The notes under the pieces are model-generated. The model was given only the letters and a program-made list of their open reading frames with translations. It did not search any database and had not been told where the DNA came from. Positions 1 to 62,866 of a stretch of 62,866 nt of DNA are shown here, in pieces. The first letter of the stretch is position 1. Every line of letters starts with the position of its first letter. A program made the translations under genes and the position numbers. Source of the DNA: Prevotella sp. (lineage in GTDB: Bacteria > Bacteroidota > Bacteroidia > Bacteroidales > Bacteroidaceae); contig JAGCZA010000028.1 of NCBI GenBank assembly GCA_017960525.1, positions 1 to 62,866 on the forward strand, written 5' to 3'.

Positions 1-461
1 ACCTGGGCACCACCGAAGGAACGGTTGGCCAGCATACCGCCATACTCACGGGCGAAGGGAACGCCCTGAGCCACGCACTGGTCGATAATGTTGTTTGAAA
101 CCTCGGCCAGACGATAGACGTTGGCCTCGCGGGCACGATAGTCACCACCCTTCACGGTGTCGTAGAACAGACGATAGACGGAGTCGCCATCGTTCTGATA
201 GCACTTGGCGGCGTTGATACCACCCTGGGCGGCGATTGAGTGAGCGCGACGGGGAGAGTCCTGGATGCACAGGTTGATGACGTTGAAGCCCATCTCACCG
301 AGGCTGGCGGCGGCGCTTGCACCAGCCAGGCCGGTACCGACGACAATGACATCCAGTTTCAGTTTGTTCTTCGGGTTTACGAGACGCTGATGAGCCTTAT
401 ATTCCTTCCATTTCTCAGGTACTGGACCTGCGGGAATCTTTGAATCAATAACTTTTGCCAT
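1..461 (-). CDS. sdhA: Fumarate reductase/succinate dehydrogenase flavoprotein subunit, N-terminal part (runs off the window)
   Basis: The first 153 codons are present; the 3' part lies before base 1. The protein is the FAD-carrying catalytic subunit that interconverts succinate and fumarate at the cytoplasmic face of the inner membrane. Visible are the dinucleotide-binding stretch around residues 36-52 ([14 protein letters not shown]) and the segment [12 protein letters not shown], which in this family carries the histidine covalently linked to FAD. The ATG at 459-461 gives an N terminus ([13 protein letters not shown]) of the type usual in Bacteroidales. It lies 41 bp downstream of the cytochrome b gene on the same strand, so the two are probably co-transcribed, with the iron-sulfur subunit expected beyond the window edge. 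In anaerobic Bacteroidales this complex normally works as a fumarate reductase. Confidence 0.93.
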
Positions 462-502
462 AACTTTAATTTTCGATTTACGAATTTTCGATTTGCGATT
501 TA

Positions 503-1255
503 TTACTTGCAGTTGGCAGCCTCTTTGCAGCAGTCGAGAGCCTGGTGGCAGCAGTCAGCGGCAGAGCCGTCGCAACAGAGCGAGGGGGCGCAACCGAAGG
601 CGAAGGCCAGCACTACGACGACGAAGCCCAGGATGAGCAGCGAGGTGTAGATGAGGCCGATGATCTTCCAGCGGCAGAACCAGGTCTTGCCATTCAAGCC
701 GAGCGTCTGCAAGGCTGACCAGAAACCGTGAGAGAGATGGAACCAGAGAGCGGCAAGCCAGATGAGGTAGAGCACCACATAGACAGGGCACGAGAATGTG
801 TCCACAATGAAGGCAAAACCGTCAGAGGGTGAATGAGCCACCGTCATGCCGGTGATTTCGGCAAACATCATGTTGTACCAGAAGTTGAAGAGGTGCAGCA
901 GGAGGCCGAGGCAGATGATAATGCCCAGCACCAGCATGTTCTTCGATGCCCACTCCACCTTTCCGGCGTTGACCGTCGTAGCCACCTCGTAGCGGTTTTC
1001 GCCACGTGCGGTGCGGTTTTGTGCCGTCAGGATGAAGGCATAGACGATGTGACAGACGGCCAGAGCGGCCAGTCCAAGCGTAGCAACCACGGCATACCAG
1101 TTGGCGCCGAGGAGTTCACAAATAGTGTTGTAAGCCTCGCCGGAGAAGAGCGCAACGATGTTCATGGCGCAATGGAACGTCAGGAACAAGATGAGCGCAA
1201 TGCCGGTGACGGACATTACAACTTTCCTACCAATAGTTGATTTAAATAACCACAT
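503..1255 (-). CDS. sdhC: Succinate dehydrogenase/fumarate reductase cytochrome b subunit with a Cys-rich C-terminal tail
   Basis: A 250-residue membrane protein with about five hydrophobic helices and histidines in positions typical of the haem-binding family (for example FHCAMN near residue 28, [11 protein letters not shown] near 67, and WFHLSHGFW). It anchors the flavoprotein and iron-sulfur subunits and connects them to menaquinone. It is first in the operon, followed 41 bp later by the flavoprotein gene. The odd part is the end: after the last helix the final 30 or so residues contain eight cysteines, mostly as CC pairs (CAPSLCC, ADCC, LDCC, NC). The usual members I know stop shortly after the last helix. 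Function of the subunit is secure; the role of the tail is unknown. Confidence 0.92.
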
Positions 1256-1328
1256 AAATGATTGAAAATTAATTAATAATTATTGTTTGATAGATTTAGT
1301 ATTAGAATGTAACTGTCAATTGAGGGTA

Positions 1329-1336
1329 CAAAATTA
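1329..1336 (-). promoter_or_regulatory. Bacteroidetes-type -7 box (TAATTTTG) for the cytochrome b/flavoprotein operon
   Basis: On the minus strand this reads TAATTTTG, matching the TAnnTTTG -7 consensus. It lies about 74 nt upstream of the cytochrome b start codon in otherwise non-coding DNA. Confidence 0.6.
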
Positions 1337-1400
1337 CTAAAAAACATCGAAACCACAAACAAAATTTGCCTGAAAGTTTCCTGTTTCCGAAAAAAGTGCG

Positions 1401-1408
1401 TACCTTTG
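1401..1408 (+). promoter_or_regulatory. -7 box (TACCTTTG) upstream of the S41 protease gene
   Basis: TACCTTTG matches the Bacteroidetes -7 consensus, 40 nt before the ATG at 1448. An in-frame ATG at 1406 overlaps this box and so cannot be the start; this decides the start codon of the next gene. Confidence 0.65.
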
Positions 1409-1447
1409 CCCTCGCTTTTAACAAAAAAACAAAGAAATCAAACAAAT

Positions 1448-3076
1448 ATGCAAAGTAAACATAACACCTTTAGCCTTTTTCTGACTTTGTCCGTCCTGCT
1501 GATGTTTCCCTCGTTGGCCTCGTCTCAAATGATAATCCAGGGCGATGACGCCTTGCGCAAGTTAAGTATTGCCGAGATGGCCATCAAGAGTTTCTATGTG
1601 GACGATGTGGACGAGAAGAAACTTGTGGAAGACGGCATCCGGGGAATGTTGGAGAAACTCGACCCCCATTCCAGTTACACCACGCCGAAGGAAACCAAGG
1701 AGATGACGGAGCCTCTGAACGGTTCGTTTGAGGGCATCGGTGTGCAATTCAATATGGTGGAGGACACGCTGATGGTCATCCAGCCCGTTCCCAACGGCCC
1801 TTCTGAGAAGGTGGGCATCCTGGCCGGCGACCGCATCGTGGGCGTGAACGATTCGGCCATTGCGGGCGTGAAGATGAGCAAGGAGGAGATTATGCGACGC
1901 CTGCGCGGCCCCAAAGGCACCATTGCCCACCTGAAAGTGGTGCGCCAGGGCATCCGCGACACACTTTTCTTCGACGTGAAGCGCGACAAGATTCCCGTCC
2001 ACTCCGTCGATGCCACCTATATGCTCCGTCCTGGCATAGGCTACATCCGCATCAGCGCCTTTAGTGCCACCACCCACGATGAGTTTCTGGAGAGTATGGA
2101 TAAGTTGCAGGCCCAGGGGATGAAAGACCTGGTGCTCGACCTTCAGGAGAATAGCGGCGGCTATCTTCAGACGGCTGCCAAACTGGCTGGCGAATTTCTT
2201 CAGGAGGGCGACCTGATTGTCTATACGGAGGGTCGGCGCGTGCCTCGCCAGGAGTACAACGCTACTGCCGACGGCCGTTTCACCAAGGGGCGCGTTGTGG
2301 TGCTTGTCGACCAGTATTCCGCATCGGCAGCCGAGATTGTCACGGGTGCCTTGCAGGATCAGGATCGTGGTATGGTGGTTGGCCGCCGCACCTTCGGCAA
2401 GGGACTCGTGCAACGGCCCATCGACCTGCCCGACGGTTCGATGATTCGCCTCACCGTCGCCCATTACTACACGCCTTCTGGCCGTTGCATCCAAAAGCCC
2501 TACGAGAAAGGAAACAAGCGCGGCTACGACCGTGATATTATGAACCGTCTGAACAATGGTGAACTGACCAATGCCGATAGCATCCACTTTGCCGACTCGC
2601 TGAAGTTTACCACGCTCAAGAAACATCGCACCGTCTATGGCGGAGGCGGTATTATGCCTGACTACTTCGTGCCCTTAGACACCACCCTCTACACCCGCTA
2701 TCATCGCGAACTGGCCGCCAAGAGCATCATTATCCAGCAGAACCTCCGCTTCGTGGACTCCCATCGCACGAGCCTGAGGGAGCAATATACCGATTTCGGC
2801 CAGTTCAAAAAGGAATTTGAGGTGCCTCAGTCGCTCATCGATGCCATTATGCAGGAGGGTGAGAAGCAGGGCGTGAAACCTCGTAACGAGGAGGAGCGGG
2901 TAAAGACGATGCCGATGCTCCGCTTACAGTTGAAAGCCCTCGTTGCCCGCGACATTTGGGATATGAGCGAGTATTACTCCATTATGAACGAGGAGAACGA
3001 TATGGTGCGTCGCGCCCTGGAGTTGTTGAGCCAAAAAGAGCCTGCACGCCCCAAAAAGACCAAAAAGAAAAAATAA
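1448..3076 (+). CDS. S41 family C-terminal processing peptidase (CtpA/Prc-like)
   Basis: A 542-residue exported protease that cleaves periplasmic or envelope proteins near their C termini. The N terminus from the ATG at 1448 is a clear signal peptide (hydrophobic stretch [13 protein letters not shown], then SLASSQ). A PDZ domain follows (core [19 protein letters not shown] through [10 protein letters not shown]), then the S41 catalytic domain with [13 protein letters not shown], which carries the catalytic serine, and [10 protein letters not shown], which carries the catalytic lysine. The C-terminal 170 residues are a basic extension ending in a Lys-rich tail. The start was chosen because an upstream ATG falls inside the -7 box. 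tsaE starts 1 bp after the stop, so the two genes form a transcription unit. Confidence 0.93.
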
Positions 3077-3077
3077 T

Positions 3078-3497
3078 ATGGAAATCAGAATCAGCGATTT
3101 GAGCCATATAGGCGAGGCGGCCCAAGCGTTTATTGCCGCCATAGGCAGCCACCGCGTTTTCGCCTTCTACGGCGCAATGGGAGCCGGCAAGACCACCTTC
3201 ATCAAGGCCGTCTGTGAGCAGTTGGGCGTGGAAGATGTCATCACTTCGCCCACCTTCGCCATCGTCAATGAATATACCGCAGACGAGGGCGAATCCGTCT
3301 ACCACTTTGACTTCTACCGCATCAAGCGGTTGGAGGAGGTCTACGATATGGGCTACGAGGAGTATTTCTATAGCGGCAACCTCTGTTTCATTGAGTGGCC
3401 CGAACTCATCGAAGAACTGCTGCCCGACGATGCCGTGCGCGTGACGATTAGTGAGCAGCCAGACGGCAGCAGGATGCTTACCACAGAAACCCTGTAA
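3078..3497 (+). CDS. tsaE: tRNA threonylcarbamoyladenosine biosynthesis ATPase TsaE
   Basis: A 139-residue P-loop ATPase needed, with TsaB and TsaD, to make N6-threonylcarbamoyladenosine at position 37 of ANN-decoding tRNAs. The Walker A motif is [12 protein letters not shown] near residues 33-44, followed by the family signature [11 protein letters not shown] and the Walker B-like HFDFYRI. The length is normal for the family. It follows the S41 protease gene by a single base, so translation is probably coupled. A triple-hairpin repeat begins 37 bp past its stop. Confidence 0.95.
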
Positions 3498-3533
3498 ACA
3501 CTTGCAAGATTCCGAGGGTGTCTTGGCCCCAAA

Positions 3534-3595
3534 AGTTTGGACGAACCAAACTCCTACTTTGGACGAACCAAACTCCCACTTTGGACGAACCAAAC
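3534..3595 (+). repeat. Three-unit, 22-bp-period hairpin array (loop ACGAA)
   Basis: Three copies of TTTGGACGAACCAAA lie at an exact 22-bp period; the first has a 7-bp stem (AGTTTGG/CCAAACT) around an ACGAA loop, the others a 5-bp stem. The spacers are CTCCTAC and CTCCCAC and the array ends in CTTTC. A sister array at 30734-30799 has the same spacing and the same last spacer but the loop TTCGT. It sits between the tsaE stop and the next gene. Confidence 0.85.
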
Positions 3596-3615
3596 TTTCA
3601 GGTAATATATAGCCT

Positions 3616-6600
3616 ATGAATTATAAGAAACTTTTGACAATGGTTTTCTGTCTGGCAGCAGCCTGCGCCACCTACGCTGACGACAAGACAGACGTGACAG
3701 GGCAATACCTGGTGAACGCCTCGTTTGAGGACGACGCGGTAACCAGCCTTTCGCCCGTGAACAATAGTGCCGACGGCCTGCGCGGCTATAGCGTCAGCGC
3801 CCCAACGGGATGGACGGTGACGAATACGGCCAATGCCGTGAGTCTCATTGTGACAAAAGACTGCTACACCGACAACAACTTCGGCAAGGTCACCACGTTG
3901 GCCGACGGCCAGCAAGCCTACTATCTGCGTATGGGTTGGAGCACTGGCTCCACCGTTTTGCGGCAGACGCTGAAGGGCCTAGCCAAAGGCAAGTACCAAC
4001 TGGAGGCCGCCGTGCGCTCGGCCTACGCCAACCAGGCCGTTTCGACGCTCGATGTGTCCGTCGGTAGGGTCAAGAGCACCATCGGCTTCACACAGGGGAC
4101 TACCGGTTGCTTTACCACGATGCCGTGGGCCACAGAGCAACTTTTCTTTGAGCAGGAGGACGACGGCGACGTCACCGTCAGTTTCACCGTCGGCTGGCAG
4201 TCGGGCGGTTCGTGCATTATGTTCGACGCCGTGCGCCTCTATCGGCTTTCCGATGATTATATGCCTCCGCAGGAACCCACCGAGACCGATGTGGAAAGCC
4301 CCACGGAGGGCATAGTGGACGGCGATTTCGTCGCCGAGAGCCAGATGAAGCGAGGCCTTTTGCAGATGCTGGCCCGCTTTGCCGAGTATATGAAGAACGA
4401 CTTCCAGGACTGCGTGGCGCCCAATAGCGAGGGCGAGGTCTGCGGCTGTTTCCGTGGCGAGAATACGATGGGCAACGACGAGCGCGGTGTCCGTCCAAAT
4501 GCCGACCTGTCAATGATTTGCGCCTTCCTTGTGAAGTACGGAAAGGGTAGGGTGGAACTGCCCCAGGGTGTCACCTGGGCAGATTTGGAGACAATGGCTA
4601 TGAAGAGCCTCGTCTTCGCCTACAGCACCCATAAGGCCAACAAGTTGAAGGTCACAGCCGGCAACAAGTACTGGGGTTCGACCTCTGCCAGCGATGCCGT
4701 CTGGGAGAGTTCGCTTTGGGCTATGTCCGTGGCTTACAGCGCTTTCTTCCAATGGGAGAAACTTACTGAGAAGCAGCGCGGCTACATCTACCAGTTGCTG
4801 AAGGCCGAGTGCAACTACGAGTTGGAGCGCACGATTCCCACGGGCTACAATGGCGACACCAAGGCCGAGGAGAACGGCTGGGAGGCCGATGTGCTGGCCG
4901 CTACGCTGGGCCTTTTCCCCAACGATGAACTGGCCCCCAAGTGGTTCCAGCGGCTGCGTGAGTTTGCCATCAACAGTTATTCGCAGAAAGACGATGCACA
5001 GGACCAGACCGTCATAGACCCCGACTACGACCAGCAGACCGTGGCGCAACTCTATCGTGGTCAGAATCTCTACGACGACTACACGCTCCAGAACCACAAC
5101 TACTTCCATACCTCCTACCAGAACGTGGTCATCCAGGAACTGGGCGAGGCCGCCCTGGCCCTGAAACTCTTCCAGACAGGCCTTTACGGCGAGGAGAAAT
5201 GGAAGACCAACGCCCTGATGCACAATAACGACAAGGTAATGCAGGAGGTGCTTTACTGGCTGGCCCTGGCCGACGGCGAACTGGCTATGCCCAACGGCAA
5301 CGACTGGAGCCTCTTCCTTTACGACCAGATTACGTCGTACAGCACCAACGCCTGTTTTCTGCGCGATCCTCACGCCTTGATGCTGGAAAACTTGGCCTAC
5401 AAGCAGATACAGGCCCGCCAGAAGACCACAGAAGACGGTTCTTGGCTGTTGCGTCCCGATGTGGGCGCCCGCCGAATGGGCGTCGAGGCCCATCGCGTGA
5501 TGATGACCTGGCTGATGCACGAAGCCCTCAGTACAGCCGAAATGACTCCTACCCGCTGGGAGGACTTCAACCGCCAGTATTCGTGTGCGAAGGTATTTCC
5601 TTCGCAAAACATCATCCGTGCCGCTACCGACAGCCGTTTCACCTGCTTCTCCTGGAGCAAGGGCTTGCAGAGTTACACGGGCTATATTGCCGCCAACTCC
5701 GTGGACAAGAACAAGATAGTGGTGCCCTTCCGCGCCAACAACACGGGCAACTTCCTGGGCTGGTACGACGTGCAGGGCAAGAAGACCAACGCCACGCCAG
5801 TTGTCAATGGTCAATGGTCAACGGTCAATGGTCAATGTTCAATGGTCAATGGCAACGCCTGGTTGATGAACGGCGAACTGCAGACCAACGATGCTGCCCT
5901 GAATCACCGTTTCGCCATCTACTCCACGCCCGGCAATGCCGTGATTTATTTGGATAATGTACGTGCAAATGCCGCCTGTACCATTACCGCCGAGAAGGGC
6001 GGGCTGATGGCCATCAGCGTGGACGAACTGACGAAAACCAAGCGCACGCTCTACTATCCCGACTACTCAGCCGACTACGACTGCAACTGCTACACCCATC
6101 GGCAACTTGACGGTACGGTGCTGACCACCCTGCCCGGCCCTTGGGTGAACGTGGACAATGCGCTCAGTATCGTCAATGCCAGCGACAAGAGTTTCGCCTT
6201 TGGCGAGAAAGCCAACAACAACTCGATTATGACCGCCCGCCTCTACGGCTCCTACAACGGACAGAGCCGCTCGGTGGCCAAGGGCGACCTGGTGGACAGC
6301 CGCGCCCTTGCCTACTACAGCAATATGACGGCGGAACGCACCAACGGGTTCTTCCAAGACGTGATGCAGCTCACTTATACCACCCCCGAAGGGTGGAACG
6401 GCGTATTGGTGCCCGACGGCGATGGCGACGAACCGTCGGCCAACACCTACTATCTGTTGCTCTCCAACTTCTCTGGCAGCAACGAGTGCCGCCTAAAAGG
6501 CGTCTATACTCGCGTGGGGAATCCTGTATTTGCCGTAAAGACCACTATTTCCAAAAGTGGCTCCGAGGCTGTCTTTACTTCCGAACAGAACCAGTCGGTG

Positions 6601-7014
6601 GCCAACACCGTGAAGTTCTTCATTAGTGGCAGTGGCTTGGAGGCCATACAGGCCAAGGGCGACCCCTCGACCATTTATCTACTGAACCTGGTGAAAGGCA
6701 AGAACCAGTTCTGGGTGACGGCTTCCGACGGCGGAAAGAGCGTGAGCAAGCAAGTGACTATCAGCACAAAGGTACTAAAGATTTCTGTCAAGGGAGGCGC
6801 GCTTCTGGTCGAGGAAGCAGCCGGGTTTCCCGGCTCCGACATCTTAGGCGACCTGAACGGCGACTGTATGGTGAACACCGCCGACGTGGCCGAACTGCTC
6901 AGTATCATCACTTCTGCCGAAATGACAGGCCAGGGGAACGCTGATGTGAATGGAGACGGGCTGGTGAACATTGCCGATGTGGCAGCCCTGCTCATACTTA
7001 TGGCGAACCAGTAA
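3616..7014 (+). CDS. Large secreted multidomain protein with toroid-like core and dockerin-like C terminus; unknown activity
   Basis: 1132 residues. A signal peptide (about 1-22) is followed by a carbohydrate-binding-like beta-sandwich (about 28-215, beginning LVNASFEDDA and ending IMFDAVRLYR). Next comes a long, mostly helical, aromatic-rich region (about 235-660; for example NHNYFHTSYQNVV and DVGARRMGVEAHRVMMTW) that resembles the alpha/alpha toroid of polysaccharide lyases and some glycosidases, then beta-rich sequence. The last 55 residues are two calcium-loop repeats (GDLNGDCMVNTADV and ADVNGDGLVNIADV) of the dockerin type. I do not recognise a catalytic family. The GH115 gene starts 13 bp downstream, so a role on glucuronoxylan is a reasonable inference. 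A heptamer repeat is embedded in the reading frame at 5803-5851. Confidence 0.8.
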   Translation: MNYKKLLTMVFCLAAACATYADDKTDVTGQYLVNASFEDDAVTSLSPVNNSADGLRGYSVSAPTGWTVTNTANAVSLIVTKDCYTDNNFGKVTTLADGQQAYYLRMGWSTGSTVLRQTLKGLAKGKYQLEAAVRSAYANQAVSTLDVSVGRVKSTIGFTQGTTGCFTTMPWATEQLFFEQEDDGDVTVSFTVGWQSGGSCIMFDAVRLYRLSDDYMPPQEPTETDVESPTEGIVDGDFVAESQMKRGLLQMLARFAEYMKNDFQDCVAPNSEGEVCGCFRGENTMGNDERGVRPNADLSMICAFLVKYGKGRVELPQGVTWADLETMAMKSLVFAYSTHKANKLKVTAGNKYWGSTSASDAVWESSLWAMSVAYSAFFQWEKLTEKQRGYIYQLLKAECNYELERTIPTGYNGDTKAEENGWEADVLAATLGLFPNDELAPKWFQRLREFAINSYSQKDDAQDQTVIDPDYDQQTVAQLYRGQNLYDDYTLQNHNYFHTSYQNVVIQELGEAALALKLFQTGLYGEEKWKTNALMHNNDKVMQEVLYWLALADGELAMPNGNDWSLFLYDQITSYSTNACFLRDPHALMLENLAYKQIQARQKTTEDGSWLLRPDVGARRMGVEAHRVMMTWLMHEALSTAEMTPTRWEDFNRQYSCAKVFPSQNIIRAATDSRFTCFSWSKGLQSYTGYIAANSVDKNKIVVPFRANNTGNFLGWYDVQGKKTNATPVVNGQWSTVNGQCSMVNGNAWLMNGELQTNDAALNHRFAIYSTPGNAVIYLDNVRANAACTITAEKGGLMAISVDELTKTKRTLYYPDYSADYDCNCYTHRQLDGTVLTTLPGPWVNVDNALSIVNASDKSFAFGEKANNNSIMTARLYGSYNGQSRSVAKGDLVDSRALAYYSNMTAERTNGFFQDVMQLTYTTPEGWNGVLVPDGDGDEPSANTYYLLLSNFSGSNECRLKGVYTRVGNPVFAVKTTISKSGSEAVFTSEQNQSVANTVKFFISGSGLEAIQAKGDPSTIYLLNLVKGKNQFWVTASDGGKSVSKQVTISTKVLKISVKGGALLVEEAAGFPGSDILGDLNGDCMVNTADVAELLSIITSAEMTGQGNADVNGDGLVNIADVAALLILMANQ
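5803..5851 (+). repeat. Seven tandem GTCAATG heptamers inside a coding sequence
   Basis: Seven consecutive 7-bp units (GTCAATG with two single-base variants, GTCAACG and TTCAATG) occupy 49 bp within the secreted-protein gene and are translated as an Asn/Gly/Val-rich insert (VVNGQWSTVNGQ). Because the unit is not a multiple of three, gain or loss of one unit would shift the frame. Confidence 0.85.
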
Positions 7015-7027
7015 AACAACCAAGACT

Positions 7028-9472
7028 ATGAAACGAAATCTGACTGTTCTGTTTCTGTCGGCCATTGCTTTGTGGCTGACGGCAACAGGTACATTGGCAC
7101 AGACCAACCGCTTCTGCATTGCCAAGGACGGCAAGGCGGCAACCATCGTAGTGGACAAGGCCGACTGGAAAAGTGTCGTCCGCGCTGCCAACGACCTTAG
7201 CGATGACGTGCGTAAGGTTTGCGGAGTGGCCGCCCCCTGCTCGGTGTGTACTGCGATTCCGTCGCAGCAACCTGCCATTCTCGTCGGCACCATCGGGAAG
7301 AGCCGCTTTATCGACCGCCTTGTCAGTCAGAAGAAACTGGACGTCAGGAAGGTGAAAGACCAATGGGAGTCGTATCTCATCGACGTGGTGGACGGGAACC
7401 TCGTCGTGGCGGGCAGCGACAAGCGCGGCACCATCTATGGCATTTACGACATTTCCCAGCGCATCGGCGTGTCGCCCTGGTACTGGTGGGCCGATGTGCC
7501 TGTCCCTCATCAGGACGAGGTGTGGTACGACGGCGGGCGTTTCGTCCAGCCATCACCATCCGTGAAGTACCGTGGCATCTTCATCAACGACGAGGACTGG
7601 GGCCTGAAGACTTGGGCCGCTGAGAACTTCGAGCGTGAATTAGGCGACATCGGCCCCAAGACCTACGACCGCGTGTGCGAACTGTTGTTGCGCTTGAAAG
7701 CCAATATGCTGGCGCCCGCTATGCACAGTTGTACAGGGGCGTTCTACTCCCATCCTGAGAGTCAGAAGGTGGCCGACGAGCGTGGCATTATGATTACCAC
7801 CAGCCACTGCGAACCGCTGCTCTTTAACAATGCCGCAAAGTCGGAATGGGACAAGGCCCGTGACGGCGAGTGGAACTACGAGACCAACAGCGCGACCATC
7901 CTCAAGAAACTGGACGACCGCATTCGTGAGACGGCCCAGTACGACAATATCTATACGATGGGTATGCGTGGCCTGCACGACGAGGCGATGAAGGGTAGCA
8001 CCGACCCCAAGGACAGGGCGCGCACCCTCGAAAAGGTCTTCGCCGAGCAGCGCAACATCCTCACCAAGTACAAGAAACGGAAAGCCCAGCAACTGCCGCA
8101 GATATTCGTGCCCTACAAGGAGACACTTGACATCTACGATGCCGGCCTGCGCGTGCCCGACGACATTACGCTCGTCTGGCCCGACGACAACTACGGCTAT
8201 ATGAAGCGCGTGAGCAACACTCAGGAGCAGCGTCGCAGGGGTCGCAGCGGCGTCTACTATCACCTCTCCTATTTGGGTACGCCCCACGACAACCTCTGGA
8301 TAGCCACTACTGCCCCTATGCTGATGTACGAGGAACTGCTGAAGGCCTATACCGCAGGGGCCGACCGCTATTGGCTGCTCAACGTGGGCGATATCAAGCC
8401 GATGGAGATGGAGATACAGCATTTCTTTGATATGGCTTGGAACCTGCCGGCTTTCACCTACGACAATGTGAACTGCTATCAGGCCCAATGGCTGGCAAAG
8501 GTTTTTGGCGCGAAGTATCTGGCGCAGTTCCAGTTCATTCTCGACAACTACTACCGCCTGGCCTGGAACCGCAAACCTGAGTTTATGGGCTACGAATATG
8601 AGTGGGACAGCCAAGAGTACAACCGCCTGCACGACAGCGACTTCTCCTTCCAGACAGGAACGGCGCAGAAACGGCTTGTGGACTACCAGGACATCTGTTT
8701 CGCCTACGATGCCATTGAGCGTACGGTGCCCTCGGAGTATCGGCCAGCCCTTTTCGAGATACTCGGCTATGCCGTCCATTCTGCCTACCAGATGAACCGC
8801 AAGTTCCTCTATGCCCAGGCCAACCACGAGACGGGCGAGGCCGCCTATGCCGAAATGTCACGGGAGGCCAATCGTGAGATAGAACGGTTGCGCGAGCGTT
8901 ACAATACGCAACTCAATGGCAAGTGGAACCAGATGATTTCGACGGTGCCGCCCGGCTATACGGCGAAATATCATTTGATGCCCGAACTCACCGACAAGCC
9001 CACCGATGCCTACCGTCTGCCTGACAGTCAGCGTCATCCTGAGTTCCGCCATCAGATTAACCTCTCGACGCTCACCATCTCAGAACCTTTCCGGCTGCTC
9101 CACGGCATCGGCACCGACTGGGTTGCCCTCCAAATGGGCCAGCCCCTCGACTTCCAGACTGCTGGCAGCATCGACATTCCCATCGATGCCATTGGCGACT
9201 GCGTGAATGTCTGCATAAGCGTTGTACCAATGTGGCCGGTAGCCTACGACCGCAGCAACCGCATCGCCGTCAGCATCGACGGCGGCGAACCGCAAATTTG
9301 CGAAAACAAGTTCACGGAATGGAGCCCAGAATGGAAACTCCAAGTGCTGGAAAACCGCAAAGAGTTCGTCCTGACGCTACCCATCGACCCCAATCGCCGC
9401 GAGCACGTCCTCACTCTCACCATCGTCGACCCTGGCCAGATTGTCCAGAAAATCACCTACCAGGGCGATTGA
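7028..9472 (+). CDS. GH115 family xylan alpha-1,2-(4-O-methyl)glucuronidase
   Basis: 814 residues from the ATG at 7028, which begins a signal peptide (MKRNLTVLFLSAIALWL through TGTLAQ). It matches the GH115 layout: an N-terminal alpha/beta domain (IVVDKADWKSVVRAANDL, then AILVGTIGKS), the family signature around residues 130-200 (GTIYGIYDISQRIGVSPWYWW, YRGIFINDEDWGL), the catalytic barrel (LRLKANMLAPAMHS, YTMGMRGLHDEAMKG, TLVWPDDNYGYMKR) and a C-terminal domain. GH115 enzymes remove glucuronic acid side chains from xylan. It lies 13 bp after the dockerin-tailed gene and is probably co-transcribed. It is a little shorter than many GH115 proteins, consistent with a missing last accessory domain. 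An in-frame ATG at 6971 lies inside the preceding gene and is not the start. Confidence 0.93.
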   Translation: MKRNLTVLFLSAIALWLTATGTLAQTNRFCIAKDGKAATIVVDKADWKSVVRAANDLSDDVRKVCGVAAPCSVCTAIPSQQPAILVGTIGKSRFIDRLVSQKKLDVRKVKDQWESYLIDVVDGNLVVAGSDKRGTIYGIYDISQRIGVSPWYWWADVPVPHQDEVWYDGGRFVQPSPSVKYRGIFINDEDWGLKTWAAENFERELGDIGPKTYDRVCELLLRLKANMLAPAMHSCTGAFYSHPESQKVADERGIMITTSHCEPLLFNNAAKSEWDKARDGEWNYETNSATILKKLDDRIRETAQYDNIYTMGMRGLHDEAMKGSTDPKDRARTLEKVFAEQRNILTKYKKRKAQQLPQIFVPYKETLDIYDAGLRVPDDITLVWPDDNYGYMKRVSNTQEQRRRGRSGVYYHLSYLGTPHDNLWIATTAPMLMYEELLKAYTAGADRYWLLNVGDIKPMEMEIQHFFDMAWNLPAFTYDNVNCYQAQWLAKVFGAKYLAQFQFILDNYYRLAWNRKPEFMGYEYEWDSQEYNRLHDSDFSFQTGTAQKRLVDYQDICFAYDAIERTVPSEYRPALFEILGYAVHSAYQMNRKFLYAQANHETGEAAYAEMSREANREIERLRERYNTQLNGKWNQMISTVPPGYTAKYHLMPELTDKPTDAYRLPDSQRHPEFRHQINLSTLTISEPFRLLHGIGTDWVALQMGQPLDFQTAGSIDIPIDAIGDCVNVCISVVPMWPVAYDRSNRIAVSIDGGEPQICENKFTEWSPEWKLQVLENRKEFVLTLPIDPNRREHVLTLTIVDPGQIVQKITYQGD

Positions 9473-9478
9473 TTTCAC

Positions 9479-9718
9479 TTACGGGCGCAAAAGGTTCCTG
9501 ACCGTCTTTATCAACTCTGCTGAAGGCTGGGGCTGACCCTTTACGGGCACCAGATACCAGCGGACAGTCCAACTGAGTTGTTCGTGAGGCTTGAGGGTGG
9601 TGTAGGCACCCTGGCTCTCCAGTGCGCTGATATCAGTTCCGATTCCGTTTTGACCACCATCGGGTCTTTTTGCGCCCGCTTCCAGAACGAAAGCAGACCT
9701 TTGGATTAGCGGAGGGAG
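9479..9718 (-). pseudogene. C-terminal remnant of an unidentified protein gene
   Basis: The minus strand is open for 80 codons with protein-like composition and no usable start codon, ending WTVRWYLVPVKGQ ... TVRNLLRP-stop. It has the look of the last domain of a larger protein: a beta-rich stretch then an amphipathic helix. A stop closes the frame upstream at 9719-9721 and the following DNA is not coding in any frame I could read. I interpret it as the 3' remnant of a deleted gene, convergent with the GH115 gene. The family is not identified. Confidence 0.5.
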
Positions 9719-9768
9719 TTATCAATTGGAATCATCTGATTCTCCGCTTACAGTAGTGCCACTACTTA

Positions 9769-11058
9769 TCAATTTAAACGGAATGTAACTGGTACAGTGT
9801 ACCTTACTCGCACGGGTACTCCTCCTTGTTGGCCGGGTATCCAGTTCGGCATATTTGACAATACACGTATAGACTCTTTGTCAAGAGTAGGGTCAACAGA
9901 CTTTCTGACTTTCACATTTGTTATCCTGCCATCCCTCTCAACAACAAAAGTACATATCACCAAGCCCTGAATGCCATTCTCCTCCGCAACTATCGGATAT
10001 TTTATGCTTTTAGCCAAATACGCTATCAAGGCAGCATCGCCTCCAGGGAACTGTGGCATAGTCTCTATCACATCAAATATCCTCGGCAGTCTCAAATTGA
10101 AGGATACTTCTTTCATTATGGGCTTTCCATCTTGGTAGGCAGGCATCCATTTTGGCATCTTTTCACACAGTTGAAGAAGAATCTTCTCGGAAAAGTATTT
10201 TGACTTTTTTACTACCTTTGGCTGTAGAGGTGCACCCTCTTCGTTGATAACCAAAGAAACCGAGACTGTATCGGCTTCTTCATTATCAGATGCCAAAGGG
10301 AAGTGGCCGTCGGTGAAATATTTCTTCAATGCTGCCTCACCTCGTAGAAACCTTGGCGCATCGTAATCTTTTTGCATTCCCCAGCCAACGAGTTGCTTGA
10401 AGTAGTCGGTAAAGTGCTGTTCGGTCGTTTTGCTGAAGATAAGACGTGCGTCATTTTTCTTTGAGTAAAATTGCAGAACCCTGTCCTCAGCATAGAGACT
10501 GAGGTCGGCTCCAAACATATTCGTTATCTGTCCTGCCACTGTGGGTATTAAAATCTGGTTGATGTCGACAAGTTCCCGTTTCTGGATGTCAACGATGAAT
10601 CCACGGTCTATGCCCGAAAACCACGAGAAATACTGAGCCTTCATTTTCTTAATAGATGAGTTTTCTGGCTGCGTCTTAAATTTTATTGTTCCCGCCAAGG
10701 AAGCACTGGCACGATAACAAGAGAAACGACTGTCAAGTTCATACTCTTTACGAAGGTTTATGGTGATTGTTCCGCGTGTTTCCCTTTTTGCGTCTGATTC
10801 CTCTCGCTTCCATAGTTTTGTGAAGGTATCGTATGCTTCTTTTAAACCAAGATTCTCCTCATTGAATATAATCTTGGACACATATTTTTGAATATCCTCC
10901 CCATCAGGAATTTCCAAGTGGCAGTCTAAGTCGTAAAAATATCCGTTAAACTGGACTAAACATTTGTCATCAATCGTCATAGCCTCAGATTGGGCTTTTA
11001 TGTCTAATAACCATATTAACAGACATATGACGAACATACATTTTTTTAATGTACTCAT
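9769..11058 (-). CDS. Secreted protein with two TonB-C-like domains (energy transducer TonB family)
   Basis: 429 residues with an N-terminal signal or anchor (KKCMFVICLLIWLLDIKAQ). Residues about 25-235 resemble a DUF3298-like beta-rich domain. Two TonB C-terminal-like modules follow: a diverged one around 255-330 (VSVSLVINEEGAPLQPKVV, MPKWMPAYQDGKP) and a canonical one at the end (MPQFPGGDAALIAYLAKSI, KYPIVAEENGIQG, MPNWIPGQQGG). In TonB the C-terminal domain contacts the TonB box of outer-membrane receptors. Here it lacks the ExbBD-binding anchor and Pro-rich linker of a true TonB, so it may be a periplasmic binding module. It stands alone on the minus strand; a possible promoter lies at 11423-11430, far upstream. 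Confidence 0.7.
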   Translation of the reverse strand: MSTLKKCMFVICLLIWLLDIKAQSEAMTIDDKCLVQFNGYFYDLDCHLEIPDGEDIQKYVSKIIFNEENLGLKEAYDTFTKLWKREESDAKRETRGTITINLRKEYELDSRFSCYRASASLAGTIKFKTQPENSSIKKMKAQYFSWFSGIDRGFIVDIQKRELVDINQILIPTVAGQITNMFGADLSLYAEDRVLQFYSKKNDARLIFSKTTEQHFTDYFKQLVGWGMQKDYDAPRFLRGEAALKKYFTDGHFPLASDNEEADTVSVSLVINEEGAPLQPKVVKKSKYFSEKILLQLCEKMPKWMPAYQDGKPIMKEVSFNLRLPRIFDVIETMPQFPGGDAALIAYLAKSIKYPIVAEENGIQGLVICTFVVERDGRITNVKVRKSVDPTLDKESIRVLSNMPNWIPGQQGGVPVRVRYTVPVTFRLN

Positions 11059-11467
11059 AAGAATAAAAAAAGCGGAACCATTCGATGCTTATCAAATCTC
11101 CGATACCACCAAGTAACCATATATTACAATATGCATAAAATACCCCACGCCCTATTGAGCGTAAACTTTCAACTGCTTGTTTTCTGCAATGAATGTTTGG
11201 CAGTATTCGAGTCCTAAAGACAAGAGCAAAAACTCAAATCTTATGTCAAAGTACGAACAGAAACGCTGATCTGTAAGTTATTAATTAGTTGTTTATAAAA
11301 TCTTTGCGGCCTTGCGAGGCTGAGCCACGACAACTGGTCGAAAGCGTTGCTCATTCGGTTTCTACGTCATTGGCAATTGCGTTTAAAGGGTTTGACTTCA
11401 GGTTAGAGACAAATTCTGGCTGCAAATATACAAATTTTATTTGGAACAACAACATATTTAGGAAAAA
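11059..11467. other. A+T-rich intergenic stretch with short open fragments
   Basis: There is no convincing gene in this 409-bp stretch. The minus strand has a 37-codon ORF with an ATG at 11352-11354 (stop 11241-11243), about 70 nt downstream of a -7-like box at 11423-11430. It is followed, overlapping in another frame, by an open run at 11155-11277. The two could be a small frameshifted gene, or chance. I cannot decide from sequence alone. Confidence 0.35.
11423..11430 (-). promoter_or_regulatory. Possible -7 box (TATATTTG) reading leftward
   Basis: The minus-strand reading TATATTTG fits the -7 consensus. It would serve either the small ORF in the intergenic stretch or, with a leader of about 370 nt, the TonB-C gene. 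Confidence 0.4.
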
Positions 11468-11614
11468 ATGCAGAAGTCAAGCGTTGGCCATTTATTGTTT
11501 AAATTTGACCCGTCCAAATTTTGGGATTGGTTCGTCCTCTTTTTGGTGCCCTTTTTGCTGTTTTTTTACCTCTCATTTATCCTTTTTCTGATAGAAATTA
11601 TTGTTTTTCGATAA
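11468..11614 (+). CDS. Possible 48-residue single-helix membrane peptide
   Basis: The ORF starts at an ATG (GGAAAAAATG context) and encodes a short polar N terminus (MQKSSVGHLLFKFDPSKF) followed by a 30-residue hydrophobic stretch rich in Phe and Leu, ending EIIVFR. It would be a one-helix membrane peptide. The DNA is T-rich, so hydrophobicity could arise by chance, and no promoter box is obvious. It lies just upstream of the DUF2975 promoter. The interval 11511-11537 also resembles a decayed unit of the TTCGTCC hairpin array, with CGTCC repeated at a 22-bp distance. Low confidence as a gene. Confidence 0.25.
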   Translation: MQKSSVGHLLFKFDPSKFWDWFVLFLVPFLLFFYLSFILFLIEIIVFR

Positions 11615-11653
11615 AAAAGTTGCAAATTTCTTTGGAGATTAAAAAATAATGTT

Positions 11654-11661
11654 TACCTTTG
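11654..11661 (+). promoter_or_regulatory. -7 box (TACCTTTG) of the DUF2975/HTH operon
   Basis: TACCTTTG is a good -7 match. Transcription should start near 11667, which excludes the TTG at 11659 as the start codon of the following gene. Confidence 0.65.
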
Positions 11662-11703
11662 CACCGAAAATATTTATCGTTTAACAATAAAATTATATCA
11701 ATT

Positions 11704-12426
11704 ATAAACAAAAAACTTAAGATTTACAGCACGCTGTTTGTAGTGGTGCTTATTGTTTTTGGAGTAACCAGTATTTTCCATTACGACTCTTACACATGGG
11801 TCGAACAAGAGAATGACAAATTTGAACTGGTAGAAAATCCTGAAGGATTTGTAACTCATGTGACTTGTGACACGTTGGAAAATGGAGTCGTCAAAAAAAA
11901 CTATTCTACACCCTGCCACAGTACGGTTTCATACGATGTCTTTGTTCAGCCAAAACTGAAGCAAGGTCGAAAGGAACTCATTTCCACTTCATTAGGCCAG
12001 ACTTACAAAATAGATATGCAGAAGGTTAGGCTGACGGCTCCCACTTCCCAAACCTCATGGAAATTATTCCCCATCATATTTGTGGTCACTTCAATCATCG
12101 TCATCACGATAGTGGTCATTTGGATATTATATATGGTGTACAGGCTTATCCGCAACATCCGGAGGGGGAACATTTTTGTGGCGCAAGTGGCCAAATATCT
12201 GGAAACCACGGGTATACTTTTGTCCGCTCTCTATCTTTACGATTTGGCTGCTTCGTATATTATATACCTGTTCTGCTCCAAGAACATTTATCTGGCCGAC
12301 TATTATATCGTGTTCAAGAATGAGAGCAACATCATGTACATCATTACTGGCTTGGCCCTGATGATTATCTCGCAAATCATCCTGATGGGCAAGGAACTGA
12401 AAGAGGAACAAGAACTGACTGTATAA
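11704..12426 (+). CDS. DUF2975 family membrane protein (start codon uncertain)
   Basis: About 240 residues with four hydrophobic segments: LFVVVLIVFGVTSIF near the start, FPIIFVVTSIIVITIVVIW, a segment near ALYLYDLAASYIIYLF, and IMYIITGLALMIISQIIL before the C terminus. A loop after the first helix contains paired cysteines (TCDTLENG and TPCHS). The order matches DUF2975 proteins, which typically sit beside a small YozG-type Cro/CI regulator, as here (gap 13 bp). The start is odd: no ATG or GTG exists near the 5' end. The TTG at 11659 overlaps the -7 box, and the position where homologues would start with Met is ATA AAC AAA (11704). Either a rare ATA/ATT start is used or the start codon has mutated. 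Function of the family is unknown to me. Confidence 0.75.
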   Translation: MNKKLKIYSTLFVVVLIVFGVTSIFHYDSYTWVEQENDKFELVENPEGFVTHVTCDTLENGVVKKNYSTPCHSTVSYDVFVQPKLKQGRKELISTSLGQTYKIDMQKVRLTAPTSQTSWKLFPIIFVVTSIIVITIVVIWILYMVYRLIRNIRRGNIFVAQVAKYLETTGILLSALYLYDLAASYIIYLFCSKNIYLADYYIVFKNESNIMYIITGLALMIISQIILMGKELKEEQELTV

Positions 12427-12439
12427 CCGTCGAACCATA

Positions 12440-12643
12440 ATGAGTATCATTGTAAACGTAGACGTGATGATGGCCAGGCGCAAGATGTCATCACAGGAAC
12501 TGGCCGAGAAAATCGGCATCACCCAGGCCAACCTCTCCATCCTGAAGACGGGCAAGGCAAAGGCCATCCGCTTCTCAACTTTGGATGCCATTTGTCGGGC
12601 GCTCGACTGTCAGCCAGGCGACATTTTGGAGTACAAAGAATAA
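12440..12643 (+). CDS. Small HTH (Cro/CI, YozG-like) transcriptional regulator
   Basis: 67 residues, almost entirely one helix-turn-helix domain (MSSQELAEKIGITQANLSIL, then RFSTLDAICRALDCQPGDIL). This is the compact YozG-like form that accompanies DUF2975 membrane proteins in many bacteria. It follows the membrane protein gene by 13 bp and probably controls the pair. A short protein-like but start-less stretch lies between its stop and the terminator at 12781. Confidence 0.88.
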   Translation: MSIIVNVDVMMARRKMSSQELAEKIGITQANLSILKTGKAKAIRFSTLDAICRALDCQPGDILEYKE

Positions 12644-12780
12644 GCGGTTCTACGAGATTTCGTGGTCAGGCTCCTGAAACATTTCCACCGTAAGGTTTCC
12701 ATAATGGGGCAGGAAATGGAGCAGACCCGCGTCATCGAGTATTACGAGTAACGTAAAAAAAACGTTCCCCCTTATATAAT

Positions 12781-12815
12781 AATAATGTGGAAGCCACTGC
12801 GGCCTCCACATTATT
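12781..12815. terminator. Strong bidirectional hairpin terminator
   Basis: The arms AATAATGTGGAAGCC and GGCCTCCACATTATT form a 15-bp stem with one mismatch around the loop ACTGC, followed by GTTTTTTG on the plus strand. It separates the HTH operon from the convergent esterase gene and can serve both. Confidence 0.8.
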
Positions 12816-12837
12816 GTTTTTTGATTTCGTCTGAGTG

Positions 12838-14265
<1,428 letters not shown>

Positions 14266-14910
14266 TCAGTGCAAATAAGGGTTGAACTGTTGTTCGTCGG
14301 CGATGGTGGTGATGGGGCCGTGGCCGGGATAGACAGTGGTGTCTGCGGGGAGGGGAGCCACACGCTGCTGGAGGCTTTGAATCAGTTGCTCCCATGAACC
14401 GCCGGTGAGGTCGGTGCGGCCTACGCTCATACGGAATAGGGTGTCGCCGCTGAAGGCCACGTGCTCCTCAGCGCAATGGAACACGACACCGCCCGGGGAA
14501 TGGCCCGGGGTGTGGATGACACGTAGGCTGTGGTTGCCGAAAGAGACGGTGCCGCCGTCGGTGAGCAGCGTGCCTACGGGTGGGGTAGGGTGGCTGTAGC
14601 CCATATCCATCAAATCGCGGTATTGCTGGCCTACGTCTTCCACCAAGAAAAGGTCATTGGCGTGGATTTCTGGCTTGATGCCGAACTCGCTGTAGAGGGT
14701 GTCGTTGCCAAACACGTGGTCGAAGTGGCCGTGCGTGCACAGCACGTGGCGCAGCGTGAGCCGTTGTTCACGCAGATAGGTCACAATGGCCTGCCGCTCG
14801 TGCTCGAAGAAGGCCCCGCAATCGATGACAACGGCCTCGCCGCTGTCGTCGCTGACGATGTAGCAGTTCTCCTGCAACATATTGCAGACAAAGGTTCGGA
14901 TGCTCATCAT
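14266..14910 (-). CDS. MBL-fold metallohydrolase (glyoxalase II-like)
   Basis: 214 residues of the metallo-beta-lactamase superfamily. The zinc-binding motif THGHFDH is near residue 60, further ligands are in HTPGHSPGG (about 133-141), FSGDTLF (about 153-159) and YPGHGP (about 193-198). The motif order fits the short glyoxalase II-like hydrolases that lack the C-terminal helical domain. The start overlaps the end of rsmG by 4 bp (ATGA), so it is the last gene of a dapA-rsmG-MBL operon and probably translationally coupled. The physiological substrate cannot be told from sequence; thioesters such as S-lactoylglutathione analogues are typical. Confidence 0.9.
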   Translation of the reverse strand: MMSIRTFVCNMLQENCYIVSDDSGEAVVIDCGAFFEHERQAIVTYLREQRLTLRHVLCTHGHFDHVFGNDTLYSEFGIKPEIHANDLFLVEDVGQQYRDLMDMGYSHPTPPVGTLLTDGGTVSFGNHSLRVIHTPGHSPGGVVFHCAEEHVAFSGDTLFRMSVGRTDLTGGSWEQLIQSLQQRVAPLPADTTVYPGHGPITTIADEQQFNPYLH

Positions 14911-15527
14911 AGGGGCAGGTGGATGCAGTATTTCTGGCGGAACCAGTCTTCGTCAAAATAACTGGTCAGTTCGGTAATCTGGATGATGTGGCGGAAGGGA
15001 GCCACTTCTGCCTGCAAGTCGCCGCCTTTCAGACAGATAATGCCGTTTGGCAGGGCGTTACACTGTTCTTTGCTGATGTTTTTGCGCACAATCTTGGCCA
15101 GGTCGGGGAGGGGCATCACGGCACGGCTCACCACGAAATGGTAATGCCCTTTCTCCTCTTCGCCCCGCCGATGAATGGGCGTGCAGTTCTTCAACTCCAG
15201 GGCTTGGCAGACCTCCTGTGCCACGCGGATTTTCTTCCCCGTTCCGTCGATGAGGGTGAACTGGGTTTCAGGGAACAGAATGGCCAGAGGAATGCCCGGG
15301 AAACCGCCGCCCGTGCCGAAATCGAGCACAGTGGTGCCGGGCTTGAATTGGATGAACTTGCCGATGGCCAAGGAGTGGAGCATGTGGTGCAGATAGAGAT
15401 TGTCGATGTCCTTTCGCGATACGACGTTAATCTTCGCGTTCCAGTCGTGGTAGAGGTCATCGAGGGCCGCCAGTTGGGCGCGCTGCCCGTCGGTGAGCGA
15501 AGGGAAATATTTCTCTATCAATTCCAT
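14907..15527 (-). CDS. rsmG: 16S rRNA (guanine527-N7)-methyltransferase RsmG
   Basis: 206 residues. It has the SAM-binding core VLDFGTGGGFPGIPLAILFP and the family features NVVSRKD at the N terminus, TLIDGTGKKIRVAQEV, and VVSRAVMPLPDL. RsmG methylates N7 of G527 in the 530 loop of 16S rRNA. The gene starts 3 bp after dapA and overlaps the downstream MBL gene by 4 bp, so all three are one transcription unit. Confidence 0.96.
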   Translation of the reverse strand: MELIEKYFPSLTDGQRAQLAALDDLYHDWNAKINVVSRKDIDNLYLHHMLHSLAIGKFIQFKPGTTVLDFGTGGGFPGIPLAILFPETQFTLIDGTGKKIRVAQEVCQALELKNCTPIHRRGEEEKGHYHFVVSRAVMPLPDLAKIVRKNISKEQCNALPNGIICLKGGDLQAEVAPFRHIIQITELTSYFDEDWFRQKYCIHLPL

Positions 15528-15530
15528 CGT

Positions 15531-16418
15531 TTATATTTTCAGTTCGCGCAGTAGTTCGCTCATACGCTGCTTGGTGGAGATGCGTGTGGGCACCAGCGGC
15601 AGTCGCAGCACGTTCTCTATGAAGCCCATCTCGTGGAGCATCGCTTTCACGCCGGCGGGGTTGCCGTCGACAAAGAGCAGGGCGAAAAGGTCGGTGAAGC
15701 GGTGGTGTATCTTGCGTGCTGGGTCGTACTCGCCGCGCATTTGTAGGCGTATCATCTTCGAGAACTCCTTGGGCAGCGCATTGCCGATGACGCTGATGAC
15801 ACCCACGGCTCCGCACGATACCATCGGGAAGGTGAGCGCATCGTCGCCAGAGATGACATCGAAGTCGGCGGGCTTGTTCTTGATGATTTCGTCCACTTGT
15901 TCCAGATTGCCACTGGCCTCCTTGATGGCCACGATGTTCTCGCAGTCGCGGGCCAGCCGCACGGTGGTCTCCGCCTTCAGGTTGACGCCAGTACGTCCGG
16001 GCACGTTGTAGAGCACCACGGGCAGTTGTGTGGCCGAGGCGATGGCCTTGAAGTGCTGGTAGAGACCCTCCTGCGAAGGTTTGTTGTAATAGGGGCAGAC
16101 GCTCAGGATGCCGTCGACGCCCTTGAAGTCGCCGTTCTTCAGTTCCTCCATAACGGCGTGCGTGTTGTTGCCGCCGCATCCCATCAGGATGGGCACGCGG
16201 GCCTGCACCTTCTCCACCACCAAATCTTTGATTCGCTGCCGCTCTTCTGCCGTCAGCGTGGGCGTTTCGCCTGTGGTGGCCAGGATGCAGAAAAAGTCGG
16301 CTCCATTCTGGAGTTGATAGTCCACAAGCCGCAAGAGCGCGTCGTAGTCCACCGACCCGTCTTGCTTGAACGGAGTGACGAGCGCAATGCCGAGACCCCT
16401 GAAAATATTATATACCAT
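15531..16418 (-). CDS. dapA: 4-hydroxy-tetrahydrodipicolinate synthase
   Basis: 295 residues, normal length. It condenses pyruvate with aspartate semialdehyde in the lysine and diaminopimelate pathway. Motifs: GLGIALVTPF at the N terminus, TTGETPTL (substrate-binding threonines), VVLYNVPGRTGVNL with the proton-relay tyrosine, IVAIKEASGN with the Schiff-base lysine, and VISGDDAL. It leads the dapA-rsmG-MBL operon from a -7 box about 26 nt upstream. Confidence 0.97.
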   Translation of the reverse strand: MVYNIFRGLGIALVTPFKQDGSVDYDALLRLVDYQLQNGADFFCILATTGETPTLTAEERQRIKDLVVEKVQARVPILMGCGGNNTHAVMEELKNGDFKGVDGILSVCPYYNKPSQEGLYQHFKAIASATQLPVVLYNVPGRTGVNLKAETTVRLARDCENIVAIKEASGNLEQVDEIIKNKPADFDVISGDDALTFPMVSCGAVGVISVIGNALPKEFSKMIRLQMRGEYDPARKIHHRFTDLFALLFVDGNPAGVKAMLHEMGFIENVLRLPLVPTRISTKQRMSELLRELKI

Positions 16419-16443
16419 AAAGAGATTTTTCCTTATTCGGCTG

Positions 16444-16451
16444 CAAAATTA
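16444..16451 (-). promoter_or_regulatory. -7 box (TAATTTTG) of dapA
   Basis: The minus strand reads TAATTTTGCAG, 26 nt before the dapA start codon. Confidence 0.6.
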
Positions 16452-16521
16452 CGAAATTCCCTTGATTTCGCAAAAAAAAGGAACAGAAAAAGAAAAAACT
16501 TACGGCAAATGATGCGCTCGG

Positions 16522-17514
16522 TTAAGTGTTCTCTGCTCCGCAGTAGGGGCAGACGCCTTTCTCCTGTAGCAGATGGCCGCACTTGCCGCAGACGTACTTG
16601 GCTCGGCTTCCTTTGAAATAGCGCCAGAGCGCGAACACCACGTAGGCCACCAGCAGGGGGTAGCCGATATAGTACAAAGTGGAGATGCTGAACACGATGT
16701 AGTCGATGGCGCATACGCCCACCAGTCCTAAATAGTAGATGATGGTCTCGCTCGTGTTCAGGTGTCGCCGGATGTCGTCGAAGGCGGCCAGTGCCACCAC
16801 AAGCATCAGCCACACCGTGAAGAGGAACAGCCCCAGGTGGAGCGGCACGGCAAAGGGGTTGAGCGTGGGGTGGTAGTAGTAGTGGCGCCACGAGTCGGGC
16901 GCGGCCAGTTGGATAGTGCTGTAGAACACGGCCGAAGCGGCCACGAGCAGGGCCAGCAGGGTGGGGTAGAACGATGGTATATCGTTGAAATGCACAATCT
17001 TTGCGTTGAGCCTGAGCAGTTTGCGGATGGCGTAGGCAGCACACACGAAGACAACGAAGGCCAGGATGATGAGCACGTGGCTGTCGGAGAAGAAGTCGAT
17101 GAACTGCGAGATAGGATTGTCGGGGGCCACACCCGTGAGCATCGTCGTCTCGCGCACCCAGCCCATCGTGGTTTGGTCGCGTGCCACCTGCACCCAGACG
17201 GAGTCCACCGTGTCGGAGGGCAGCGTCAGTATGTCAGCCACTACCAGAATGTCGGCCTTGTAGACGCTAATGGTGTCGACGAGCATTTCGCTGACCACCT
17301 CCGAGGGATGCTGGACGATGAGCGGCAGCGAGTCGGCGGTGACGCGGAAATTGTAGTTCTGCGTGTAGTGGTGAGTGGTGTAGAACGATATGGAGTCCAT
17401 CTGCTCCTCGGTGGGCACCCAGGCGTCGGGCGTCGGTGCCACCTGGTGGTAGCAAGAGCAGAGCAGGATGACAAATGAGAAAAGACAAATAAGAAATGAG
17501 AGACAGCGGGTCAT
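16522..17514 (-). CDS. Lipoprotein-like multi-pass membrane protein with C-terminal zinc ribbon; unknown function
   Basis: 330 residues. The N terminus is a signal sequence with a Cys cluster (LLCSCYHQ) that could be a lipobox, followed by an extracytoplasmic domain (about 25-140) with an SH3-like end (WVQVARDQTTMGWVRE). Then come about five membrane helices (VLIILAFVVFVCAAYAI, LLALLVAASAVFY, LGLFLFTVWLMLVVALAAF, IIYYLGLVGVCAIDYIVF, LLVAYVVFALW) and a final zinc ribbon with two CxxC pairs (YVCGKCG and CPYCGAEN). I do not know a named family. It has its own -7 box and points away from rbfA. The exported domain plus a cytoplasmic ribbon suggests a sensor or assembly role, but this is only inference. 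Confidence 0.75.
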   Translation of the reverse strand: MTRCLSFLICLFSFVILLCSCYHQVAPTPDAWVPTEEQMDSISFYTTHHYTQNYNFRVTADSLPLIVQHPSEVVSEMLVDTISVYKADILVVADILTLPSDTVDSVWVQVARDQTTMGWVRETTMLTGVAPDNPISQFIDFFSDSHVLIILAFVVFVCAAYAIRKLLRLNAKIVHFNDIPSFYPTLLALLVAASAVFYSTIQLAAPDSWRHYYYHPTLNPFAVPLHLGLFLFTVWLMLVVALAAFDDIRRHLNTSETIIYYLGLVGVCAIDYIVFSISTLYYIGYPLLVAYVVFALWRYFKGSRAKYVCGKCGHLLQEKGVCPYCGAENT

Positions 17515-17542
17515 GGGCGTTTGCGGAATGGTAAATGCGGTG

Positions 17543-17550
17543 CAAAGTTA
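17543..17550 (-). promoter_or_regulatory. -7 box (TAACTTTG) of the zinc-ribbon membrane protein gene
   Basis: The minus strand reads TAACTTTGCAC, 29 nt before the start codon, in the divergent region shared with rbfA. Confidence 0.55.
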
Positions 17551-17615
17551 CGGCTTTTTCTGCAACCAGCCAAGTGTTTTCTTGCCTTTTGTTTGGCTGT
17601 TTGCAAAAAACTGAC

Positions 17616-17623
17616 TACCTTTG
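17616..17623 (+). promoter_or_regulatory. Promoter of rbfA (TTTG - 20 bp - TACCTTTG)
   Basis: TACCTTTG has a TTTG element exactly 20 bp upstream, a full match to the Bacteroidetes -33/-7 promoter, 29 nt before the rbfA ATG. Confidence 0.75.
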
Positions 17624-17651
17624 CACCATCAACCAAAATAGAGAGCACAAT

Positions 17652-17990
17652 ATGCAAGAGACAAGACAGAACAAAATAGCACGCCTGCTGCAGAAGGAAC
17701 TGAGCGTCATTTTCCAGGAACAGACACGCTCGCTGCACGGCGTGATGGTCAGTGTGACGCGCACAAAAATCTCCCCCGACCTGGGCATCTGCACCGCCTA
17801 TCTGAGCATCTTCCCCTCGGAGCGGGGCGAGGAAATCCTGAAAAATATTGAGCGCAGCAACCAGCAGATACGCTACGCCTTGGGCCAGCGCGTGCGCTAC
17901 CAGTTGCGCATCGTGCCCGAGTTGCGTTTCTTTATCGACGATTCGCTGGACTACATCGACCGCATCGACGAACTGCTGAAGAAAGGTTAG
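17652..17990 (+). CDS. rbfA: 30S ribosome-binding factor RbfA
   Basis: 112 residues with the RbfA signature: basic N-terminal helix (RQNKIARLLQKELSVIFQ), VMVSVTRTKISPDLGICTAY with the KH-like core, and the C-terminal VPELRFFIDDSLDYIDRIDELL. RbfA binds the 30S subunit and helps mature the 5' end of 16S rRNA. The ATG at 17652 follows a good promoter; upstream in-frame codons precede the -7 box. Its stop codon overlaps the stop of convergent xseA by three bases (17987-17990 in total). Confidence 0.95.
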   Translation: MQETRQNKIARLLQKELSVIFQEQTRSLHGVMVSVTRTKISPDLGICTAYLSIFPSERGEEILKNIERSNQQIRYALGQRVRYQLRIVPELRFFIDDSLDYIDRIDELLKKG

Positions 17991-19267
17991 AGCACCTGCG
18001 AGCGCAGCGTGCCCTTCAGCAGACGGGTCTCCACGATGTCGCCCGTCTGTGCCTGACTAGCATCGGTCAGGGGGCGCCCCTCTAAGAGGGTGATGCTGTA
18101 GCCACGGCGCAACAGCAGCGACGGGTCGAGTGCTGCCACACGCTGTTCCAGCAATTGGAGGCGGTGGCGGCCGTTTTCCATAAGGTGGGAGGCAAGAGGT
18201 GAGAGGCGTGAAGCAATAGTTTCCAGCCGTTGCTTTTCGTGGACGGTACGGCTTGTCGCCTGAATGGCCAGCCGCTGCAGAAACTGGTCGAGACGGGCTT
18301 CCTGTCGTGTGCGGAAAAGCGAGAAGAGTGGCGGAATGTGCTCTGCCAGCCTCACCAGTCGTAGTCTTTCTATTTCCATACGTCCCTGCGTGGCACGCAC
18401 AATGCGTTCCTCGCAGTTTTCTATGCGCCTGAGTGTCTGTTCCGCGTGGCTGATGAGCAACTGGGCGGCGGCGGTGGGTGTCTTCACCCGTGTGTGGCTC
18501 ACCATGTCGAGGATGCTCTCGTCGCGGTCGTGGCCGATGCCGGTGATGATGGGCATTGGGAATTGCGCCACGTTCTCGGCCAGTGCCAGCGTGTCGAAGC
18601 CGGAGAGGTCAGCAGTCGCACCGCCGCCACGGATGATGACAACGCAATCGAAATGAAGTGGAAAGATTCTTTCCAGCGCCGTAATGACACTCTCCTCCAC
18701 CTGTTCGCCCTGCATAATGGCGGGGAAGAGTTGCGTGCGGAAGGCGAAGGGCGACTCGGCCAACTGGTTCACGAAGTCGCCGTAGCCTGCTGCCGTGGCG
18801 CTGGAAATGACGGCGATGTCCATACAGAAAGGTGGCAGGACGAGTTCTTTTTGCAGATCGAAGACGCCCTCGGCCTTCAGTTGGCGGACAATTTCCTGCC
18901 GTCGGCGGGCCAGGTCGCCCATCGTGAACGTAGGGTCGATGTCGGTGACAATCCACGAGAAGCCGTATGCCTCGTGGAACTGGGCGTAGACCTTCATCCG
19001 CACTTTCATTCCGGCGTGCAATTGCTGGCCGGTGGTACGCTCGAACATGGGCTGCAGCATCATCCATTGTGTGCGCCAGCACTTGGCTTGGGCACGCGCC
19101 ACCGGCGTGTTCGACGACGGCTCCTTCTGCACCAGTTCCATATAGCAATGTCCCTTCGACTCACGACACTCCGACAACTCGGCCTCCACCCAGTATTCGC
19201 GGTTGAGGCTGTGCTCGATGGTCATGCGCACCAGCGCGTTCAGTTCAAGGAGAGTCAAGGTTTGCAT
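17987..19267 (-). CDS. xseA: Exodeoxyribonuclease VII large subunit
   Basis: 426 residues. An N-terminal OB-fold (YWVEAELSECRESKGHCYMEL, MKVRMKVYAQFHEAYGFSW) is followed by the catalytic region with IAVISSATAAGYGDF, DCVVIIRGGGATADLSGFD and PIITGIGHDRDESILD, then coiled-coil helices and the C-terminal strand (LLRRGYSITLLEGRPL). The enzyme degrades single-stranded DNA with the small subunit XseB. No xseB is visible beside it, so it must lie elsewhere. Its ATG lies inside the 3' end of the subtilase gene (13-bp overlap), implying co-transcription. Confidence 0.96.
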   Translation of the reverse strand: MQTLTLLELNALVRMTIEHSLNREYWVEAELSECRESKGHCYMELVQKEPSSNTPVARAQAKCWRTQWMMLQPMFERTTGQQLHAGMKVRMKVYAQFHEAYGFSWIVTDIDPTFTMGDLARRRQEIVRQLKAEGVFDLQKELVLPPFCMDIAVISSATAAGYGDFVNQLAESPFAFRTQLFPAIMQGEQVEESVITALERIFPLHFDCVVIIRGGGATADLSGFDTLALAENVAQFPMPIITGIGHDRDESILDMVSHTRVKTPTAAAQLLISHAEQTLRRIENCEERIVRATQGRMEIERLRLVRLAEHIPPLFSLFRTRQEARLDQFLQRLAIQATSRTVHEKQRLETIASRLSPLASHLMENGRHRLQLLEQRVAALDPSLLLRRGYSITLLEGRPLTDASQAQTGDIVETRLLKGTLRSQVL

Positions 19268-20661
19268 TGTGTGTAGGCTTTCCAGAAGTTTGGCAGACCG
19301 TAGCCGTAGATGTTAGTGGGTTCGTTATATTGGTCGGCGGAACGTCTGACCAGGTCGATGATTTCCAGGGCGGTCTTTTCTCTGAGACCCTGCCACAGAC
19401 AAGCCACTAAGCCGCACACCAGGGGCGTGGAGAACGAGGTTCCCATATCGTGCACCAGTGTGCCACGGCCCGAAATGAGGGCTGTGCCCGCGCCCATCGC
19501 CACCACGTCGGGCTTTACACGGAGGTCCTGCGAGGGGCCGATGCTGCTGAAGGTGGCAATTTGCCGCTCTTTGTTGACGGCCCCCACGGTGAGGATGTCG
19601 GGCGCATCGGCAGGCACACCGATTTTCTTCCATTGGCCCATGCCTGAGTTGCCGGCGGAGTTGCAGAGCACAATGCCCTTCCGTGCCAGCAGCGATGCCG
19701 ACCTGGATACGAAGGACGAGTGCCCGTTCAGGTCTTGCAGACGATAATTGTCTGTGCCGTTGTCGTATTTATAGTAGCCCAGCGACGAGTTGATGATGTC
19801 GACACCCACGGAGTCGGCCCATTCGGCGGCCATTGTCCAGTAGTCTTCCTCCACAGGCTGCTCCGTCAGCGGGTCTTCGCAGCGCAACAGCCAGAAGGAA
19901 GCCTCCGGCGCGGTGCCCATCGTCACTTCGGGAGCCTGTGCCGCCAGGGCTGAGAGCACCTTCGTTCCGTGGTCTATTCGTTGGAAGGCCTTGCTCCGCG
20001 CCGTCTCGCTGGTGGAAGGCAAGTGAACAAATTCGCGCACACCCTCTATGCGCACCCGACGCAAGGCAGGGATGCGGTCGTAGTTCTGGAATCCGCCGTC
20101 GAGCACGGCGATTGTCATTCCCTGTCCGCGCAGACCTGCCTCGTGCAGACTGTCGCCGCGCAGCATCTCTATCTGTGGGCGTGCCATACCCAACGGGTCG
20201 TTCTTCACCGAGTCCCACTTGTTGAATGTCTCGCGCACGTTCAGGCGCAAATCGTCCTGTTTGTCGATACTGTCGGGGGAGACGAACACGCAGCGGCTCT
20301 TGCTGACGATGGGCAGACTGGCCAGTCGCACGAGCAGCAGCGAATCGGCGGAGGCCACCACCACCGTGTTCTGCCAGCGGCTGGTGCCCACCACTTGCGC
20401 CCCATCTGTCTCGAACTGGCGCACATAGTGGCGGCAGACGGGCAAATCGGTCGAGTCAACGGTCAGCCCCTGACGCTCGCGGCGCTCCAGGCTCTTGCGC
20501 GAGAGGAAACGCTGGGGACGGTCTAGCGAAAAGGTGGTGGCCGCCTTGTCGCGCAGCGTGTAGCGGAAGATGTAGCACCGCTCTCCAGGATATTTCACCT
20601 TGGCGGCAGACGCCTGAAGGGTCGTTATGAGTAGCAGTAGTAACGGCAATATGCGGTTCAT
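19255..20661 (-). CDS. Secreted subtilisin-like serine protease (S8 family)
   Basis: 468 residues from the ATG at 20661 (an ATG two codons earlier is also possible), with a signal peptide (RILPLLLLLITTLQASA). A pro-region of about 150 residues (YIFRYTLRDKAATTF, SRKSLERRERQGL) precedes the S8 domain. The full triad is visible: Asp in IAVLDGGFQ, His in DHGTKVLS, Ser in MGTSFSTPLVCG; the oxyanion Asn is in LCNSAGNSG. The protein ends soon after the catalytic domain, without a type IX secretion tail. It resembles the Bacteroidales subtilases found beside xseA, with which it overlaps by 13 bp. The start is set by the -7 box at 20682-20689. Confidence 0.92.
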   Translation of the reverse strand: MNRILPLLLLLITTLQASAAKVKYPGERCYIFRYTLRDKAATTFSLDRPQRFLSRKSLERRERQGLTVDSTDLPVCRHYVRQFETDGAQVVGTSRWQNTVVVASADSLLLVRLASLPIVSKSRCVFVSPDSIDKQDDLRLNVRETFNKWDSVKNDPLGMARPQIEMLRGDSLHEAGLRGQGMTIAVLDGGFQNYDRIPALRRVRIEGVREFVHLPSTSETARSKAFQRIDHGTKVLSALAAQAPEVTMGTAPEASFWLLRCEDPLTEQPVEEDYWTMAAEWADSVGVDIINSSLGYYKYDNGTDNYRLQDLNGHSSFVSRSASLLARKGIVLCNSAGNSGMGQWKKIGVPADAPDILTVGAVNKERQIATFSSIGPSQDLRVKPDVVAMGAGTALISGRGTLVHDMGTSFSTPLVCGLVACLWQGLREKTALEIIDLVRRSADQYNEPTNIYGYGLPNFWKAYTQCKP

Positions 20662-20681
20662 AGTCATTCGGTTTTGGCCTG

Positions 20682-20689
20682 CAAAGGTA
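20682..20689 (-). promoter_or_regulatory. -7 box (TACCTTTG) of the subtilase-xseA unit
   Basis: The minus strand reads TACCTTTGC only about 20 nt before the ATG, so the leader must be very short. Confidence 0.6.
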
Positions 20690-20870
20690 ATGCTTTTCCG
20701 ACAAACGGCCAAATGTTTCCCTGCATATTATGCTCCCCTTCGACAAGAGAAACGACAAGTCGTAATCGAAAAACCCACGGCGAAGCCCCGGACTAATGGC
20801 TTTCTGGCCTTTCAGACTGGGTTTTTGAAGAAAAAAAGCTATTTTCTTTGTGTGTTTCTCACTTATTTCG

Positions 20871-20878
20871 TAACTTTG
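20871..20878 (+). promoter_or_regulatory. Promoter (TTTG - 20 bp - TAACTTTG) of the rpoN operon
   Basis: TAACTTTG with TTTG 20 bp upstream, 20 nt before the ATG at 20899. Confidence 0.75.
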
Positions 20879-20898
20879 CACCATCAATCTGGAATGGT

Positions 20899-21588
20899 AT
20901 GGCAAAAAAAACGGTCTGGCAAGACGATTACTGGCTGATGCTGATGCAGGCCTATCTGCAGAAGCCTGAGGGACCCAAGCCCCTCTACAGCCGCACGATG
21001 GTGAATCTGAGCCTGGAACTGCACATTCCGCCGCAGGCTCTTCAGGCACGTATGCTGCAACTGTCGCAGTTGGACAAACCGCGCATAGAGCGGCTGTGGA
21101 ACACCTACGGAAACGCTCCCAAGAAGTTGGAAAGGGCGGTGAAACTGCTGCGGCAGATGAAGGGTTTCGGCGCCGCCAACGACTTCTACGACGGCGTGGA
21201 GGTGGAAGAAACCTTTGAGCGCGACTTCCGCCCCATTGTGGAACCAGCGACGGATGGTGCGGAGTCGTCGCTGGACGAGCGTATCACGCCTATGATGCTC
21301 ATTATCATTCTCGACCTTTACTTCCAACTCACGCCTGCCACGATGGTGGCCACCACCCCCGAAGTGCAACAGTTGGCCAAGTTGATGCGCTTGAAGTCTG
21401 CCGAGGTGGTGCAGGTGTTGGACACTTTCCAATACTGCGACCCCTACCTGAACCGAGGCGGCGTCATCGTCACCCCTCTGTTGTCGGCCTGCCAGCAAGT
21501 GTGGCAGCGGCTGGGCAACCACGACCAAGAAGAACTGGCTGCATACGCCAACGACCTGAAGGCGTACTTCGCACCCCGTAATGCATAA
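20899..21588 (+). CDS. Conserved-type hypothetical protein upstream of rpoN
   Basis: 229 residues, soluble, mostly helical, no signal peptide. It begins MAKKTVWQDDYWLMLMQAYL and contains LSLELHIPPQALQARMLQLS and RLWNTYGNAPKKLERAVKLL, then an acidic linker, then two helical segments (MMLIIILDLYFQLTPATMV, QLAKLMRLKSAEVVQVLDTF). The C-terminal half looks like a small winged-helix or helical-bundle domain, but I do not recognise a family. It leads the transcription unit with rpoN (20 bp downstream), so a link with sigma-54 or its expression is possible. Confidence 0.8.
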   Translation: MAKKTVWQDDYWLMLMQAYLQKPEGPKPLYSRTMVNLSLELHIPPQALQARMLQLSQLDKPRIERLWNTYGNAPKKLERAVKLLRQMKGFGAANDFYDGVEVEETFERDFRPIVEPATDGAESSLDERITPMMLIIILDLYFQLTPATMVATTPEVQQLAKLMRLKSAEVVQVLDTFQYCDPYLNRGGVIVTPLLSACQQVWQRLGNHDQEELAAYANDLKAYFAPRNA

Positions 21589-21608
21589 TTCGTAATTCAT
21601 AATTATTC

Positions 21609-23123
21609 GTGCAGAGTCAGATACAAGAGCAAAAGCAGGAGCAGAAACTGCAGCAGAGCATATCGCAACAACAGTTGCTGCAAGCGCAACTCGTCGAGTT
21701 GCCCATCCAGCAGTTGGCAGAGCGCATCGAAACTGAGATGCACGACAATCCCGCATTGGAGTCAATGGGCGAAGAGGATGCGCTCGACTGGCATAACGAC
21801 GCTGCCGACGAGGCGCCCCAGGAGGAGGACTACGACGCCCAGCGTGAACGCGAGGAGCGCAACGACGCCCTCGATGCAGCCTTGGAGGGCATCGGGCGCG
21901 ACGACGAGGACCTGCCGGTCTACCAAGGCGGGCACTCCACCGCCGACGACCACGAGGAAATGGTCTATGGCGACACTCTCTCATTCTACGACCAGTTGCT
22001 GGAGCAAGTGGGGGAACTGGACCTCGACGACCAGCAGCGCTACGTGATGGAATACCTCATCCGCTCGCTCGACGACGACGGCCTGTTGCGCGTGTCGCTC
22101 CACGCCATTGCCGACGAACTGGCCATCTACCACAACATCGACCTGACCACGGAGCAACTGGAGACCATCTTGCACCAGTTGCAGCAACTCGACCCGCCCG
22201 GCATCGGCGCCCGCTCGTTGCAGGAGTGCCTCTTGCTCCAGATTGACAGGATGGCGCAGGAACGGAACAGCCAGGCATCGGCCACACTCATCGGGCTGAT
22301 GCACGAGACCATTGCCAACCACTTCGATGAGTTCACGAAGAAACATTGGGACAAGATTCAGCAGTCGCTGGGCCTGAACGATCTGCAGGCCGAGACCCTG
22401 ATGGGCGAACTGCGCAGGCTGAACCCCAAGCCCGGGGCCTCGATGGGCGAGACCGTGGGGCGCTCGTTGCAGCAGATTACACCCGACTTCATCGTCGACA
22501 CGCAGGACGACGGCACCGTCACGATGGCCTTGAACAGCGGCGACGTGCCCCATCTGCAGGTGTCGCAGTCGTTTGCCGACCTCCTGAAGACCTATCAGTC
22601 CAACAAGGACGGACTGAGCCGCCAGATGAAGGAGGCCCTGCTCTACACCAAGCAGAAGGTGGACGCGGCGCAGAGTTTCATCGACGCCATACAGACGCGG
22701 CGGCGCACGCTCACACTCACTATGAAAGCCATCATCCACTTGCAGCACCGCTTCTTCGAGGAGGGCGACGAGAGCCTGCTCCGCCCTATGATTCTCAAGG
22801 ATGTGGCCGAACAGACGGGACTGGACCTAAGCACTATCTCACGGGTGAGCAACGCCAAATATGTGCAGACGCGGTGGGGCACCTTCCCCCTGAAGTTCTT
22901 CTTCAGCGACGGCTTCGTCACGGAGAGCGGCGAGGAACTGTCCACACGCGAGATAAAGGCGGCGCTGCGCGAACTCATCGAGGCGGAGGACAAGCGCAAA
23001 CCGATGAGCGACGACGCCCTGAGCGATGCCCTCAAGCAGAAAGGCTATCCCGTGGCGCGCCGCACAGTGGCCAAATACCGTGAACAGATGGGCCTGCCAG
23101 TAGCCAGACTAAGAAAGAACTAA
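21609..23123 (+). CDS. rpoN: RNA polymerase sigma-54 factor
   Basis: 504 residues starting at GTG. Region I is Gln/Leu rich (QEQKLQQSISQQQLLQAQLV, LPIQQLAERIETEM), followed by an acidic region II, the core-binding domain (LRRLNPKPGASMGE, PDFIVDTQDDG) and the helix-turn-helix (LKDVAEQTGLDLSTISRVSN, KYVQTRWGTFPLKFFFS). The RpoN box is complete near the end (ARRTVAKYRE). Sigma-54 directs RNA polymerase to -24/-12 promoters with AAA+ activators. It is in an operon with the gene before and probably the PAP2 gene after (12-bp gap). Confidence 0.97.
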   Translation: MQSQIQEQKQEQKLQQSISQQQLLQAQLVELPIQQLAERIETEMHDNPALESMGEEDALDWHNDAADEAPQEEDYDAQREREERNDALDAALEGIGRDDEDLPVYQGGHSTADDHEEMVYGDTLSFYDQLLEQVGELDLDDQQRYVMEYLIRSLDDDGLLRVSLHAIADELAIYHNIDLTTEQLETILHQLQQLDPPGIGARSLQECLLLQIDRMAQERNSQASATLIGLMHETIANHFDEFTKKHWDKIQQSLGLNDLQAETLMGELRRLNPKPGASMGETVGRSLQQITPDFIVDTQDDGTVTMALNSGDVPHLQVSQSFADLLKTYQSNKDGLSRQMKEALLYTKQKVDAAQSFIDAIQTRRRTLTLTMKAIIHLQHRFFEEGDESLLRPMILKDVAEQTGLDLSTISRVSNAKYVQTRWGTFPLKFFFSDGFVTESGEELSTREIKAALRELIEAEDKRKPMSDDALSDALKQKGYPVARRTVAKYREQMGLPVARLRKN

Positions 23124-23135
23124 TTGTAAATCAAG

Positions 23136-23756
23136 GTGAACCGACAAAAGAACATCATCTACGCAGCACGGCTGGTGAGCCTCCTATTCACCCCGTTCTA
23201 TCTGCCGCTGGTAGGGCTGATAGCCCTGTTCACGTTCAGTTATCTGAACCTGCTGCCGACGGGCTACAGGCTGATGGTGCTTGCAATGGTCTACTTCTTC
23301 ACCATCCTCCTGCCCACCTTCCTCATCCACCTCTACCGTCGCACGCAGGGGTGGACGCTCCTGGAACTGGGGCAGAAACGGCGCCGCATGGGGCCTTACA
23401 TCATTAGCATCTTGTGCTATGTGGTGTGCGTCTGGACGCTGCAGCGCTTCCACATCTACCATTTTGTCTCCAGCATTGTCTTTGCCGCCCTGCTCGTTCA
23501 GGTGGTTTGTGCCATTGTCAACATCTGGTGGAAGATTTCCACGCACACGGCGGCTATCGGCGGCGTTGCCGGTGCCTTGTTTGTCTTCGCCGAAATCTTC
23601 GGCTTCAATCCCGTGTGGTGGCTGTGCTTGGTGTTGATTCTTGCAGGCATCCTTGGCACAGCCCGCATGATGCTCCGCCAGCACTCGCTGGCCCAAGTGG
23701 TGGCCGGTTTCCTTGTGGGCTTCGTTTGTGCCGCCGCAGGCATCGTCCTTTTCTGA
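23136..23756 (+). CDS. PAP2-superfamily membrane protein (phosphatase-like)
   Basis: 206 residues starting at GTG, with about six membrane helices. The C-terminal half carries PAP2-like motifs: WKISTHTAAIGGVAG (the SxHxA-like element) and RMMLRQHSLAQVVAGFLVG (the RxxxxxHxxxxV-like element). Such enzymes dephosphorylate lipid phosphates such as undecaprenyl pyrophosphate or lipid A precursors at the membrane. The first motif (K-R-P type) is represented only by LGQKRRRMGPY. It follows rpoN by 12 bp. Confidence 0.85.
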   Translation: MNRQKNIIYAARLVSLLFTPFYLPLVGLIALFTFSYLNLLPTGYRLMVLAMVYFFTILLPTFLIHLYRRTQGWTLLELGQKRRRMGPYIISILCYVVCVWTLQRFHIYHFVSSIVFAALLVQVVCAIVNIWWKISTHTAAIGGVAGALFVFAEIFGFNPVWWLCLVLILAGILGTARMMLRQHSLAQVVAGFLVGFVCAAAGIVLF

Positions 23757-23764
23757 AAATTATG

Positions 23765-23772
23765 TATTTTTG
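23765..23772 (+). promoter_or_regulatory. Possible -7 box (TATTTTTG)
   Basis: TATTTTTG lies just after the PAP2 gene stop and could start transcripts through the small ORFs and the M16 peptidase gene. Confidence 0.45.
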
Positions 23773-23824
23773 CCGCATGATTGCCTTGCTGATTACCAGG
23801 ACATATTGCACTACCACAAAAAAT

Positions 23825-24027
23825 ATGGCAAAGAAAAATGAGACTTCCGTCAACCTATGGGCGTTGCCACCTATAAACCTGCCGACGAAATGGATTCCGA
23901 ACTCCTGAAAGCCCTGCCGCCAAAGGAGGAGCTGCAAAGGGTGTTCGAAGAGAGTAGCAGGAAGGAGAAGGATAAAGTTCCTTTATCCGAAAGAACCCAA
24001 ACAAAGAAGAATATGAATAGATTTTAA
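23825..24027 (+). pseudogene. Small hypothetical gene, possibly frameshifted
   Basis: From the ATG at 23857 there is a 56-codon ORF (MGVATYKPADEMDSELLKAL onward, charged and helical, ending KNMNRF). An ATG 32 bp upstream at 23825 opens the frame MAKKNETSVN in the same style. Joining them needs one inserted base near 23852-23856 (CAACCTATG would become CAACCCTATG, giving NPMGVATYKPADE). I therefore suspect a one-base deletion splitting a 67-residue protein; alternatively only the 56-residue ORF is translated. No family recognised. Confidence 0.45.
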
Positions 24028-24062
24028 GGACGAGAACAAGCGATAATGAAATATACAATCTT

Positions 24063-24188
24063 ATGAAGAATCATTTTTTTCCAGTTCTACTCACCATGCT
24101 TCTTTTCATGACTGGATCAACGGCTTTCGTCCACGACATTGAGGTGAAATCATCTTTTTATCGTATTAGTACAACAAAAATAGAATAA
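24063..24188 (+). CDS. Possible 41-residue secreted peptide
   Basis: The ORF begins with a convincing signal peptide (MKNHFFPVLLTMLLFMTGST), leaving a mature peptide of only about 20 residues (FVHDIEVKSSFYRISTTKIE). It ends 4 bp before the ATG of the M16 peptidase gene and is in the same direction, so it is in position to be the first gene of that unit or a leader peptide. It may instead be the stump of a deleted secreted protein. The signal-like N terminus argues against chance. Confidence 0.45.
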   Translation: MKNHFFPVLLTMLLFMTGSTAFVHDIEVKSSFYRISTTKIE

Positions 24189-24192
24189 TTCT

Positions 24193-27054
24193 ATGAAGAC
24201 ACAATTGTTTTTATTTTTTCTCACTATCATTCCATTGATGGTGCAAGGACAAAAAAAGCCTGAAACACAAATCGACTCACTACTCCAGGCCCATTCGGCC
24301 ATCATCGACAAGCAAGTGATACCGACAGACACTACAGTCAGAACGGGAGTGCTAAAAAATGGGCTGACTTACTACGTGCGCCGTTGCACGGAGCCAGAGA
24401 AAAAGGCAAACTTCCACTTGCTGGTCAAAGGAGGCTCTGTCGTTGAAAAGGAGAGTGAGCGTGGTATAGCGCACTTCGTAGAACACATGATGTTTAAGGG
24501 CACCAAACATTTCCCCGGACAGAATGTGATTGGATTCATGCGCAGAAACGGTATAGTTTTTGGCAATGAAAGCAATGCTTTCACGAGTTTCAATACTGTG
24601 CGCTATTTCCTTAATGGCATATCCGTCTTGGATGAATTGCAGATAGACTCTTGTTTGCTGCTTTTGCGCGACTGGGCTGGCAACGCTACTATTGCCGACG
24701 AGGATGTGGAGCGTGAACGCCAAGTCATCGTGGAGGAATGGCGAAGCAGGACTGCTTTTTCCAAACAGGAGGTTACCAATGATATCCTTAATAATTCCAT
24801 CTACACAAAGCGTATGCCAATAGGTGATATTGAGGTGGTGCAGCACTGTTCTCCCCAGCTCATCCGCAGTTTTTACAAGCGTTGGTATCAGCCACAGAAC
24901 ATGGCCGTGGTCGTCACTGGAGACTTCGATGCCGACGTGATGGTGGAGAAGATTCGCAGACAGTTTGGCAAAATGAATCGAGGCAAGAACATCATTTCCA
25001 AGTATCCGATTATACCCGATTATGAAACTCCTCAGTATCGCGTTTATCAGGATGACAAAAGTACTGCACACACTATCTCAATCACCATCAAGCTACCGAA
25101 GAATTGGACTGAGCAGGAGAACACCGTTGGTGACGTGAGACTCAGCTTGCTCTACAAAAAGATTACGAATTTGATGTTTAACAGGCTCAAACCACTTGAA
25201 AATACAGACATTCTTAATTGCGAGACAAGTATTTTCAATCCAATATATACAAATAACGCTTTTTTTATGTCTTTTAACTTATTTGCTTCTGCCTCCTGGC
25301 AACAAACCCTAGAATTGCTTGCAAAACAAATAGAAACCATTCGTCGTATGGGATTCACAGAATATGTACCAGAAAAGATATGGAGTAAATGTGAATACAA
25401 TGAAGATGTTACTGCACTCATATTACCGCAACTACTTCCGCAAAATGTTTCTACGTTAACAAGTAATGAATGTGCTGATAGACTTACGTATAGTTTCTTC
25501 AATGGGGGAACCATTGACGATTATTATAGTGAGAAGGTTTCGGAAAAACACATCCTTCGTACCATTACACGTGAACAACTTGATATGTTATTTAGGGAGC
25601 TGACCGATAGCCGCAATATCATTATCGCCGCCTCTATTCCCAACAGCGAACCCCAGCCGACCGAAGATGAGCTGAAGGCTATTGTCGACAGCGTGAAAGG
25701 TTTGTCGGATGAAGAACTAACCATTAAGAGTACACAGAGGGCTGAGAAACTGGAGATGTTATTCGTTGATAGCATTGAACTAAACCCAGTACCAGGCACC
25801 TTGAAGAAGTTGACAGCATTGAACGACAGCATCAGCGAGGCATTCCTGTCCAACGGTATAAAGGTGGTACTTTGGAAGTGGAGGGGTGAGGCTGTCCGCA
25901 ATATCGCCATTTCATTTGGACGGCCAATGGGCACCTCGGCACTCCCTGATGACAAAATACATTATTGTAATCTTCTCTCACCATGTAGAAGAAAGTATAT
26001 CTACGAAGTTGGTTACCATGTTGAGGTGAATCCTTTTGATGATAAGTTGCACACGGATATGTATACCAAGAAAGACGCGAAAGACTACTGGGATTGCGTT
26101 GAGTATCTATTGAAACAAACGCATGCCTTGCTGATAACCACAGAGGTAGATAGTGTAGAGGCTGCGGAGAAAATCAAAGATATTCAAATAGATGCCGCTT
26201 CAAACGCTAACGACCCCATTTCTCAGGCAGCCCTCAGAATATCGAAATTGCCATACGTATCACTCAAGCGAGTCTCTCCTCCTACCGTAGATGAAGCCAA
26301 AATGTATACTGTGGACCGCTTCAGGGAGGTGGTGAAAGACTATTTCTCCAACTTTAATGGCTCAGTGCTCATCGTGCGGGGTGATTTCGATACCGATACC
26401 ATCATGCCGTTGCTGCTCAAGTATATCGGTTCGCTACCATCGAAACCGGAAACAGTTGACCGTAAGGTGTGGCCCTCAGACCATTTCAAGACCACAAACT
26501 CCACTGTCGTAGAGAAAATAAGCAATGCAACGCCCTACTGCGAGACAAACTTGTTCTATACTTGGGAAAAGGATTATTGCTACACACCAGAAAACCACGC
26601 TCACAACGAAGTGCTGCAAAGTATTCTTAGCAAGCTATTGTGGGATGTGCTGCGCGTAGAACACAGCGATGTATATACGCCACAGTGTTGGATGCAAGAT
26701 GAGCAGATGCCCTTCCCCCGCTTGATGTTTGCTATTGCTTACGTTTGCGACCCCACACAGCGCGAGCGCATTGCCAAGGATGTCTGCCAGATTGTGCAAG
26801 ATATAGCCGAAGGCGGTCTCATCACCCAAGGCCTGATTGACAGCTACATCAAGGAACGTGAGAAAAATGTAGGCAAAGTCAGAGTAGATGATTACGTCCT
26901 CCGCTCCGCATATCTCGACCGCGAACTGGGGTACACCATTATCCAGTACAACGACCTATCAATCTTCAAACAGGTGACCCCAGCCTCACTCAAGGCCCAT
27001 CTTCGGCAGTTGCTCAAAAAGGGGAATATACATATTGGATACCTGACGACATAA
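24193..27054 (+). CDS. Secreted M16 family zinc metallopeptidase (pitrilysin-like, two-domain)
   Basis: 953 residues, with a signal peptide (TQLFLFFLTIIPLMVQGQ). The inverted zinc motif HFVEH is at residues 94-98, with the third ligand glutamate in RERQVIVEEW further on; VKNGLTYYVR-like and NMAVVVTGDFDADVMV segments are typical of the active M16 half. The second half (from about 540; ALNDSISEAFLSNGIKVVLW) is the inactive M16_C partner, so both halves of the clamshell are in one chain, as usual in Bacteroidetes. The substrates are unknown; family members degrade peptides. Codon use is visibly more A+T rich than in the flanking core genes. Confidence 0.93.
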   Translation: MKTQLFLFFLTIIPLMVQGQKKPETQIDSLLQAHSAIIDKQVIPTDTTVRTGVLKNGLTYYVRRCTEPEKKANFHLLVKGGSVVEKESERGIAHFVEHMMFKGTKHFPGQNVIGFMRRNGIVFGNESNAFTSFNTVRYFLNGISVLDELQIDSCLLLLRDWAGNATIADEDVERERQVIVEEWRSRTAFSKQEVTNDILNNSIYTKRMPIGDIEVVQHCSPQLIRSFYKRWYQPQNMAVVVTGDFDADVMVEKIRRQFGKMNRGKNIISKYPIIPDYETPQYRVYQDDKSTAHTISITIKLPKNWTEQENTVGDVRLSLLYKKITNLMFNRLKPLENTDILNCETSIFNPIYTNNAFFMSFNLFASASWQQTLELLAKQIETIRRMGFTEYVPEKIWSKCEYNEDVTALILPQLLPQNVSTLTSNECADRLTYSFFNGGTIDDYYSEKVSEKHILRTITREQLDMLFRELTDSRNIIIAASIPNSEPQPTEDELKAIVDSVKGLSDEELTIKSTQRAEKLEMLFVDSIELNPVPGTLKKLTALNDSISEAFLSNGIKVVLWKWRGEAVRNIAISFGRPMGTSALPDDKIHYCNLLSPCRRKYIYEVGYHVEVNPFDDKLHTDMYTKKDAKDYWDCVEYLLKQTHALLITTEVDSVEAAEKIKDIQIDAASNANDPISQAALRISKLPYVSLKRVSPPTVDEAKMYTVDRFREVVKDYFSNFNGSVLIVRGDFDTDTIMPLLLKYIGSLPSKPETVDRKVWPSDHFKTTNSTVVEKISNATPYCETNLFYTWEKDYCYTPENHAHNEVLQSILSKLLWDVLRVEHSDVYTPQCWMQDEQMPFPRLMFAIAYVCDPTQRERIAKDVCQIVQDIAEGGLITQGLIDSYIKEREKNVGKVRVDDYVLRSAYLDRELGYTIIQYNDLSIFKQVTPASLKAHLRQLLKKGNIHIGYLTT

Positions 27055-27192
27055 TTACCCCAAGGCTCTTGAACGGAAGATAGAACATCCCCTGGAGAGT
27101 CTGACTCTACAGGTTCAGGCTTCGGTTCAGGCTTTGGCGGGAGCTGGCAAAAGAAAAGTGCGAAAAACTTTGGCGGTCTCGCCTTTTTTGCG

Positions 27193-27200
27193 TAATTTTG
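27193..27200 (+). promoter_or_regulatory. Promoter (TTTG - 20 bp - TAATTTTG) of the M6 protease gene
   Basis: TAATTTTG with TTTG 20 bp upstream, 38 nt before the ATG at 27238. Confidence 0.75.
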
Positions 27201-27237
27201 CAACCTCTATACAATTACAAACAAAATAAGATAGTCT

Positions 27238-29862
27238 ATGAAACGATTGAATATGATTCTGGTGGCGGTGCTGTTGAGTCTGGCTCCTGTCCTGTCGCGT
27301 CCGGCCTTGAATGGAACAGCCCGCGTGAAGCAGCCCGACGGCACCACGCTGACCATCCGCCTTGTGGGCGACGAATACTATAGCTACAACACCACCGACG
27401 ACGGATACTCGTTGGTGCGCAATGCCGAGGGATATTATGTCTATGCTCAGCTTGACAGCGACGGAAAACTGGCTCCCACCGACCTGGTGGCGCATGACGT
27501 GCAGGCACGCACAGCTCAGGATTTAGCCTACCTACAGACTGTGGGAAAACATCTCCGTGGAAAGATGTCCGATGCCTCGGCACAAGCCATGCGCCGCAAC
27601 CGCGTTGCACGCCAGCAGACCCTGAACGCACGCCGCGCCGCCAACTACAACTACAGTAAGTTCAAGGGGCTGGTCATCTTGGCGGAGTTCAACGACTGTC
27701 CGTTCCGCTACGACAACTACCATGACATTATGGAGAATATGATCAATCAGGACAACTATACGGGCACGGTTGAGACGAACATCCCCACTTCCAACATAAA
27801 GTGTACGGGCAGTATGCGCGACTACTATCGTGACAACTCCAGCGGTGTCTTCGTTCCCACCTTCGACGTGGTGGGGCCGGTGAAAGTCAATCGCAGCCAG
27901 TATTATCCACAACCCGAAGGCAAAAACGGCCCCGACAACTATACGCAGCTGATGATTGATGCCTGCACGGCTGCCGACTCGCAGGTGAACTTCAAGGATT
28001 ACGACGTGGACAAAGACGGGTATGTGGATATGATTTATTTCATTTTCTCCGGCCTTCCTTCCTACATTCAGGGCAACGACGAGCGCCTGCTCTGGCCCCA
28101 CCAGTATGACATCAGCTACGAGAGATACGTCAGGAAAGACGGGGTCTATCTGGGCCGCTATGCCTGCTCCACCGAATTGTTTGGCACAGGTGATTGGAGC
28201 GTTTTGGAGGGCATCGGCACTATGTGCCACGAATTTACCCACGTGCTGGGCCTGCCCGACTTTTACGACACGGGCAATATGTATCGCGAAGACGAATGCG
28301 TCGACCCAGGTGAATGGTCGCTGATGGCCAACGGGTCAGACTTCAACTATGGGCGCACGCCTTGCAACTTGTCGCTCTTCGAGCGCTATGCCCTCGGCTT
28401 TGCCTACCCCGAACTGCTCACCCAGGCCGGCGAATACACGATTGACCCCATACACACGGGCAACAGCGGCTATCGCATCAACACACCTCAGAGGAAGGAA
28501 TACTTCCTGCTGGAGAACAGGCAGAAGTCCAAGTGGGACGCGCAACTGCCGGGACACGGTATGCTCATCTTCCGCGTCGACTCTACCGATACAAATGTTT
28601 GGACTTGGTATAATGCCGTGAACGACAACCCTGACCATCCCTACTACGAGCTGATAAGGGCCAAAGGCGGTTCCACCGCGTCTGGGCGAGACCCATTCCC
28701 AGGTACTGGCAGGGTGACGAAAATCGACAACACAACATCGCCTGCCAACCTGCTGACGTGGGCTGGCTTACAGTCGTTCATAGGGTTACGCAACATCAAA
28801 GAATCGGCGGGCACTATCTCTTTCGAGGCTTTCGACGCTCTTGTGCTGCAAGAAATCATCCTGCCCGACAGCCTGACGCTGGCTGTGGGGGCCTCGTCGC
28901 AGCTCACGCCCACTCTGGAGCCTGACAATGTGGAGTCAGACATCACCTGGAGCAGCGACAACGAGGAGGTGGCCATCGTCAGCGAGACGGGCTTGGTCAC
29001 AGGATTAAAGGCCGGCAAGGCGAACATCACGGCCACGGGCGACCGCAATGTGACAGCCACTTGCGTGGTGACCGTCAGCGAAACCGATGTGATGGCCGAC
29101 ATCGCCCAATTCCTGGCACAGCCAGATGGTTCGCTGGTATGCCTTACCCTCGACAATGCCCAAGTGCTCTATGTCTACGGCGGCAATGTGTTCTTGCGCG
29201 ATGCGTCGGCATCCGTCATGCTTTCAGGCGTCACTCTCAACGTTGCCCGTGACAATCTGCTCAACGGTTTCATCTACGGAAAGCGCAGCACCTTGAACGA
29301 TATGCCGGTGATGGAATCCATCGACGGACTCACCAACGGCGATAACATCACGGCCACTGAGGGCGAAAGCGCCGTGCCGCGAGAAGTGACGATGGACGAA
29401 CTGGACGACGGCTGCTACGCCGACTTGGTGAAGGTGATGGGGGCTACGCTGGTGCGCGACGGCGGCGTCTGGGCCGTACTGGGTGACCGCCGCGTCAGGC
29501 TGTGGAACACGTTCCAAATCAAGTCGCCGAAGATTTCGCTGCCCTCAAACATTACGGGTAAATACTTCAACGTGACGGCCATCTATGCCACCAACATACT
29601 CAACGGCAATGTCATAAACGAACTCTGCCTCCTGAAGTCGCCAGAAGAAGGCACAGCGCCGATAGTGAAGATCAAGGGAGACGTGAACGGCGATGGCGTG
29701 GTCGACGTGTCGGACATTGCTTCGATTATCACGATTCTTGCACAGTTCCTATCCATCAAGGAAGCTGACGTGAACGACGACGGCGTCATCGACGTGGCTG
29801 ACATTGCCACCGTCATCAGTATTATGGCGGGCCATGCGGCAAGCAGACTTTTGGGGCTATGA
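27238..29862 (+). CDS. Secreted M6 family metalloprotease with BIG2 and dockerin-like domains
   Basis: 874 residues. Signal peptide (MKRLNMILVAVLLSLAPVLS), N-terminal pro-region (VKQPDGTTLTIRLVGDEYY, TTDDGYSLVRN), then the M6/immune inhibitor A-like catalytic domain (FKGLVILAEFNDCPF). The extended zinc motif HEFTHVLGLPD has zinc-binding H331 and H335, catalytic E332 and the downstream Asp. A bacterial Ig-like group 2 domain follows (about 540-620; SLTLAVGASSQLTPTLEPDN), then a beta domain of about 170 residues. The C terminus has two calcium-loop repeats (GDVNGDGVVDVSDI and ADVNDDGVIDVADI) of dockerin type. The stop overlaps the ATG of the glycosyltransferase gene by 4 bp. Confidence 0.93.
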   Translation: MKRLNMILVAVLLSLAPVLSRPALNGTARVKQPDGTTLTIRLVGDEYYSYNTTDDGYSLVRNAEGYYVYAQLDSDGKLAPTDLVAHDVQARTAQDLAYLQTVGKHLRGKMSDASAQAMRRNRVARQQTLNARRAANYNYSKFKGLVILAEFNDCPFRYDNYHDIMENMINQDNYTGTVETNIPTSNIKCTGSMRDYYRDNSSGVFVPTFDVVGPVKVNRSQYYPQPEGKNGPDNYTQLMIDACTAADSQVNFKDYDVDKDGYVDMIYFIFSGLPSYIQGNDERLLWPHQYDISYERYVRKDGVYLGRYACSTELFGTGDWSVLEGIGTMCHEFTHVLGLPDFYDTGNMYREDECVDPGEWSLMANGSDFNYGRTPCNLSLFERYALGFAYPELLTQAGEYTIDPIHTGNSGYRINTPQRKEYFLLENRQKSKWDAQLPGHGMLIFRVDSTDTNVWTWYNAVNDNPDHPYYELIRAKGGSTASGRDPFPGTGRVTKIDNTTSPANLLTWAGLQSFIGLRNIKESAGTISFEAFDALVLQEIILPDSLTLAVGASSQLTPTLEPDNVESDITWSSDNEEVAIVSETGLVTGLKAGKANITATGDRNVTATCVVTVSETDVMADIAQFLAQPDGSLVCLTLDNAQVLYVYGGNVFLRDASASVMLSGVTLNVARDNLLNGFIYGKRSTLNDMPVMESIDGLTNGDNITATEGESAVPREVTMDELDDGCYADLVKVMGATLVRDGGVWAVLGDRRVRLWNTFQIKSPKISLPSNITGKYFNVTAIYATNILNGNVINELCLLKSPEEGTAPIVKIKGDVNGDGVVDVSDIASIITILAQFLSIKEADVNDDGVIDVADIATVISIMAGHAASRLLGL

Positions 29863-30662
29863 CACGTTTTACGGTCATTACCATCACCTATAATGCCGCC
29901 GGCGTGCTGGGGCGCACACTCGACAGCGTGCTGCGGCAGGACTATCCGGATGTGGAGCACCTCATCGTGGATGGTGCCTCTACTGACGACACTTTGCACC
30001 TGGCAGAAGACTACAAGGCACGTTCCGACGCATCGGACGGTGGGCATACGGTCATCATCCACTCGGAGCCAGACCAAGGCATCTACGACGCTATGAACAA
30101 GGGACTCACCCAAGCCTCCGGCGACTATGTGGTGTTCATCAATGCGGGTGATTTCTTCCCCTCCGACAACACGCTCCAGCAGATAGCCCACCGCTGCCAC
30201 CTCAACGAGAAAGCCAGCGACCAACTGCCCGCCGTGCTTTATGGCAATACCGACATCGTCGATGGTCAGGGGAACTACCTCCATCCGCGTCGGCTGCAGC
30301 CGCCAGAGCGGCTCACTTGGCGCTCCTTCCAACAGGGGATGCTCGTCTGCCACCAGGCTTTCTACGCTCGTACCGACTTGGCCAAGAACGTGCAGTACGA
30401 CACCCGCTACCGCTTCTCGGCCGATGTGGATTGGTGCATCCGCGTAATGCGTGAGGCCGACCGCCTCGCGCTACCCCTCTGTAATATCGGTCAAGTGGTG
30501 GCCTGCTATACTGAGGAAGGCACCACCACCCGCAACCACCGTGCCTCGTTGCGCGAGCGTTACAGCATCATGGTTCGCCACTACGGCAACGTCACCACTT
30601 TCCTTATGCATTGCTGGTTCGTCCTCAGAGCTTGTTTTCTCTTTGGGCAGAAATGCAAATGA
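29859..30662 (+). CDS. Family 2 glycosyltransferase
   Basis: 267 residues of the GT-A fold. The nucleotide-sugar binding start is FTVITITYNAAGVLGRTLDS, followed by VEHLIVDGASTDDTL, SEPDQGIYDAMNKGL and the metal-binding stretch FINAGDFF in place of the usual DxD. CHQAFYARTDL and YRFSADVDWCIRV match the WcaA-like sugar transferases of surface polysaccharide synthesis. There is no signal peptide. The ATG overlaps the M6 protease stop (ATGA), suggesting coupling, although the two functions have no obvious link. A hairpin array follows the gene. Confidence 0.92.
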   Translation: MTRFTVITITYNAAGVLGRTLDSVLRQDYPDVEHLIVDGASTDDTLHLAEDYKARSDASDGGHTVIIHSEPDQGIYDAMNKGLTQASGDYVVFINAGDFFPSDNTLQQIAHRCHLNEKASDQLPAVLYGNTDIVDGQGNYLHPRRLQPPERLTWRSFQQGMLVCHQAFYARTDLAKNVQYDTRYRFSADVDWCIRVMREADRLALPLCNIGQVVACYTEEGTTTRNHRASLRERYSIMVRHYGNVTTFLMHCWFVLRACFLFGQKCK

Positions 30663-30733
30663 CAGTTATTGTCATTTCTTTCCCAAGACTTTAGACATTC
30701 GAGTGTCATACCGTCGCCGTAATATGTGTCTGA

Positions 30734-30799
30734 AAGTTTGGTTCGTCCAAACTATGACTTTGGTTCGTCCAAACTCCCACTTTGGTTCGTCCAAACTTT
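30734..30799 (+). repeat. Three-unit, 22-bp-period hairpin array (loop TTCGT)
   Basis: Three copies of TTTGGTTCGTCCAAA at a 22-bp period with spacers CTATGAC and CTCCCAC, ending CTTTC. It is the counterpart of the array at 3534-3595. Spacers and flanking AAAG/CTTTC are in the same orientation in both, but the loop here is TTCGT, the reverse complement of ACGAA. Confidence 0.85.
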
Positions 30800-30937
30800 C
30801 AACCTTACAGGTCGAAAGCTTTTCAAGGCTTTTCTGCATATTATCTTCTTTTTTCTCATTTTTTATTTGTTCTTTTGCAGCCAACTTTTCGAATAAGACG
30901 AAAACAATCATAGATAATAACAATTCTGCCCCCCCAA

Positions 30938-30959
30938 CCCCTCCCCTGCAAGGGAGGGG
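30938..30959. repeat. G/C-rich hairpin (CCCCTCCC / GGGAGGGG)
   Basis: A perfect 8-bp stem with the loop CTGCAA. It lies between the glycosyltransferase and the convergent DUF3943 gene and may act as a terminator or be a dispersed element; it lacks a T-run. The rest of 30663-31002, apart from the triple array, holds nothing I recognise. Confidence 0.6.
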
Positions 30960-31002
30960 AGCCTGACGTCATCAGTATGATGTCGGCGCAGGCCAGATTG
31001 CG

Positions 31003-32376
31003 TTAGAAGGTGTACTTGACGCCCAACTGCCACTCGTCGGCGTGGGCAGAAGTGTGGGGGTGGTAGCGGTGGTTGAAGTGGAAATGGGAGAAGCATCCAC
31101 GGCAGTCGAGGGAGAGGTGCGGCAATAGCTGCACTTCTGCCGATGGCTCGAACAGGAGCGTGATGGTATTGCCCGTCTCACCCTGTATAGAGGGTGGATC
31201 ATTCATAGTACGGCTGTGGTCGTCGGCATAGAAGCCGTCCCAGGTGAAGAGTTGCGACCAACTGACATCGGCCCCAACGTGAAGCCACTGGCCAATGACT
31301 GCCCTGCTGCGGAGCCTGGCACCATAGCCACTACCGAAACTGTAGCCTCGGGAGCCTTCGTGCTGGGTGAATGTCGGTACAGCCCCCATCAGGATGGCGT
31401 TCACGCAGAACTGCTGTTCCCAACGCGTGCGGTCACCCAAGCGGTAGGCCACGCCCGGCCCTATGGCTCCCACCTCCGAGTAGACGTATGGTTTGCGCTC
31501 ACGCTGTCCTTTAGGCAGGTCATAGTGGGTCAGTGAATAGCGGTAGTCGAAGTGATTGTACAAGCCGGCGGTGGCTTTATACAGCGGTTCGTCTACCAGT
31601 TGTTTGCCCAATAGTTGGCTGTTGATGGTTACCTGGCTGGCGATGGACTGGTGCTGGCCAAAGACGAGGGTGGCCGAGAGGTCGAAACAGTCGAAGAGGC
31701 CCGTGCGTTCCTCCACGTCGAGCGGGTCGCCGTATGCAGCCTCCCATAAGAGACTCGCCGTAGTCACCCTCCGCCCCGTGGTAGCACTGAAGGTACGCAC
31801 GCCGGCAGTAAGAGATGTCTGGAAAGGCGTGTCGTCGCAACCCTTCCAACGTTTTGCACCAAGTGCACCCAGTATGCGCGTGGTGGTACGATAGAGCGTC
31901 TCGCCGATGGTGATGCCTCCAACTGTAGTATAGACCATATCGTTGATGGACGGCTTTTCGGCTTCGCAGAGCATTTCCCACATCCAACTTCCGCCCAACG
32001 TATAGAGGCTGGAAGTGCCTGCCGACAAGCCATTTGCCCTGGCTATGGTGTAGAAAAGTGCCCCGTGAAGCGGGTGCTCGATGGTGTTGGTGTGGAAATA
32101 GTCTTGGTCCCACCACCAGTGGCGATGGGTCAGGTTCCGGCGGATATCGCTAAAGGTGATATGGCTGAAGGCATCGTCGCTTCGCAGTATGCGGTTGTGC
32201 GCCACCAGAGCAGCATTGACGGCGCTGATTTCCAAAGCGCTCACCACCATTTTCTTTCCTTTGGCGGAATGGAGCGTGTCGGCAGGAAGCGTATCAGCCT
32301 TTGCGATGGCAGCAACAAACCATAGTGCAAATGCAAAGGGCCAAAAGCCCATACACGTCATTTCCCCTCGTCTCAT
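31003..32376 (-). CDS. DUF3943 outer-envelope protein
   Basis: 457 residues with an N-terminal signal (FWPFAFALWFVAAIAKA). The DUF3943 core is seen at about 60-200: the WWWDQDYFHTNTIEHPLHGA stretch, then SLYTLGGSWMWEMLCEAEKP and DMVYTTVGGITIGETLYR. The C-terminal half alternates polar and aromatic residues and ends in an aromatic (QLGVKYTF), as for an outer-membrane beta-barrel. Function of the family is not known. It starts one base past the stop of the upstream helicase gene, so it is the last gene of the mrcA-helicase-DUF3943 unit. Confidence 0.88.
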   Translation of the reverse strand: MRRGEMTCMGFWPFAFALWFVAAIAKADTLPADTLHSAKGKKMVVSALEISAVNAALVAHNRILRSDDAFSHITFSDIRRNLTHRHWWWDQDYFHTNTIEHPLHGALFYTIARANGLSAGTSSLYTLGGSWMWEMLCEAEKPSINDMVYTTVGGITIGETLYRTTTRILGALGAKRWKGCDDTPFQTSLTAGVRTFSATTGRRVTTASLLWEAAYGDPLDVEERTGLFDCFDLSATLVFGQHQSIASQVTINSQLLGKQLVDEPLYKATAGLYNHFDYRYSLTHYDLPKGQRERKPYVYSEVGAIGPGVAYRLGDRTRWEQQFCVNAILMGAVPTFTQHEGSRGYSFGSGYGARLRSRAVIGQWLHVGADVSWSQLFTWDGFYADDHSRTMNDPPSIQGETGNTITLLFEPSAEVQLLPHLSLDCRGCFSHFHFNHRYHPHTSAHADEWQLGVKYTF

Positions 32377-32377
32377 C

Positions 32378-34162
32378 CTATCCCTTTTTCTTCCTGAGTT
32401 TCTTCAACCTATTGCGTGCATCAGGCGATTCGGGGTAGAGTTCCAAGGCCTTCTCGTAGTTTCGGATGGCCGCATCTACCATTTGCTCCTGCTCACATTC
32501 ACGCCCAAGCAGAGTATATTCAGCCGACAGGCGGCGGAGGGTCTTGTCTCGCTCGGCCTTCTCGGCTTTCAGGCGCTCTATCTCCTGCCGTTGGCGGTTG
32601 ATAACCTCCAACTTACTACGGATAAAACGACGTGCCACAGGTTTCTCAATATCATAGCGGCTATGGATGGCCAAGAAGAAATGGTCAAGACAGGCCTGGA
32701 AGTCGCCCATGTCGAAAGCCTTGACGGCATCGTGGTACTCACGGTCGGCCTTCCCCTCCTGCATAGCCTGGGCAATGAGTTGTTGGTCGTTGTAACGGCT
32801 GGCAAACTGCACCACCTCGGCACGGACGAAGATGTCCTGCTGGCGGATGGGGGCCACGAGGCTGATGCCCTGCAACGACGTGCAGCGCGAAAGTGCCACG
32901 TAGGTCTGTCCGCCAGCGAAAGCGCCGCCAGTAAAGTCGATGCGAACTTGCTGAAAGGTGAGGCCCTGACTCTTGTGCACGGTGATGGCCCACGCCAACC
33001 GCAGGGGAAACTGGGTGTAGGTGCCCAACTGCTCCTCCTCAATTTTCTGCTCCTTCTCGTTGAAGGTGTAGCGCATATTCTCCCAGACCTCGCGCTCCAC
33101 GTCGAAATCGCGCCCGTCTTCAGTGCTGACGGTGATGATGCTACCCTCCTCGTCAATCTCTGTGACGATGCCCAACGTACCATTCACCCAACGTTTGTCC
33201 CTGTCGTTCTTGACAAAGATAATCTGTGCGCCCACCTTCACTTGGAGTTCCATTGGGGTGGGCATCGATGTCTCAGGGAAGTCGCCCTTGATGACACCCA
33301 TAAAAACGGTTGGCTCCCCCGGCAACTCGGCCAGACGCTGCTCATTAATATAGTCGACGGTGTCGCGGCGGGTGGCCAGGGTTATTGTCAAAGGAGAAAT
33401 GACAGATGACAAATGAGAATTATGATTGCTTTTGCCCTCTCCCTCCTGCCTTGCAATGTAATCATATTTCTCATTTCTCATTTCTAATCTCTCATTTAAA
33501 TCTGTAAGATCCTGCGGCGTAGCCCTATTCTGGCGGATACGGTCGAGCAGAGCGATGAAGTTGTCGTCCTTCTGTCGGTAGACCTTGCGCAGTTCGATAC
33601 TGACGAGGCGCATCTGCTGCCATACCTTCGCATTAAAGAAATAGGCACTCTGGTAGAAAGGGCGGAGCAACTGGCGGTCTTCCTCCTTGAGCACCGGCTC
33701 CAACTGGTAGATGTCGCCCACCAGGAGCAATTGCTTGCCGCCGAAAGGCTCATTGCTGCGGGTATAAATGCGCAGCACGTGGTCGATGAAGTCGATGATG
33801 TCAGCCCTGACCATCGAAATCTCATCGATGATAATGAGTTCCAACTCGCGCAACAATTTACGCTGTGCGCTGGTGTACTTCAACGTTTCCTTGATGTGAC
33901 GGCGGTCGTAGCGCACATCATTGGGCAGCAAGGGGTGGAAGGGCAGTTTGAAAAAACTGTGCAACGTCTGTCCGCCAGCATTGATGGCGGCGATGCCCGT
34001 TGGTGCGAGCACCACGTTTTTCTTCTTCGTGTGCTCCACTACATAACGCAGGAAAGTGCTCTTGCCCGTGCCCGCCTTTCCCGTGAGGAAGAGCGAGCGC
34101 CGTGTGTATTGCACCAACTGCAGCGCGTCCTGCCACTCCTTGTTGTCAGTATCCAGTACCAT
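32378..34162 (-). CDS. PIF1-like DNA helicase with C-terminal TPR-like region
   Basis: 594 residues of superfamily 1B. Walker A is FLTGKAGTGKSTFLR, followed by VLAPTGIAAINAGGQTLHSF, the Walker B/DE motif IIIDEISMVRADI, QLLLVGDIYQLEPV, and the C-terminal motifs LRLAWAITVHKSQGLTF and TYVALSRCTSLQGI. The last 130 residues are charged helices and one TPR-like repeat (VDAAIRNYEKALELYPESPD). PIF1-type helicases unwind DNA with 5'-3' polarity. A Lys/Asn/Ser-rich insertion between LNERLEM and TITLATRR comes from low-complexity DNA (33394-33497). The start overlaps the end of the penicillin-binding protein gene by 17 bp. Confidence 0.92.
   Translation of the reverse strand: MVLDTDNKEWQDALQLVQYTRRSLFLTGKAGTGKSTFLRYVVEHTKKKNVVLAPTGIAAINAGGQTLHSFFKLPFHPLLPNDVRYDRRHIKETLKYTSAQRKLLRELELIIIDEISMVRADIIDFIDHVLRIYTRSNEPFGGKQLLLVGDIYQLEPVLKEEDRQLLRPFYQSAYFFNAKVWQQMRLVSIELRKVYRQKDDNFIALLDRIRQNRATPQDLTDLNERLEMRNEKYDYIARQEGEGKSNHNSHLSSVISPLTITLATRRDTVDYINEQRLAELPGEPTVFMGVIKGDFPETSMPTPMELQVKVGAQIIFVKNDRDKRWVNGTLGIVTEIDEEGSIITVSTEDGRDFDVEREVWENMRYTFNEKEQKIEEEQLGTYTQFPLRLAWAITVHKSQGLTFQQVRIDFTGGAFAGGQTYVALSRCTSLQGISLVAPIRQQDIFVRAEVVQFASRYNDQQLIAQAMQEGKADREYHDAVKAFDMGDFQACLDHFFLAIHSRYDIEKPVARRFIRSKLEVINRQRQEIERLKAEKAERDKTLRRLSAEYTLLGRECEQEQMVDAAIRNYEKALELYPESPDARNRLKKLRKKKG
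33466..33497. repeat. Heptamer repeat (ATTTCTC) inside the helicase gene
   Basis: About four and a half 7-bp units (ATTTCTC with variants) are embedded in the coding sequence, together with related ATGACAAATGAGAAT-type DNA at about 33400. The segment is translated into a linker not expected in this helicase family. Confidence 0.7.
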
Positions 34163-36614
34163 CGTCGGCAGGTTGCTCTTCTGTTGTTGCGGGTTCAGGG
34201 ATGACAGGCTCCGTCGGCTGTTCCTCGTTGTCTGTCACCACATCACTCACAGGAGCCTCTTCATAGAAGATGTCGAGGCTGTCCATACCAAGCGTATCTG
34301 GCTCTGCATAGTTGATACAGTCGTACATAGTGGAGAGGATGGCCTCGTTGGGCTTCGGCCCTGCAAACTTGGCGTGATAGTGACTGAAGCGCTTGTCGGA
34401 AAGCACCTTCTCGAGGAACCGTCCACAGATGGGCAAAGCCGTGCGGCTACCCTGTCCCAACTGGCCCGTGCGGAAGTGGATGGCACGATATTCGCCTCCC
34501 ACCCAAGCGCCGCACACCAGACGAGGACTGACACCCATAAACCAGGCGTCGCTATGATTGTTGGAAGTACCAGTCTTGCCGCCAAAGTCGGTATCGGAAA
34601 AAGGTCGGACATAGTTCCACAGGCTCATGCTCGTACCACCAGGCTCTCGCATACCAGCCATCAGCATCTGCTGCATGAGGAAAGCAGTATGGTACGTGAC
34701 AGCCTGCCTCATCTCGCTGGATGCTGTGTAGATTTCGTGGCCGTCGCGGTCAAGTATGCGCTCCACCAACTGTGGACGGTGCATACGGCCGTCGTTGGCT
34801 ATCACGGCGTAAGCGCCCACCAACTCCAACAGGCACACGTCGCTCGAACCCAATGCCAGAGCGGGTGTCTCGTCGAGTTTGCTGCGTATGCCCATCCGAC
34901 GGGCCGTACTGGCTATGCGGTTGATGCCCAACTCCTGCCCCAGTTTCACGGCCACAGAGTTGACGCTCTGGGCGAAGGCCCGCTTCAGCGTCATATTGGC
35001 CCCAGTGAAATAGCCGTTGGCATTCGACGGTGTCCACATCACCTCTTTCTTTTGTGAGGAGTTGTAAGCCTTGATGGCCACGTAGGTGTCTTGGCGGCGG
35101 TCGCAGGGAGCCAGACCCTGGTTCATGGCCTCAGTATAGACGAAGAGTTTGAAGGTAGAGCCCGGCTGGCGTTGGGCCGTTACCTTGTCGTACTTCCAAG
35201 TGTCGAAGTCAAGGTCACCCACCCAGGCGCGAACCAGTCCCGTCTGCGGCTCCAAAGCCACGAAGCCACAATGCATAAAGTGTTCCATATAGCGGATGGA
35301 GTCGAGGGTGGACATTTCCTTCTCTATCTTGCCGTTGTAACTGAACAGCCGGACGGGATGGGGTAGATTCAGGTAGTAGTTAATAGAGTCGGGCTGATTG
35401 GGGAAACGCTCCTCCAGGCGCTTGTAGAGAGGCAACCGGCGGGCAATGTTCTCGATGAAGTTAGGAATCTCACGATAGTGTTCGTCCTGCCAAGGGTTCA
35501 TACCAGCCCAGTGGTCGTTGAACTTCTTCTGCAACTGCTCCATCTGCTTCCAAGCCGCCTCCTCGGCATAGTGTTGCATGTGGGAGTTGATGGAGGAGTA
35601 TATCTTCAAGCCATCGGTATAGATGTCATAGCCATTCTCTTTGCACCAGTCGCGCAGGAAATCCCTCACGGCCTCGCGGAAATAGTTGGCCTCGCCGTCG
35701 TAGGCATTCTCCACGCTGTACTCCAGTTTGATAGGCATAGCGGAGAGCGTGTCGTATTGCTGGCGTGTCAAATGATTGTGCAGTAACATATTGTTGAGTA
35801 CAATATTGCGGCGCACCATACTGTTTTCGGGATGCAGACGGGGATTATAGAAAGTGGTGGCCTTGAGCATGCCTACGAGCACGGCAGCCTGTTCGGGCTT
35901 CAGGTCACGCGGGCTGACGCCAAAGTAGGTCTTGCTGGCCGTCTTGATGCCGTATGAATTGGAGCCGAAATCCACCGTATTGGCATACATAGTAAGTATC
36001 TCCTCCTTGGTGAAGTTGGCTTCCAACTTGACAGCCGTAATCCATTCTTTCGTTTTCATAATGAGCATCTTCAGACCGGGAATGTTGCCCAGATAACCTG
36101 TGGAATACTCTGTCCTGACGCGGAAGAGGTTCTTGGCCAACTGCTGCGTAATGGTCGATGCGCCACGCGCCTCGTCGTGCAACACATAGTCTTTAAGGGC
36201 GGCGGCAAAGGCTGGGAAATCGATACCGAAATGGCGGAAGAAACGCTCATCTTCCGTGTCGATAAGCGCATGCCAGAAGCAGACGTTCACTTCGTCGTAC
36301 TTTACGGGCGTACGGTTCTCGCTGAAATATTTCCCCAACATCACGCTATCGGCGGTGTACACCTCAGAGGCTTGGGCCGGACGGGTGTTGAGGATGGTGT
36401 TCATACTGGGCGACTTGCCGAAAAGACCCAGGAAATCGATGTCGACTGCCCCCAAGTAGAGCAGGAAAGCCACAATGAGCGAGGCTATCGCCGAGAGGCA
36501 CTTCACATACCACGGGCGACCCTTGTAGAGGGAGGCATACCAGCCAGCCATCCGCTCTATAGCATGCCAGGCTATCCCAACTATCTTTTTCAATAATTCC
36601 AATATCTTCGTCAT
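34146..36614 (-). CDS. mrcA: Class A penicillin-binding protein (PBP1A-type, glycosyltransferase/transpeptidase)
   Basis: 822 residues. A single N-terminal membrane helix (LSAIASLIVAFLLYLGAV) anchors it in the inner membrane. The GT51 glycosyltransferase domain (about 95-280) shows DTEDERFFRHFGID with the catalytic Glu, ARGASTITQQLAKNLF and KEEILTMYANTVDFG. The transpeptidase domain has the SxxK motif in PGSTFKLF, SVN in AQSVNSVA and KTG in GKTGTSNNHSDAWF. It polymerises and crosslinks peptidoglycan. It ends in a Pro/Glu/Thr-rich tail. It leads an operon with the helicase (17-bp overlap) and DUF3943 genes, from a promoter inside the 150-bp repeat. Confidence 0.96.
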   Translation of the reverse strand: MTKILELLKKIVGIAWHAIERMAGWYASLYKGRPWYVKCLSAIASLIVAFLLYLGAVDIDFLGLFGKSPSMNTILNTRPAQASEVYTADSVMLGKYFSENRTPVKYDEVNVCFWHALIDTEDERFFRHFGIDFPAFAAALKDYVLHDEARGASTITQQLAKNLFRVRTEYSTGYLGNIPGLKMLIMKTKEWITAVKLEANFTKEEILTMYANTVDFGSNSYGIKTASKTYFGVSPRDLKPEQAAVLVGMLKATTFYNPRLHPENSMVRRNIVLNNMLLHNHLTRQQYDTLSAMPIKLEYSVENAYDGEANYFREAVRDFLRDWCKENGYDIYTDGLKIYSSINSHMQHYAEEAAWKQMEQLQKKFNDHWAGMNPWQDEHYREIPNFIENIARRLPLYKRLEERFPNQPDSINYYLNLPHPVRLFSYNGKIEKEMSTLDSIRYMEHFMHCGFVALEPQTGLVRAWVGDLDFDTWKYDKVTAQRQPGSTFKLFVYTEAMNQGLAPCDRRQDTYVAIKAYNSSQKKEVMWTPSNANGYFTGANMTLKRAFAQSVNSVAVKLGQELGINRIASTARRMGIRSKLDETPALALGSSDVCLLELVGAYAVIANDGRMHRPQLVERILDRDGHEIYTASSEMRQAVTYHTAFLMQQMLMAGMREPGGTSMSLWNYVRPFSDTDFGGKTGTSNNHSDAWFMGVSPRLVCGAWVGGEYRAIHFRTGQLGQGSRTALPICGRFLEKVLSDKRFSHYHAKFAGPKPNEAILSTMYDCINYAEPDTLGMDSLDIFYEEAPVSDVVTDNEEQPTEPVIPEPATTEEQPADDGTGY

Positions 36615-36640
36615 CTAAACAACAGTTTTGCAAAACGACT

Positions 36641-36790
36641 GCAAAATTACGAAAAAAGCTTGTAAAGAACAACGGATTTTGGAAGATTAACGCAATTCGG
36701 CCTAAAATAAAGGCAAAACGGGGAAGATTGAGGAAGGTCAAAAATGAGGGTAACGCAAAATCAGGAGGATTGGTGAAGGGGTTGGGTTTC
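36641..36790 (-). repeat. 150-bp dispersed repeat, copy 1, carrying the mrcA promoter
   Basis: This segment matches 62553-62702 in the same orientation, with roughly 95% identity over the first 85 bp (including AACAACGGATTTTGGAAGAT) and again at the far end (GGAGGATTGGTGAAG), with a diverged middle. Both copies lie immediately upstream of a minus-strand gene. The beginning of each copy reads as a -7 box on the minus strand. Confidence 0.85.
36642..36649 (-). promoter_or_regulatory. -7 box (TAATTTTG) of mrcA, within the repeat
   Basis: The minus strand reads CGTAATTTTGCAG, 28 nt before the start codon. Confidence 0.65.
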
Positions 36791-36948
36791 CAAATTGTTA
36801 CCTAAAATCACCTCCTGAGAAGAGTAAAACCATAAAGCGGTTCTTCAAGATTCTGTGTTGGTGTCGTGACGAAGACTCGTCGAAATAACTATTATTCTTT
36901 TTATCTATTACTTGTAATACCTAAATTCACTTAAAACTAACGGCAAAT

Positions 36949-36976
36949 ATAGTGATAATTACAGAATTATCGCTAT
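36949..36976. promoter_or_regulatory. Inverted repeat (likely operator) overlapping a -7 box
   Basis: The arms ATAGTGATAATT and AATTATCGCTAT (12 bp, one mismatch, 4-bp gap ACAG) lie so that the right arm runs into the -7 box at 36974. Placement over the promoter suggests repression of the downstream operon by a dimeric regulator not encoded nearby. Confidence 0.55.
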
Positions 36977-36981
36977 ATTTG
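36974..36981 (+). promoter_or_regulatory. -7 box (TATATTTG) of the SDR-esterase operon
   Basis: TATATTTGCACC, 50 nt before the ATG at 37031. The stretch 36791-36948 between the repeat and the operator holds nothing I recognise. Confidence 0.65.
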
Positions 36982-37030
36982 CACCAAGAATTAGCATTGT
37001 TTATCAAGTAACCCAACAAAAACTACGCTT

Positions 37031-38542
37031 ATGGATTCTTTCAAGGGTAAAGTAGCCGTCGTGACGGGAGGTGCCCAGGGCATCGGACGATGTATTGCCG
37101 ACGAGTTTCTGAAGGCTGGTGCCTATGTCTGTGTCATCGACAAGCAGGAGGGGACTCACTTTGTGGGCGATATATCAGACAAGCAGGTGTTGGAGCGGTT
37201 TGCCCAGGAGATCATCGGGAAGTATGGTCATGTGGACTACCTTATCAACAATGCCCTACCACTAATGAAGGGCATCGACGAATGTAGCTATGAAGAGTTT
37301 CAATTCGCCATGAGCGTGGGAGTCACAGCTCCGTTCTATCTTGCCAAACTCTTTAGTCCGTATTTCGCTGAGGGAGCTGCCATCGTCAACATCTCCTCCT
37401 CGCGCGACCGTATGAGCCAGCCGCAGACAGAGAGCTACACGGCTGCCAAAGGCGGTATTGCCGCACTGACCCACGCTCTGGCTGTCAGCTTTGCAGGCCG
37501 TGTTCGCGTTAATTCTATCTCACCAGGTTGGATAGACACTAACTATACCGTCTATGAAGGCCCCGATGCCACACAGCAACCTGCGGGACGTGTCGGCAAT
37601 CCGATGGACATTGCCAGTATGGTGTTGTTCCTTTGTTCTGATAAGGCAGGTTTCATTACGGGTGAGAACATCTGCATCGATGGTGGCATGACCCACCAGA
37701 TGATCTATCATGGTGATAACGGCTGGAAGTTGGAGGAAAGCCAGTCACAAACACCAGACCCTAATTTCTGGATCTTCCTCTGCTTTGGACAATCGAATAT
37801 GGCAGGCCAGGCTCCCATTGAAAAGCAGGACTTGGCAGTAGGTGAACGTTTTCTGAGTATGGCAACAACCGACGGGGGCGACGGACGCGTACTCGGCACA
37901 TGGCGCAAGGCTGTGCCGCCACTCTGCCGCGCTGATGCCAACCTCAGTCCTGCCGACTGGTTCGGACGCACATTACTCGAAGCTGTGCCTGAGAATGTAC
38001 GCATAGGTATCGTGTCGGTGGCAGTAGAGGGCTGTCCTATTACTTTCTTCGACAAGGACAGGAACGCGCCTCTCATTGCCATGGAAGATCGCGACTGGAT
38101 GAACGATATCTTGGATCAGTATGGACGCGACCCCTACGAGCGACTGCTGAGTATGGCGAAGATTGCTGTCAGGGATGGTGTCATCAAAGGCATCCTGCTG
38201 CATCAGGGCGAAACGGATGCCTACGACAGGGAATGGCAGAAGACTGTGAGGAAAATCTACTGCGACTTGCAACAGGAACTTCAGTTCGACCCGACGGCTG
38301 TCCCCTTGCTCGTCGGGGAGGTGGTGCGTACGGAATATGGCGGCATCTGCGGCTATGCCAATCCCACCATCAACGACATTGCAAACCGCTATCCGAACAC
38401 GTATGTTGTCTCTTCAGAGGGCTGTCTGCCCTGTGATGACTATCTCCATTTCAGTGGCGAGGGCTATAGGCTTCTGGGCCGTCATTATGCACAACGCTAT
38501 CTGGAGGTTACAAATCCACAATTAGCAGAAACTATAAAATAG
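37031..38542 (+). CDS. Fusion of a short-chain dehydrogenase/reductase and a CE6/SASA-type carbohydrate esterase
   Basis: 503 residues. Residues 1-235 are a complete SDR: NAD(P)-binding VTGGAQGIGR (11-20), NNA (73-75), catalytic serine region NISSS (120-124), Y136 and K140 in YTAAKGG, and the ending GGMTHQMIYHG. After a short linker (about 236-242), residues 243-500 are a sialate-O-acetylesterase/CE6-type SGNH domain: GQSNMAG (253-259) with the nucleophile serine, HQGETD (391-396), and DDYLHFSGEGYR (469-480) with the catalytic histidine. There is no signal peptide, so both act in the cytoplasm. Together they could deacetylate an imported sugar and oxidise or reduce it. It is followed 27 bp later by an aldo/keto reductase gene. 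The fusion is unusual. Confidence 0.9.
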   Translation: MDSFKGKVAVVTGGAQGIGRCIADEFLKAGAYVCVIDKQEGTHFVGDISDKQVLERFAQEIIGKYGHVDYLINNALPLMKGIDECSYEEFQFAMSVGVTAPFYLAKLFSPYFAEGAAIVNISSSRDRMSQPQTESYTAAKGGIAALTHALAVSFAGRVRVNSISPGWIDTNYTVYEGPDATQQPAGRVGNPMDIASMVLFLCSDKAGFITGENICIDGGMTHQMIYHGDNGWKLEESQSQTPDPNFWIFLCFGQSNMAGQAPIEKQDLAVGERFLSMATTDGGDGRVLGTWRKAVPPLCRADANLSPADWFGRTLLEAVPENVRIGIVSVAVEGCPITFFDKDRNAPLIAMEDRDWMNDILDQYGRDPYERLLSMAKIAVRDGVIKGILLHQGETDAYDREWQKTVRKIYCDLQQELQFDPTAVPLLVGEVVRTEYGGICGYANPTINDIANRYPNTYVVSSEGCLPCDDYLHFSGEGYRLLGRHYAQRYLEVTNPQLAETIK

Positions 38543-38569
38543 TAGAAACGAATTATATCAGATAACATT

Positions 38570-39391
38570 ATGATTAGACTCAATAATAACATCGAAATTC
38601 CGCAGATAGGCGTCGGTACTTGGACTCTACGCGGAGAGATCGCCCGACAGAATGTGCGCCTAGCTTTGGAAGCCGGATTTCGCCACGTTGACACGGCACA
38701 AGGTTATGAGAACGAGGCCGAAGTAGGACTGGGCATCATTGACAGCGGAGTTACGAGACAGGAGATTTTCGTTACAACGAAGGTCGCTACGAACATTATG
38801 CGCGAAGGTCACGAGGCCGTCCGAAAGTCTATCGATGAGAGTCTGGCAAAACTGAAGACCGGCTACATTGACCTGCTGCTGATCCACTGGCCTGTGAAGG
38901 ACTGTGTAAAGGATACCTGGCAGGTGATGGAGGACTACGTGCTTCAGGGCAAGGTAAAGTCCATCGGCGTGAGCAACTTCAACCGTCATCATTTGGACGA
39001 CCTGCTCACGTATGCCGAGATTCGGCCCGTCATCAATCAGATAGAGGTGCATCCCTTTATGACGCAGGAGGAGAACATTGCTTATAATCGTCAACTGGGC
39101 ATTCAAGTAGAGGCGTGGGGACCTTTCGGTCAGGGTGACATCGATGTGGTGGGCCATCCGTTACTCCAGTCGCTGGCTGCGAAATACCAGAAGACCGCTT
39201 CGCAGATTGTACTTAGGTGGATTGTACAGCGAGGGCTGATAACGATTCCAAGAGCCAAGCCCAACCACTTTGCAGAGAATCTGGAAATCATGACTTTCTC
39301 GCTCTCCAACGATGACGTTCTAGCCATCAGTGCCCTGAACCAGAACCTGCGCTCAAACGTTCTTAACGACCCTGAAACATTCCCATGGTAA
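38570..39391 (+). CDS. Aldo/keto reductase (AKR superfamily)
   Basis: 273 residues. It begins IEIPQIGVGTWTL and shows the catalytic tetrad: Asp in HVDTAQGYENE, Tyr in the same stretch, Lys in VTTKVA and His in LLIHWP. GVSNFNRHHLDDLL and VINQIEVHPF are typical; the cofactor site is IPRAKPNHFAENL. These enzymes reduce aldehydes and sugar or keto compounds with NADPH. It lies 27 bp after the SDR-esterase gene and before a flavin-reductase-like gene, so the three form one redox-oriented operon under the operator at 36949. Confidence 0.94.
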   Translation: MIRLNNNIEIPQIGVGTWTLRGEIARQNVRLALEAGFRHVDTAQGYENEAEVGLGIIDSGVTRQEIFVTTKVATNIMREGHEAVRKSIDESLAKLKTGYIDLLLIHWPVKDCVKDTWQVMEDYVLQGKVKSIGVSNFNRHHLDDLLTYAEIRPVINQIEVHPFMTQEENIAYNRQLGIQVEAWGPFGQGDIDVVGHPLLQSLAAKYQKTASQIVLRWIVQRGLITIPRAKPNHFAENLEIMTFSLSNDDVLAISALNQNLRSNVLNDPETFPW

Positions 39392-39429
39392 TCATACATT
39401 TAATAGATAAATAAAAGTAGAAATAGATT

Positions 39430-40020
39430 ATGAAGAAAGCAAAGATTGTCATTGCCGTTTCAGCCATATTAATGCTTATGGTAAGTATTCCTGCATTTGC
39501 TCAGGAAGAGAACGGATTTCAAAAGTTTAACGTGAGGGAAGACTTCACGGAGAACGGTTTCCAATGGTTCCACGATGCCGAATTGCTTGCGGCTGGCGAC
39601 AAAGAGAAAAGCAATGCTATGACTATCGGTTGGGGTGGTATCGGAACGCTTTGGGGACGCACTGCTCTGACCGTATATGTGGCAGAGAAACGCTACACTA
39701 AGGAATTTATGGACAAGGCAGAATACTTTACCGTGATGGCTTTTGACGTGAAGGACAGCAAGGTGCTGAACTATATGGGTACGAAGAGCGGACGTGACGG
39801 CGATAAGGCTCAGGCTTTAGGACTTCACACAGCATATACTGCCAATGGTACGCCATATTATACTGAGGCAACGATGGTGATTGAGTGCAAGATTATGTAT
39901 GCAGCACCCTTTGATCCCCAGTATTTCAAGAGCGATGCGCCAAAGAATATGTATGCTAACTTCCCTGCTGGTATTCACTCTATGTATATAGGTGAGGTTG
40001 TTAATGCTTGGAAGAAATGA
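39430..40020 (+). CDS. Exported flavin-reductase-like (FMN-binding split-barrel) protein
   Basis: 196 residues with a clear signal peptide (IVIAVSAILMLMVSIPAFA). The rest matches the flavin reductase-like domain: FNVREDFTENGFQWF, NAMTIGWGGIGTLWGR, LTVYVAEKRYTKEFMD and YFTVMAFD, ending in AGIHSMYIGEVVNAW. This family binds FMN. The signal peptide places it in the periplasm, an arrangement also seen in other Bacteroidales. It is the last gene of the operon starting at 37031. Confidence 0.88.
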   Translation: MKKAKIVIAVSAILMLMVSIPAFAQEENGFQKFNVREDFTENGFQWFHDAELLAAGDKEKSNAMTIGWGGIGTLWGRTALTVYVAEKRYTKEFMDKAEYFTVMAFDVKDSKVLNYMGTKSGRDGDKAQALGLHTAYTANGTPYYTEATMVIECKIMYAAPFDPQYFKSDAPKNMYANFPAGIHSMYIGEVVNAWKK

Positions 40021-40158
40021 TCCAGCAAGTTGGGTTAAATCGACTACGGTACTATATATTGCCGAGATAGAACTACGACCAACTATAGGCGGGTCAATTG
40101 GGAGATAGTTTGACCCTGAGACTGGTACAGGATTCTGGAAATTCTAATAGTGATAGAT

Positions 40159-40308
40159 ATGGCATACACAGGACGTTTCGGTCAGTCTGATAACTATAGG
40201 CGCGAAGAACTGATTCGAATAATTGAGCACTCTGTAGAGAACCTGACTCTTCAGGAGTTGGAGGCTTTGTATTATGATATGTCTACCAAAAACTACATCA
40301 ACGAATGA
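40159..40308 (+). CDS. 49-residue small protein
   Basis: The ORF starts at ATG 40159 and encodes a charged helical peptide (MAYTGRFGQSDNYRREELIR then IIEHSVENLTLQELEALYYD, ending STKNYINE). The regular amphipathic pattern (LIRIIEHSVENLTLQELEAL) looks like genuine coding sequence. I do not know its family. It lies downstream of the flavin-reductase-like gene, after a possible GGGTCAA/TTGACCC hairpin (40092-40117), and before the island boundary. A 16-codon ORF (ATG 40312, MKRRIIKYAAIFCLC-stop) follows directly and looks like a truncated signal or anchor sequence. Confidence 0.5.
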   Translation: MAYTGRFGQSDNYRREELIRIIEHSVENLTLQELEALYYDMSTKNYINE

Positions 40309-40440
40309 AAATGAAGAGACGAATAATCAAGTATGCTGCTATATTCTGTCTCTGCTAGTTTGCCGCTTTAGTCTGTAAACTCATTATAAACATACCTCAA
40401 TTATGCTGCAAACATATTGTAAACTTTTTGTCTAATTCGT

Positions 40441-40569
40441 CACATTTATCGTGATAATTGTATTTAAGGAAATTGAGTGCAACCACCTGTATTCAAGGAG
40501 GTCGCACCCAACTTATTGGTTGTCAGAGTTCTGTGGTTATTCTTCCACAGCGGCCTGCGCGGCGGCTAA
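40441..40569 (-). other. Left island boundary: duplicated ppdK 3'-end/terminator segment (att-like)
   Basis: Read on the minus strand, this contains a short orphan coding tail (LAAAQAAVEE-stop; stop at 40537-40539), about 25 nt, a hairpin (40473-40511), 19 nt, and the 13-mer CACATTTATCGTG (plus-strand reading, 40441-40453). The same order and spacing occur at the true ppdK end, with the identical 13-mer at 57219-57231. The frame of the tail is closed by a stop within 15 codons upstream, so it is not part of a gene here. Confidence 0.65.
40473..40511 (-). terminator. Hairpin in the left boundary
   Basis: The arms TTGAGTGCAACCACCT and AGGAGGTCGCACCCAA pair over 16 positions on the minus-strand transcript with two G-U pairs and one mismatch; loop of seven. 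It resembles the ppdK hairpin at 57252-57290. It would also terminate the GNAT end of the island operon. Confidence 0.6.
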
Positions 40570-40648
40570 CGAACACTGATTATCAGTACATTATGGCGAA
40601 TCTGGGAAACATTATGAGCATGAACTGCACATTCTGCACCCGATTTTC

Positions 40649-41230
40649 TCAATATTTCCAGCCATTCTGCAGGTGCTTCATACTATGCCCTCCCCACTGG
40701 TTGTCGTCAACATAGCGGAAACCGATGGCTGTGTAGAGGGTTTCGGCGGTGGGATTGTCCTTGTCGACCAGTAGTCCTACGTGGGGCAGACCCATGGCAT
40801 TGGCTTTCTCGCGGGTGGCTTTGAGCAGACGGGTGGCAATGCCCTGGTGGCGGTAGTCGGGCAGTACGGCCAAAGAGTCCAGGTAGAGCTCGCCCTGCTG
40901 TGTCTCGTCGGGCATGGCTGAATGGTCCTTGTCGAGGCATTCCCTGGCCTTGTCGATGAAGGCCTGGCGGAGTTCATGCAGCAGGGCTCCGTCGTAGCTG
41001 ACGGCTGCCCCGATGACCTTGTCGGCGTCCATGGCCACCAGGGTGTTGCGGTAGCTGTATTGCGAGTGTTCGCTCTGCACGAGCTGTGTCATCATCTTCC
41101 GGAAGTCCTGGAGGTCATGGCCTTCGCCGCAGAAATGGAGGCAACACTCGTCTGTCATGGCCATCATGATGAGCGCGGCTATTTCCGGTGCCTGTTCTAT
41201 TGTTGCATTCTGAATTGTGGTCATCTTCAT
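40649..41230 (-). CDS. GNAT family N-acetyltransferase
   Basis: 193 residues. The acetyl-CoA binding motif is LAVLPDYRHQGIATRLL (motif A, Q-x-x-G-x-A type), followed by VGLLVDKDNPTAETLYTAIGF (motif B), as in aminoglycoside/polyamine/protein GNATs. The N-terminal part has HFCGEGHDLQDFRKMM and IGAAVSYDGALLHELR. It is the last gene of the eight-gene island operon and overlaps the MATE gene by 4 bp. In context it could acetylate an amine intermediate or protect the producer, but the substrate is unknown. Confidence 0.9.
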   Translation of the reverse strand: MKMTTIQNATIEQAPEIAALIMMAMTDECCLHFCGEGHDLQDFRKMMTQLVQSEHSQYSYRNTLVAMDADKVIGAAVSYDGALLHELRQAFIDKARECLDKDHSAMPDETQQGELYLDSLAVLPDYRHQGIATRLLKATREKANAMGLPHVGLLVDKDNPTAETLYTAIGFRYVDDNQWGGHSMKHLQNGWKY

Positions 41231-42582
41231 GTGTTTTGTTTGGGGTCAAGTTTTCGAAGGCTGCTCAGGAGGAGTAGGAGGGAGACGACGGCTACGAGCA
41301 CGTCGGCAATGGGTTGTGCCACGAACACTGAGGCATCGGGATGGCTGGAGAACAGCCTGGGCAGCAGCCACACCAGCGGCACCAGCAGCAACAGGGTGCG
41401 CGAAAGTCCCAGCCAGAAGGTGACGACGGGTCGGTTCATGGCCTGGAGTGTGCTCTGGCAGGCGAATTGCAGGGTAGAGACGAAGAAGACGCAGAAGGCC
41501 AGGCGTGTCATTGGCACAGCATAGTCTGTCATGTCTCCATCGCCTATGGTCAGCTGGACAATGGGGCGTGTGAAGAGCATCATCAGCAGCCAAACGACCA
41601 GCGACCAGACCAGCGTGGTCTTCATCAGTATCCTGACATTCTCACGGACTCGGTCCCAACGATTGGCACCCAGGTTGTAGCTCGTGACGGACTGCACGCC
41701 AAAGGCCATGCCATAGAAGGGGAAGCGGAAGAAGTTGTAGAGCATGATGACGAGTGCCATGGTGCCTACGCCCACATCGCCGACCATGGCGTAGAGTGTG
41801 CGGTTGTAGACTCCCATCTGCACGGTCTCGGCCAGCATCATCACCATCGGAGTCACTCCAAGGGCCAGGCAAGGTGCAATCAAATCCCACCGCAGGCGTA
41901 GGTGCCGGAGGTGCAGCTGTATGTCTCCAGGCCTCCGCAAGTAGACGATGGCCAGCAGTGCTGCAAAAGCCTCGGCAATGGTGGTAGCCCATGCAGCCCC
42001 CGCCAGTCCCATGTCGAAGCCGAAGATGAGCAGCGGGTCGAGCAGCATGTTGAGTACAATGCCCGAGCCGATCACGATGCCTGCTTCCTTGCTGCGTCCC
42101 TGTGCCAGCAGGAACGGTGCCAGTCCTCCCGAGAGGATGCAGAGGGCGTTGCCGGGGGTGGAGATGCGCAGATAGAGTTCTGACAGTGCCTCTGTCTGGT
42201 CGCTGCCTCCGAAGAGTCTTATCAGCGGAATGCACTGCCACTCTATCACGACGCAGACCAGCACGGACAGCAGCAAGTTGAAGAGGAAGAAACTCCCTAA
42301 GGTCTGTTCTGCCCGCTGGCGGTTGCCTTGTCCTAAATGGTAGCCCACCTGCGGAGCAATGCCTGTACCGGTCAGTTCGGCCAGTGCCATCATCATATAT
42401 ACAATAGGTACACACACAGCCGAGGCCGTGAAAGCCAGCTGTCCGATGTCGGGGATATGTGCTATCCAGATACGGTCGATGACATTGTCCAGCCATATCA
42501 ACAGCTGTTGCAGTATCACGGGCACGGCCATAGACCAGAACAGCCCTCTCAGGGGTTCGTTTTCGAGTCGATTGCCGGACAT
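41227..42582 (-). CDS. MATE family efflux transporter
   Basis: 451 residues with about 12 membrane helices in two similar halves. It begins PLRGLFWSMAVPVILQQLLI and has the MATE-type repeats (LFGGSDQTEALSELYLRI in the first half, FTRPIVQLTIGDGDMTDYAV in the second). MATE proteins export cationic or drug-like molecules in exchange for Na+ or H+. It overlaps the GNAT gene by 4 bp and is 9 bp downstream of a homospermidine-synthase-like gene, so it is part of the island operon and gives it an inner-membrane export route besides the RND pump. Confidence 0.93.
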   Translation of the reverse strand: MSGNRLENEPLRGLFWSMAVPVILQQLLIWLDNVIDRIWIAHIPDIGQLAFTASAVCVPIVYMMMALAELTGTGIAPQVGYHLGQGNRQRAEQTLGSFFLFNLLLSVLVCVVIEWQCIPLIRLFGGSDQTEALSELYLRISTPGNALCILSGGLAPFLLAQGRSKEAGIVIGSGIVLNMLLDPLLIFGFDMGLAGAAWATTIAEAFAALLAIVYLRRPGDIQLHLRHLRLRWDLIAPCLALGVTPMVMMLAETVQMGVYNRTLYAMVGDVGVGTMALVIMLYNFFRFPFYGMAFGVQSVTSYNLGANRWDRVRENVRILMKTTLVWSLVVWLLMMLFTRPIVQLTIGDGDMTDYAVPMTRLAFCVFFVSTLQFACQSTLQAMNRPVVTFWLGLSRTLLLLVPLVWLLPRLFSSHPDASVFVAQPIADVLVAVVSLLLLLSSLRKLDPKQNT

Positions 42583-42591
42583 GGAGTCTTC

Positions 42592-43701
42592 TTAGAAAAA
42601 GCGCATGATGTTCTTTCGGAACTCATCGATGCTGAAAGGCTGCTCCTCTACCTCGAAGGTAAGACCTATCTGCTGGAGCAGGGCATCAATAACATCTGGC
42701 ATGAGTTGCGACACTTCCGTCATGGTGTGGGGATGGTCGGGGCTGACGACATCGAGCAGGCGGTAGGCAATCCATGCTCCCGCGGCTGTCTGCCAGCACA
42801 CGGCATTGCAACCGTAACGCTTCCAGGTGGTTTGGTTGGCCACCACACTCTTCACCCAGTAGAGCCTTTCTTTTGTGTCCCAGAAAAGTATGCCCGCCTG
42901 ATCCTCGCCTTTCAGGCAATGTGGGACGGGGATAGAACGCAACTCTTCGTCGGTGATGTCGGCGCCTTTGTCGAGGCAGTATTGCTGCAATCCTCGTGGG
43001 GCCTGATAGATATTAGCCGTTCCGAGCAGGTTCTCGTCGCTGTTCAGCATGGAGAGCAGTTCCTCATGGGGTACGGGCAGATACTGGCGCACGCCGCCGT
43101 GGTAGGTAAGGCGTATGGTGCCACCTTCGTCATTCAGTTGCTGCGTCACGTCAATGACGTCCTGTCTGTTTGCAAGCACCAAATCTGCGCGGCTACTCTC
43201 ATCGGCATACATGTAGGGTGACCAGGTGCCAAAGACCTCATATTCATCGCTGGCAGAATCGTCGTGTTCCAGTTCGAAGGCATAGTGCGGTCCCTGTGGC
43301 TTGTATTGCTGATAGACGTGCTCGAGGATGCCTGGATTGATGCCAAATCCGAACATGACATTGCTATGCGTAGGCCAGCTCAATATCCGCATCATTTCCT
43401 CTATATAGTCGGGAATCGATTCGACATTATCCATATCTAAGCCGTCCGCGAAGCCAGCCACGTCGACACAGTCAAGGCCGTAGTCTATGCACATCCGGGC
43501 AACCTCTACGCTGTTGGCCACCGAAGTATTGACCACCACGTCGAACTCTTCTTGGTGACGGGGCAGGAACTGAAAGATGTCTTGACCGTCCTTCAGGTCA
43601 CAGGTGGTCAGCGAATAGCTCCCGCCGGGCTCCTGCTCTGCCATGATTTTTTCAAAGGCTTTGGCAATATTACCATAGCCAACTAATAAAATTCGCTTCA
43701 T
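42592..43701 (-). CDS. Homospermidine-synthase/saccharopine-dehydrogenase-like protein, paralogue 1
   Basis: 369 residues. The N-terminal Rossmann fold starts ILLVGYGNIAKAFEKIM (GxGxxA type). FGFGINPGILEHVYQQY corresponds to the NPG segment of homospermidine synthase, and the C-terminal GEDQAGILFWDTKERLYWVK and CNAVCWQTAAGAWIAYRLLD parallel its DxxG...YW and NAT...Q segments. The family uses NAD-dependent oxidation and reduction to move an aminoalkyl group between amines. It is shorter than classical homospermidine synthases (about 450-480), so the product may differ. The downstream MATE gene is 9 bp away, and a close paralogue lies 29 bp upstream. Family assignment is from memory of motif layout, not alignment. 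Confidence 0.72.
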   Translation of the reverse strand: MKRILLVGYGNIAKAFEKIMAEQEPGGSYSLTTCDLKDGQDIFQFLPRHQEEFDVVVNTSVANSVEVARMCIDYGLDCVDVAGFADGLDMDNVESIPDYIEEMMRILSWPTHSNVMFGFGINPGILEHVYQQYKPQGPHYAFELEHDDSASDEYEVFGTWSPYMYADESSRADLVLANRQDVIDVTQQLNDEGGTIRLTYHGGVRQYLPVPHEELLSMLNSDENLLGTANIYQAPRGLQQYCLDKGADITDEELRSIPVPHCLKGEDQAGILFWDTKERLYWVKSVVANQTTWKRYGCNAVCWQTAAGAWIAYRLLDVVSPDHPHTMTEVSQLMPDVIDALLQQIGLTFEVEEQPFSIDEFRKNIMRFF

Positions 43702-43730
43702 AAAGTGACAATAGTTGAAAACATGAGATT

Positions 43731-44834
43731 CTATTTAAAATAGCGCATGATGTTCTTCTTGAACTCTTCGACGTTGAAGGGCTGCTCCTCTACCTGGAAG
43801 GTAAGACCAATCTGGTTGAGCAGGGCATCGATGGCATCTGGCATGAGCTGCGACAGCTCCGTCATGGTGTGGGGATGGTCGGGGCTGACGACATCGAGCA
43901 GCCTGTAGGCTATCCAGGCTCCAGTGGCCGTCTGCCAGCACACAGCATTGCAGCCGTATCGTTTCCAGGTGGTTTGATTTTCCATCACGTTCTTCACCCA
44001 GTACATCCTATCGCGTGTGTCCCAGAACAACATTCCCACATGATCATCGCCTTTCAGGCAGTGTGGCACGGGAATCTTGAGGAACTCCTCAACCGAAAGT
44101 TCAGTGCCATAGTCCAGAAAGTATTGCTGCATGCCTCGTGGGGCCTGAAAGAGATAGGCCGATCCGAGCAGATTCTCGTCGCTGTGCAGCATGGACATCA
44201 GTTCTTCATGAGGTATGGGGAGATACTTGCGTTGCTCGCCGTGATAGGTAAGGTGCATGGCGCCACCATCATCCTTCAGCTGCTGTGTAATGTAATTGAT
44301 GTTGTTTTGGTTTATCACGACTAACTCAGCACGGCAACTCTCCTCGGCATACATGTACGGTGACCAGGTGCCAAAGACCTTATATTCATCACTCACAGCA
44401 TTGTCGTGTTCCAACTCGAAGGCATAGTGTGGGCCTTGTGGTTTGTACTTCTGATAGACGTGTTCGAGAATACCGGGATTGATGCCAAAGCCGCACATGA
44501 TGCGGCTGCGGGTGGGACATTTCAGCAGCGGATCCAAGGCGAACAAGAAGTCCACAGCCGTCGTACCATCACCCATACCTTCATCTACACCCATATCAAT
44601 ATAGTCCAGGCCGTAGTCGATGCACATCTGTGTAACATCACAAGTTTCGGCCTGCGACGTGTTTAATACGAGGTCAAATTCCTTATAATGCTCTGGCAGA
44701 TAACTGAGAATGTCTTGTCCATCTTTCAAGTCACAGGTGGTCAGCGTATAGCTCCCACTCGGTTCCTGCTCTTTCATAATCTGTTCAAAGGCATGGGCGA
44801 TATTGCCATAGCCCGCTAATAAAATTCGTTTCAT
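43731..44834 (-). CDS. Homospermidine-synthase/saccharopine-dehydrogenase-like protein, paralogue 2
   Basis: 367 residues from the ATG at 44834; the alternative start at 44879 would lie deeper inside the upstream gene. It is clearly a tandem duplicate of the next gene: identical or near-identical blocks include CDLKDGQDI, CGFGINPGILEHVY, YKPQGPHYAFELEHD and WKRYGCNAVCWQTATGAWIA. The main difference is a block at about residues 77-112, where this copy reads DMGVDEGMGDGTTAVDFLFA and the other DVAGFADGLDMDNVESIPDY. That region lies next to the expected active site, so the two may act on different amines or as a heteromer. Its start overlaps the end of the condensation-domain gene by 50 bp. Confidence 0.72.
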   Translation of the reverse strand: MKRILLAGYGNIAHAFEQIMKEQEPSGSYTLTTCDLKDGQDILSYLPEHYKEFDLVLNTSQAETCDVTQMCIDYGLDYIDMGVDEGMGDGTTAVDFLFALDPLLKCPTRSRIMCGFGINPGILEHVYQKYKPQGPHYAFELEHDNAVSDEYKVFGTWSPYMYAEESCRAELVVINQNNINYITQQLKDDGGAMHLTYHGEQRKYLPIPHEELMSMLHSDENLLGSAYLFQAPRGMQQYFLDYGTELSVEEFLKIPVPHCLKGDDHVGMLFWDTRDRMYWVKNVMENQTTWKRYGCNAVCWQTATGAWIAYRLLDVVSPDHPHTMTELSQLMPDAIDALLNQIGLTFQVEEQPFNVEEFKKNIMRYFK

Positions 44835-46098
44835 TTCTCTTTTTGTATAATATGTTGAGTGTTTCATTCTGGTCGCCAACGAGCAAGACTGCCATCTGGC
44901 CGGTTATTTCCGACAAGGTGTCAATCTGTTCTTGAGTATATAGGGCACTGCTACAGTCGGTAAACACCTCGTAGAGATCTTCACGACGAGTGATGTAGGT
45001 AGATGAGTGCTCACCTGTGAACGACGGATCTATATGATAGGTGGGCCATAGTTTGCCGTCGATATTGATATATTCTGGGATATTGACAGCAGTATATCCT
45101 ATCTCCGTAGCATCACCTTCGATACATTCGATACCAAGGTCGCGCAGGAGATGATATTCAGGGTAGATGCGGTAGCGCATGGAACAGAAGATCTCTCTGT
45201 GTGTCTGGCTAAGCAGTTCGGCCACGGTCTGACCTGGATCTGTATCGATGATGATAGGCAGACTGGTTAAGTAGTGACCATAGACATGGTCGGTGAGTCG
45301 CCGGTCGCTGCGACCATGATTGACAGTATAAAATACCACGCGCGTCTCACCCGACATATAGGCTAATGCCAGGGCGTAAGCGGCAAAGAAAACTGTGGTA
45401 GGCGTTTGACCTATGCGTTGACAGCCTTCATCAATGATAGTGGCTGACACCATGGGATGCGCGCTGATAGCAGGCCCCATTGGATTGTCCGTCTCACGAC
45501 AATAGTCGGTCAGTTGCAAGCCTTTGAACTTCTTCAAATAGTATTCCTTTGCACGGCAATAGGCCTCACTGTTGTAAGAAGCAATCTCGCGGTAGGTTAT
45601 TTCAGCAGCGATGTCACCCTGCTGGTAGAGGGGGAGGCCCTGCACTGCTTCTTCAAAAGCATTCCAAAGTGCCCTATGAGATATGCCGTCGAAGAAGAGA
45701 TGAAAGCACTCCATAATGACATTGCACTGGGTGTCAGTCTCCACAAGGTAAAGACGAACACAGGCCTCGTTGAAAGCATCAAACGGTTTGGTAAACGTGG
45801 GTTTTGCCGCTTCCCATTCCGCATCACTCATGCGAAGGTAGTGTACGTTGTTGGGCATCTGCCAGTCCTCGCAAATCATGATTTCGTCGCCCTGACGGAC
45901 AAGATGTATATGGAGATAGCGGTGCTCGTCAAGCATCTTCTGCATGGCTCGCGCGAATCTTTGCGCCGATGAGCGTTCAAAAGGCATGCATACGGTAGTA
46001 TTGTGCTGCGTCAGATGCGGATTTTCCATAAATTCATCATAGGCCTCCCACTGTATGGCATTCAATGGGTAAGTAATACTCTCTTTCATATCTTTCAT
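44785..46098 (-). CDS. Free-standing condensation-domain-like acyl/amide synthase
   Basis: 437 residues with the layout of a non-ribosomal peptide synthetase condensation domain. The N-terminal region is PLNAIQWEAYDEFMENPHLT, the active-site motif is FHLFFDG (132-138; HHxxxDG with the second, catalytic histidine H133, and D137 kept). The latch-side motifs are seen in FYTVNHGRSDRRLTDHVYGH and YLTSLPIIIDTDPGQTVAEL. No adenylation or carrier domain is encoded nearby. Free-standing members join an acyl donor to an amine or alcohol. In this operon, a polyamine made by the two dehydrogenase-like enzymes is a plausible acceptor (inference). The start at 46098 follows the RND-fusion gene by 32 bp. 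Confidence 0.78.
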   Translation of the reverse strand: MKDMKESITYPLNAIQWEAYDEFMENPHLTQHNTTVCMPFERSSAQRFARAMQKMLDEHRYLHIHLVRQGDEIMICEDWQMPNNVHYLRMSDAEWEAAKPTFTKPFDAFNEACVRLYLVETDTQCNVIMECFHLFFDGISHRALWNAFEEAVQGLPLYQQGDIAAEITYREIASYNSEAYCRAKEYYLKKFKGLQLTDYCRETDNPMGPAISAHPMVSATIIDEGCQRIGQTPTTVFFAAYALALAYMSGETRVVFYTVNHGRSDRRLTDHVYGHYLTSLPIIIDTDPGQTVAELLSQTHREIFCSMRYRIYPEYHLLRDLGIECIEGDATEIGYTAVNIPEYINIDGKLWPTYHIDPSFTGEHSSTYITRREDLYEVFTDCSSALYTQEQIDTLSEITGQMAVLLVGDQNETLNILYKKRNETNFISGLWQYRPCL

Positions 46099-46130
46099 TA
46101 GTTGTTATATATTATTGTTTGTCAATGATA

Positions 46131-49100
46131 TTATTGTTTGTCCATGCCTCCACCTAAGGCTTTGTAGAGTTGGATGTGTGCGCTCATCATTTCATAGCGG
46201 TGGGTGAGCAGTTGCAATCGGGCTTCCAGCAGTGCCTGACGAGCCAGCAGCACCTGCAGGTAGTTCACGTCCTCGTCATACTGCATACGCAGCTTGGAGG
46301 CATCGGCGATATGCGACAGTTTCTCTACTTGTTGCTCGCTGATGCTGATGGCCCGGCGTGCATACTGTTCGGTAGCCACGATGTCGTTCACCTCTCGTCC
46401 AGCTTCTAATACGGCCTGACGGAAGGCAATCTTGGCGGCCTCCTGCTCTGCCTTGGCGCGCTTCACCTCGGCCCGCAGTCTTCCTCCGGCGAAGAGGGGT
46501 TGCGTCAGCGAGCCTAAGGCACTCATCAATACACCGGCAGGACTGACAATCTCGCCTGCATCGTTCGTCCAGCCGATGCTGCCTGAGAGCGACAGCGAGG
46601 GATAGAGCGCAGCGCGTGCCTCATTGGTGGTATAGAAAGCGGCTTTCAGGGTAGCCTCGGCCTGTCGCACGTCAGGACGGCGTGCCAGGGCGCGTATGCT
46701 CACCGACGGGAGCGTGCTGATGGCGGTACATGATGCATCCAGCGAGTCGCGGTCGATGTGCTGACAGGGGCGTCCCAGTACGGCGCAGAGGGCATTCTCG
46801 GCTTGGCGCATTTGCAGCAGGAGTTCCTCCAGCGTGGCTTCGGCTTCGAGCTTGGCTGCCTCCGACTGTTCCACATCGTCGCTGGTGGCTTCACCCACAC
46901 TCAGCAGCACCTGCTGGGTGGCAATGCTCTCCTCCCAGCTTTTGAGGATGGAGCGGGTGTCGGCTATCTGAGCATCGTACATTTCCAATTGGTAGTAGGC
47001 GGTGGCTACGGTGGCAATCAGTTCCGTGCGTACTGCCTGTTCGTAGGCCATCTGTTCCTCGACGGCGGCAGCAGCGGCGCGTTTCGCATTCTGTGCACGG
47101 CCAAAGACATCGATTTCCCAACTGGCCTCTGCACCGAGGTGATAGCCTGATGAGGTAGCGACGAATTCCTCGTTCTTGAAGCGCGACTCCGTCTTGCTGG
47201 CCGTCAGTCCGATGGCAGGAAATAGCTCGCCCTTGGCACTGCACAGGGTGGCTTTGGCTGCCAGCACTTGCTGATGAGCCGTTTGCAGGTCGCTGTTGTG
47301 GGTCAGTGCCTCGTCGATGAGTGCTGCCAGACGTGGCTCGGTGAAGACCTCATGCCAGTCGGCAGGCAACGTGCCGGCCACACTGTCGGCAGGGTATGAA
47401 CGGGCATCGCTGAGTTGTTCCTTCAGCACGTCGGCGGCCGTGGAATCAGAGTGGTAGGAGGAGTAGATGCCGCAACTCGAGAACAGGCTGACGGCAGCCA
47501 GCAGAACCAGGGCGGCAGGTGCCTTGCGGGGCTTGAGCCGCTCCTGCAGCGACTGGAAGAAGATGAAGAACACTGGCACGAAGAGCAGCAAGGCCAGTGT
47601 GCCCACCAGCATACCGCCCACGACACACAAGCCCAGGGTGACATTACCCATGGCTCCGGCACCCCGCTCGAAGATCATGGGCATCAGACCCACAACGAGC
47701 GTCAGGGCTGTCATCAGAATCGGGCGCAGACGTGCCTTGGAGGCACCGAGGGCTGCTTCCACGATACCCATGCCCTCACGCCTACGCTCGCAGGCATATT
47801 CCGTTATCAGGATTGCCGTCTTGGCAAGAAGACCGATGAGCATGATGATGCCCACCTGCATATAGATGTTGTTCTCCAGCCCTACAGCGTTGATGAACAG
47901 GAAACTGCCGAGCAGTCCAATGGGCACGCTGAGCATGACGGCCATGGGGATGAACAGACTCTCGTAGAGGCAGCAGAGAACGATGAACACGAGCAGCAGG
48001 CTGATGGCAAAGACCCATGCCGTGGACGACGACGTGGAGGCCTCCTCGCGGGCTGTGCCTGTGTACTCATAGCCGTAGCCCTGGGGCAGTGTGGTGCCCG
48101 AGACTTCGCTGACGGCATTGATGACATCGCCGGAGGTATAGCCCTCGGCAGGTGTCAGTTCCACGCTGATGCCCTGGAAGAGGTTGAAACGGTTGATTGA
48201 CTGAAGACCATAGGTTTTCTTCAGCGTAATAAGCTCGGTGATAGGTGTATAAGCGCCATTCTCTGTAACAATCAAGATGTTGTTCAGATCATCTTTGTCC
48301 ATACGCAACGCGGGATCGGACTGCAGCATGACGTGATAAAGCTTTCCGAAACTGTTGAACTGTGAGGCATAGTTACCGCCGATATAGCCGTTGAGCACAC
48401 TAAGAACACTGGCAGGCTCAATGCCATAGCGCTTACACAGCGAGGCATTCACCGTAACCGTGTATTGCGGATAGTTCACCTCGTAGGGTTGATAGACCTC
48501 TTCTATCTCAGGCCGTGCTTCCAGTGCCTTAATGAAGTCGTCGGTCACGCTCTTGAGCTTGGTGACGGGGCCACCGCCAAAGTCCTCTACATACAATTCC
48601 ACACTATTGCTATAGCTATAACCGAAGACAGTGGGCAGCAGGAACACGAACATCGAACCGCTCTTCACCTGATGCGTGGCAGCCTCTATACGCTCGTAAA
48701 TGGAAAATATGTCGTGTCCGTCTTCCTGACGGTCGTCCCAATGCTTCAGGCGCCCCATCACCAGTCCGGTGTTGGGACCGTCGTCACCCAGAATGTTCCA
48801 TCCGGCCACTGAACCTGTGACCAGCACGTCGGGGTCGTTCTCCAGAATTTCCGACATCTCCTTCACCGTCTTTTGTGTCTGTGCCAACGTGGAACCTGAT
48901 GGTGTGGTAATATCGACAAAAACAATACCCGTGTCCTCATCGGGAACCAAGCCCGTGGGGGTGGTAAGGAGCATCCAGGCCAGCAGGACTATGCTGACAG
49001 CTGTCAGCACCCACACAATCCAGCGGCGATGGAAGAGCCATCCCAGCGCACGACTGTACTTGCCCAGCAACGCGCTGAAACCCCTGTTGTAGGCATGGCG

Positions 49101-50636
49101 GAAATGCGTGGACCACGAGGCTGACTGCTGCCCGCTCTCGGCAGAACGAGGTTTCATCAGCACAGCACATAGGGCAGGGCACATCGTCAGGGCACAGAAC
49201 GTGGAGATGGCCACGGACACTGCCATCGTCAGGCCGAACTGACGGTAGTAGGCTCCGCTGAGGCCACCCATGAATGCTGAGGGGATGAACACGCACATGA
49301 AGACGACTGTAGTGGTGATGACGGCGTTGGAGATGCCGTGCATGGCCTGGTAAGTGGCTCGCTCGGAGGTTGTCGTGGGGTCTTCCAGCTTCTCCTGTAC
49401 GGCCTCCACCACCACGATGGCATCGTCGACCACGGTGCCGATGACCAGCACCAGGGCAAAGAGGGTGATGAGATTGAGTGTGAACCCCACGAGATACATG
49501 AAGGCGAAGGTACCCACCAGCGAGACCACGATGCTCACGGAGGGAATGATGGTGGCGCGCCAGTTCTGCAGGAAGAACAGCACCACGAGGACAACGAGCA
49601 GCAGGGCCTCAAAGAGTGTTTTATAGACTGCATTCATCGAGGCATCGAGGAAGTCATTGGTGTCTAAGAGCACCCGGAACTCCAGCCCTGCAGGTAATTG
49701 CGGCTCCAGCTCTGACATGAGCCGGTCTATCTCATGGTTCACCTGCTGGGCGTTGGCTCCCGTGGAGGGGGTGATGATGGCAACGGTGCCATTGTGGGAA
49801 TTGACCCAGCTGTCGCAGGAATAGCTCACCGAGCCCAACTCTACATGGGCTACATCGCTCAGATGCAGGTCGTTATAGCCATTCGTCTTAATGACAATAT
49901 CCTCAAACTCCGGCGCTGTTTCCAAACGGCCGCGATACACCAAAGTATATTGATAGGTACCTTTTGAATCCTCGCCCAGCGTACCGATGGCAGCTTCCAC
50001 GTTCTGCCCTTCCAGTGCATTGACAATATCTTCCGGATTCAGTTGGTGCATTGCCATCATCTTCGGGTCCATCCAGATACGCATGCCATATACATTTCCC
50101 AGCAACTGAACTTTACCTATGCCAGCGATGCGCTGCAGGCGCGGCTGCACGTTGATATTGAAATAGTTGGTGATGAAAGCATTGTCGTAGCGGTTGTCGG
50201 GACACTCTATGGCAATGATGCGCAGCATGCCCTGCTCCTCCTTCTCTACCTTCACACCCAAATTGAGCACTTCTGTGGGCAGGTAGCCTTTGGCTTCTTC
50301 CACACGGTTTTTTACACGTATTTGTGCCAAATCGGGGTCGGTGCCAGGTCGAAAGGTAACGTTGACAGTGGCCATGCCATCGCTGGTCGACGACGAAGTG
50401 ATATACTCCATGCCTTCCACACCGTTGACGGCCTCCTCAAGGGGCGTGACCACACTTTTCATCACAGCCTCGGCACTGGCTCCGGTGTACTCGGTACTGA
50501 TGGTGACTACAGGTGGGGCCACATTCGGGAACTGCTCTACGGGCAGATTGACATACCCCACGATGCCAGCCAGCAGGATGATTACCGAGAGGGCGCAGGC
50601 AAAAATAGGACGACTGATAAAGAAACGACTAATCAT
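46131..50636 (-). CDS. RND efflux permease fused to an outer-membrane factor (AcrB-TolC/NodT fusion)
   Basis: 1501 residues. Residues 1 to about 1040 are a full HAE1-type RND permease: start MISRFFISRPIFACALSVII, GTVVDDAIVVVEAVQEKLED with the proton-relay acidic residues, and TAILITEYACERR in the last membrane region. After LKPRK comes a hydrophobic stretch and a lipobox LFSSC (Cys 1055), exactly like an N-terminal lipoprotein signal. The remaining 447 residues are a complete NodT-type outer-membrane factor (WHEVFTEPRLAALIDEALTH, SWEIDVFGRAQNAKRAA, AALYPSLSLSGSIGWTND, LTQPLFAGGRL). No ATG, GTG or TTG start lies at the junction, so it is one reading frame. The first adaptor gene overlaps its start by 4 bp. 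Confidence 0.93.
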   Translation of the reverse strand: MISRFFISRPIFACALSVIILLAGIVGYVNLPVEQFPNVAPPVVTISTEYTGASAEAVMKSVVTPLEEAVNGVEGMEYITSSSTSDGMATVNVTFRPGTDPDLAQIRVKNRVEEAKGYLPTEVLNLGVKVEKEEQGMLRIIAIECPDNRYDNAFITNYFNINVQPRLQRIAGIGKVQLLGNVYGMRIWMDPKMMAMHQLNPEDIVNALEGQNVEAAIGTLGEDSKGTYQYTLVYRGRLETAPEFEDIVIKTNGYNDLHLSDVAHVELGSVSYSCDSWVNSHNGTVAIITPSTGANAQQVNHEIDRLMSELEPQLPAGLEFRVLLDTNDFLDASMNAVYKTLFEALLLVVLVVLFFLQNWRATIIPSVSIVVSLVGTFAFMYLVGFTLNLITLFALVLVIGTVVDDAIVVVEAVQEKLEDPTTTSERATYQAMHGISNAVITTTVVFMCVFIPSAFMGGLSGAYYRQFGLTMAVSVAISTFCALTMCPALCAVLMKPRSAESGQQSASWSTHFRHAYNRGFSALLGKYSRALGWLFHRRWIVWVLTAVSIVLLAWMLLTTPTGLVPDEDTGIVFVDITTPSGSTLAQTQKTVKEMSEILENDPDVLVTGSVAGWNILGDDGPNTGLVMGRLKHWDDRQEDGHDIFSIYERIEAATHQVKSGSMFVFLLPTVFGYSYSNSVELYVEDFGGGPVTKLKSVTDDFIKALEARPEIEEVYQPYEVNYPQYTVTVNASLCKRYGIEPASVLSVLNGYIGGNYASQFNSFGKLYHVMLQSDPALRMDKDDLNNILIVTENGAYTPITELITLKKTYGLQSINRFNLFQGISVELTPAEGYTSGDVINAVSEVSGTTLPQGYGYEYTGTAREEASTSSSTAWVFAISLLLVFIVLCCLYESLFIPMAVMLSVPIGLLGSFLFINAVGLENNIYMQVGIIMLIGLLAKTAILITEYACERRREGMGIVEAALGASKARLRPILMTALTLVVGLMPMIFERGAGAMGNVTLGLCVVGGMLVGTLALLLFVPVFFIFFQSLQERLKPRKAPAALVLLAAVSLFSSCGIYSSYHSDSTAADVLKEQLSDARSYPADSVAGTLPADWHEVFTEPRLAALIDEALTHNSDLQTAHQQVLAAKATLCSAKGELFPAIGLTASKTESRFKNEEFVATSSGYHLGAEASWEIDVFGRAQNAKRAAAAAVEEQMAYEQAVRTELIATVATAYYQLEMYDAQIADTRSILKSWEESIATQQVLLSVGEATSDDVEQSEAAKLEAEATLEELLLQMRQAENALCAVLGRPCQHIDRDSLDASCTAISTLPSVSIRALARRPDVRQAEATLKAAFYTTNEARAALYPSLSLSGSIGWTNDAGEIVSPAGVLMSALGSLTQPLFAGGRLRAEVKRAKAEQEAAKIAFRQAVLEAGREVNDIVATEQYARRAISISEQQVEKLSHIADASKLRMQYDEDVNYLQVLLARQALLEARLQLLTHRYEMMSAHIQLYKALGGGMDKQ

Positions 50637-51772
50637 GATTGTTCCCCTCCTTTCTTTTCTTTCTTTTCTGTTACCTCTATTCCATCGGTCACGAATCCGG
50701 CTCCCTCGGCAATGATGGAATCGCCAGGTTCCAAGCCAGAGGTCACCACATAGCTCTGTCCATCGTTATAGCGCAGAACTGTTATCTCTGTCGCCAAAGC
50801 CTTACCTTTGACTATTTTGTAGACGATATATTTATTGTCGGTATCAACAGTGGCCTCCTGCGGTATGACAATAACCCCATGCATCACATAGGGGAGCACG
50901 ATATAACCATTGTTGCCGGTGCGGAACATCTCCTTGGGATCACTGAACGATGCCCGCCCGTAGGTAGCACCTACAGCTGGATCCACATTTCCACTGATAG
51001 CATCAATACGCCCTTGTTGAGCCAACTTACTGCCCCAGTTACTGTAGAACGTAATAGGGGGCAACTTGCTAAGAAGTTCGTCGTAAGTACTGCACTCAAA
51101 ATCTTCCAGAAGTTCGGACAGCATCTCCTCCGAGAAACAGGTATAAGCGTATAGTTCATCATTTTTATTTATGATCGTGATTCCATTTTCGCCAAGGGGA
51201 TCAATAAAGTCCCCCACGCGATAGTTTATCATATTGATAACACCATCTACAGGACTGTTGATGGTGGTGTAGCCCAGCTGTGTACGTGCTGATGCCAGCT
51301 GTGCCTCTGCAGCCTCCAACTGCGCGCTGGCTTCCTCCTTGGCATGGCGCGCCCGGCGAATGTCAAATTCGCCAATCATCTGCTGTGCATAGAGCTTCTC
51401 CTTACCCTCTAAATTCAACTGCGCTGTTGAGAGTGCAGTGCGGGCTGTGGCTACTTGGGCCTTAGCGGCATCAACCGCTGCAATGTGGGGCGCCTGGTCG
51501 ATGACGAACAAAGGCTGCCCTTTCTTGACACGAGCACCTTCCTGAACGCATATCTTTGTCAGCCGTCCACTGACAAGTGGGCGAATTTCAATATTATGCT
51601 TACTCTCTAATTTCACAAAGAATTCACGGTTCAGAGTGTAATCCTGCCGCTCCACTCGCAATATGCGGTAACAGTCCTTTACAGGCTGTGCTGCCTCTTC
51701 GTCACAGCCTGCGCAGAGTGCCGACAGGGTTAAAGCTGAAAAAGCGATGATTAGATGTGATACTCGTCGCAT
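50633..51772 (-). CDS. RND periplasmic adaptor lipoprotein (AcrA/MexA-like), copy 1
   Basis: 379 residues with a lipoprotein signal (LSALCAGC). The membrane-fusion protein order is visible: lipoyl half (IEIRPLVSGRLTKICVQEGA), a helical hairpin of Ala/Gln-rich sequence (AKAQVATARTALSTAQLNLE), the second lipoyl half (YTTINSPVDGVINM) and a C-terminal beta domain (GYIVLPYVMHGVIVIPQEAT). It bridges the inner-membrane pump and outer-membrane factor. It overlaps the RND-fusion gene by 4 bp and is preceded by a paralogue 22 bp upstream. The C terminus is Lys/Glu-rich. Confidence 0.93.
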   Translation of the reverse strand: MRRVSHLIIAFSALTLSALCAGCDEEAAQPVKDCYRILRVERQDYTLNREFFVKLESKHNIEIRPLVSGRLTKICVQEGARVKKGQPLFVIDQAPHIAAVDAAKAQVATARTALSTAQLNLEGKEKLYAQQMIGEFDIRRARHAKEEASAQLEAAEAQLASARTQLGYTTINSPVDGVINMINYRVGDFIDPLGENGITIINKNDELYAYTCFSEEMLSELLEDFECSTYDELLSKLPPITFYSNWGSKLAQQGRIDAISGNVDPAVGATYGRASFSDPKEMFRTGNNGYIVLPYVMHGVIVIPQEATVDTDNKYIVYKIVKGKALATEITVLRYNDGQSYVVTSGLEPGDSIIAEGAGFVTDGIEVTEKKEKKGGEQS

Positions 51773-51794
51773 ACAGATAATTGTTTGGTTCTTA

Positions 51795-52886
51795 TTATTT
51801 CGCTTCGGGAGCCACTGTTGTTCCTTCTCTTACCATCCCAACCTTTTCTGAGATGATGACATCACCGTCATTCAGCCCGGCGGTCACTACGTAGTGCTGA
51901 TTATCGTTAGTAGGCAAGACCTTCACCTCTGTACATTTAGCCTTGCCTTCAATGACACGATAGACGAAGTACTTGTCTTGAATGTGGGTGGTAGCATCTT
52001 GTGGTATGACATAAACATCCTTCTTGGTAAATGGCAGATAGATATATCCGTTACTGCCGTTGCGGAATAACTCTGACGGATTGTAGAAAGATGCCCTGAT
52101 AGTGACTGCTCCCGTCGAAGCATCTGCTCCACCGCTGATGGCATCGAAACTTCCCTTCTGTGGAAGTTCTTCGCCCCAGATAGTACAGAGCGTAACGGCT
52201 GGCATCTTACTTATCAGTTCGTTGGTAGTACAACAACCATACTCCTTCAATAAGTCATCAAGCAATTTTCCTGAAAGACTGGTATAGGCATAAATATAGT
52301 TGTTGGCAGATATGTTGGCTATGGGTATCGAAGGGTCAACCAATTCGCCTGCTCGGAAATCAATAATACTCATTGTTCCGTTGACGGGGCTGGTGATGGT
52401 GGTATAGTTCAAGTTGGTGCGCGCTGTTGCCAATTCTGCTTCTGCAGCCTTGAGCTGTGCTGCCGCTTCCTCTTGGGTATGACGTGCCCGGCGCAAGTCA
52501 AACTCTCCCACCATCTGATTCGCATAGAGTTGCTCCTTTCCCTCCATGTTCAACTGTGCAGTGGATAGCGTGGCACGAGCAGTGGCTACCTGAGCCTTGG
52601 CAGCGTTTACGGCAGCAATATAGGGAGCTTGGTCAATGATAAATAGTGGCTCGCCTTTCTTCACAGCCCCACCTTCTCTAACGCATATCTTTTTCAGCGT
52701 TCCACCAATAACCGGACGTACATCTATTCTCTGCTGACTCTCAATCTTGGCCATGAATCGGCGTTCTAATGTGTAGTCCTGTTTTTCCACACGCAGCGTC
52801 TTATAAGTGTCGCTTGCTGGACTGGGAGCCGTTTCTCTGCAGCCGACAAGCACCACCAGCAATAAGCCCCATAGGATATGTTTCAT
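51795..52886 (-). CDS. RND periplasmic adaptor lipoprotein (AcrA/MexA-like), copy 2
   Basis: 363 residues with a lipoprotein signal (LWGLLLVVLVGC). It parallels the next gene domain by domain (IDVRPVIGGTLKKICVREGG, YTTITSPVNGTMSI, GYIYLPFTKKDVYVIPQDAT) but differs at many positions, so the pair is an old tandem duplication. It is the first gene of the eight-gene operon, 62 nt from a -7 box. Two adaptors for one pump could form a mixed ring or provide two outlets. Confidence 0.93.
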   Translation of the reverse strand: MKHILWGLLLVVLVGCRETAPSPASDTYKTLRVEKQDYTLERRFMAKIESQQRIDVRPVIGGTLKKICVREGGAVKKGEPLFIIDQAPYIAAVNAAKAQVATARATLSTAQLNMEGKEQLYANQMVGEFDLRRARHTQEEAAAQLKAAEAELATARTNLNYTTITSPVNGTMSIIDFRAGELVDPSIPIANISANNYIYAYTSLSGKLLDDLLKEYGCCTTNELISKMPAVTLCTIWGEELPQKGSFDAISGGADASTGAVTIRASFYNPSELFRNGSNGYIYLPFTKKDVYVIPQDATTHIQDKYFVYRVIEGKAKCTEVKVLPTNDNQHYVVTAGLNDGDVIISEKVGMVREGTTVAPEAK

Positions 52887-52947
52887 TTCTTCTTGTCTTT
52901 TTTATCTTTTTCCATAAGGATTCCTATGATATCTCACATTTTATGTG

Positions 52948-52955
52948 CAAAGATA
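52948..52955 (-). promoter_or_regulatory. -7 box (TATCTTTG) of the eight-gene island operon
   Basis: The minus strand reads TTATCTTTGCAC, 62 nt before the first adaptor gene. All eight genes downstream are on the same strand with gaps of 32 bp or less or overlaps, so this may be the only promoter. The stretch 52956-53262 shows nothing else I recognise. Confidence 0.65.
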
Positions 52956-53268
52956 AGCATTTTTGCTTCAAAGATATTGTTTTTCCATGATATCGCGTTC
53001 ATACTGCTCTTTTTTCTTGCAGAATATGTCTTTATTTAACATAAATTAAGGCAAAAACGACATCCTGTTACCAATTTCTTGTTTCAAATAAAGGAAAAAC
53101 GGATGGAATTTTCGTGCTGTAGGTTAAGATGTTCTTATATATAATTAGGTATTATATACTCAAATGAGAAAAAAAGTAGGTTTAAACATTGAGATTAGAT
53201 GCGCATGTATAATTATATGACGTTTTCATTGATAAATCGTCGGAAGCCTTCTTCTGGAGACTAAAAAA

Positions 53269-53292
53269 GGATCTGTCCAAACGGACAGATCC
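53269..53292 (-). terminator. Intrinsic terminator at the mid-island boundary
   Basis: GGATCTGTCC/GGACAGATCC is a perfect 10-bp stem with the loop AAAC; on the minus strand it is followed by six T (53263-53268). It ends transcripts arriving from 53.4-54.1 kb. Confidence 0.8.
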
Positions 53293-53315
53293 CTTTCATT
53301 ATGTTAGAGTGATAT

Positions 53316-53384
53316 TTACTCTTCCACAGCAGCCTGGGCGGCGGCAATGTTTTCGAGGAAATAAAGAGATTCTCCGTTAGACTC
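53316..53384 (-). pseudogene. Orphan C-terminal coding tail (att-like, mid-island)
   Basis: The minus strand encodes a 22-codon tail ending LENIAAAQAAVEE-stop, closed by a TGA upstream. The terminator hairpin begins 24 nt past its stop, the same spacing as at the ppdK end (57.3 kb) and the left boundary (40.5 kb). It is best read as a displaced gene 3' end left by integration, marking a junction between two elements. Confidence 0.5.
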
Positions 53385-53392
53385 TCAACATT

Positions 53393-54106
53393 TCATTTTG
53401 CATTGTCATGTTCATGTATTACTGCTTTTTGAGCATCATTATATAAGTCCCATTGAGTTTGTGTTTTATTTGGGGACTTATTTCCTGACAACATATTGAT
53501 GATATATAATGCACCAAGAAGCTGCATACCTTTATATTTCTCCTCTGGATGTCGTTGCATATAATAAGCTTTCTGAGCTGTTTCATAGTTGAACGTTTCA
53601 TATTCACGATGGTATCCTGTTCTTACAACGTCTGTTGGAAGATTGCCTTTTACCATTTTGTATTCAGGCTTAAAGTATGTCCATAGGCTATTGTTGTTTG
53701 TATAATTTTGGATACCGAGTTGAATGAGTGCCTGATCGAGCCACTGTTCCCTATGATAAACTACCGGAGTCTTTTTTTTATTTAGTGAATTATCCAAAAT
53801 AGTGTCCGCAGTTTGTTTGTCAATAACAGTAAAATAGAAATTACGTTCCTCTCTCTTCGGATTATACTTTATATAATATAAGGTATCATTCCCAGCGAGC
53901 TTCTGAATCTCAATGTTGCGATATGTAATACCTCTTAACTTATATCCATTCTTGGGGAATGGTACAGATAAGTCAAAGGATTTGGACCCCCTAACCAAAT
54001 CTAACATGTCATAGTTGGGATTTTCACCTATGGTCTTCAGAGTCTGACACGAAGACATCGTTAAAACAAAGATGAATAGCATAATTATCTTCTGCATGTA
54101 ATCCAT
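53393..54106 (-). CDS. Hypothetical lipoprotein, island cargo
   Basis: About 237 residues; the start may be the ATG at 54106 or 54097. The N terminus is a lipoprotein signal (IIMLFIFVLTMSSC). The mature part (NPNYDMLDLVRGSKSFDLSV, YYIKYNPKREERNFYFTV, YHREQWLDQALIQLGIQNYT) is Lys/Asn/Tyr-rich and has a small C-terminal helix (MQLLGALYIINMLSG). I do not recognise a family. Low G+C and foreign-looking codon use set it apart from the core genes. Confidence 0.7.
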   Translation of the reverse strand: MDYMQKIIMLFIFVLTMSSCQTLKTIGENPNYDMLDLVRGSKSFDLSVPFPKNGYKLRGITYRNIEIQKLAGNDTLYYIKYNPKREERNFYFTVIDKQTADTILDNSLNKKKTPVVYHREQWLDQALIQLGIQNYTNNNSLWTYFKPEYKMVKGNLPTDVVRTGYHREYETFNYETAQKAYYMQRHPEEKYKGMQLLGALYIINMLSGNKSPNKTQTQWDLYNDAQKAVIHEHDNAK

Positions 54107-54179
54107 GCAGTTCTTGGTCGTACTATAACAATCACATACCATAACGCTACTACTATTGATCTTAATGAAAATGGAAATG

Positions 54180-54731
54180 TTACTTTACGCCGAAAGTAGA
54201 AACCTGCGATATATCAGTTGTGATGACAGCATACTGACCTGGTTCAGCATTCTCTATCACTACCAGATAGCAGTCCTCACCACACTTCTTAGCTTCGGAT
54301 GGCACGGTGTTGAATGTCATCGTGGACTTCACTCCACTCAGCACACCGGCTTCTGCCAGCTGATACTGACGCTTACCTTTCTTCACCTCGAACTGGAAGA
54401 TACCAAACACATCTTTTGGATCCTTGTTGTTATCTCCCGTCTTAATGATGAATGTCACGCGACCCTTCGGAAGCACTGTCTTTGACTCTGCACCCTTCAC
54501 GGTGAGGTTCACCTTACTCTTGTCGAGCAGGCCACTGCCAGGAATGGGGATGTACCCGAACTTCGACGAGCTGGTTTTCATGGCAGCCTGTTCCTTCTGG
54601 AGCAGTGTTGTCGTGCTGTCAACGTTAATCACTACGACCTGACCGATGTACTCAGGCTCCAAGTTCTTTGTCTGGGCAAAGGCATTCAGAGCCATTGCCA
54701 CCAGCGTTAATGCAAATAACCGTTTCATCAT
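54180..54731 (-). CDS. Hypothetical secreted protein, island cargo, behind a structured leader
   Basis: 183 residues from the ATG at 54731 (a second ATG follows at once). Signal peptide MKRLFALTLVAMALNAFAQ; the mature part is a small beta-rich domain (EPEYIGQVVVINVDSTTTLL, GRVTFIIKTGDNNKDPKDVF, CYLVVIENAEPGQYAVITTD) that resembles exported carboxypeptidase-like or TonB-partner folds, but I cannot name it. The two cysteines (KKCGEDC) are close enough for a disulfide. The upstream in-frame codons lie within a leader of inverted repeats downstream of a -7 box, so the long reading is not used. Confidence 0.72.
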   Translation of the reverse strand: MMKRLFALTLVAMALNAFAQTKNLEPEYIGQVVVINVDSTTTLLQKEQAAMKTSSSKFGYIPIPGSGLLDKSKVNLTVKGAESKTVLPKGRVTFIIKTGDNNKDPKDVFGIFQFEVKKGKRQYQLAEAGVLSGVKSTMTFNTVPSEAKKCGEDCYLVVIENAEPGQYAVITTDISQVSTFGVK

Positions 54732-54734
54732 ATA

Positions 54735-54904
54735 GCGATACTTTAATACAATACAAAAACGTGAACTGTCACCTATGTCTATGTAAAGTATCGCCAAACA
54801 CTTGTATGTACACAGATGAACAGCCCACGTTAGATGAGCTGTCGCCTGTGTCTCTACATACTTTGTTTGAAATTTGGCGATTTCTACATAGTGAGACACA
54901 TTCG
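54735..54904 (-). ncRNA. Structured 5' leader with mutually exclusive hairpins (candidate regulatory RNA)
   Basis: Between the -7 box at 54911-54918 and the start codon, three segments can pair: arm 1 (54873-54891), arm 2 (54779-54798) and arm 3 (54735-54745). Arm 2 pairs with arm 1 over 16 bp and, alternatively, with arm 3 over a perfect 11 bp (GCGATACTTTA/TAAAGTATCGC). Arm 3 ends 3 nt before the first ATG, so 2:3 pairing would hide the initiation region. A near-direct repeat (GAACTGTCACCTATGTC and GAGCTGTCGCCTGTGTC) is also present. Confidence 0.5.
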
Positions 54905-54910
54905 TCGATG

Positions 54911-54918
54911 CAAAGATA
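54911..54918 (-). promoter_or_regulatory. -7 box (TATCTTTG) of the secreted-protein gene
   Basis: The minus strand reads GCGTATCTTTGCATCG, followed by a leader of about 170 nt. Confidence 0.65.
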
Positions 54919-55094
54919 CGCATTATTTTTCGATTTGCATAAAAATTTGTATTATATTTGGTGTTGAGAAGTGTACTATTGTTGAAAAATGACAGATTTA
55001 CATCATTTTTGGGCATTTTTTCGACTTTGCAGTCGTGAAAATGTTAATATACGAGATAAAATTTTTCAAAGAAAGGTTATTGGCCCTCTTTGCG

Positions 55095-55137
55095 TACATT
55101 TGTGCGTGGAGAGGGTCAAGTCTCTCTAAGAGAGTTT
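55095..55137 (+). promoter_or_regulatory. Promoter (TACATTTG) followed at once by a terminator-like hairpin (candidate attenuator)
   Basis: TACATTTG at 55095-55102 is a -7 match. About 20 nt downstream of it, CTCTC-TAA-GAGAG followed by TTTTTT forms a small terminator-like hairpin before the gene at 55182. The earlier GGAGAG (55108-55113) can compete for the CTCTC arm. 54919-55094 holds nothing else I recognise. Confidence 0.45.
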
Positions 55138-55181
55138 TTTAGTGTTAGTTTTTGTTAGGTTTAATTTTAAAAGATTGTATT

Positions 55182-55589
55182 ATGAAGAGGATTTTTTCTG
55201 TATTGTTTATGGCATTAGCCATGTTGTTTGTCACCTCACCTGTATCTGCTGATAACGCTAAAGTTGGGCGTGTTGGTGACTCTGTGATTATTCGAGATGG
55301 TGACGGTAATGTTATCGAGATTACTGACCTCGGTGGTGGCTCTACTATGATTTGGTGTTACGATAGTAGTGGTAATCTGGTTTACTATGCTTATCAGACC
55401 GATAGTGACAACAGTACAAACAATGTTTGGATTAACGGTCAGTATTACAATGCTGGTAAAACCCCCAATGGTGTTGATCGGTTCTACTATTATTCACCCT
55501 TTGACGGCAAGACACACATGGTCGAGGATTTTAAGGTCAAAAATCCCAAGGGGAAGAATACATGTATTACCACTTATCCAAGGAATTAA
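55182..55589 (+). CDS. Hypothetical secreted protein, island cargo
   Basis: 135 residues from the ATG at 55182. Signal peptide MKRIFSVLFMALAMLFVTSP; the mature part is a compact beta-rich domain (VGRVGDSVIIRDGDGNVIEI, YDSSGNLVYYAYQTDSDNST, YYYSPFDGKTHMVEDFKVKN) with two cysteines. No family recognised. It is the only plus-strand gene on the island, with its own promoter, a possible attenuator and a strong terminator, so it is an independently regulated unit. Confidence 0.75.
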   Translation: MKRIFSVLFMALAMLFVTSPVSADNAKVGRVGDSVIIRDGDGNVIEITDLGGGSTMIWCYDSSGNLVYYAYQTDSDNSTNNVWINGQYYNAGKTPNGVDRFYYYSPFDGKTHMVEDFKVKNPKGKNTCITTYPRN

Positions 55590-55600
55590 GCAACACAAGT

Positions 55601-55622
55601 AATGGGAGGGCAACCTCCCATT
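55601..55622 (+). terminator. Intrinsic terminator
   Basis: AATGGGAGG-GCAA-CCTCCCATT is a perfect 9-bp stem followed by CTTTCT, just after the secreted-protein gene and convergent with the recombinase gene. Confidence 0.8.
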
Positions 55623-55651
55623 CTTTCTACTCTCTCTCCACGGACTTCGTC

Positions 55652-57136
55652 CTATTTAATCATTCTGCTATAATCTTGTGACTGAACTTTGTCTTTATTC
55701 TCTATTCGTATTTGAACCATTGTTCTTGATGGTATTGTCTCTGGTATCATCGACATTAACTTGTCAATTACCTCTTCTACATTATTAAATCCAATGTCTT
55801 CAACGGTCGCTACGACCTTACCTCTGAAATACATCGTACCCTTTATAAGTTGTTTGAAAGAAAACCTTTCAAAAGGTTCTTCCTCTTCTTTCTGTTGTAT
55901 GGTATTCTTTGATTTGTCGTCTGTAAAGAAGATTTTCTCTACGACTTTTTCATTCAATACCCAAGCTGGTGTGAAGTCTATTTTCACATAGGTACGTGCA
56001 AGTTTCGTGTGATGTGAATGGTTAAGGCCGAAATCAACTTCTGACAGTGAGGCCCCGCATTCATTCTGTGCAACAGTCGCCCAGGTATGCCGGAAGGTAT
56101 ATGCACTATATCCCTTCCCATGTTCAATTCCGAGAACCTTCTCGCAAATTTGACGAATACCAATATTCACGTTAGCATTAAAACTATCATATGATGATAG
56201 TCTTTTGTGAAAGTTGAAAAGGTAGGGCGAGTCTGAATCATCAAGATATTTATCAATAATCGGTTGCAAAATACCTGGTACTCTTATTTCAAAATAAGCA
56301 TTATCACTTCTTGCAGCCCTCGTTTTCCTTCGTTCATAACATATTATTCCATTAGAATACTTTTTCTTTTCAAGAAAGAATATATCAACGGTGTTGATAC
56401 CAGCGAGACACAGTACCATCATGGCTACGTCTCTTCCAAGTTCTGATAACGGATATTTCCTGTCGCTCTCAGGTAGCTGTGCTGCGAAGAATGCCCGGCA
56501 CTCTTCCATCGTTATGGCCCTTTTCTGTGGGGTGTCAGATTTTGGTATTTTTACCTTTGCCCACGGATTCGTAGTAATTCTTATTAGTCCAGTATCATAA
56601 TCATTAAACTCAATCAGTGCTTGCTTAAAGATTTGACGTACACAGACAGGGTATTGCTCCTTTGCTCTGGCTGTGTTTGATAATGAACTTATCCAGCTAT
56701 TGATAAAACTTGATGTCAAGTGAGAGAACATCATTTTATTAGTACCGGCAAAGCGTTCCAAATGTTGATATGCTAATTCATAGGTTCGTGCGTTACGCGC
56801 ATGTCCCTCTCTTATCATTTTTGCCTGATACTGGCGGGCATAATCTGAGAAGCACACATCAGATGTTCCTTGTTTTAAGAATCGTACTACTTCTTGTACA
56901 GTCCATGAACTGGTATCAACCTTATTCAATCGATCAACATAATCTGCAACAAGTGTATCCAGTGACTTTCTTACGAAGGGGTCTTTGACTTCTTTTGTAC
57001 TTTTGACAATACCTTTATTGTCAACCATCTTATCAGTTTTTATAAATAAACTATCTCTATGATGGATGACTCTGATATAGACGGGCCAGTAGCCGTCTGC
57101 TCTTTGTTTTTGTACCGTAATTCTAAATGTGGCCAT
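55652..57136 (-). CDS. Tyrosine site-specific recombinase (integrase) of the island
   Basis: 494 residues. The N-terminal arm-binding domain (MATFRITVQKQRADGYWPVY) and SAM-like core-binding domain (about 90-190) precede the catalytic domain. Visible active-site residues are K271 in RRKT, R349 and H350 in YTFRHTWAT, H373 in LNHSHH and the nucleophile Y383 in ARTYVKID. The first catalytic arginine appears to be replaced by N248 (AGINTVD), as in some Bacteroides element integrases, and the HxxR histidine by Tyr. After Y383 an extra 110-residue tail follows, acidic then helical, of unknown role. The gene starts beside a phased repeat array and the ppdK 3' end, as expected for an enzyme that integrates there. 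Confidence 0.9.
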   Translation of the reverse strand: MATFRITVQKQRADGYWPVYIRVIHHRDSLFIKTDKMVDNKGIVKSTKEVKDPFVRKSLDTLVADYVDRLNKVDTSSWTVQEVVRFLKQGTSDVCFSDYARQYQAKMIREGHARNARTYELAYQHLERFAGTNKMMFSHLTSSFINSWISSLSNTARAKEQYPVCVRQIFKQALIEFNDYDTGLIRITTNPWAKVKIPKSDTPQKRAITMEECRAFFAAQLPESDRKYPLSELGRDVAMMVLCLAGINTVDIFFLEKKKYSNGIICYERRKTRAARSDNAYFEIRVPGILQPIIDKYLDDSDSPYLFNFHKRLSSYDSFNANVNIGIRQICEKVLGIEHGKGYSAYTFRHTWATVAQNECGASLSEVDFGLNHSHHTKLARTYVKIDFTPAWVLNEKVVEKIFFTDDKSKNTIQQKEEEEPFERFSFKQLIKGTMYFRGKVVATVEDIGFNNVEEVIDKLMSMIPETIPSRTMVQIRIENKDKVQSQDYSRMIK

Positions 57137-57141
57137 ATTTT

Positions 57142-57213
57142 TCTCAACTTATTCTCAACACGCTCTCAACACTCATCAAAATCTTCTCAACATATTCTCA
57201 ACATCTGCTCAAA
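57142..57213 (+). repeat. Phased 11-bp repeat array (TCTCAAC)
   Basis: TCTCAAC occurs at 57142, 57153, 57164, 57185 and 57196, with degenerate copies near 57174 (CTCATCA) and 57207 (GCTCAAA), so seven sites lie on one DNA face about one helical turn apart. It fills the gap between the recombinase start and the attachment-like segment, the place where integrase arm-type or excisionase sites are expected. Confidence 0.7.
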
Positions 57214-57218
57214 TTATA

Positions 57219-57345
57219 CACATTTATCGTGTAAACCTTGTGGAGAAAACATTGGGTGCAACCCTCTGAATCAAAGAGAGTTGCACCCAACTAATTGATA
57301 ATCAGTAGGTTTCTACTCTTCTTCGACAGCCCCCTGTGCGGCAGC
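57219..57345 (-). other. Right island boundary: ppdK 3' end and terminator (att-like)
   Basis: This contains CACATTTATCGTG (57219-57231, identical to 40441-40453), the hairpin 57252-57290 and the last codons of ppdK (LAAAQGAVEEE-stop). The same order and nearly the same spacing occur at 40441-40569, and hairpin plus tail also at 53269-53384. Confidence 0.65.
57252..57290 (-). terminator. Terminator hairpin of ppdK
   Basis: The arms TTGGGTGCAACCCTCT and AGAGAGTTGCACCCAA form a 16-bp stem with one mismatch and loop GAATCAA, 23 nt after the ppdK stop codon. Confidence 0.75.
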
Positions 57346-60036
57346 GAGGCGGGCGATGGGGACGCGGAAGGGCGAGCAACTGGCGTAGTTCATACCAATC
57401 TTGGCGCAGAACTTCACGGAACTGGGCTCACCACCGTGCTCACCGCAGATACCGCAGCGGAGGTCAGGACGCACCTCGCGGCCCTCCTTGACGGCGAACT
57501 TGATGAGACGGCCAACACCCTTCTGGTCGAGCACCTGGAATGGGTCGACCTTCAGAATCTTCTTGTCGAGATAGACGGGCAGGAAGCTGGCGATGTCGTC
57601 GCGGCTGTAGCCGAATGTCATCTGTGTCAGGTCGTTGGTGCCGAATGAGAAGTACTGGGCCTCCTCGGCGATGCGGTCGGCGGTCAGGGCGGCACGAGGA
57701 ATCTCAATCATCGTACCAATCTCGAACTCGACCTCGATGCCCTCGGCGGCGAACACTTCCTTGGCGGTGGAGGTGATGACTTCCTTCTGCTGCTTCAACT
57801 CGTAGAGCGTACCGATCAGCGGCACCATGATTTCCGGCATGGGGTTCTTGCCTTCCTTCTTCAACTCGCAGGCGGCGCCGAGGATGGCGCGGGTCTGCAT
57901 GGCGGTGATTTCGGGGAAGGTGATGCCCAGACGGCAGCCACGGTGACCCAGCATCGGGTTGTTCTCGGCCAGAGAAGCCACGCGGCGCTGGATAGCCTCC
58001 AGGCTCACGCCCATCTCCTTGGCCATTGTCTCCTGACCGGCCAGATCGTGGGGAACGAACTCGTGGAGAGGAGGATCGAGCAGACGGATGTTCACGGGCA
58101 GTCCGTCCATGGCCTCGAGGATGCCCTTGAAGTCGGCCTTCTGGTAGGGCAGCAGCTTGGCGAGTGCCTTCTCACGGCCGGCGAGGCTGTCGGAGAGAAT
58201 CATTTCGCGCATGGCGATGATCTTCTTGTCCTCGAAGAACATGTGCTCGGTACGTGTCAGACCGATACCCTTTGCACCGAAGGCGCGTGCCACCTGTGCA
58301 TCGTGCGGGGTGTCGGCATTGGTGCGGACCTGCAGCTTGGTGTACTTGTCGCAGAGGTCCATCAGCTCCTTGAAGTCGCCTGACAGCTCGGCAGCCTTTG
58401 TGGGCACCTGTCCGGCATAGACCTGTCCGGTAGTGCCGTTCAGTGAGATGTAGTCGCCCTCCTTATAGACAACGCCGTCGATTTCGACCGTCTTGTCCTT
58501 GTAGCTGACGTTGAGTGAGCCTACGCCCGAGACGCAGCACTTACCCATGCCACGTGCCACCACTGCGGCGTGCGAGGTCATACCGCCACGTGCGGTCAGG
58601 ATGCCCTCTGCAGCGGCCATACCGGCGAGGTCCTCAGGCGAGGTCTCGATGCGCACGAGCACCACCTGATGGCCGTCGGCGTGCCACTCCTTGGCATCGT
58701 CGGCGTGGAACACAATCTGTCCGCAGGCGGCACCGGGGCTGGCGGGCAGACCCTGGGCGATGACCTTGGCCTGGGTGAGGGCCTTCTTGTCGAATACGGG
58801 GTGCAGCAGCTCGTCGAGCTTCTGTGGCTCGCAGCGCATGATGGCGGTCTTCTCGTCGATCTTGCCCTCGTGGAGCAGGTCGATGGCAATCTTCACCATG
58901 GCGGCACCGGTGCGCTTGCCGTTACGTGTCTGCAGGAACCACAGTTTGCCTTCCTGTACGGTGAACTCCATGTCCTGCATGTCGTGGTAGTGGTTCTCCA
59001 GGTTCTGCTGGATCTGGTTCAGCTGAGCATATACCTCAGGCATTGCCTCTTCCATAGAGGGATACTTGGTGGCACGCTCCTCTTCGCTGATGCCAGCGCG
59101 CTCGGCCCAGCGCTTTGAGCCTACGATGGTGATCTGCTGCGGTGTGCGGATACCGGCCACCACGTCCTCACCCTGGGCGTTGACGAGGTACTCGCCGTTG
59201 AACAGCGGCTCACCGTTGGCGGCGTCGCGGCTGAAGCATACGCCCGTAGCGCTGGTGTCGCCCATGTTTCCGAATACCATTGCCATGACGCTGACGGCAG
59301 TTCCCCACTCGTCGGGTATGCCTTCCATCTTGCGGTAGAGGATGGCGCGCTCGTTCATCCAACTGCGGAACACGGCGCAGATAGCACCCCAGAGTTGCTC
59401 GATGGGATCGTCGGGGAAGTCCTTGCCTGTGCGCTCCTTGATGGCGGCCTTGAACAGTTTGACCAACTTCTTCAGTTCGTCCACGTTTAGGTCCTTGTCC
59501 AACTTCACGCCACGCTCTTCTTTCACCTTCTCGATAATCTCCTCAAACGGGTCGATGTCGGTCTTGTTCACGGGCTTCATCTCGAGCACCACGTCACCGT
59601 ACATCTGCACGAAGCGGCGATAACTGTCGTACACGAAATGCGGATTCTGCGTCTTCTTCACCATGCCTTCGGCCACCTCGTCGTTCAGACCGAGGTTCAG
59701 AATCGTGTCCATCATACCAGGCATAGAAGCGCGGGCACCCGAGCGTACAGAGACGAGCAGCGGGTTCTCCTTGTCGCCGAACTTCGAGTTCATCAGCACC
59801 TCAATGTGCTTCACGGCTGCCGTCACGTCCTCGTTGAGCAACTCCATAATCTTCTGTTGTCCAACCTGATAGTACTCGTTGCAGCAGTCGGTAGTGATAG
59901 TGAAACCAGGAGGAACGGGAACGCCGAGCAGGTTCATTTCGGCCAGGTTTGCACCCTTTCCGCCGAGTTCCTCACGCATTTTTGCATTTCCTTCGGCCTT
60001 ACCGTTGCCGAAGAGGTAAACTCTCTTTTGACTCAT
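57313..60036 (-). CDS. ppdK: Pyruvate, phosphate dikinase
   Basis: 907 residues, full length. It interconverts pyruvate, ATP and phosphate with phosphoenolpyruvate, AMP and pyrophosphate, a key step of glycolysis in Bacteroidales. The N-terminal ATP-grasp domain begins VYLFGNGKAEG and contains ELGGKGANLAEM and MPGMMDTILNLGLND. The central phosphohistidine domain has GGMTSHAAVVARGMGK with the catalytic His. The C-terminal barrel has IGLTRTEHMFFE, MLGHRGCRLGI, FSFGTNDLTQMTFG and CGICGEHGG. The C terminus RLAAAQGAVEEE lies in the DNA that is duplicated at the island boundaries. A -7 box is 54 nt before the ATG. Confidence 0.98.
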   Translation of the reverse strand: MSQKRVYLFGNGKAEGNAKMREELGGKGANLAEMNLLGVPVPPGFTITTDCCNEYYQVGQQKIMELLNEDVTAAVKHIEVLMNSKFGDKENPLLVSVRSGARASMPGMMDTILNLGLNDEVAEGMVKKTQNPHFVYDSYRRFVQMYGDVVLEMKPVNKTDIDPFEEIIEKVKEERGVKLDKDLNVDELKKLVKLFKAAIKERTGKDFPDDPIEQLWGAICAVFRSWMNERAILYRKMEGIPDEWGTAVSVMAMVFGNMGDTSATGVCFSRDAANGEPLFNGEYLVNAQGEDVVAGIRTPQQITIVGSKRWAERAGISEEERATKYPSMEEAMPEVYAQLNQIQQNLENHYHDMQDMEFTVQEGKLWFLQTRNGKRTGAAMVKIAIDLLHEGKIDEKTAIMRCEPQKLDELLHPVFDKKALTQAKVIAQGLPASPGAACGQIVFHADDAKEWHADGHQVVLVRIETSPEDLAGMAAAEGILTARGGMTSHAAVVARGMGKCCVSGVGSLNVSYKDKTVEIDGVVYKEGDYISLNGTTGQVYAGQVPTKAAELSGDFKELMDLCDKYTKLQVRTNADTPHDAQVARAFGAKGIGLTRTEHMFFEDKKIIAMREMILSDSLAGREKALAKLLPYQKADFKGILEAMDGLPVNIRLLDPPLHEFVPHDLAGQETMAKEMGVSLEAIQRRVASLAENNPMLGHRGCRLGITFPEITAMQTRAILGAACELKKEGKNPMPEIMVPLIGTLYELKQQKEVITSTAKEVFAAEGIEVEFEIGTMIEIPRAALTADRIAEEAQYFSFGTNDLTQMTFGYSRDDIASFLPVYLDKKILKVDPFQVLDQKGVGRLIKFAVKEGREVRPDLRCGICGEHGGEPSSVKFCAKIGMNYASCSPFRVPIARLAAAQGAVEEE

Positions 60037-60089
60037 TAGATGTTAGGTTTAAGAATAAATATTACTATTGACTATTGTTTCCAATTGTG

Positions 60090-60097
60090 CAAAGATA
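60090..60097 (-). promoter_or_regulatory. -7 box (TATCTTTG) of ppdK
   Basis: The minus strand reads CGTATCTTTGCAC, 54 nt before the ppdK ATG. Confidence 0.65.
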
Positions 60098-60245
60098 CGT
60101 TTTTTTCTGCACACCGCCAAAGAAAATGAGAAAAATTTGCCATATTGGCCCAACAATTATCTATTTTTAACCACTACGCTCCCCTCAAAACCTTTCCCGC
60201 CCGCCAACATTTGCCCCTCGGCTACGCCTTCAGTTCCGGCAATCG

Positions 60246-60279
60246 CCTACACCTTATTATATAATATAAGATTGTAGGG
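60246..60279. terminator. Possible terminator hairpin of the GH43 unit
   Basis: CCTACACCTTAT and ATAAGATTGTAGG can pair around TATATA with a one-base bulge. It lies 34 bp past the GH43 stop codon on the minus strand but lacks a clear T-run. The rest of 60098-60312 has no gene I can support. Confidence 0.4.
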
Positions 60280-60312
60280 GGTCTGTTTGTGGTGTGCTAT
60301 CTTATCCGTCTG

Positions 60313-61881
60313 TCATTCATTTACAAACTTGAACTCCGTCCAGTCGAAGTCGGCGTGGCTGACAGTCTTGGAAAGGGTATGGGCAAAGATGCCGAGATGT
60401 ACGCCCGTGAAACCGCCGATGGTCTCTGTACTCAGATAGCGGTAGCCCATACGGGCAAGAGGCGTAAACTCCTTGTTGTCAACAGAATAGTAAAGATGAT
60501 AGAACTGCCTGTCGGCGGTGATGCGCAGATAGACAATATGTTCGTTCAGCGGAATCTCTTTTTCGATATGCTCCATCTCGCCAATGCGGATTTTGGCTTG
60601 CAGGTATCGCCTGCCACCATGCATCGCCACCTGCACGTCGTAGTGGTTGTGATGAGCGGCGTAGGCCGTGATGCCTGCCACAGCGCCGTCTTTCATGCCA
60701 GACACGTCAACCTTGGTTGTCGCGCTGAAGTTCGCTTCCGACTGGCGATGGCCGATAAACGTGGGGTTGCCCACCTCGTCGAGTGTGACCGTAGAGGTCT
60801 TCAACCTGAGCCATCCCTTGCGCACATCCAGAGAGTAGTTCTCCCTTTGCGGCATATTCAAGTGGCTCCAATAGAGCGACAGTTTGTCGGACTCGAAGTC
60901 ATCTCTTGATGGTTCAACTGGCATGGATACTTGCGGCAGCGTTTGGCATTTCATGTCCAGTTGCAGGGTGCCATCGCCATTTACCACTGGCCATCCACCC
61001 GTTTCCCACGTTACGGGAGCCAGGAAAGTCTCACGGCCCATGACGTGTTGAAGATAGCCGTGGGTGCGATAGCCCAGGCAAATCATCCACCAGGAACCGT
61101 CGTTGGCCTGCACCAAGTCGGCGTGCCCAAGTCCCTGAATCGGACTGTTCTGCATCTTCATGCTGAAATGCGAGAGAATCGGATTGGAACTATTTGGCTC
61201 GTATGGACCAAACAGATTCTTGCTGCGAAAGATATTGACGTGATGGCCATGCTCTGTGCCGCCCTCTGCCAGCAACAGATAATAATAGCCATCCTTCTTG
61301 TAGATATGCGGCCCTTCCGGGTATCGGCCGCCAAGACCCACGCCCAGAAGATGTATCTCGCCAAGTTGCCTGCCCGTCTTCACATCAATCTCGCAAATCT
61401 TGATTTCACCCTCTTTCCACAAGAAATAGCATTTGCCATCGTCGAAGAAAAGTGTGGGATCGCAACTGCCGATGGCGAAGTCGATGTAGATGGGGTCAGA
61501 CCATTCGCCCTTCGAGTTGTCGGTATAGACATAGAAATGGCGGCGCGAGGGGAATACCGTCGTCACCATATAGAATCGGCCCTCGTGATAGCGGATGGTG
61601 GGGGCATAGATGCCCGTCTGCTCGTCCATCCCCTCGATTCTGATTTGTGACTCACGTGTGAGGCAGGCCCCCACCTGTTCCCAGTGAATCAGGTCCTTAC
61701 TGTGGAAGACAGGCACCCCAGGGAAATACTGGAACGTGCTGTTCACCAGATAGAAATCATCGCCGGCACGACACACGGAGGGGTCAGCGTGAAAGCCTGG
61801 GAGCACCGGATTCTTGAATCCCTGCGCCCATCCCATTAACAGAACCAACAGTAACGTTGAAATCAAAAACAGTTTCTTCAT
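60313..61881 (-). CDS. GH43 family glycosidase (beta-xylosidase/arabinofuranosidase type)
   Basis: 522 residues from the ATG at 61881, with a signal peptide (KKLFLISTLLLVLLMGWAQ). The five-bladed propeller shows the GH43 acidic triad: base Asp in GFHADPSVC, pKa-modulating Asp in SCDPTLFF, acid Glu in RYPEGPHIYK. LIHWEQVGACLT and GIYAPTIRYHEGRFYMVTT are typical. The C-terminal 200 residues form the GH43_C2 beta-sandwich (FESDKLSLYWSHLNMPQREN, GITAYAAHHNHYDVQVAM). It removes xylose or arabinose from xylan-type chains. A GTG at 61902 would extend it but places the signal peptide seven residues inside, so the ATG is preferred. It lies 17 bp after the hydrolase gene. Confidence 0.94.
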   Translation of the reverse strand: MKKLFLISTLLLVLLMGWAQGFKNPVLPGFHADPSVCRAGDDFYLVNSTFQYFPGVPVFHSKDLIHWEQVGACLTRESQIRIEGMDEQTGIYAPTIRYHEGRFYMVTTVFPSRRHFYVYTDNSKGEWSDPIYIDFAIGSCDPTLFFDDGKCYFLWKEGEIKICEIDVKTGRQLGEIHLLGVGLGGRYPEGPHIYKKDGYYYLLLAEGGTEHGHHVNIFRSKNLFGPYEPNSSNPILSHFSMKMQNSPIQGLGHADLVQANDGSWWMICLGYRTHGYLQHVMGRETFLAPVTWETGGWPVVNGDGTLQLDMKCQTLPQVSMPVEPSRDDFESDKLSLYWSHLNMPQRENYSLDVRKGWLRLKTSTVTLDEVGNPTFIGHRQSEANFSATTKVDVSGMKDGAVAGITAYAAHHNHYDVQVAMHGGRRYLQAKIRIGEMEHIEKEIPLNEHIVYLRITADRQFYHLYYSVDNKEFTPLARMGYRYLSTETIGGFTGVHLGIFAHTLSKTVSHADFDWTEFKFVNE

Positions 61882-61898
61882 AATATTATATTCTATAT

Positions 61899-62501
61899 TC
61901 ACTTCAGTCTGGGAACAAAGGCAGCCAACATCTTCTCAATCAAAGGCACGTACCATGTTCGGACTTCATCGGCTGTCGGAGTATGGCCGCCAGGGAAGTG
62001 GAACGACTGGTTGTAATGCTCCAAGAACAACGGTTCGAAGTGGGCCAGGGTGTCCTGCTCTCCGAACAAGCCCCACACTCTGTCCCTGAACTCCGTTTGA
62101 GGCTGGAACTGAATGGCCTCCAGTTCCGCAAACTCCTGTATCAGGGCTTCGTCGATGACAAACTTTTGGTTGCCGTCTTTCCGAGGCGACTTGTACTCAT
62201 GCTCCCCAATACGTTGCTTCAGGAACTCCGTCATCCGGAAATGCGGATTGCCCAACAAAGCTGGCACTCCAACGACAGGCGCAACCATCTGGGCATAAAA
62301 CGAGCCGCAACTGTTGCCGACCAGCAAGTCAGGCATCTCCTTGTCGCATATCTCCCTTATCTGCTCCAAAGCCATTCGCGGATACGTCGGCAAGTCTGGT
62401 GTAATCACCTCTGCACGCCCCTCAAATGCCTCTCTCAATGCCAAAGCCGGCACGCACCGGCTACTGGCAAAGAATCCGTGTAAAAAGAGTATCTTCTTCA
62501 T
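61899..62501 (-). CDS. YqiA/YcfP-like alpha/beta hydrolase
   Basis: 200 residues, cytoplasmic. It begins KKILFLHGFFASSRC and has the nucleophile elbow GNSCGS with catalytic serine, the acid region GLFGEQDTLAH and the catalytic histidine in HFPGGHTPT. This is the compact YqiA-type esterase family. It is the first gene of a unit with the GH43 gene; its promoter is in the second copy of the 150-bp repeat. The substrate is unknown; deacylation of a sugar or oligosaccharide would fit its neighbour. Confidence 0.85.
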   Translation of the reverse strand: MKKILFLHGFFASSRCVPALALREAFEGRAEVITPDLPTYPRMALEQIREICDKEMPDLLVGNSCGSFYAQMVAPVVGVPALLGNPHFRMTEFLKQRIGEHEYKSPRKDGNQKFVIDEALIQEFAELEAIQFQPQTEFRDRVWGLFGEQDTLAHFEPLFLEHYNQSFHFPGGHTPTADEVRTWYVPLIEKMLAAFVPRLK

Positions 62502-62552
62502 CCTTTCAACTATTGATTATGCAAGTCTTTCGTCACCAGAAGAAAACTTGTT

Positions 62553-62702
62553 GCAAAGTTACGAAAAAAGGTTGTAAAGAACAACGGATTTTGGAAGATT
62601 AACGCAATTCGGCCTGAAATAAAGGCAAGACGGGGAAGAACGGGGAAGTTCAAATTTGGACTAAAAGCAAATTGGGGAGGATTGGTGAAGGAGTTAGGTT
62701 TC
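62553..62702 (-). repeat. 150-bp dispersed repeat, copy 2, carrying the hydrolase-GH43 promoter
   Basis: Matches 36641-36790 in the same orientation. It again begins (minus-strand end) with a -7 box immediately upstream of a minus-strand start codon. Confidence 0.85.
62554..62561 (-). promoter_or_regulatory. -7 box (TAACTTTG) within the repeat
   Basis: The minus strand reads CGTAACTTTGCAAC, 53 nt before the hydrolase ATG. Confidence 0.65.
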
Positions 62703-62842
62703 TTATTCGTAACCCAATTTATGTCCTTGGAGCCGAGTAAAGTTACCACGCAAAATGGTGAAGAATGGGGCACCTTTCACCGCCAGTTTCTTATTCCGCG
62801 AACTGCTACATTTTGCATAGCGATGGATGCCAAAAGAAATAG

Positions 62843-62850
62843 TAGTTTTG
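62843..62850 (+). promoter_or_regulatory. Possible -7 box (TAGTTTTG) for a gene beyond the window
   Basis: TAGTTTTGCAG fits the -7 consensus near the right edge and reads out of the window. An open frame from ATG 62721 to the edge (48 codons) crosses this box; I could not tell whether it codes. Confidence 0.4.
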
Positions 62851-62866
62851 CAGCCAAAATTAAAAA

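Follow-up and report, generated by a model that had tools for sequence, protein, structure and literature searches.

The question raised by this locus is what a run of Prevotella genes would make and secrete when it joins two dehydrogenases, a free-standing condensation-domain (C) protein, an acetyltransferase and two kinds of exporter. In the window, by which we mean the whole stretch of 62,866 nucleotides analysed, the eight minus-strand genes reported between positions 40649 and 52886 in a preliminary description were confirmed by ORF listing; they are separated by gaps of 32 nt or less, or overlap slightly (Table 1). That description had also placed the genes behind one promoter, but upstream of the operon there was no match to the full pattern TTTG-N16-22-TAnnTTTG, a Bacteroidetes promoter pattern. 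A hairpin and T-run lie between the operon and the upstream gene and are likely, from their sequence, to mark the terminator of that gene and the operon boundary. The start of HSS1, the first dehydrogenase gene, was placed at the ATG near 44834, the TTG start of a 382-aa ORF being discarded, and overlaps the C gene by about 50 nt. Since overlaps of 4 to 32 nt also occur in relatives with C directly 5' of the dehydrogenase, coupled translation of C and HSS1 is suggested. Seven of the eight genes are under purifying selection, with dN/dS values of 0.07-0.21 against the related locus L014 (0.07 for HSS1); the GNAT gene was saturated in this comparison and was left out of the scoring.

Table 1. 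Features of the operon and of the DNA immediately upstream, in window positions.
Feature	Position	Strand	Basis or remark
RND periplasmic adaptor 1, 363 aa	51795..52886	-	TIGR01730 224.9 bits, cut-off 94.9
RND periplasmic adaptor 2, 379 aa	50633..51772	-	TIGR01730 221.8 bits, cut-off 94.9
RND permease fused to NodT-type outer-membrane factor (RND-OMF), 1501 aa	46131..50636	-	PF00873 and TIGR01845 in one ORF
Free-standing condensation-domain (C) protein, 437 aa, motif FHLFFDG	44785..46098	-	PF00668 1e-26
HSS1, saccharopine-dehydrogenase-fold enzyme, mostly HSS-type active site, 367 aa	43731..44834	-	Predicted fold and residues
HSS2, tandem paralogue of HSS1, 369 aa	42592..43701	-	70% identity to HSS1
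MATE transporter, 451 aa	41227..42582	-	PF01554 1.4e-40; TIGR00797 170.2 bits, cut-off 147.4
GNAT N-acetyltransferase, 193 aa	40649..41230	-	PF00583 1e-12
Hairpin followed by minus-strand T-run	53269..53292	- (inverted repeat listed as + strand site)	Between operon and upstream gene

The two dehydrogenases had been described as homospermidine-synthase (HSS)-like, which holds for their fold and active-site residues and fails at the level of sequence families. Their scores for Pfam Sacchrp_dh_NADP, 18.1 and 15.0 bits, fall short of the cut-off of 25.1, and neither they nor three relatives match any NCBIfam model at E≤0.1, including NF043000, the model for carboxyspermidine/carboxynorspermidine dehydrogenase (CASDH). 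A PDB profile search with the dehydrogenase returned no HSS at E≤10, and with an HSS sequence as the sole target the match was at noise level (E 0.015, 0.2 bits). The label is therefore not a family assignment, being based on fold and active-site residues only. The predicted model matches both HSS and CASDH structures, which are tied by VIA-align; Foldseek placed CASDH-type structures first (4rl6, 8h52, 4ina and 8deb, about 1e-12) and the first HSS 17th (9.8e-8). Because the fold score cannot separate HSS from CASDH, homospermidine in particular is an inference.

The active site is more informative. An E-INS-i alignment shows Asn162, Trp229, Glu237, His296 and Glu298 (BvHSS numbering) in every one of 14 homologues; in an L-INS-i alignment the first three are retained and the His296/Glu298 match is lost. 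The column of Glu210, the HSS inner amine site, is Phe in all 14 and adjoins an invariant Glu, while the column of the ionic-slide Glu117 holds Asp or Glu in 11 and a gap in three HSS2-type rows. A run H211-E212-E213 and a preceding E167 are likewise invariant in the 14 homologues, and a His-Glu-Glu run with a preceding active-site Glu is the catalytic signature of CASDH in the available text of PMC10413350. This shared signature makes an amino-acid semialdehyde a possible substrate. The leading alternative builds on it: C and the pump would form the core, CASDH-like dehydrogenases would reductively couple a diamine with an amino-acid semialdehyde (aspartate semialdehyde, for example) or some other aldehyde, and C would acylate that amino-acid-like amine. 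We consider this unlikely, though worth keeping in view, as HSS positions 162 and 229 are Asn and Trp here and Asp and Phe in CASDH (8deb alignment), and a Pfam search revealed no decarboxylase among the operon genes. As modelled, the dehydrogenases have the fold common to HSS and CASDH rather than that of an unrelated family, and most of their active site is of HSS type. The host genome encodes a separate CASDH homologue, and its own polyamine route appears to be present.

The C protein fared as first described. PF00668 (94.2 bits, cut-off 30.6) is the sole Pfam match above cut-off in its 437 residues, so that it consists of one C domain with neither A nor T, and its motif contains the second, catalytic His. 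An xHxxxDG motif with this His is present in all ten dehydrogenase-linked C proteins, that of the window included. A ten-sequence profile matched NRPS condensation domains in the PDB (best TycC, 2jgp, 2.5e-17), VibH not being among its matches up to E=1. The predicted structure of the C protein was poor (mean pLDDT 60.7, pTM 0.48) and was set aside. A Pfam search found no adenylation or carrier domain in the eight proteins, as previously claimed. Throughout the assembly the C protein is the sole PF00668 match, and no match to the amino-acid adenylation model TIGR01733 lies above cut-off (best 162.9 of 317.4 bits); as the assembly is 94.43% complete, there is room for a partner encoded at a distance.

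The tripartite RND system with two adaptors is indeed complete, comprising adaptor, permease and outer-membrane factor, but it consists of three genes in total because the last two components are one gene. In the fused protein PF00873 spans residues 2-1027 (2.9e-289, Pfam search) and TIGR01845 covers residues 1048-1497 above its cut-off (NCBIfam search). The permease passes the efflux RND model TIGR00915 (957.8 bits, cut-off 940.35) and gives only 52.5 bits to the hopanoid-type HpnN model. The MATE and GNAT families were also confirmed. The MATE protein barely clears the cut-off of the MurJ flippase model (27.5 against 27.4 bits), and the GNAT has weak, sub-cut-off matches to several acetyltransferase models, including spermidine N1-acetyltransferase (E 0.045).

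Relatives of the dehydrogenase are scarce. With the own genome counted, 2 of the 150 genomes from the genus and 3 of the 301 from the family have one; the latter count was four by E-value, and the G153 relative was dropped as CASDH-like (414 bits to NF043000, the score given for the L013 relative and itself short of that model's cut-off of 800). Samples of the order (393 genomes) and phylum (395) yielded the own genome as sole match. By these sequence searches the dehydrogenase family is narrow, with no member past the taxonomic family in the genomes sampled. A scan of public contigs gave 11 loci with the dehydrogenase, three of which (L019, L023 and L024) are contigs of genomes G159, G291 and G041. 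Goat, red deer or roe deer is named as the source for three loci, and eight bear the isolate codes RUG, SIG or RUI, presumably ruminant-gut sets; the nearest relatives seem to be inhabitants of the ruminant gut. Carriage by plasmid or virus was considered and set aside: HSS1 had no match in 72,556 plasmid records and none of 27 pattern matches in viral contigs encodes a relative.

C is in the cluster at nine of the 11 loci and directly 5' of the dehydrogenase in eight; in L017 the two are separated by an adenylation-carrier-condensation protein and a further MATE. A MATE gene is present at seven, six resembling that of the window (57-87% identity) and one distant (L017, 21%); the contigs of L016 and L020 end too early for MATE to be judged. 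C, dehydrogenase and MATE are thus co-inherited in other genomes. The pump accompanies them in part: in the flanking DNA examined an RND gene is found at 6/11 loci and not at the others, L019, L021 and L024 having C, HSS and MATE without a pump. Adaptors were found at five loci, one fewer than RND because the L017 sequence starts within its RND gene. Four loci have a second dehydrogenase, which runs off the contig in L016 and is broken in L018, and four have a GNAT like that of the window, partial in L018. L018 lacks MATE and has broken RND and HSS2 frames; the RND frames of L016 and L017 are broken as well, perhaps an assembly effect. L020 has no C within 2 kb upstream of its dehydrogenase, and its candidate C protein (L020:572-1267) proved to be an AraC-type regulator and was excluded from the C alignment. 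L023 contains a truncated dehydrogenase and a GNAT only, with no C or MATE.

These comparisons bear on whether the operon protects rather than produces. The cell might use HSS-like coupling and conjugation, together with acetylation by the GNAT and efflux by two routes, to guard against surrounding amines, with no secreted natural product; GNAT, MATE and RND are a usual resistance kit, and the weak resemblance of the GNAT to spermidine N1-acetyltransferase would fit. Such a role is improbable, since a window-like GNAT is present at only four of the 11 related loci, the L017 cluster has a complete adenylation-carrier-condensation protein, and we know of no C domain or HSS-type enzyme that serves in detoxification. 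The adenylation pocket of L017, judged by eye from GrsA positions, is hydrophobic without an acidic selector, a lead that it probably does not select Lys or Orn.

The association between C and the pump extends beyond the dehydrogenase. Among the 301 family genomes, with up to five candidates scored in most of them, a C profile has matches in at least 56, many in long multi-domain frames, and matches above 400 bits in six (G000, G159, G419, G299, G231 and G302). Three of the neighbourhoods have no dehydrogenase. In G419 (L055) two adaptors and an RND-OMF fusion are followed by an 870-aa double C protein, with the catalytic motif lost from its first half; next come a protein of LPG_synthase_C type and a MATE-like frame of which the beginning is present. 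G231 and G302 (L056 and L057) have C, opposite-strand DUF6056 genes, one adaptor and an RND-OMF fusion; the G299 contig (L037) spans 3 kb and is uninformative on neighbourhood. When the permease/OMF junction of the window was compared with the same 301 genomes, up to seven candidates being scored in most of them, the unbroken full-length matches of at least 49% identity, among the matches listed, were in G000 (100%), G419 (78%), G302 (55%) and G231 (49%). A stop interrupts each of the following 15 junction-spanning matches listed (36-47%), making two separate genes, and more distant unbroken fusions (about 31%) stand lower among those listed. All four genomes with the closest unbroken fusion among the matches listed, our own included, also carry a free-standing C within that cluster. 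The converse fails, G159 having C, HSS and MATE without a pump in the flanks examined. The linkage of pump and C is well supported, and is stronger than could be known from the window since it persists where the dehydrogenase is absent. In a midpoint-rooted tree, which has one very long branch, the free-standing C proteins (15 rows) group in a single clade with support of 95/96; four NRPS C domains fall outside it, as does the second C of L017.

Some of these neighbours could instead suggest an envelope lipid: C would make an acyl-amine lipid, the MATE-family protein would flip it and the RND machine would place it in or over the outer membrane, with Acyl_transf_3 proteins (L015, L017) or DUF6056 proteins (L022, L056, L057), encoded in or beside the clusters, decorating it in relatives. 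The marginal MurJ score of the MATE protein is consistent with this, but the permease scores as an efflux pump rather than HpnN, and we regard the idea as very improbable. A metallophore or opine was dropped as there is no receptor gene among the eight operon genes.

We favour, with moderate confidence, an operon that makes and exports an acylated secondary amine, this being the simplest account in which every part has a role. HSS1 and HSS2 would start from one amine, most likely putrescine, and convert it with NAD(H) into an aldehyde or imine; condensation with a second amine and reduction of the resulting Schiff base would then yield homospermidine or something close to it. C would next link an amine of this product to an activated acyl group through an amide bond, in the manner of VibH or OaaC; acyl-ACP or acyl-CoA from central metabolism is proposed as donor because the operon has no adenylation domain. 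A remaining amine may be acetylated by the GNAT, after which the product would cross the inner membrane through MATE and be expelled across the outer membrane by the adaptor/RND-OMF machine. Homospermidine itself is a guess; an acylated secondary amine is firmer. The preliminary interpretation is thus partly supported, and the locus is a genuine, lineage-restricted biosynthesis-export locus. More tentatively, it may represent a modular natural-product family of gut Bacteroidales, mostly ruminant, in which a free-standing C stays tied to a dedicated RND-OMF fusion exporter while amine-building cassettes are swapped (here a neofunctionalised pair of HSS type; in L055 a double C and an LPG-synthase-like transferase; in L017 one further NRPS module), the products being secreted acyl-amines made mostly without an adenylation domain in the cluster.

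Literature searches found no paper joining homospermidine synthase with a nonribosomal condensation domain, none on an N-acyl polyamine made via a condensation domain in Prevotella, and none on a fused RND-outer membrane factor in Bacteroidetes; papers on homospermidine in Prevotella, or with a biosynthetic gene cluster and efflux, showed no such cluster in their titles and opening abstract lines. Loci of this kind may go unnoticed in rumen surveys because rumen genomes carry many NRPS clusters, 934 of 5,346 falling in Bacteroidaceae in one survey (PMC8241843). If the favoured reading is true, natural-product biosynthesis gains a dedicated HSS-type enzyme and a C-domain system that takes its acyl donor from central metabolism, and these gut bacteria gain a secreted amine conjugate that might serve as an antimicrobial, as a signal or by acting on membranes. 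The repeated pairing of pump and C, a fused RND-OMF beside a lone C, offers a genome-mining handle for adenylation-free loci, and the choice between amine and semialdehyde becomes testable in a dehydrogenase family that stands between HSS and CASDH.

Among known systems, the C proteins VibH, SchH and PhbG of vibriobactin, serratiochelin and photobactin are also free-standing and acylate a free polyamine (PMC7962358). They share the second His of HHxxxDG with the window protein. Their acyl group is DHB on a carrier protein, whereas the window operon has neither adenylation nor carrier gene and, unlike those systems, has its own dehydrogenase pair and pumps. OaaC, from the gut fatty acid amide (FAA) system of Coprococcus eutactus, is likewise a free-standing C that joins an acyl chain to a small amine; with VibH and SchH it shows that such domains are able to acylate free amines. 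As far as the available portion of PMC13142362 goes, FAA systems typically include a free-standing adenylation enzyme and an ACP, both absent from the window operon, and it mentions no dehydrogenase or pump, both present here. The same portion states that OaaC works with its own ACP and adenylating enzyme, oleoyl-CoA giving no product; this is a warning that the donor here must be a housekeeping acyl-ACP or be encoded elsewhere.

With bacterial HSS (4plp, 6y87) the window enzymes share the fold and the five conserved residues named above, the last two in one of two alignments, but they are about 100 residues shorter, have 12-18% identity in structural alignments, leave Glu210 unaligned, and occur in tandem, clustered with a C domain and pumps. 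With CASDH (8deb, NF043000) they share the fold, the His-Glu-Glu run and the Glu before it, but differ in the Asn/Trp pair and in having no NCBIfam match. The locus is a variant of the free-standing-C amide-synthase kind, marked by its unusual dehydrogenase pair and by a dedicated pump that recurs.

In L016, a public contig carrying relatives of the operon's tandem dehydrogenases HSS1 and HSS2, the HSS2 portion is 99.6% identical to its window counterpart over 270 residues, whereas the adjoining RND, condensation (C) and HSS1 proteins share just 86-93% identity with theirs. Recombination or gene conversion may have occurred at L016. The operon region itself, with a recombinase-like gene nearby, is possibly an island. 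The pattern TTTG-N16-22-TAnnTTTG, a Bacteroidetes promoter pattern, occurs 11 times across the whole window (1.05 expected), and none of these occurrences lies upstream of the operon.

Features in the window and in related loci
Feature	Location	Remarks
HSS2 portion	L016:10131-10942
Phage_int_SAM_5 recombinase-like protein	window 55652-57136	~2.8 kb upstream of operon
Short-chain dehydrogenase and SASA-type acetylesterase	window 37031-38542	joined in single frame
Truncated dehydrogenase, adjacent GNAT	L023:8956-10376	without C or MATE
Adenylation-carrier-condensation protein	L017:4143-7238	complete, 1031 aa; GGDS carrier motif, LHPIADG
Double condensation protein	L055:1525-4137	870 aa
Acyl_transf_3 protein	L015:10132-11289	immediately 3' of last dehydrogenase gene
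Acyl_transf_3 protein	L017:9735-10742	immediately 3' of last dehydrogenase gene
DUF6056 protein	L056:7617-9164	opposite strand; overlaps end of C
DUF6056 proteins	L057:1923-3479, L057:4806-6395	opposite strand; overlap ends of C
DUF6056 protein	L022:6331-7782

The dehydrogenase and GNAT locus of contig L023 is probably decayed. DUF6056 proteins recur inside or adjoining the lone-C/RND clusters (L056, L057 and L022). In the double condensation protein of L055, a locus lacking the dehydrogenase, HRLFFDY replaces the catalytic motif in the first half and the second half is intact. The gene for the adenylation-carrier-condensation protein of L017 has the C gene on one side and a distant MATE gene on the other, and the Acyl_transf_3 proteins of L015 and L017 are 81% identical over 326 residues.
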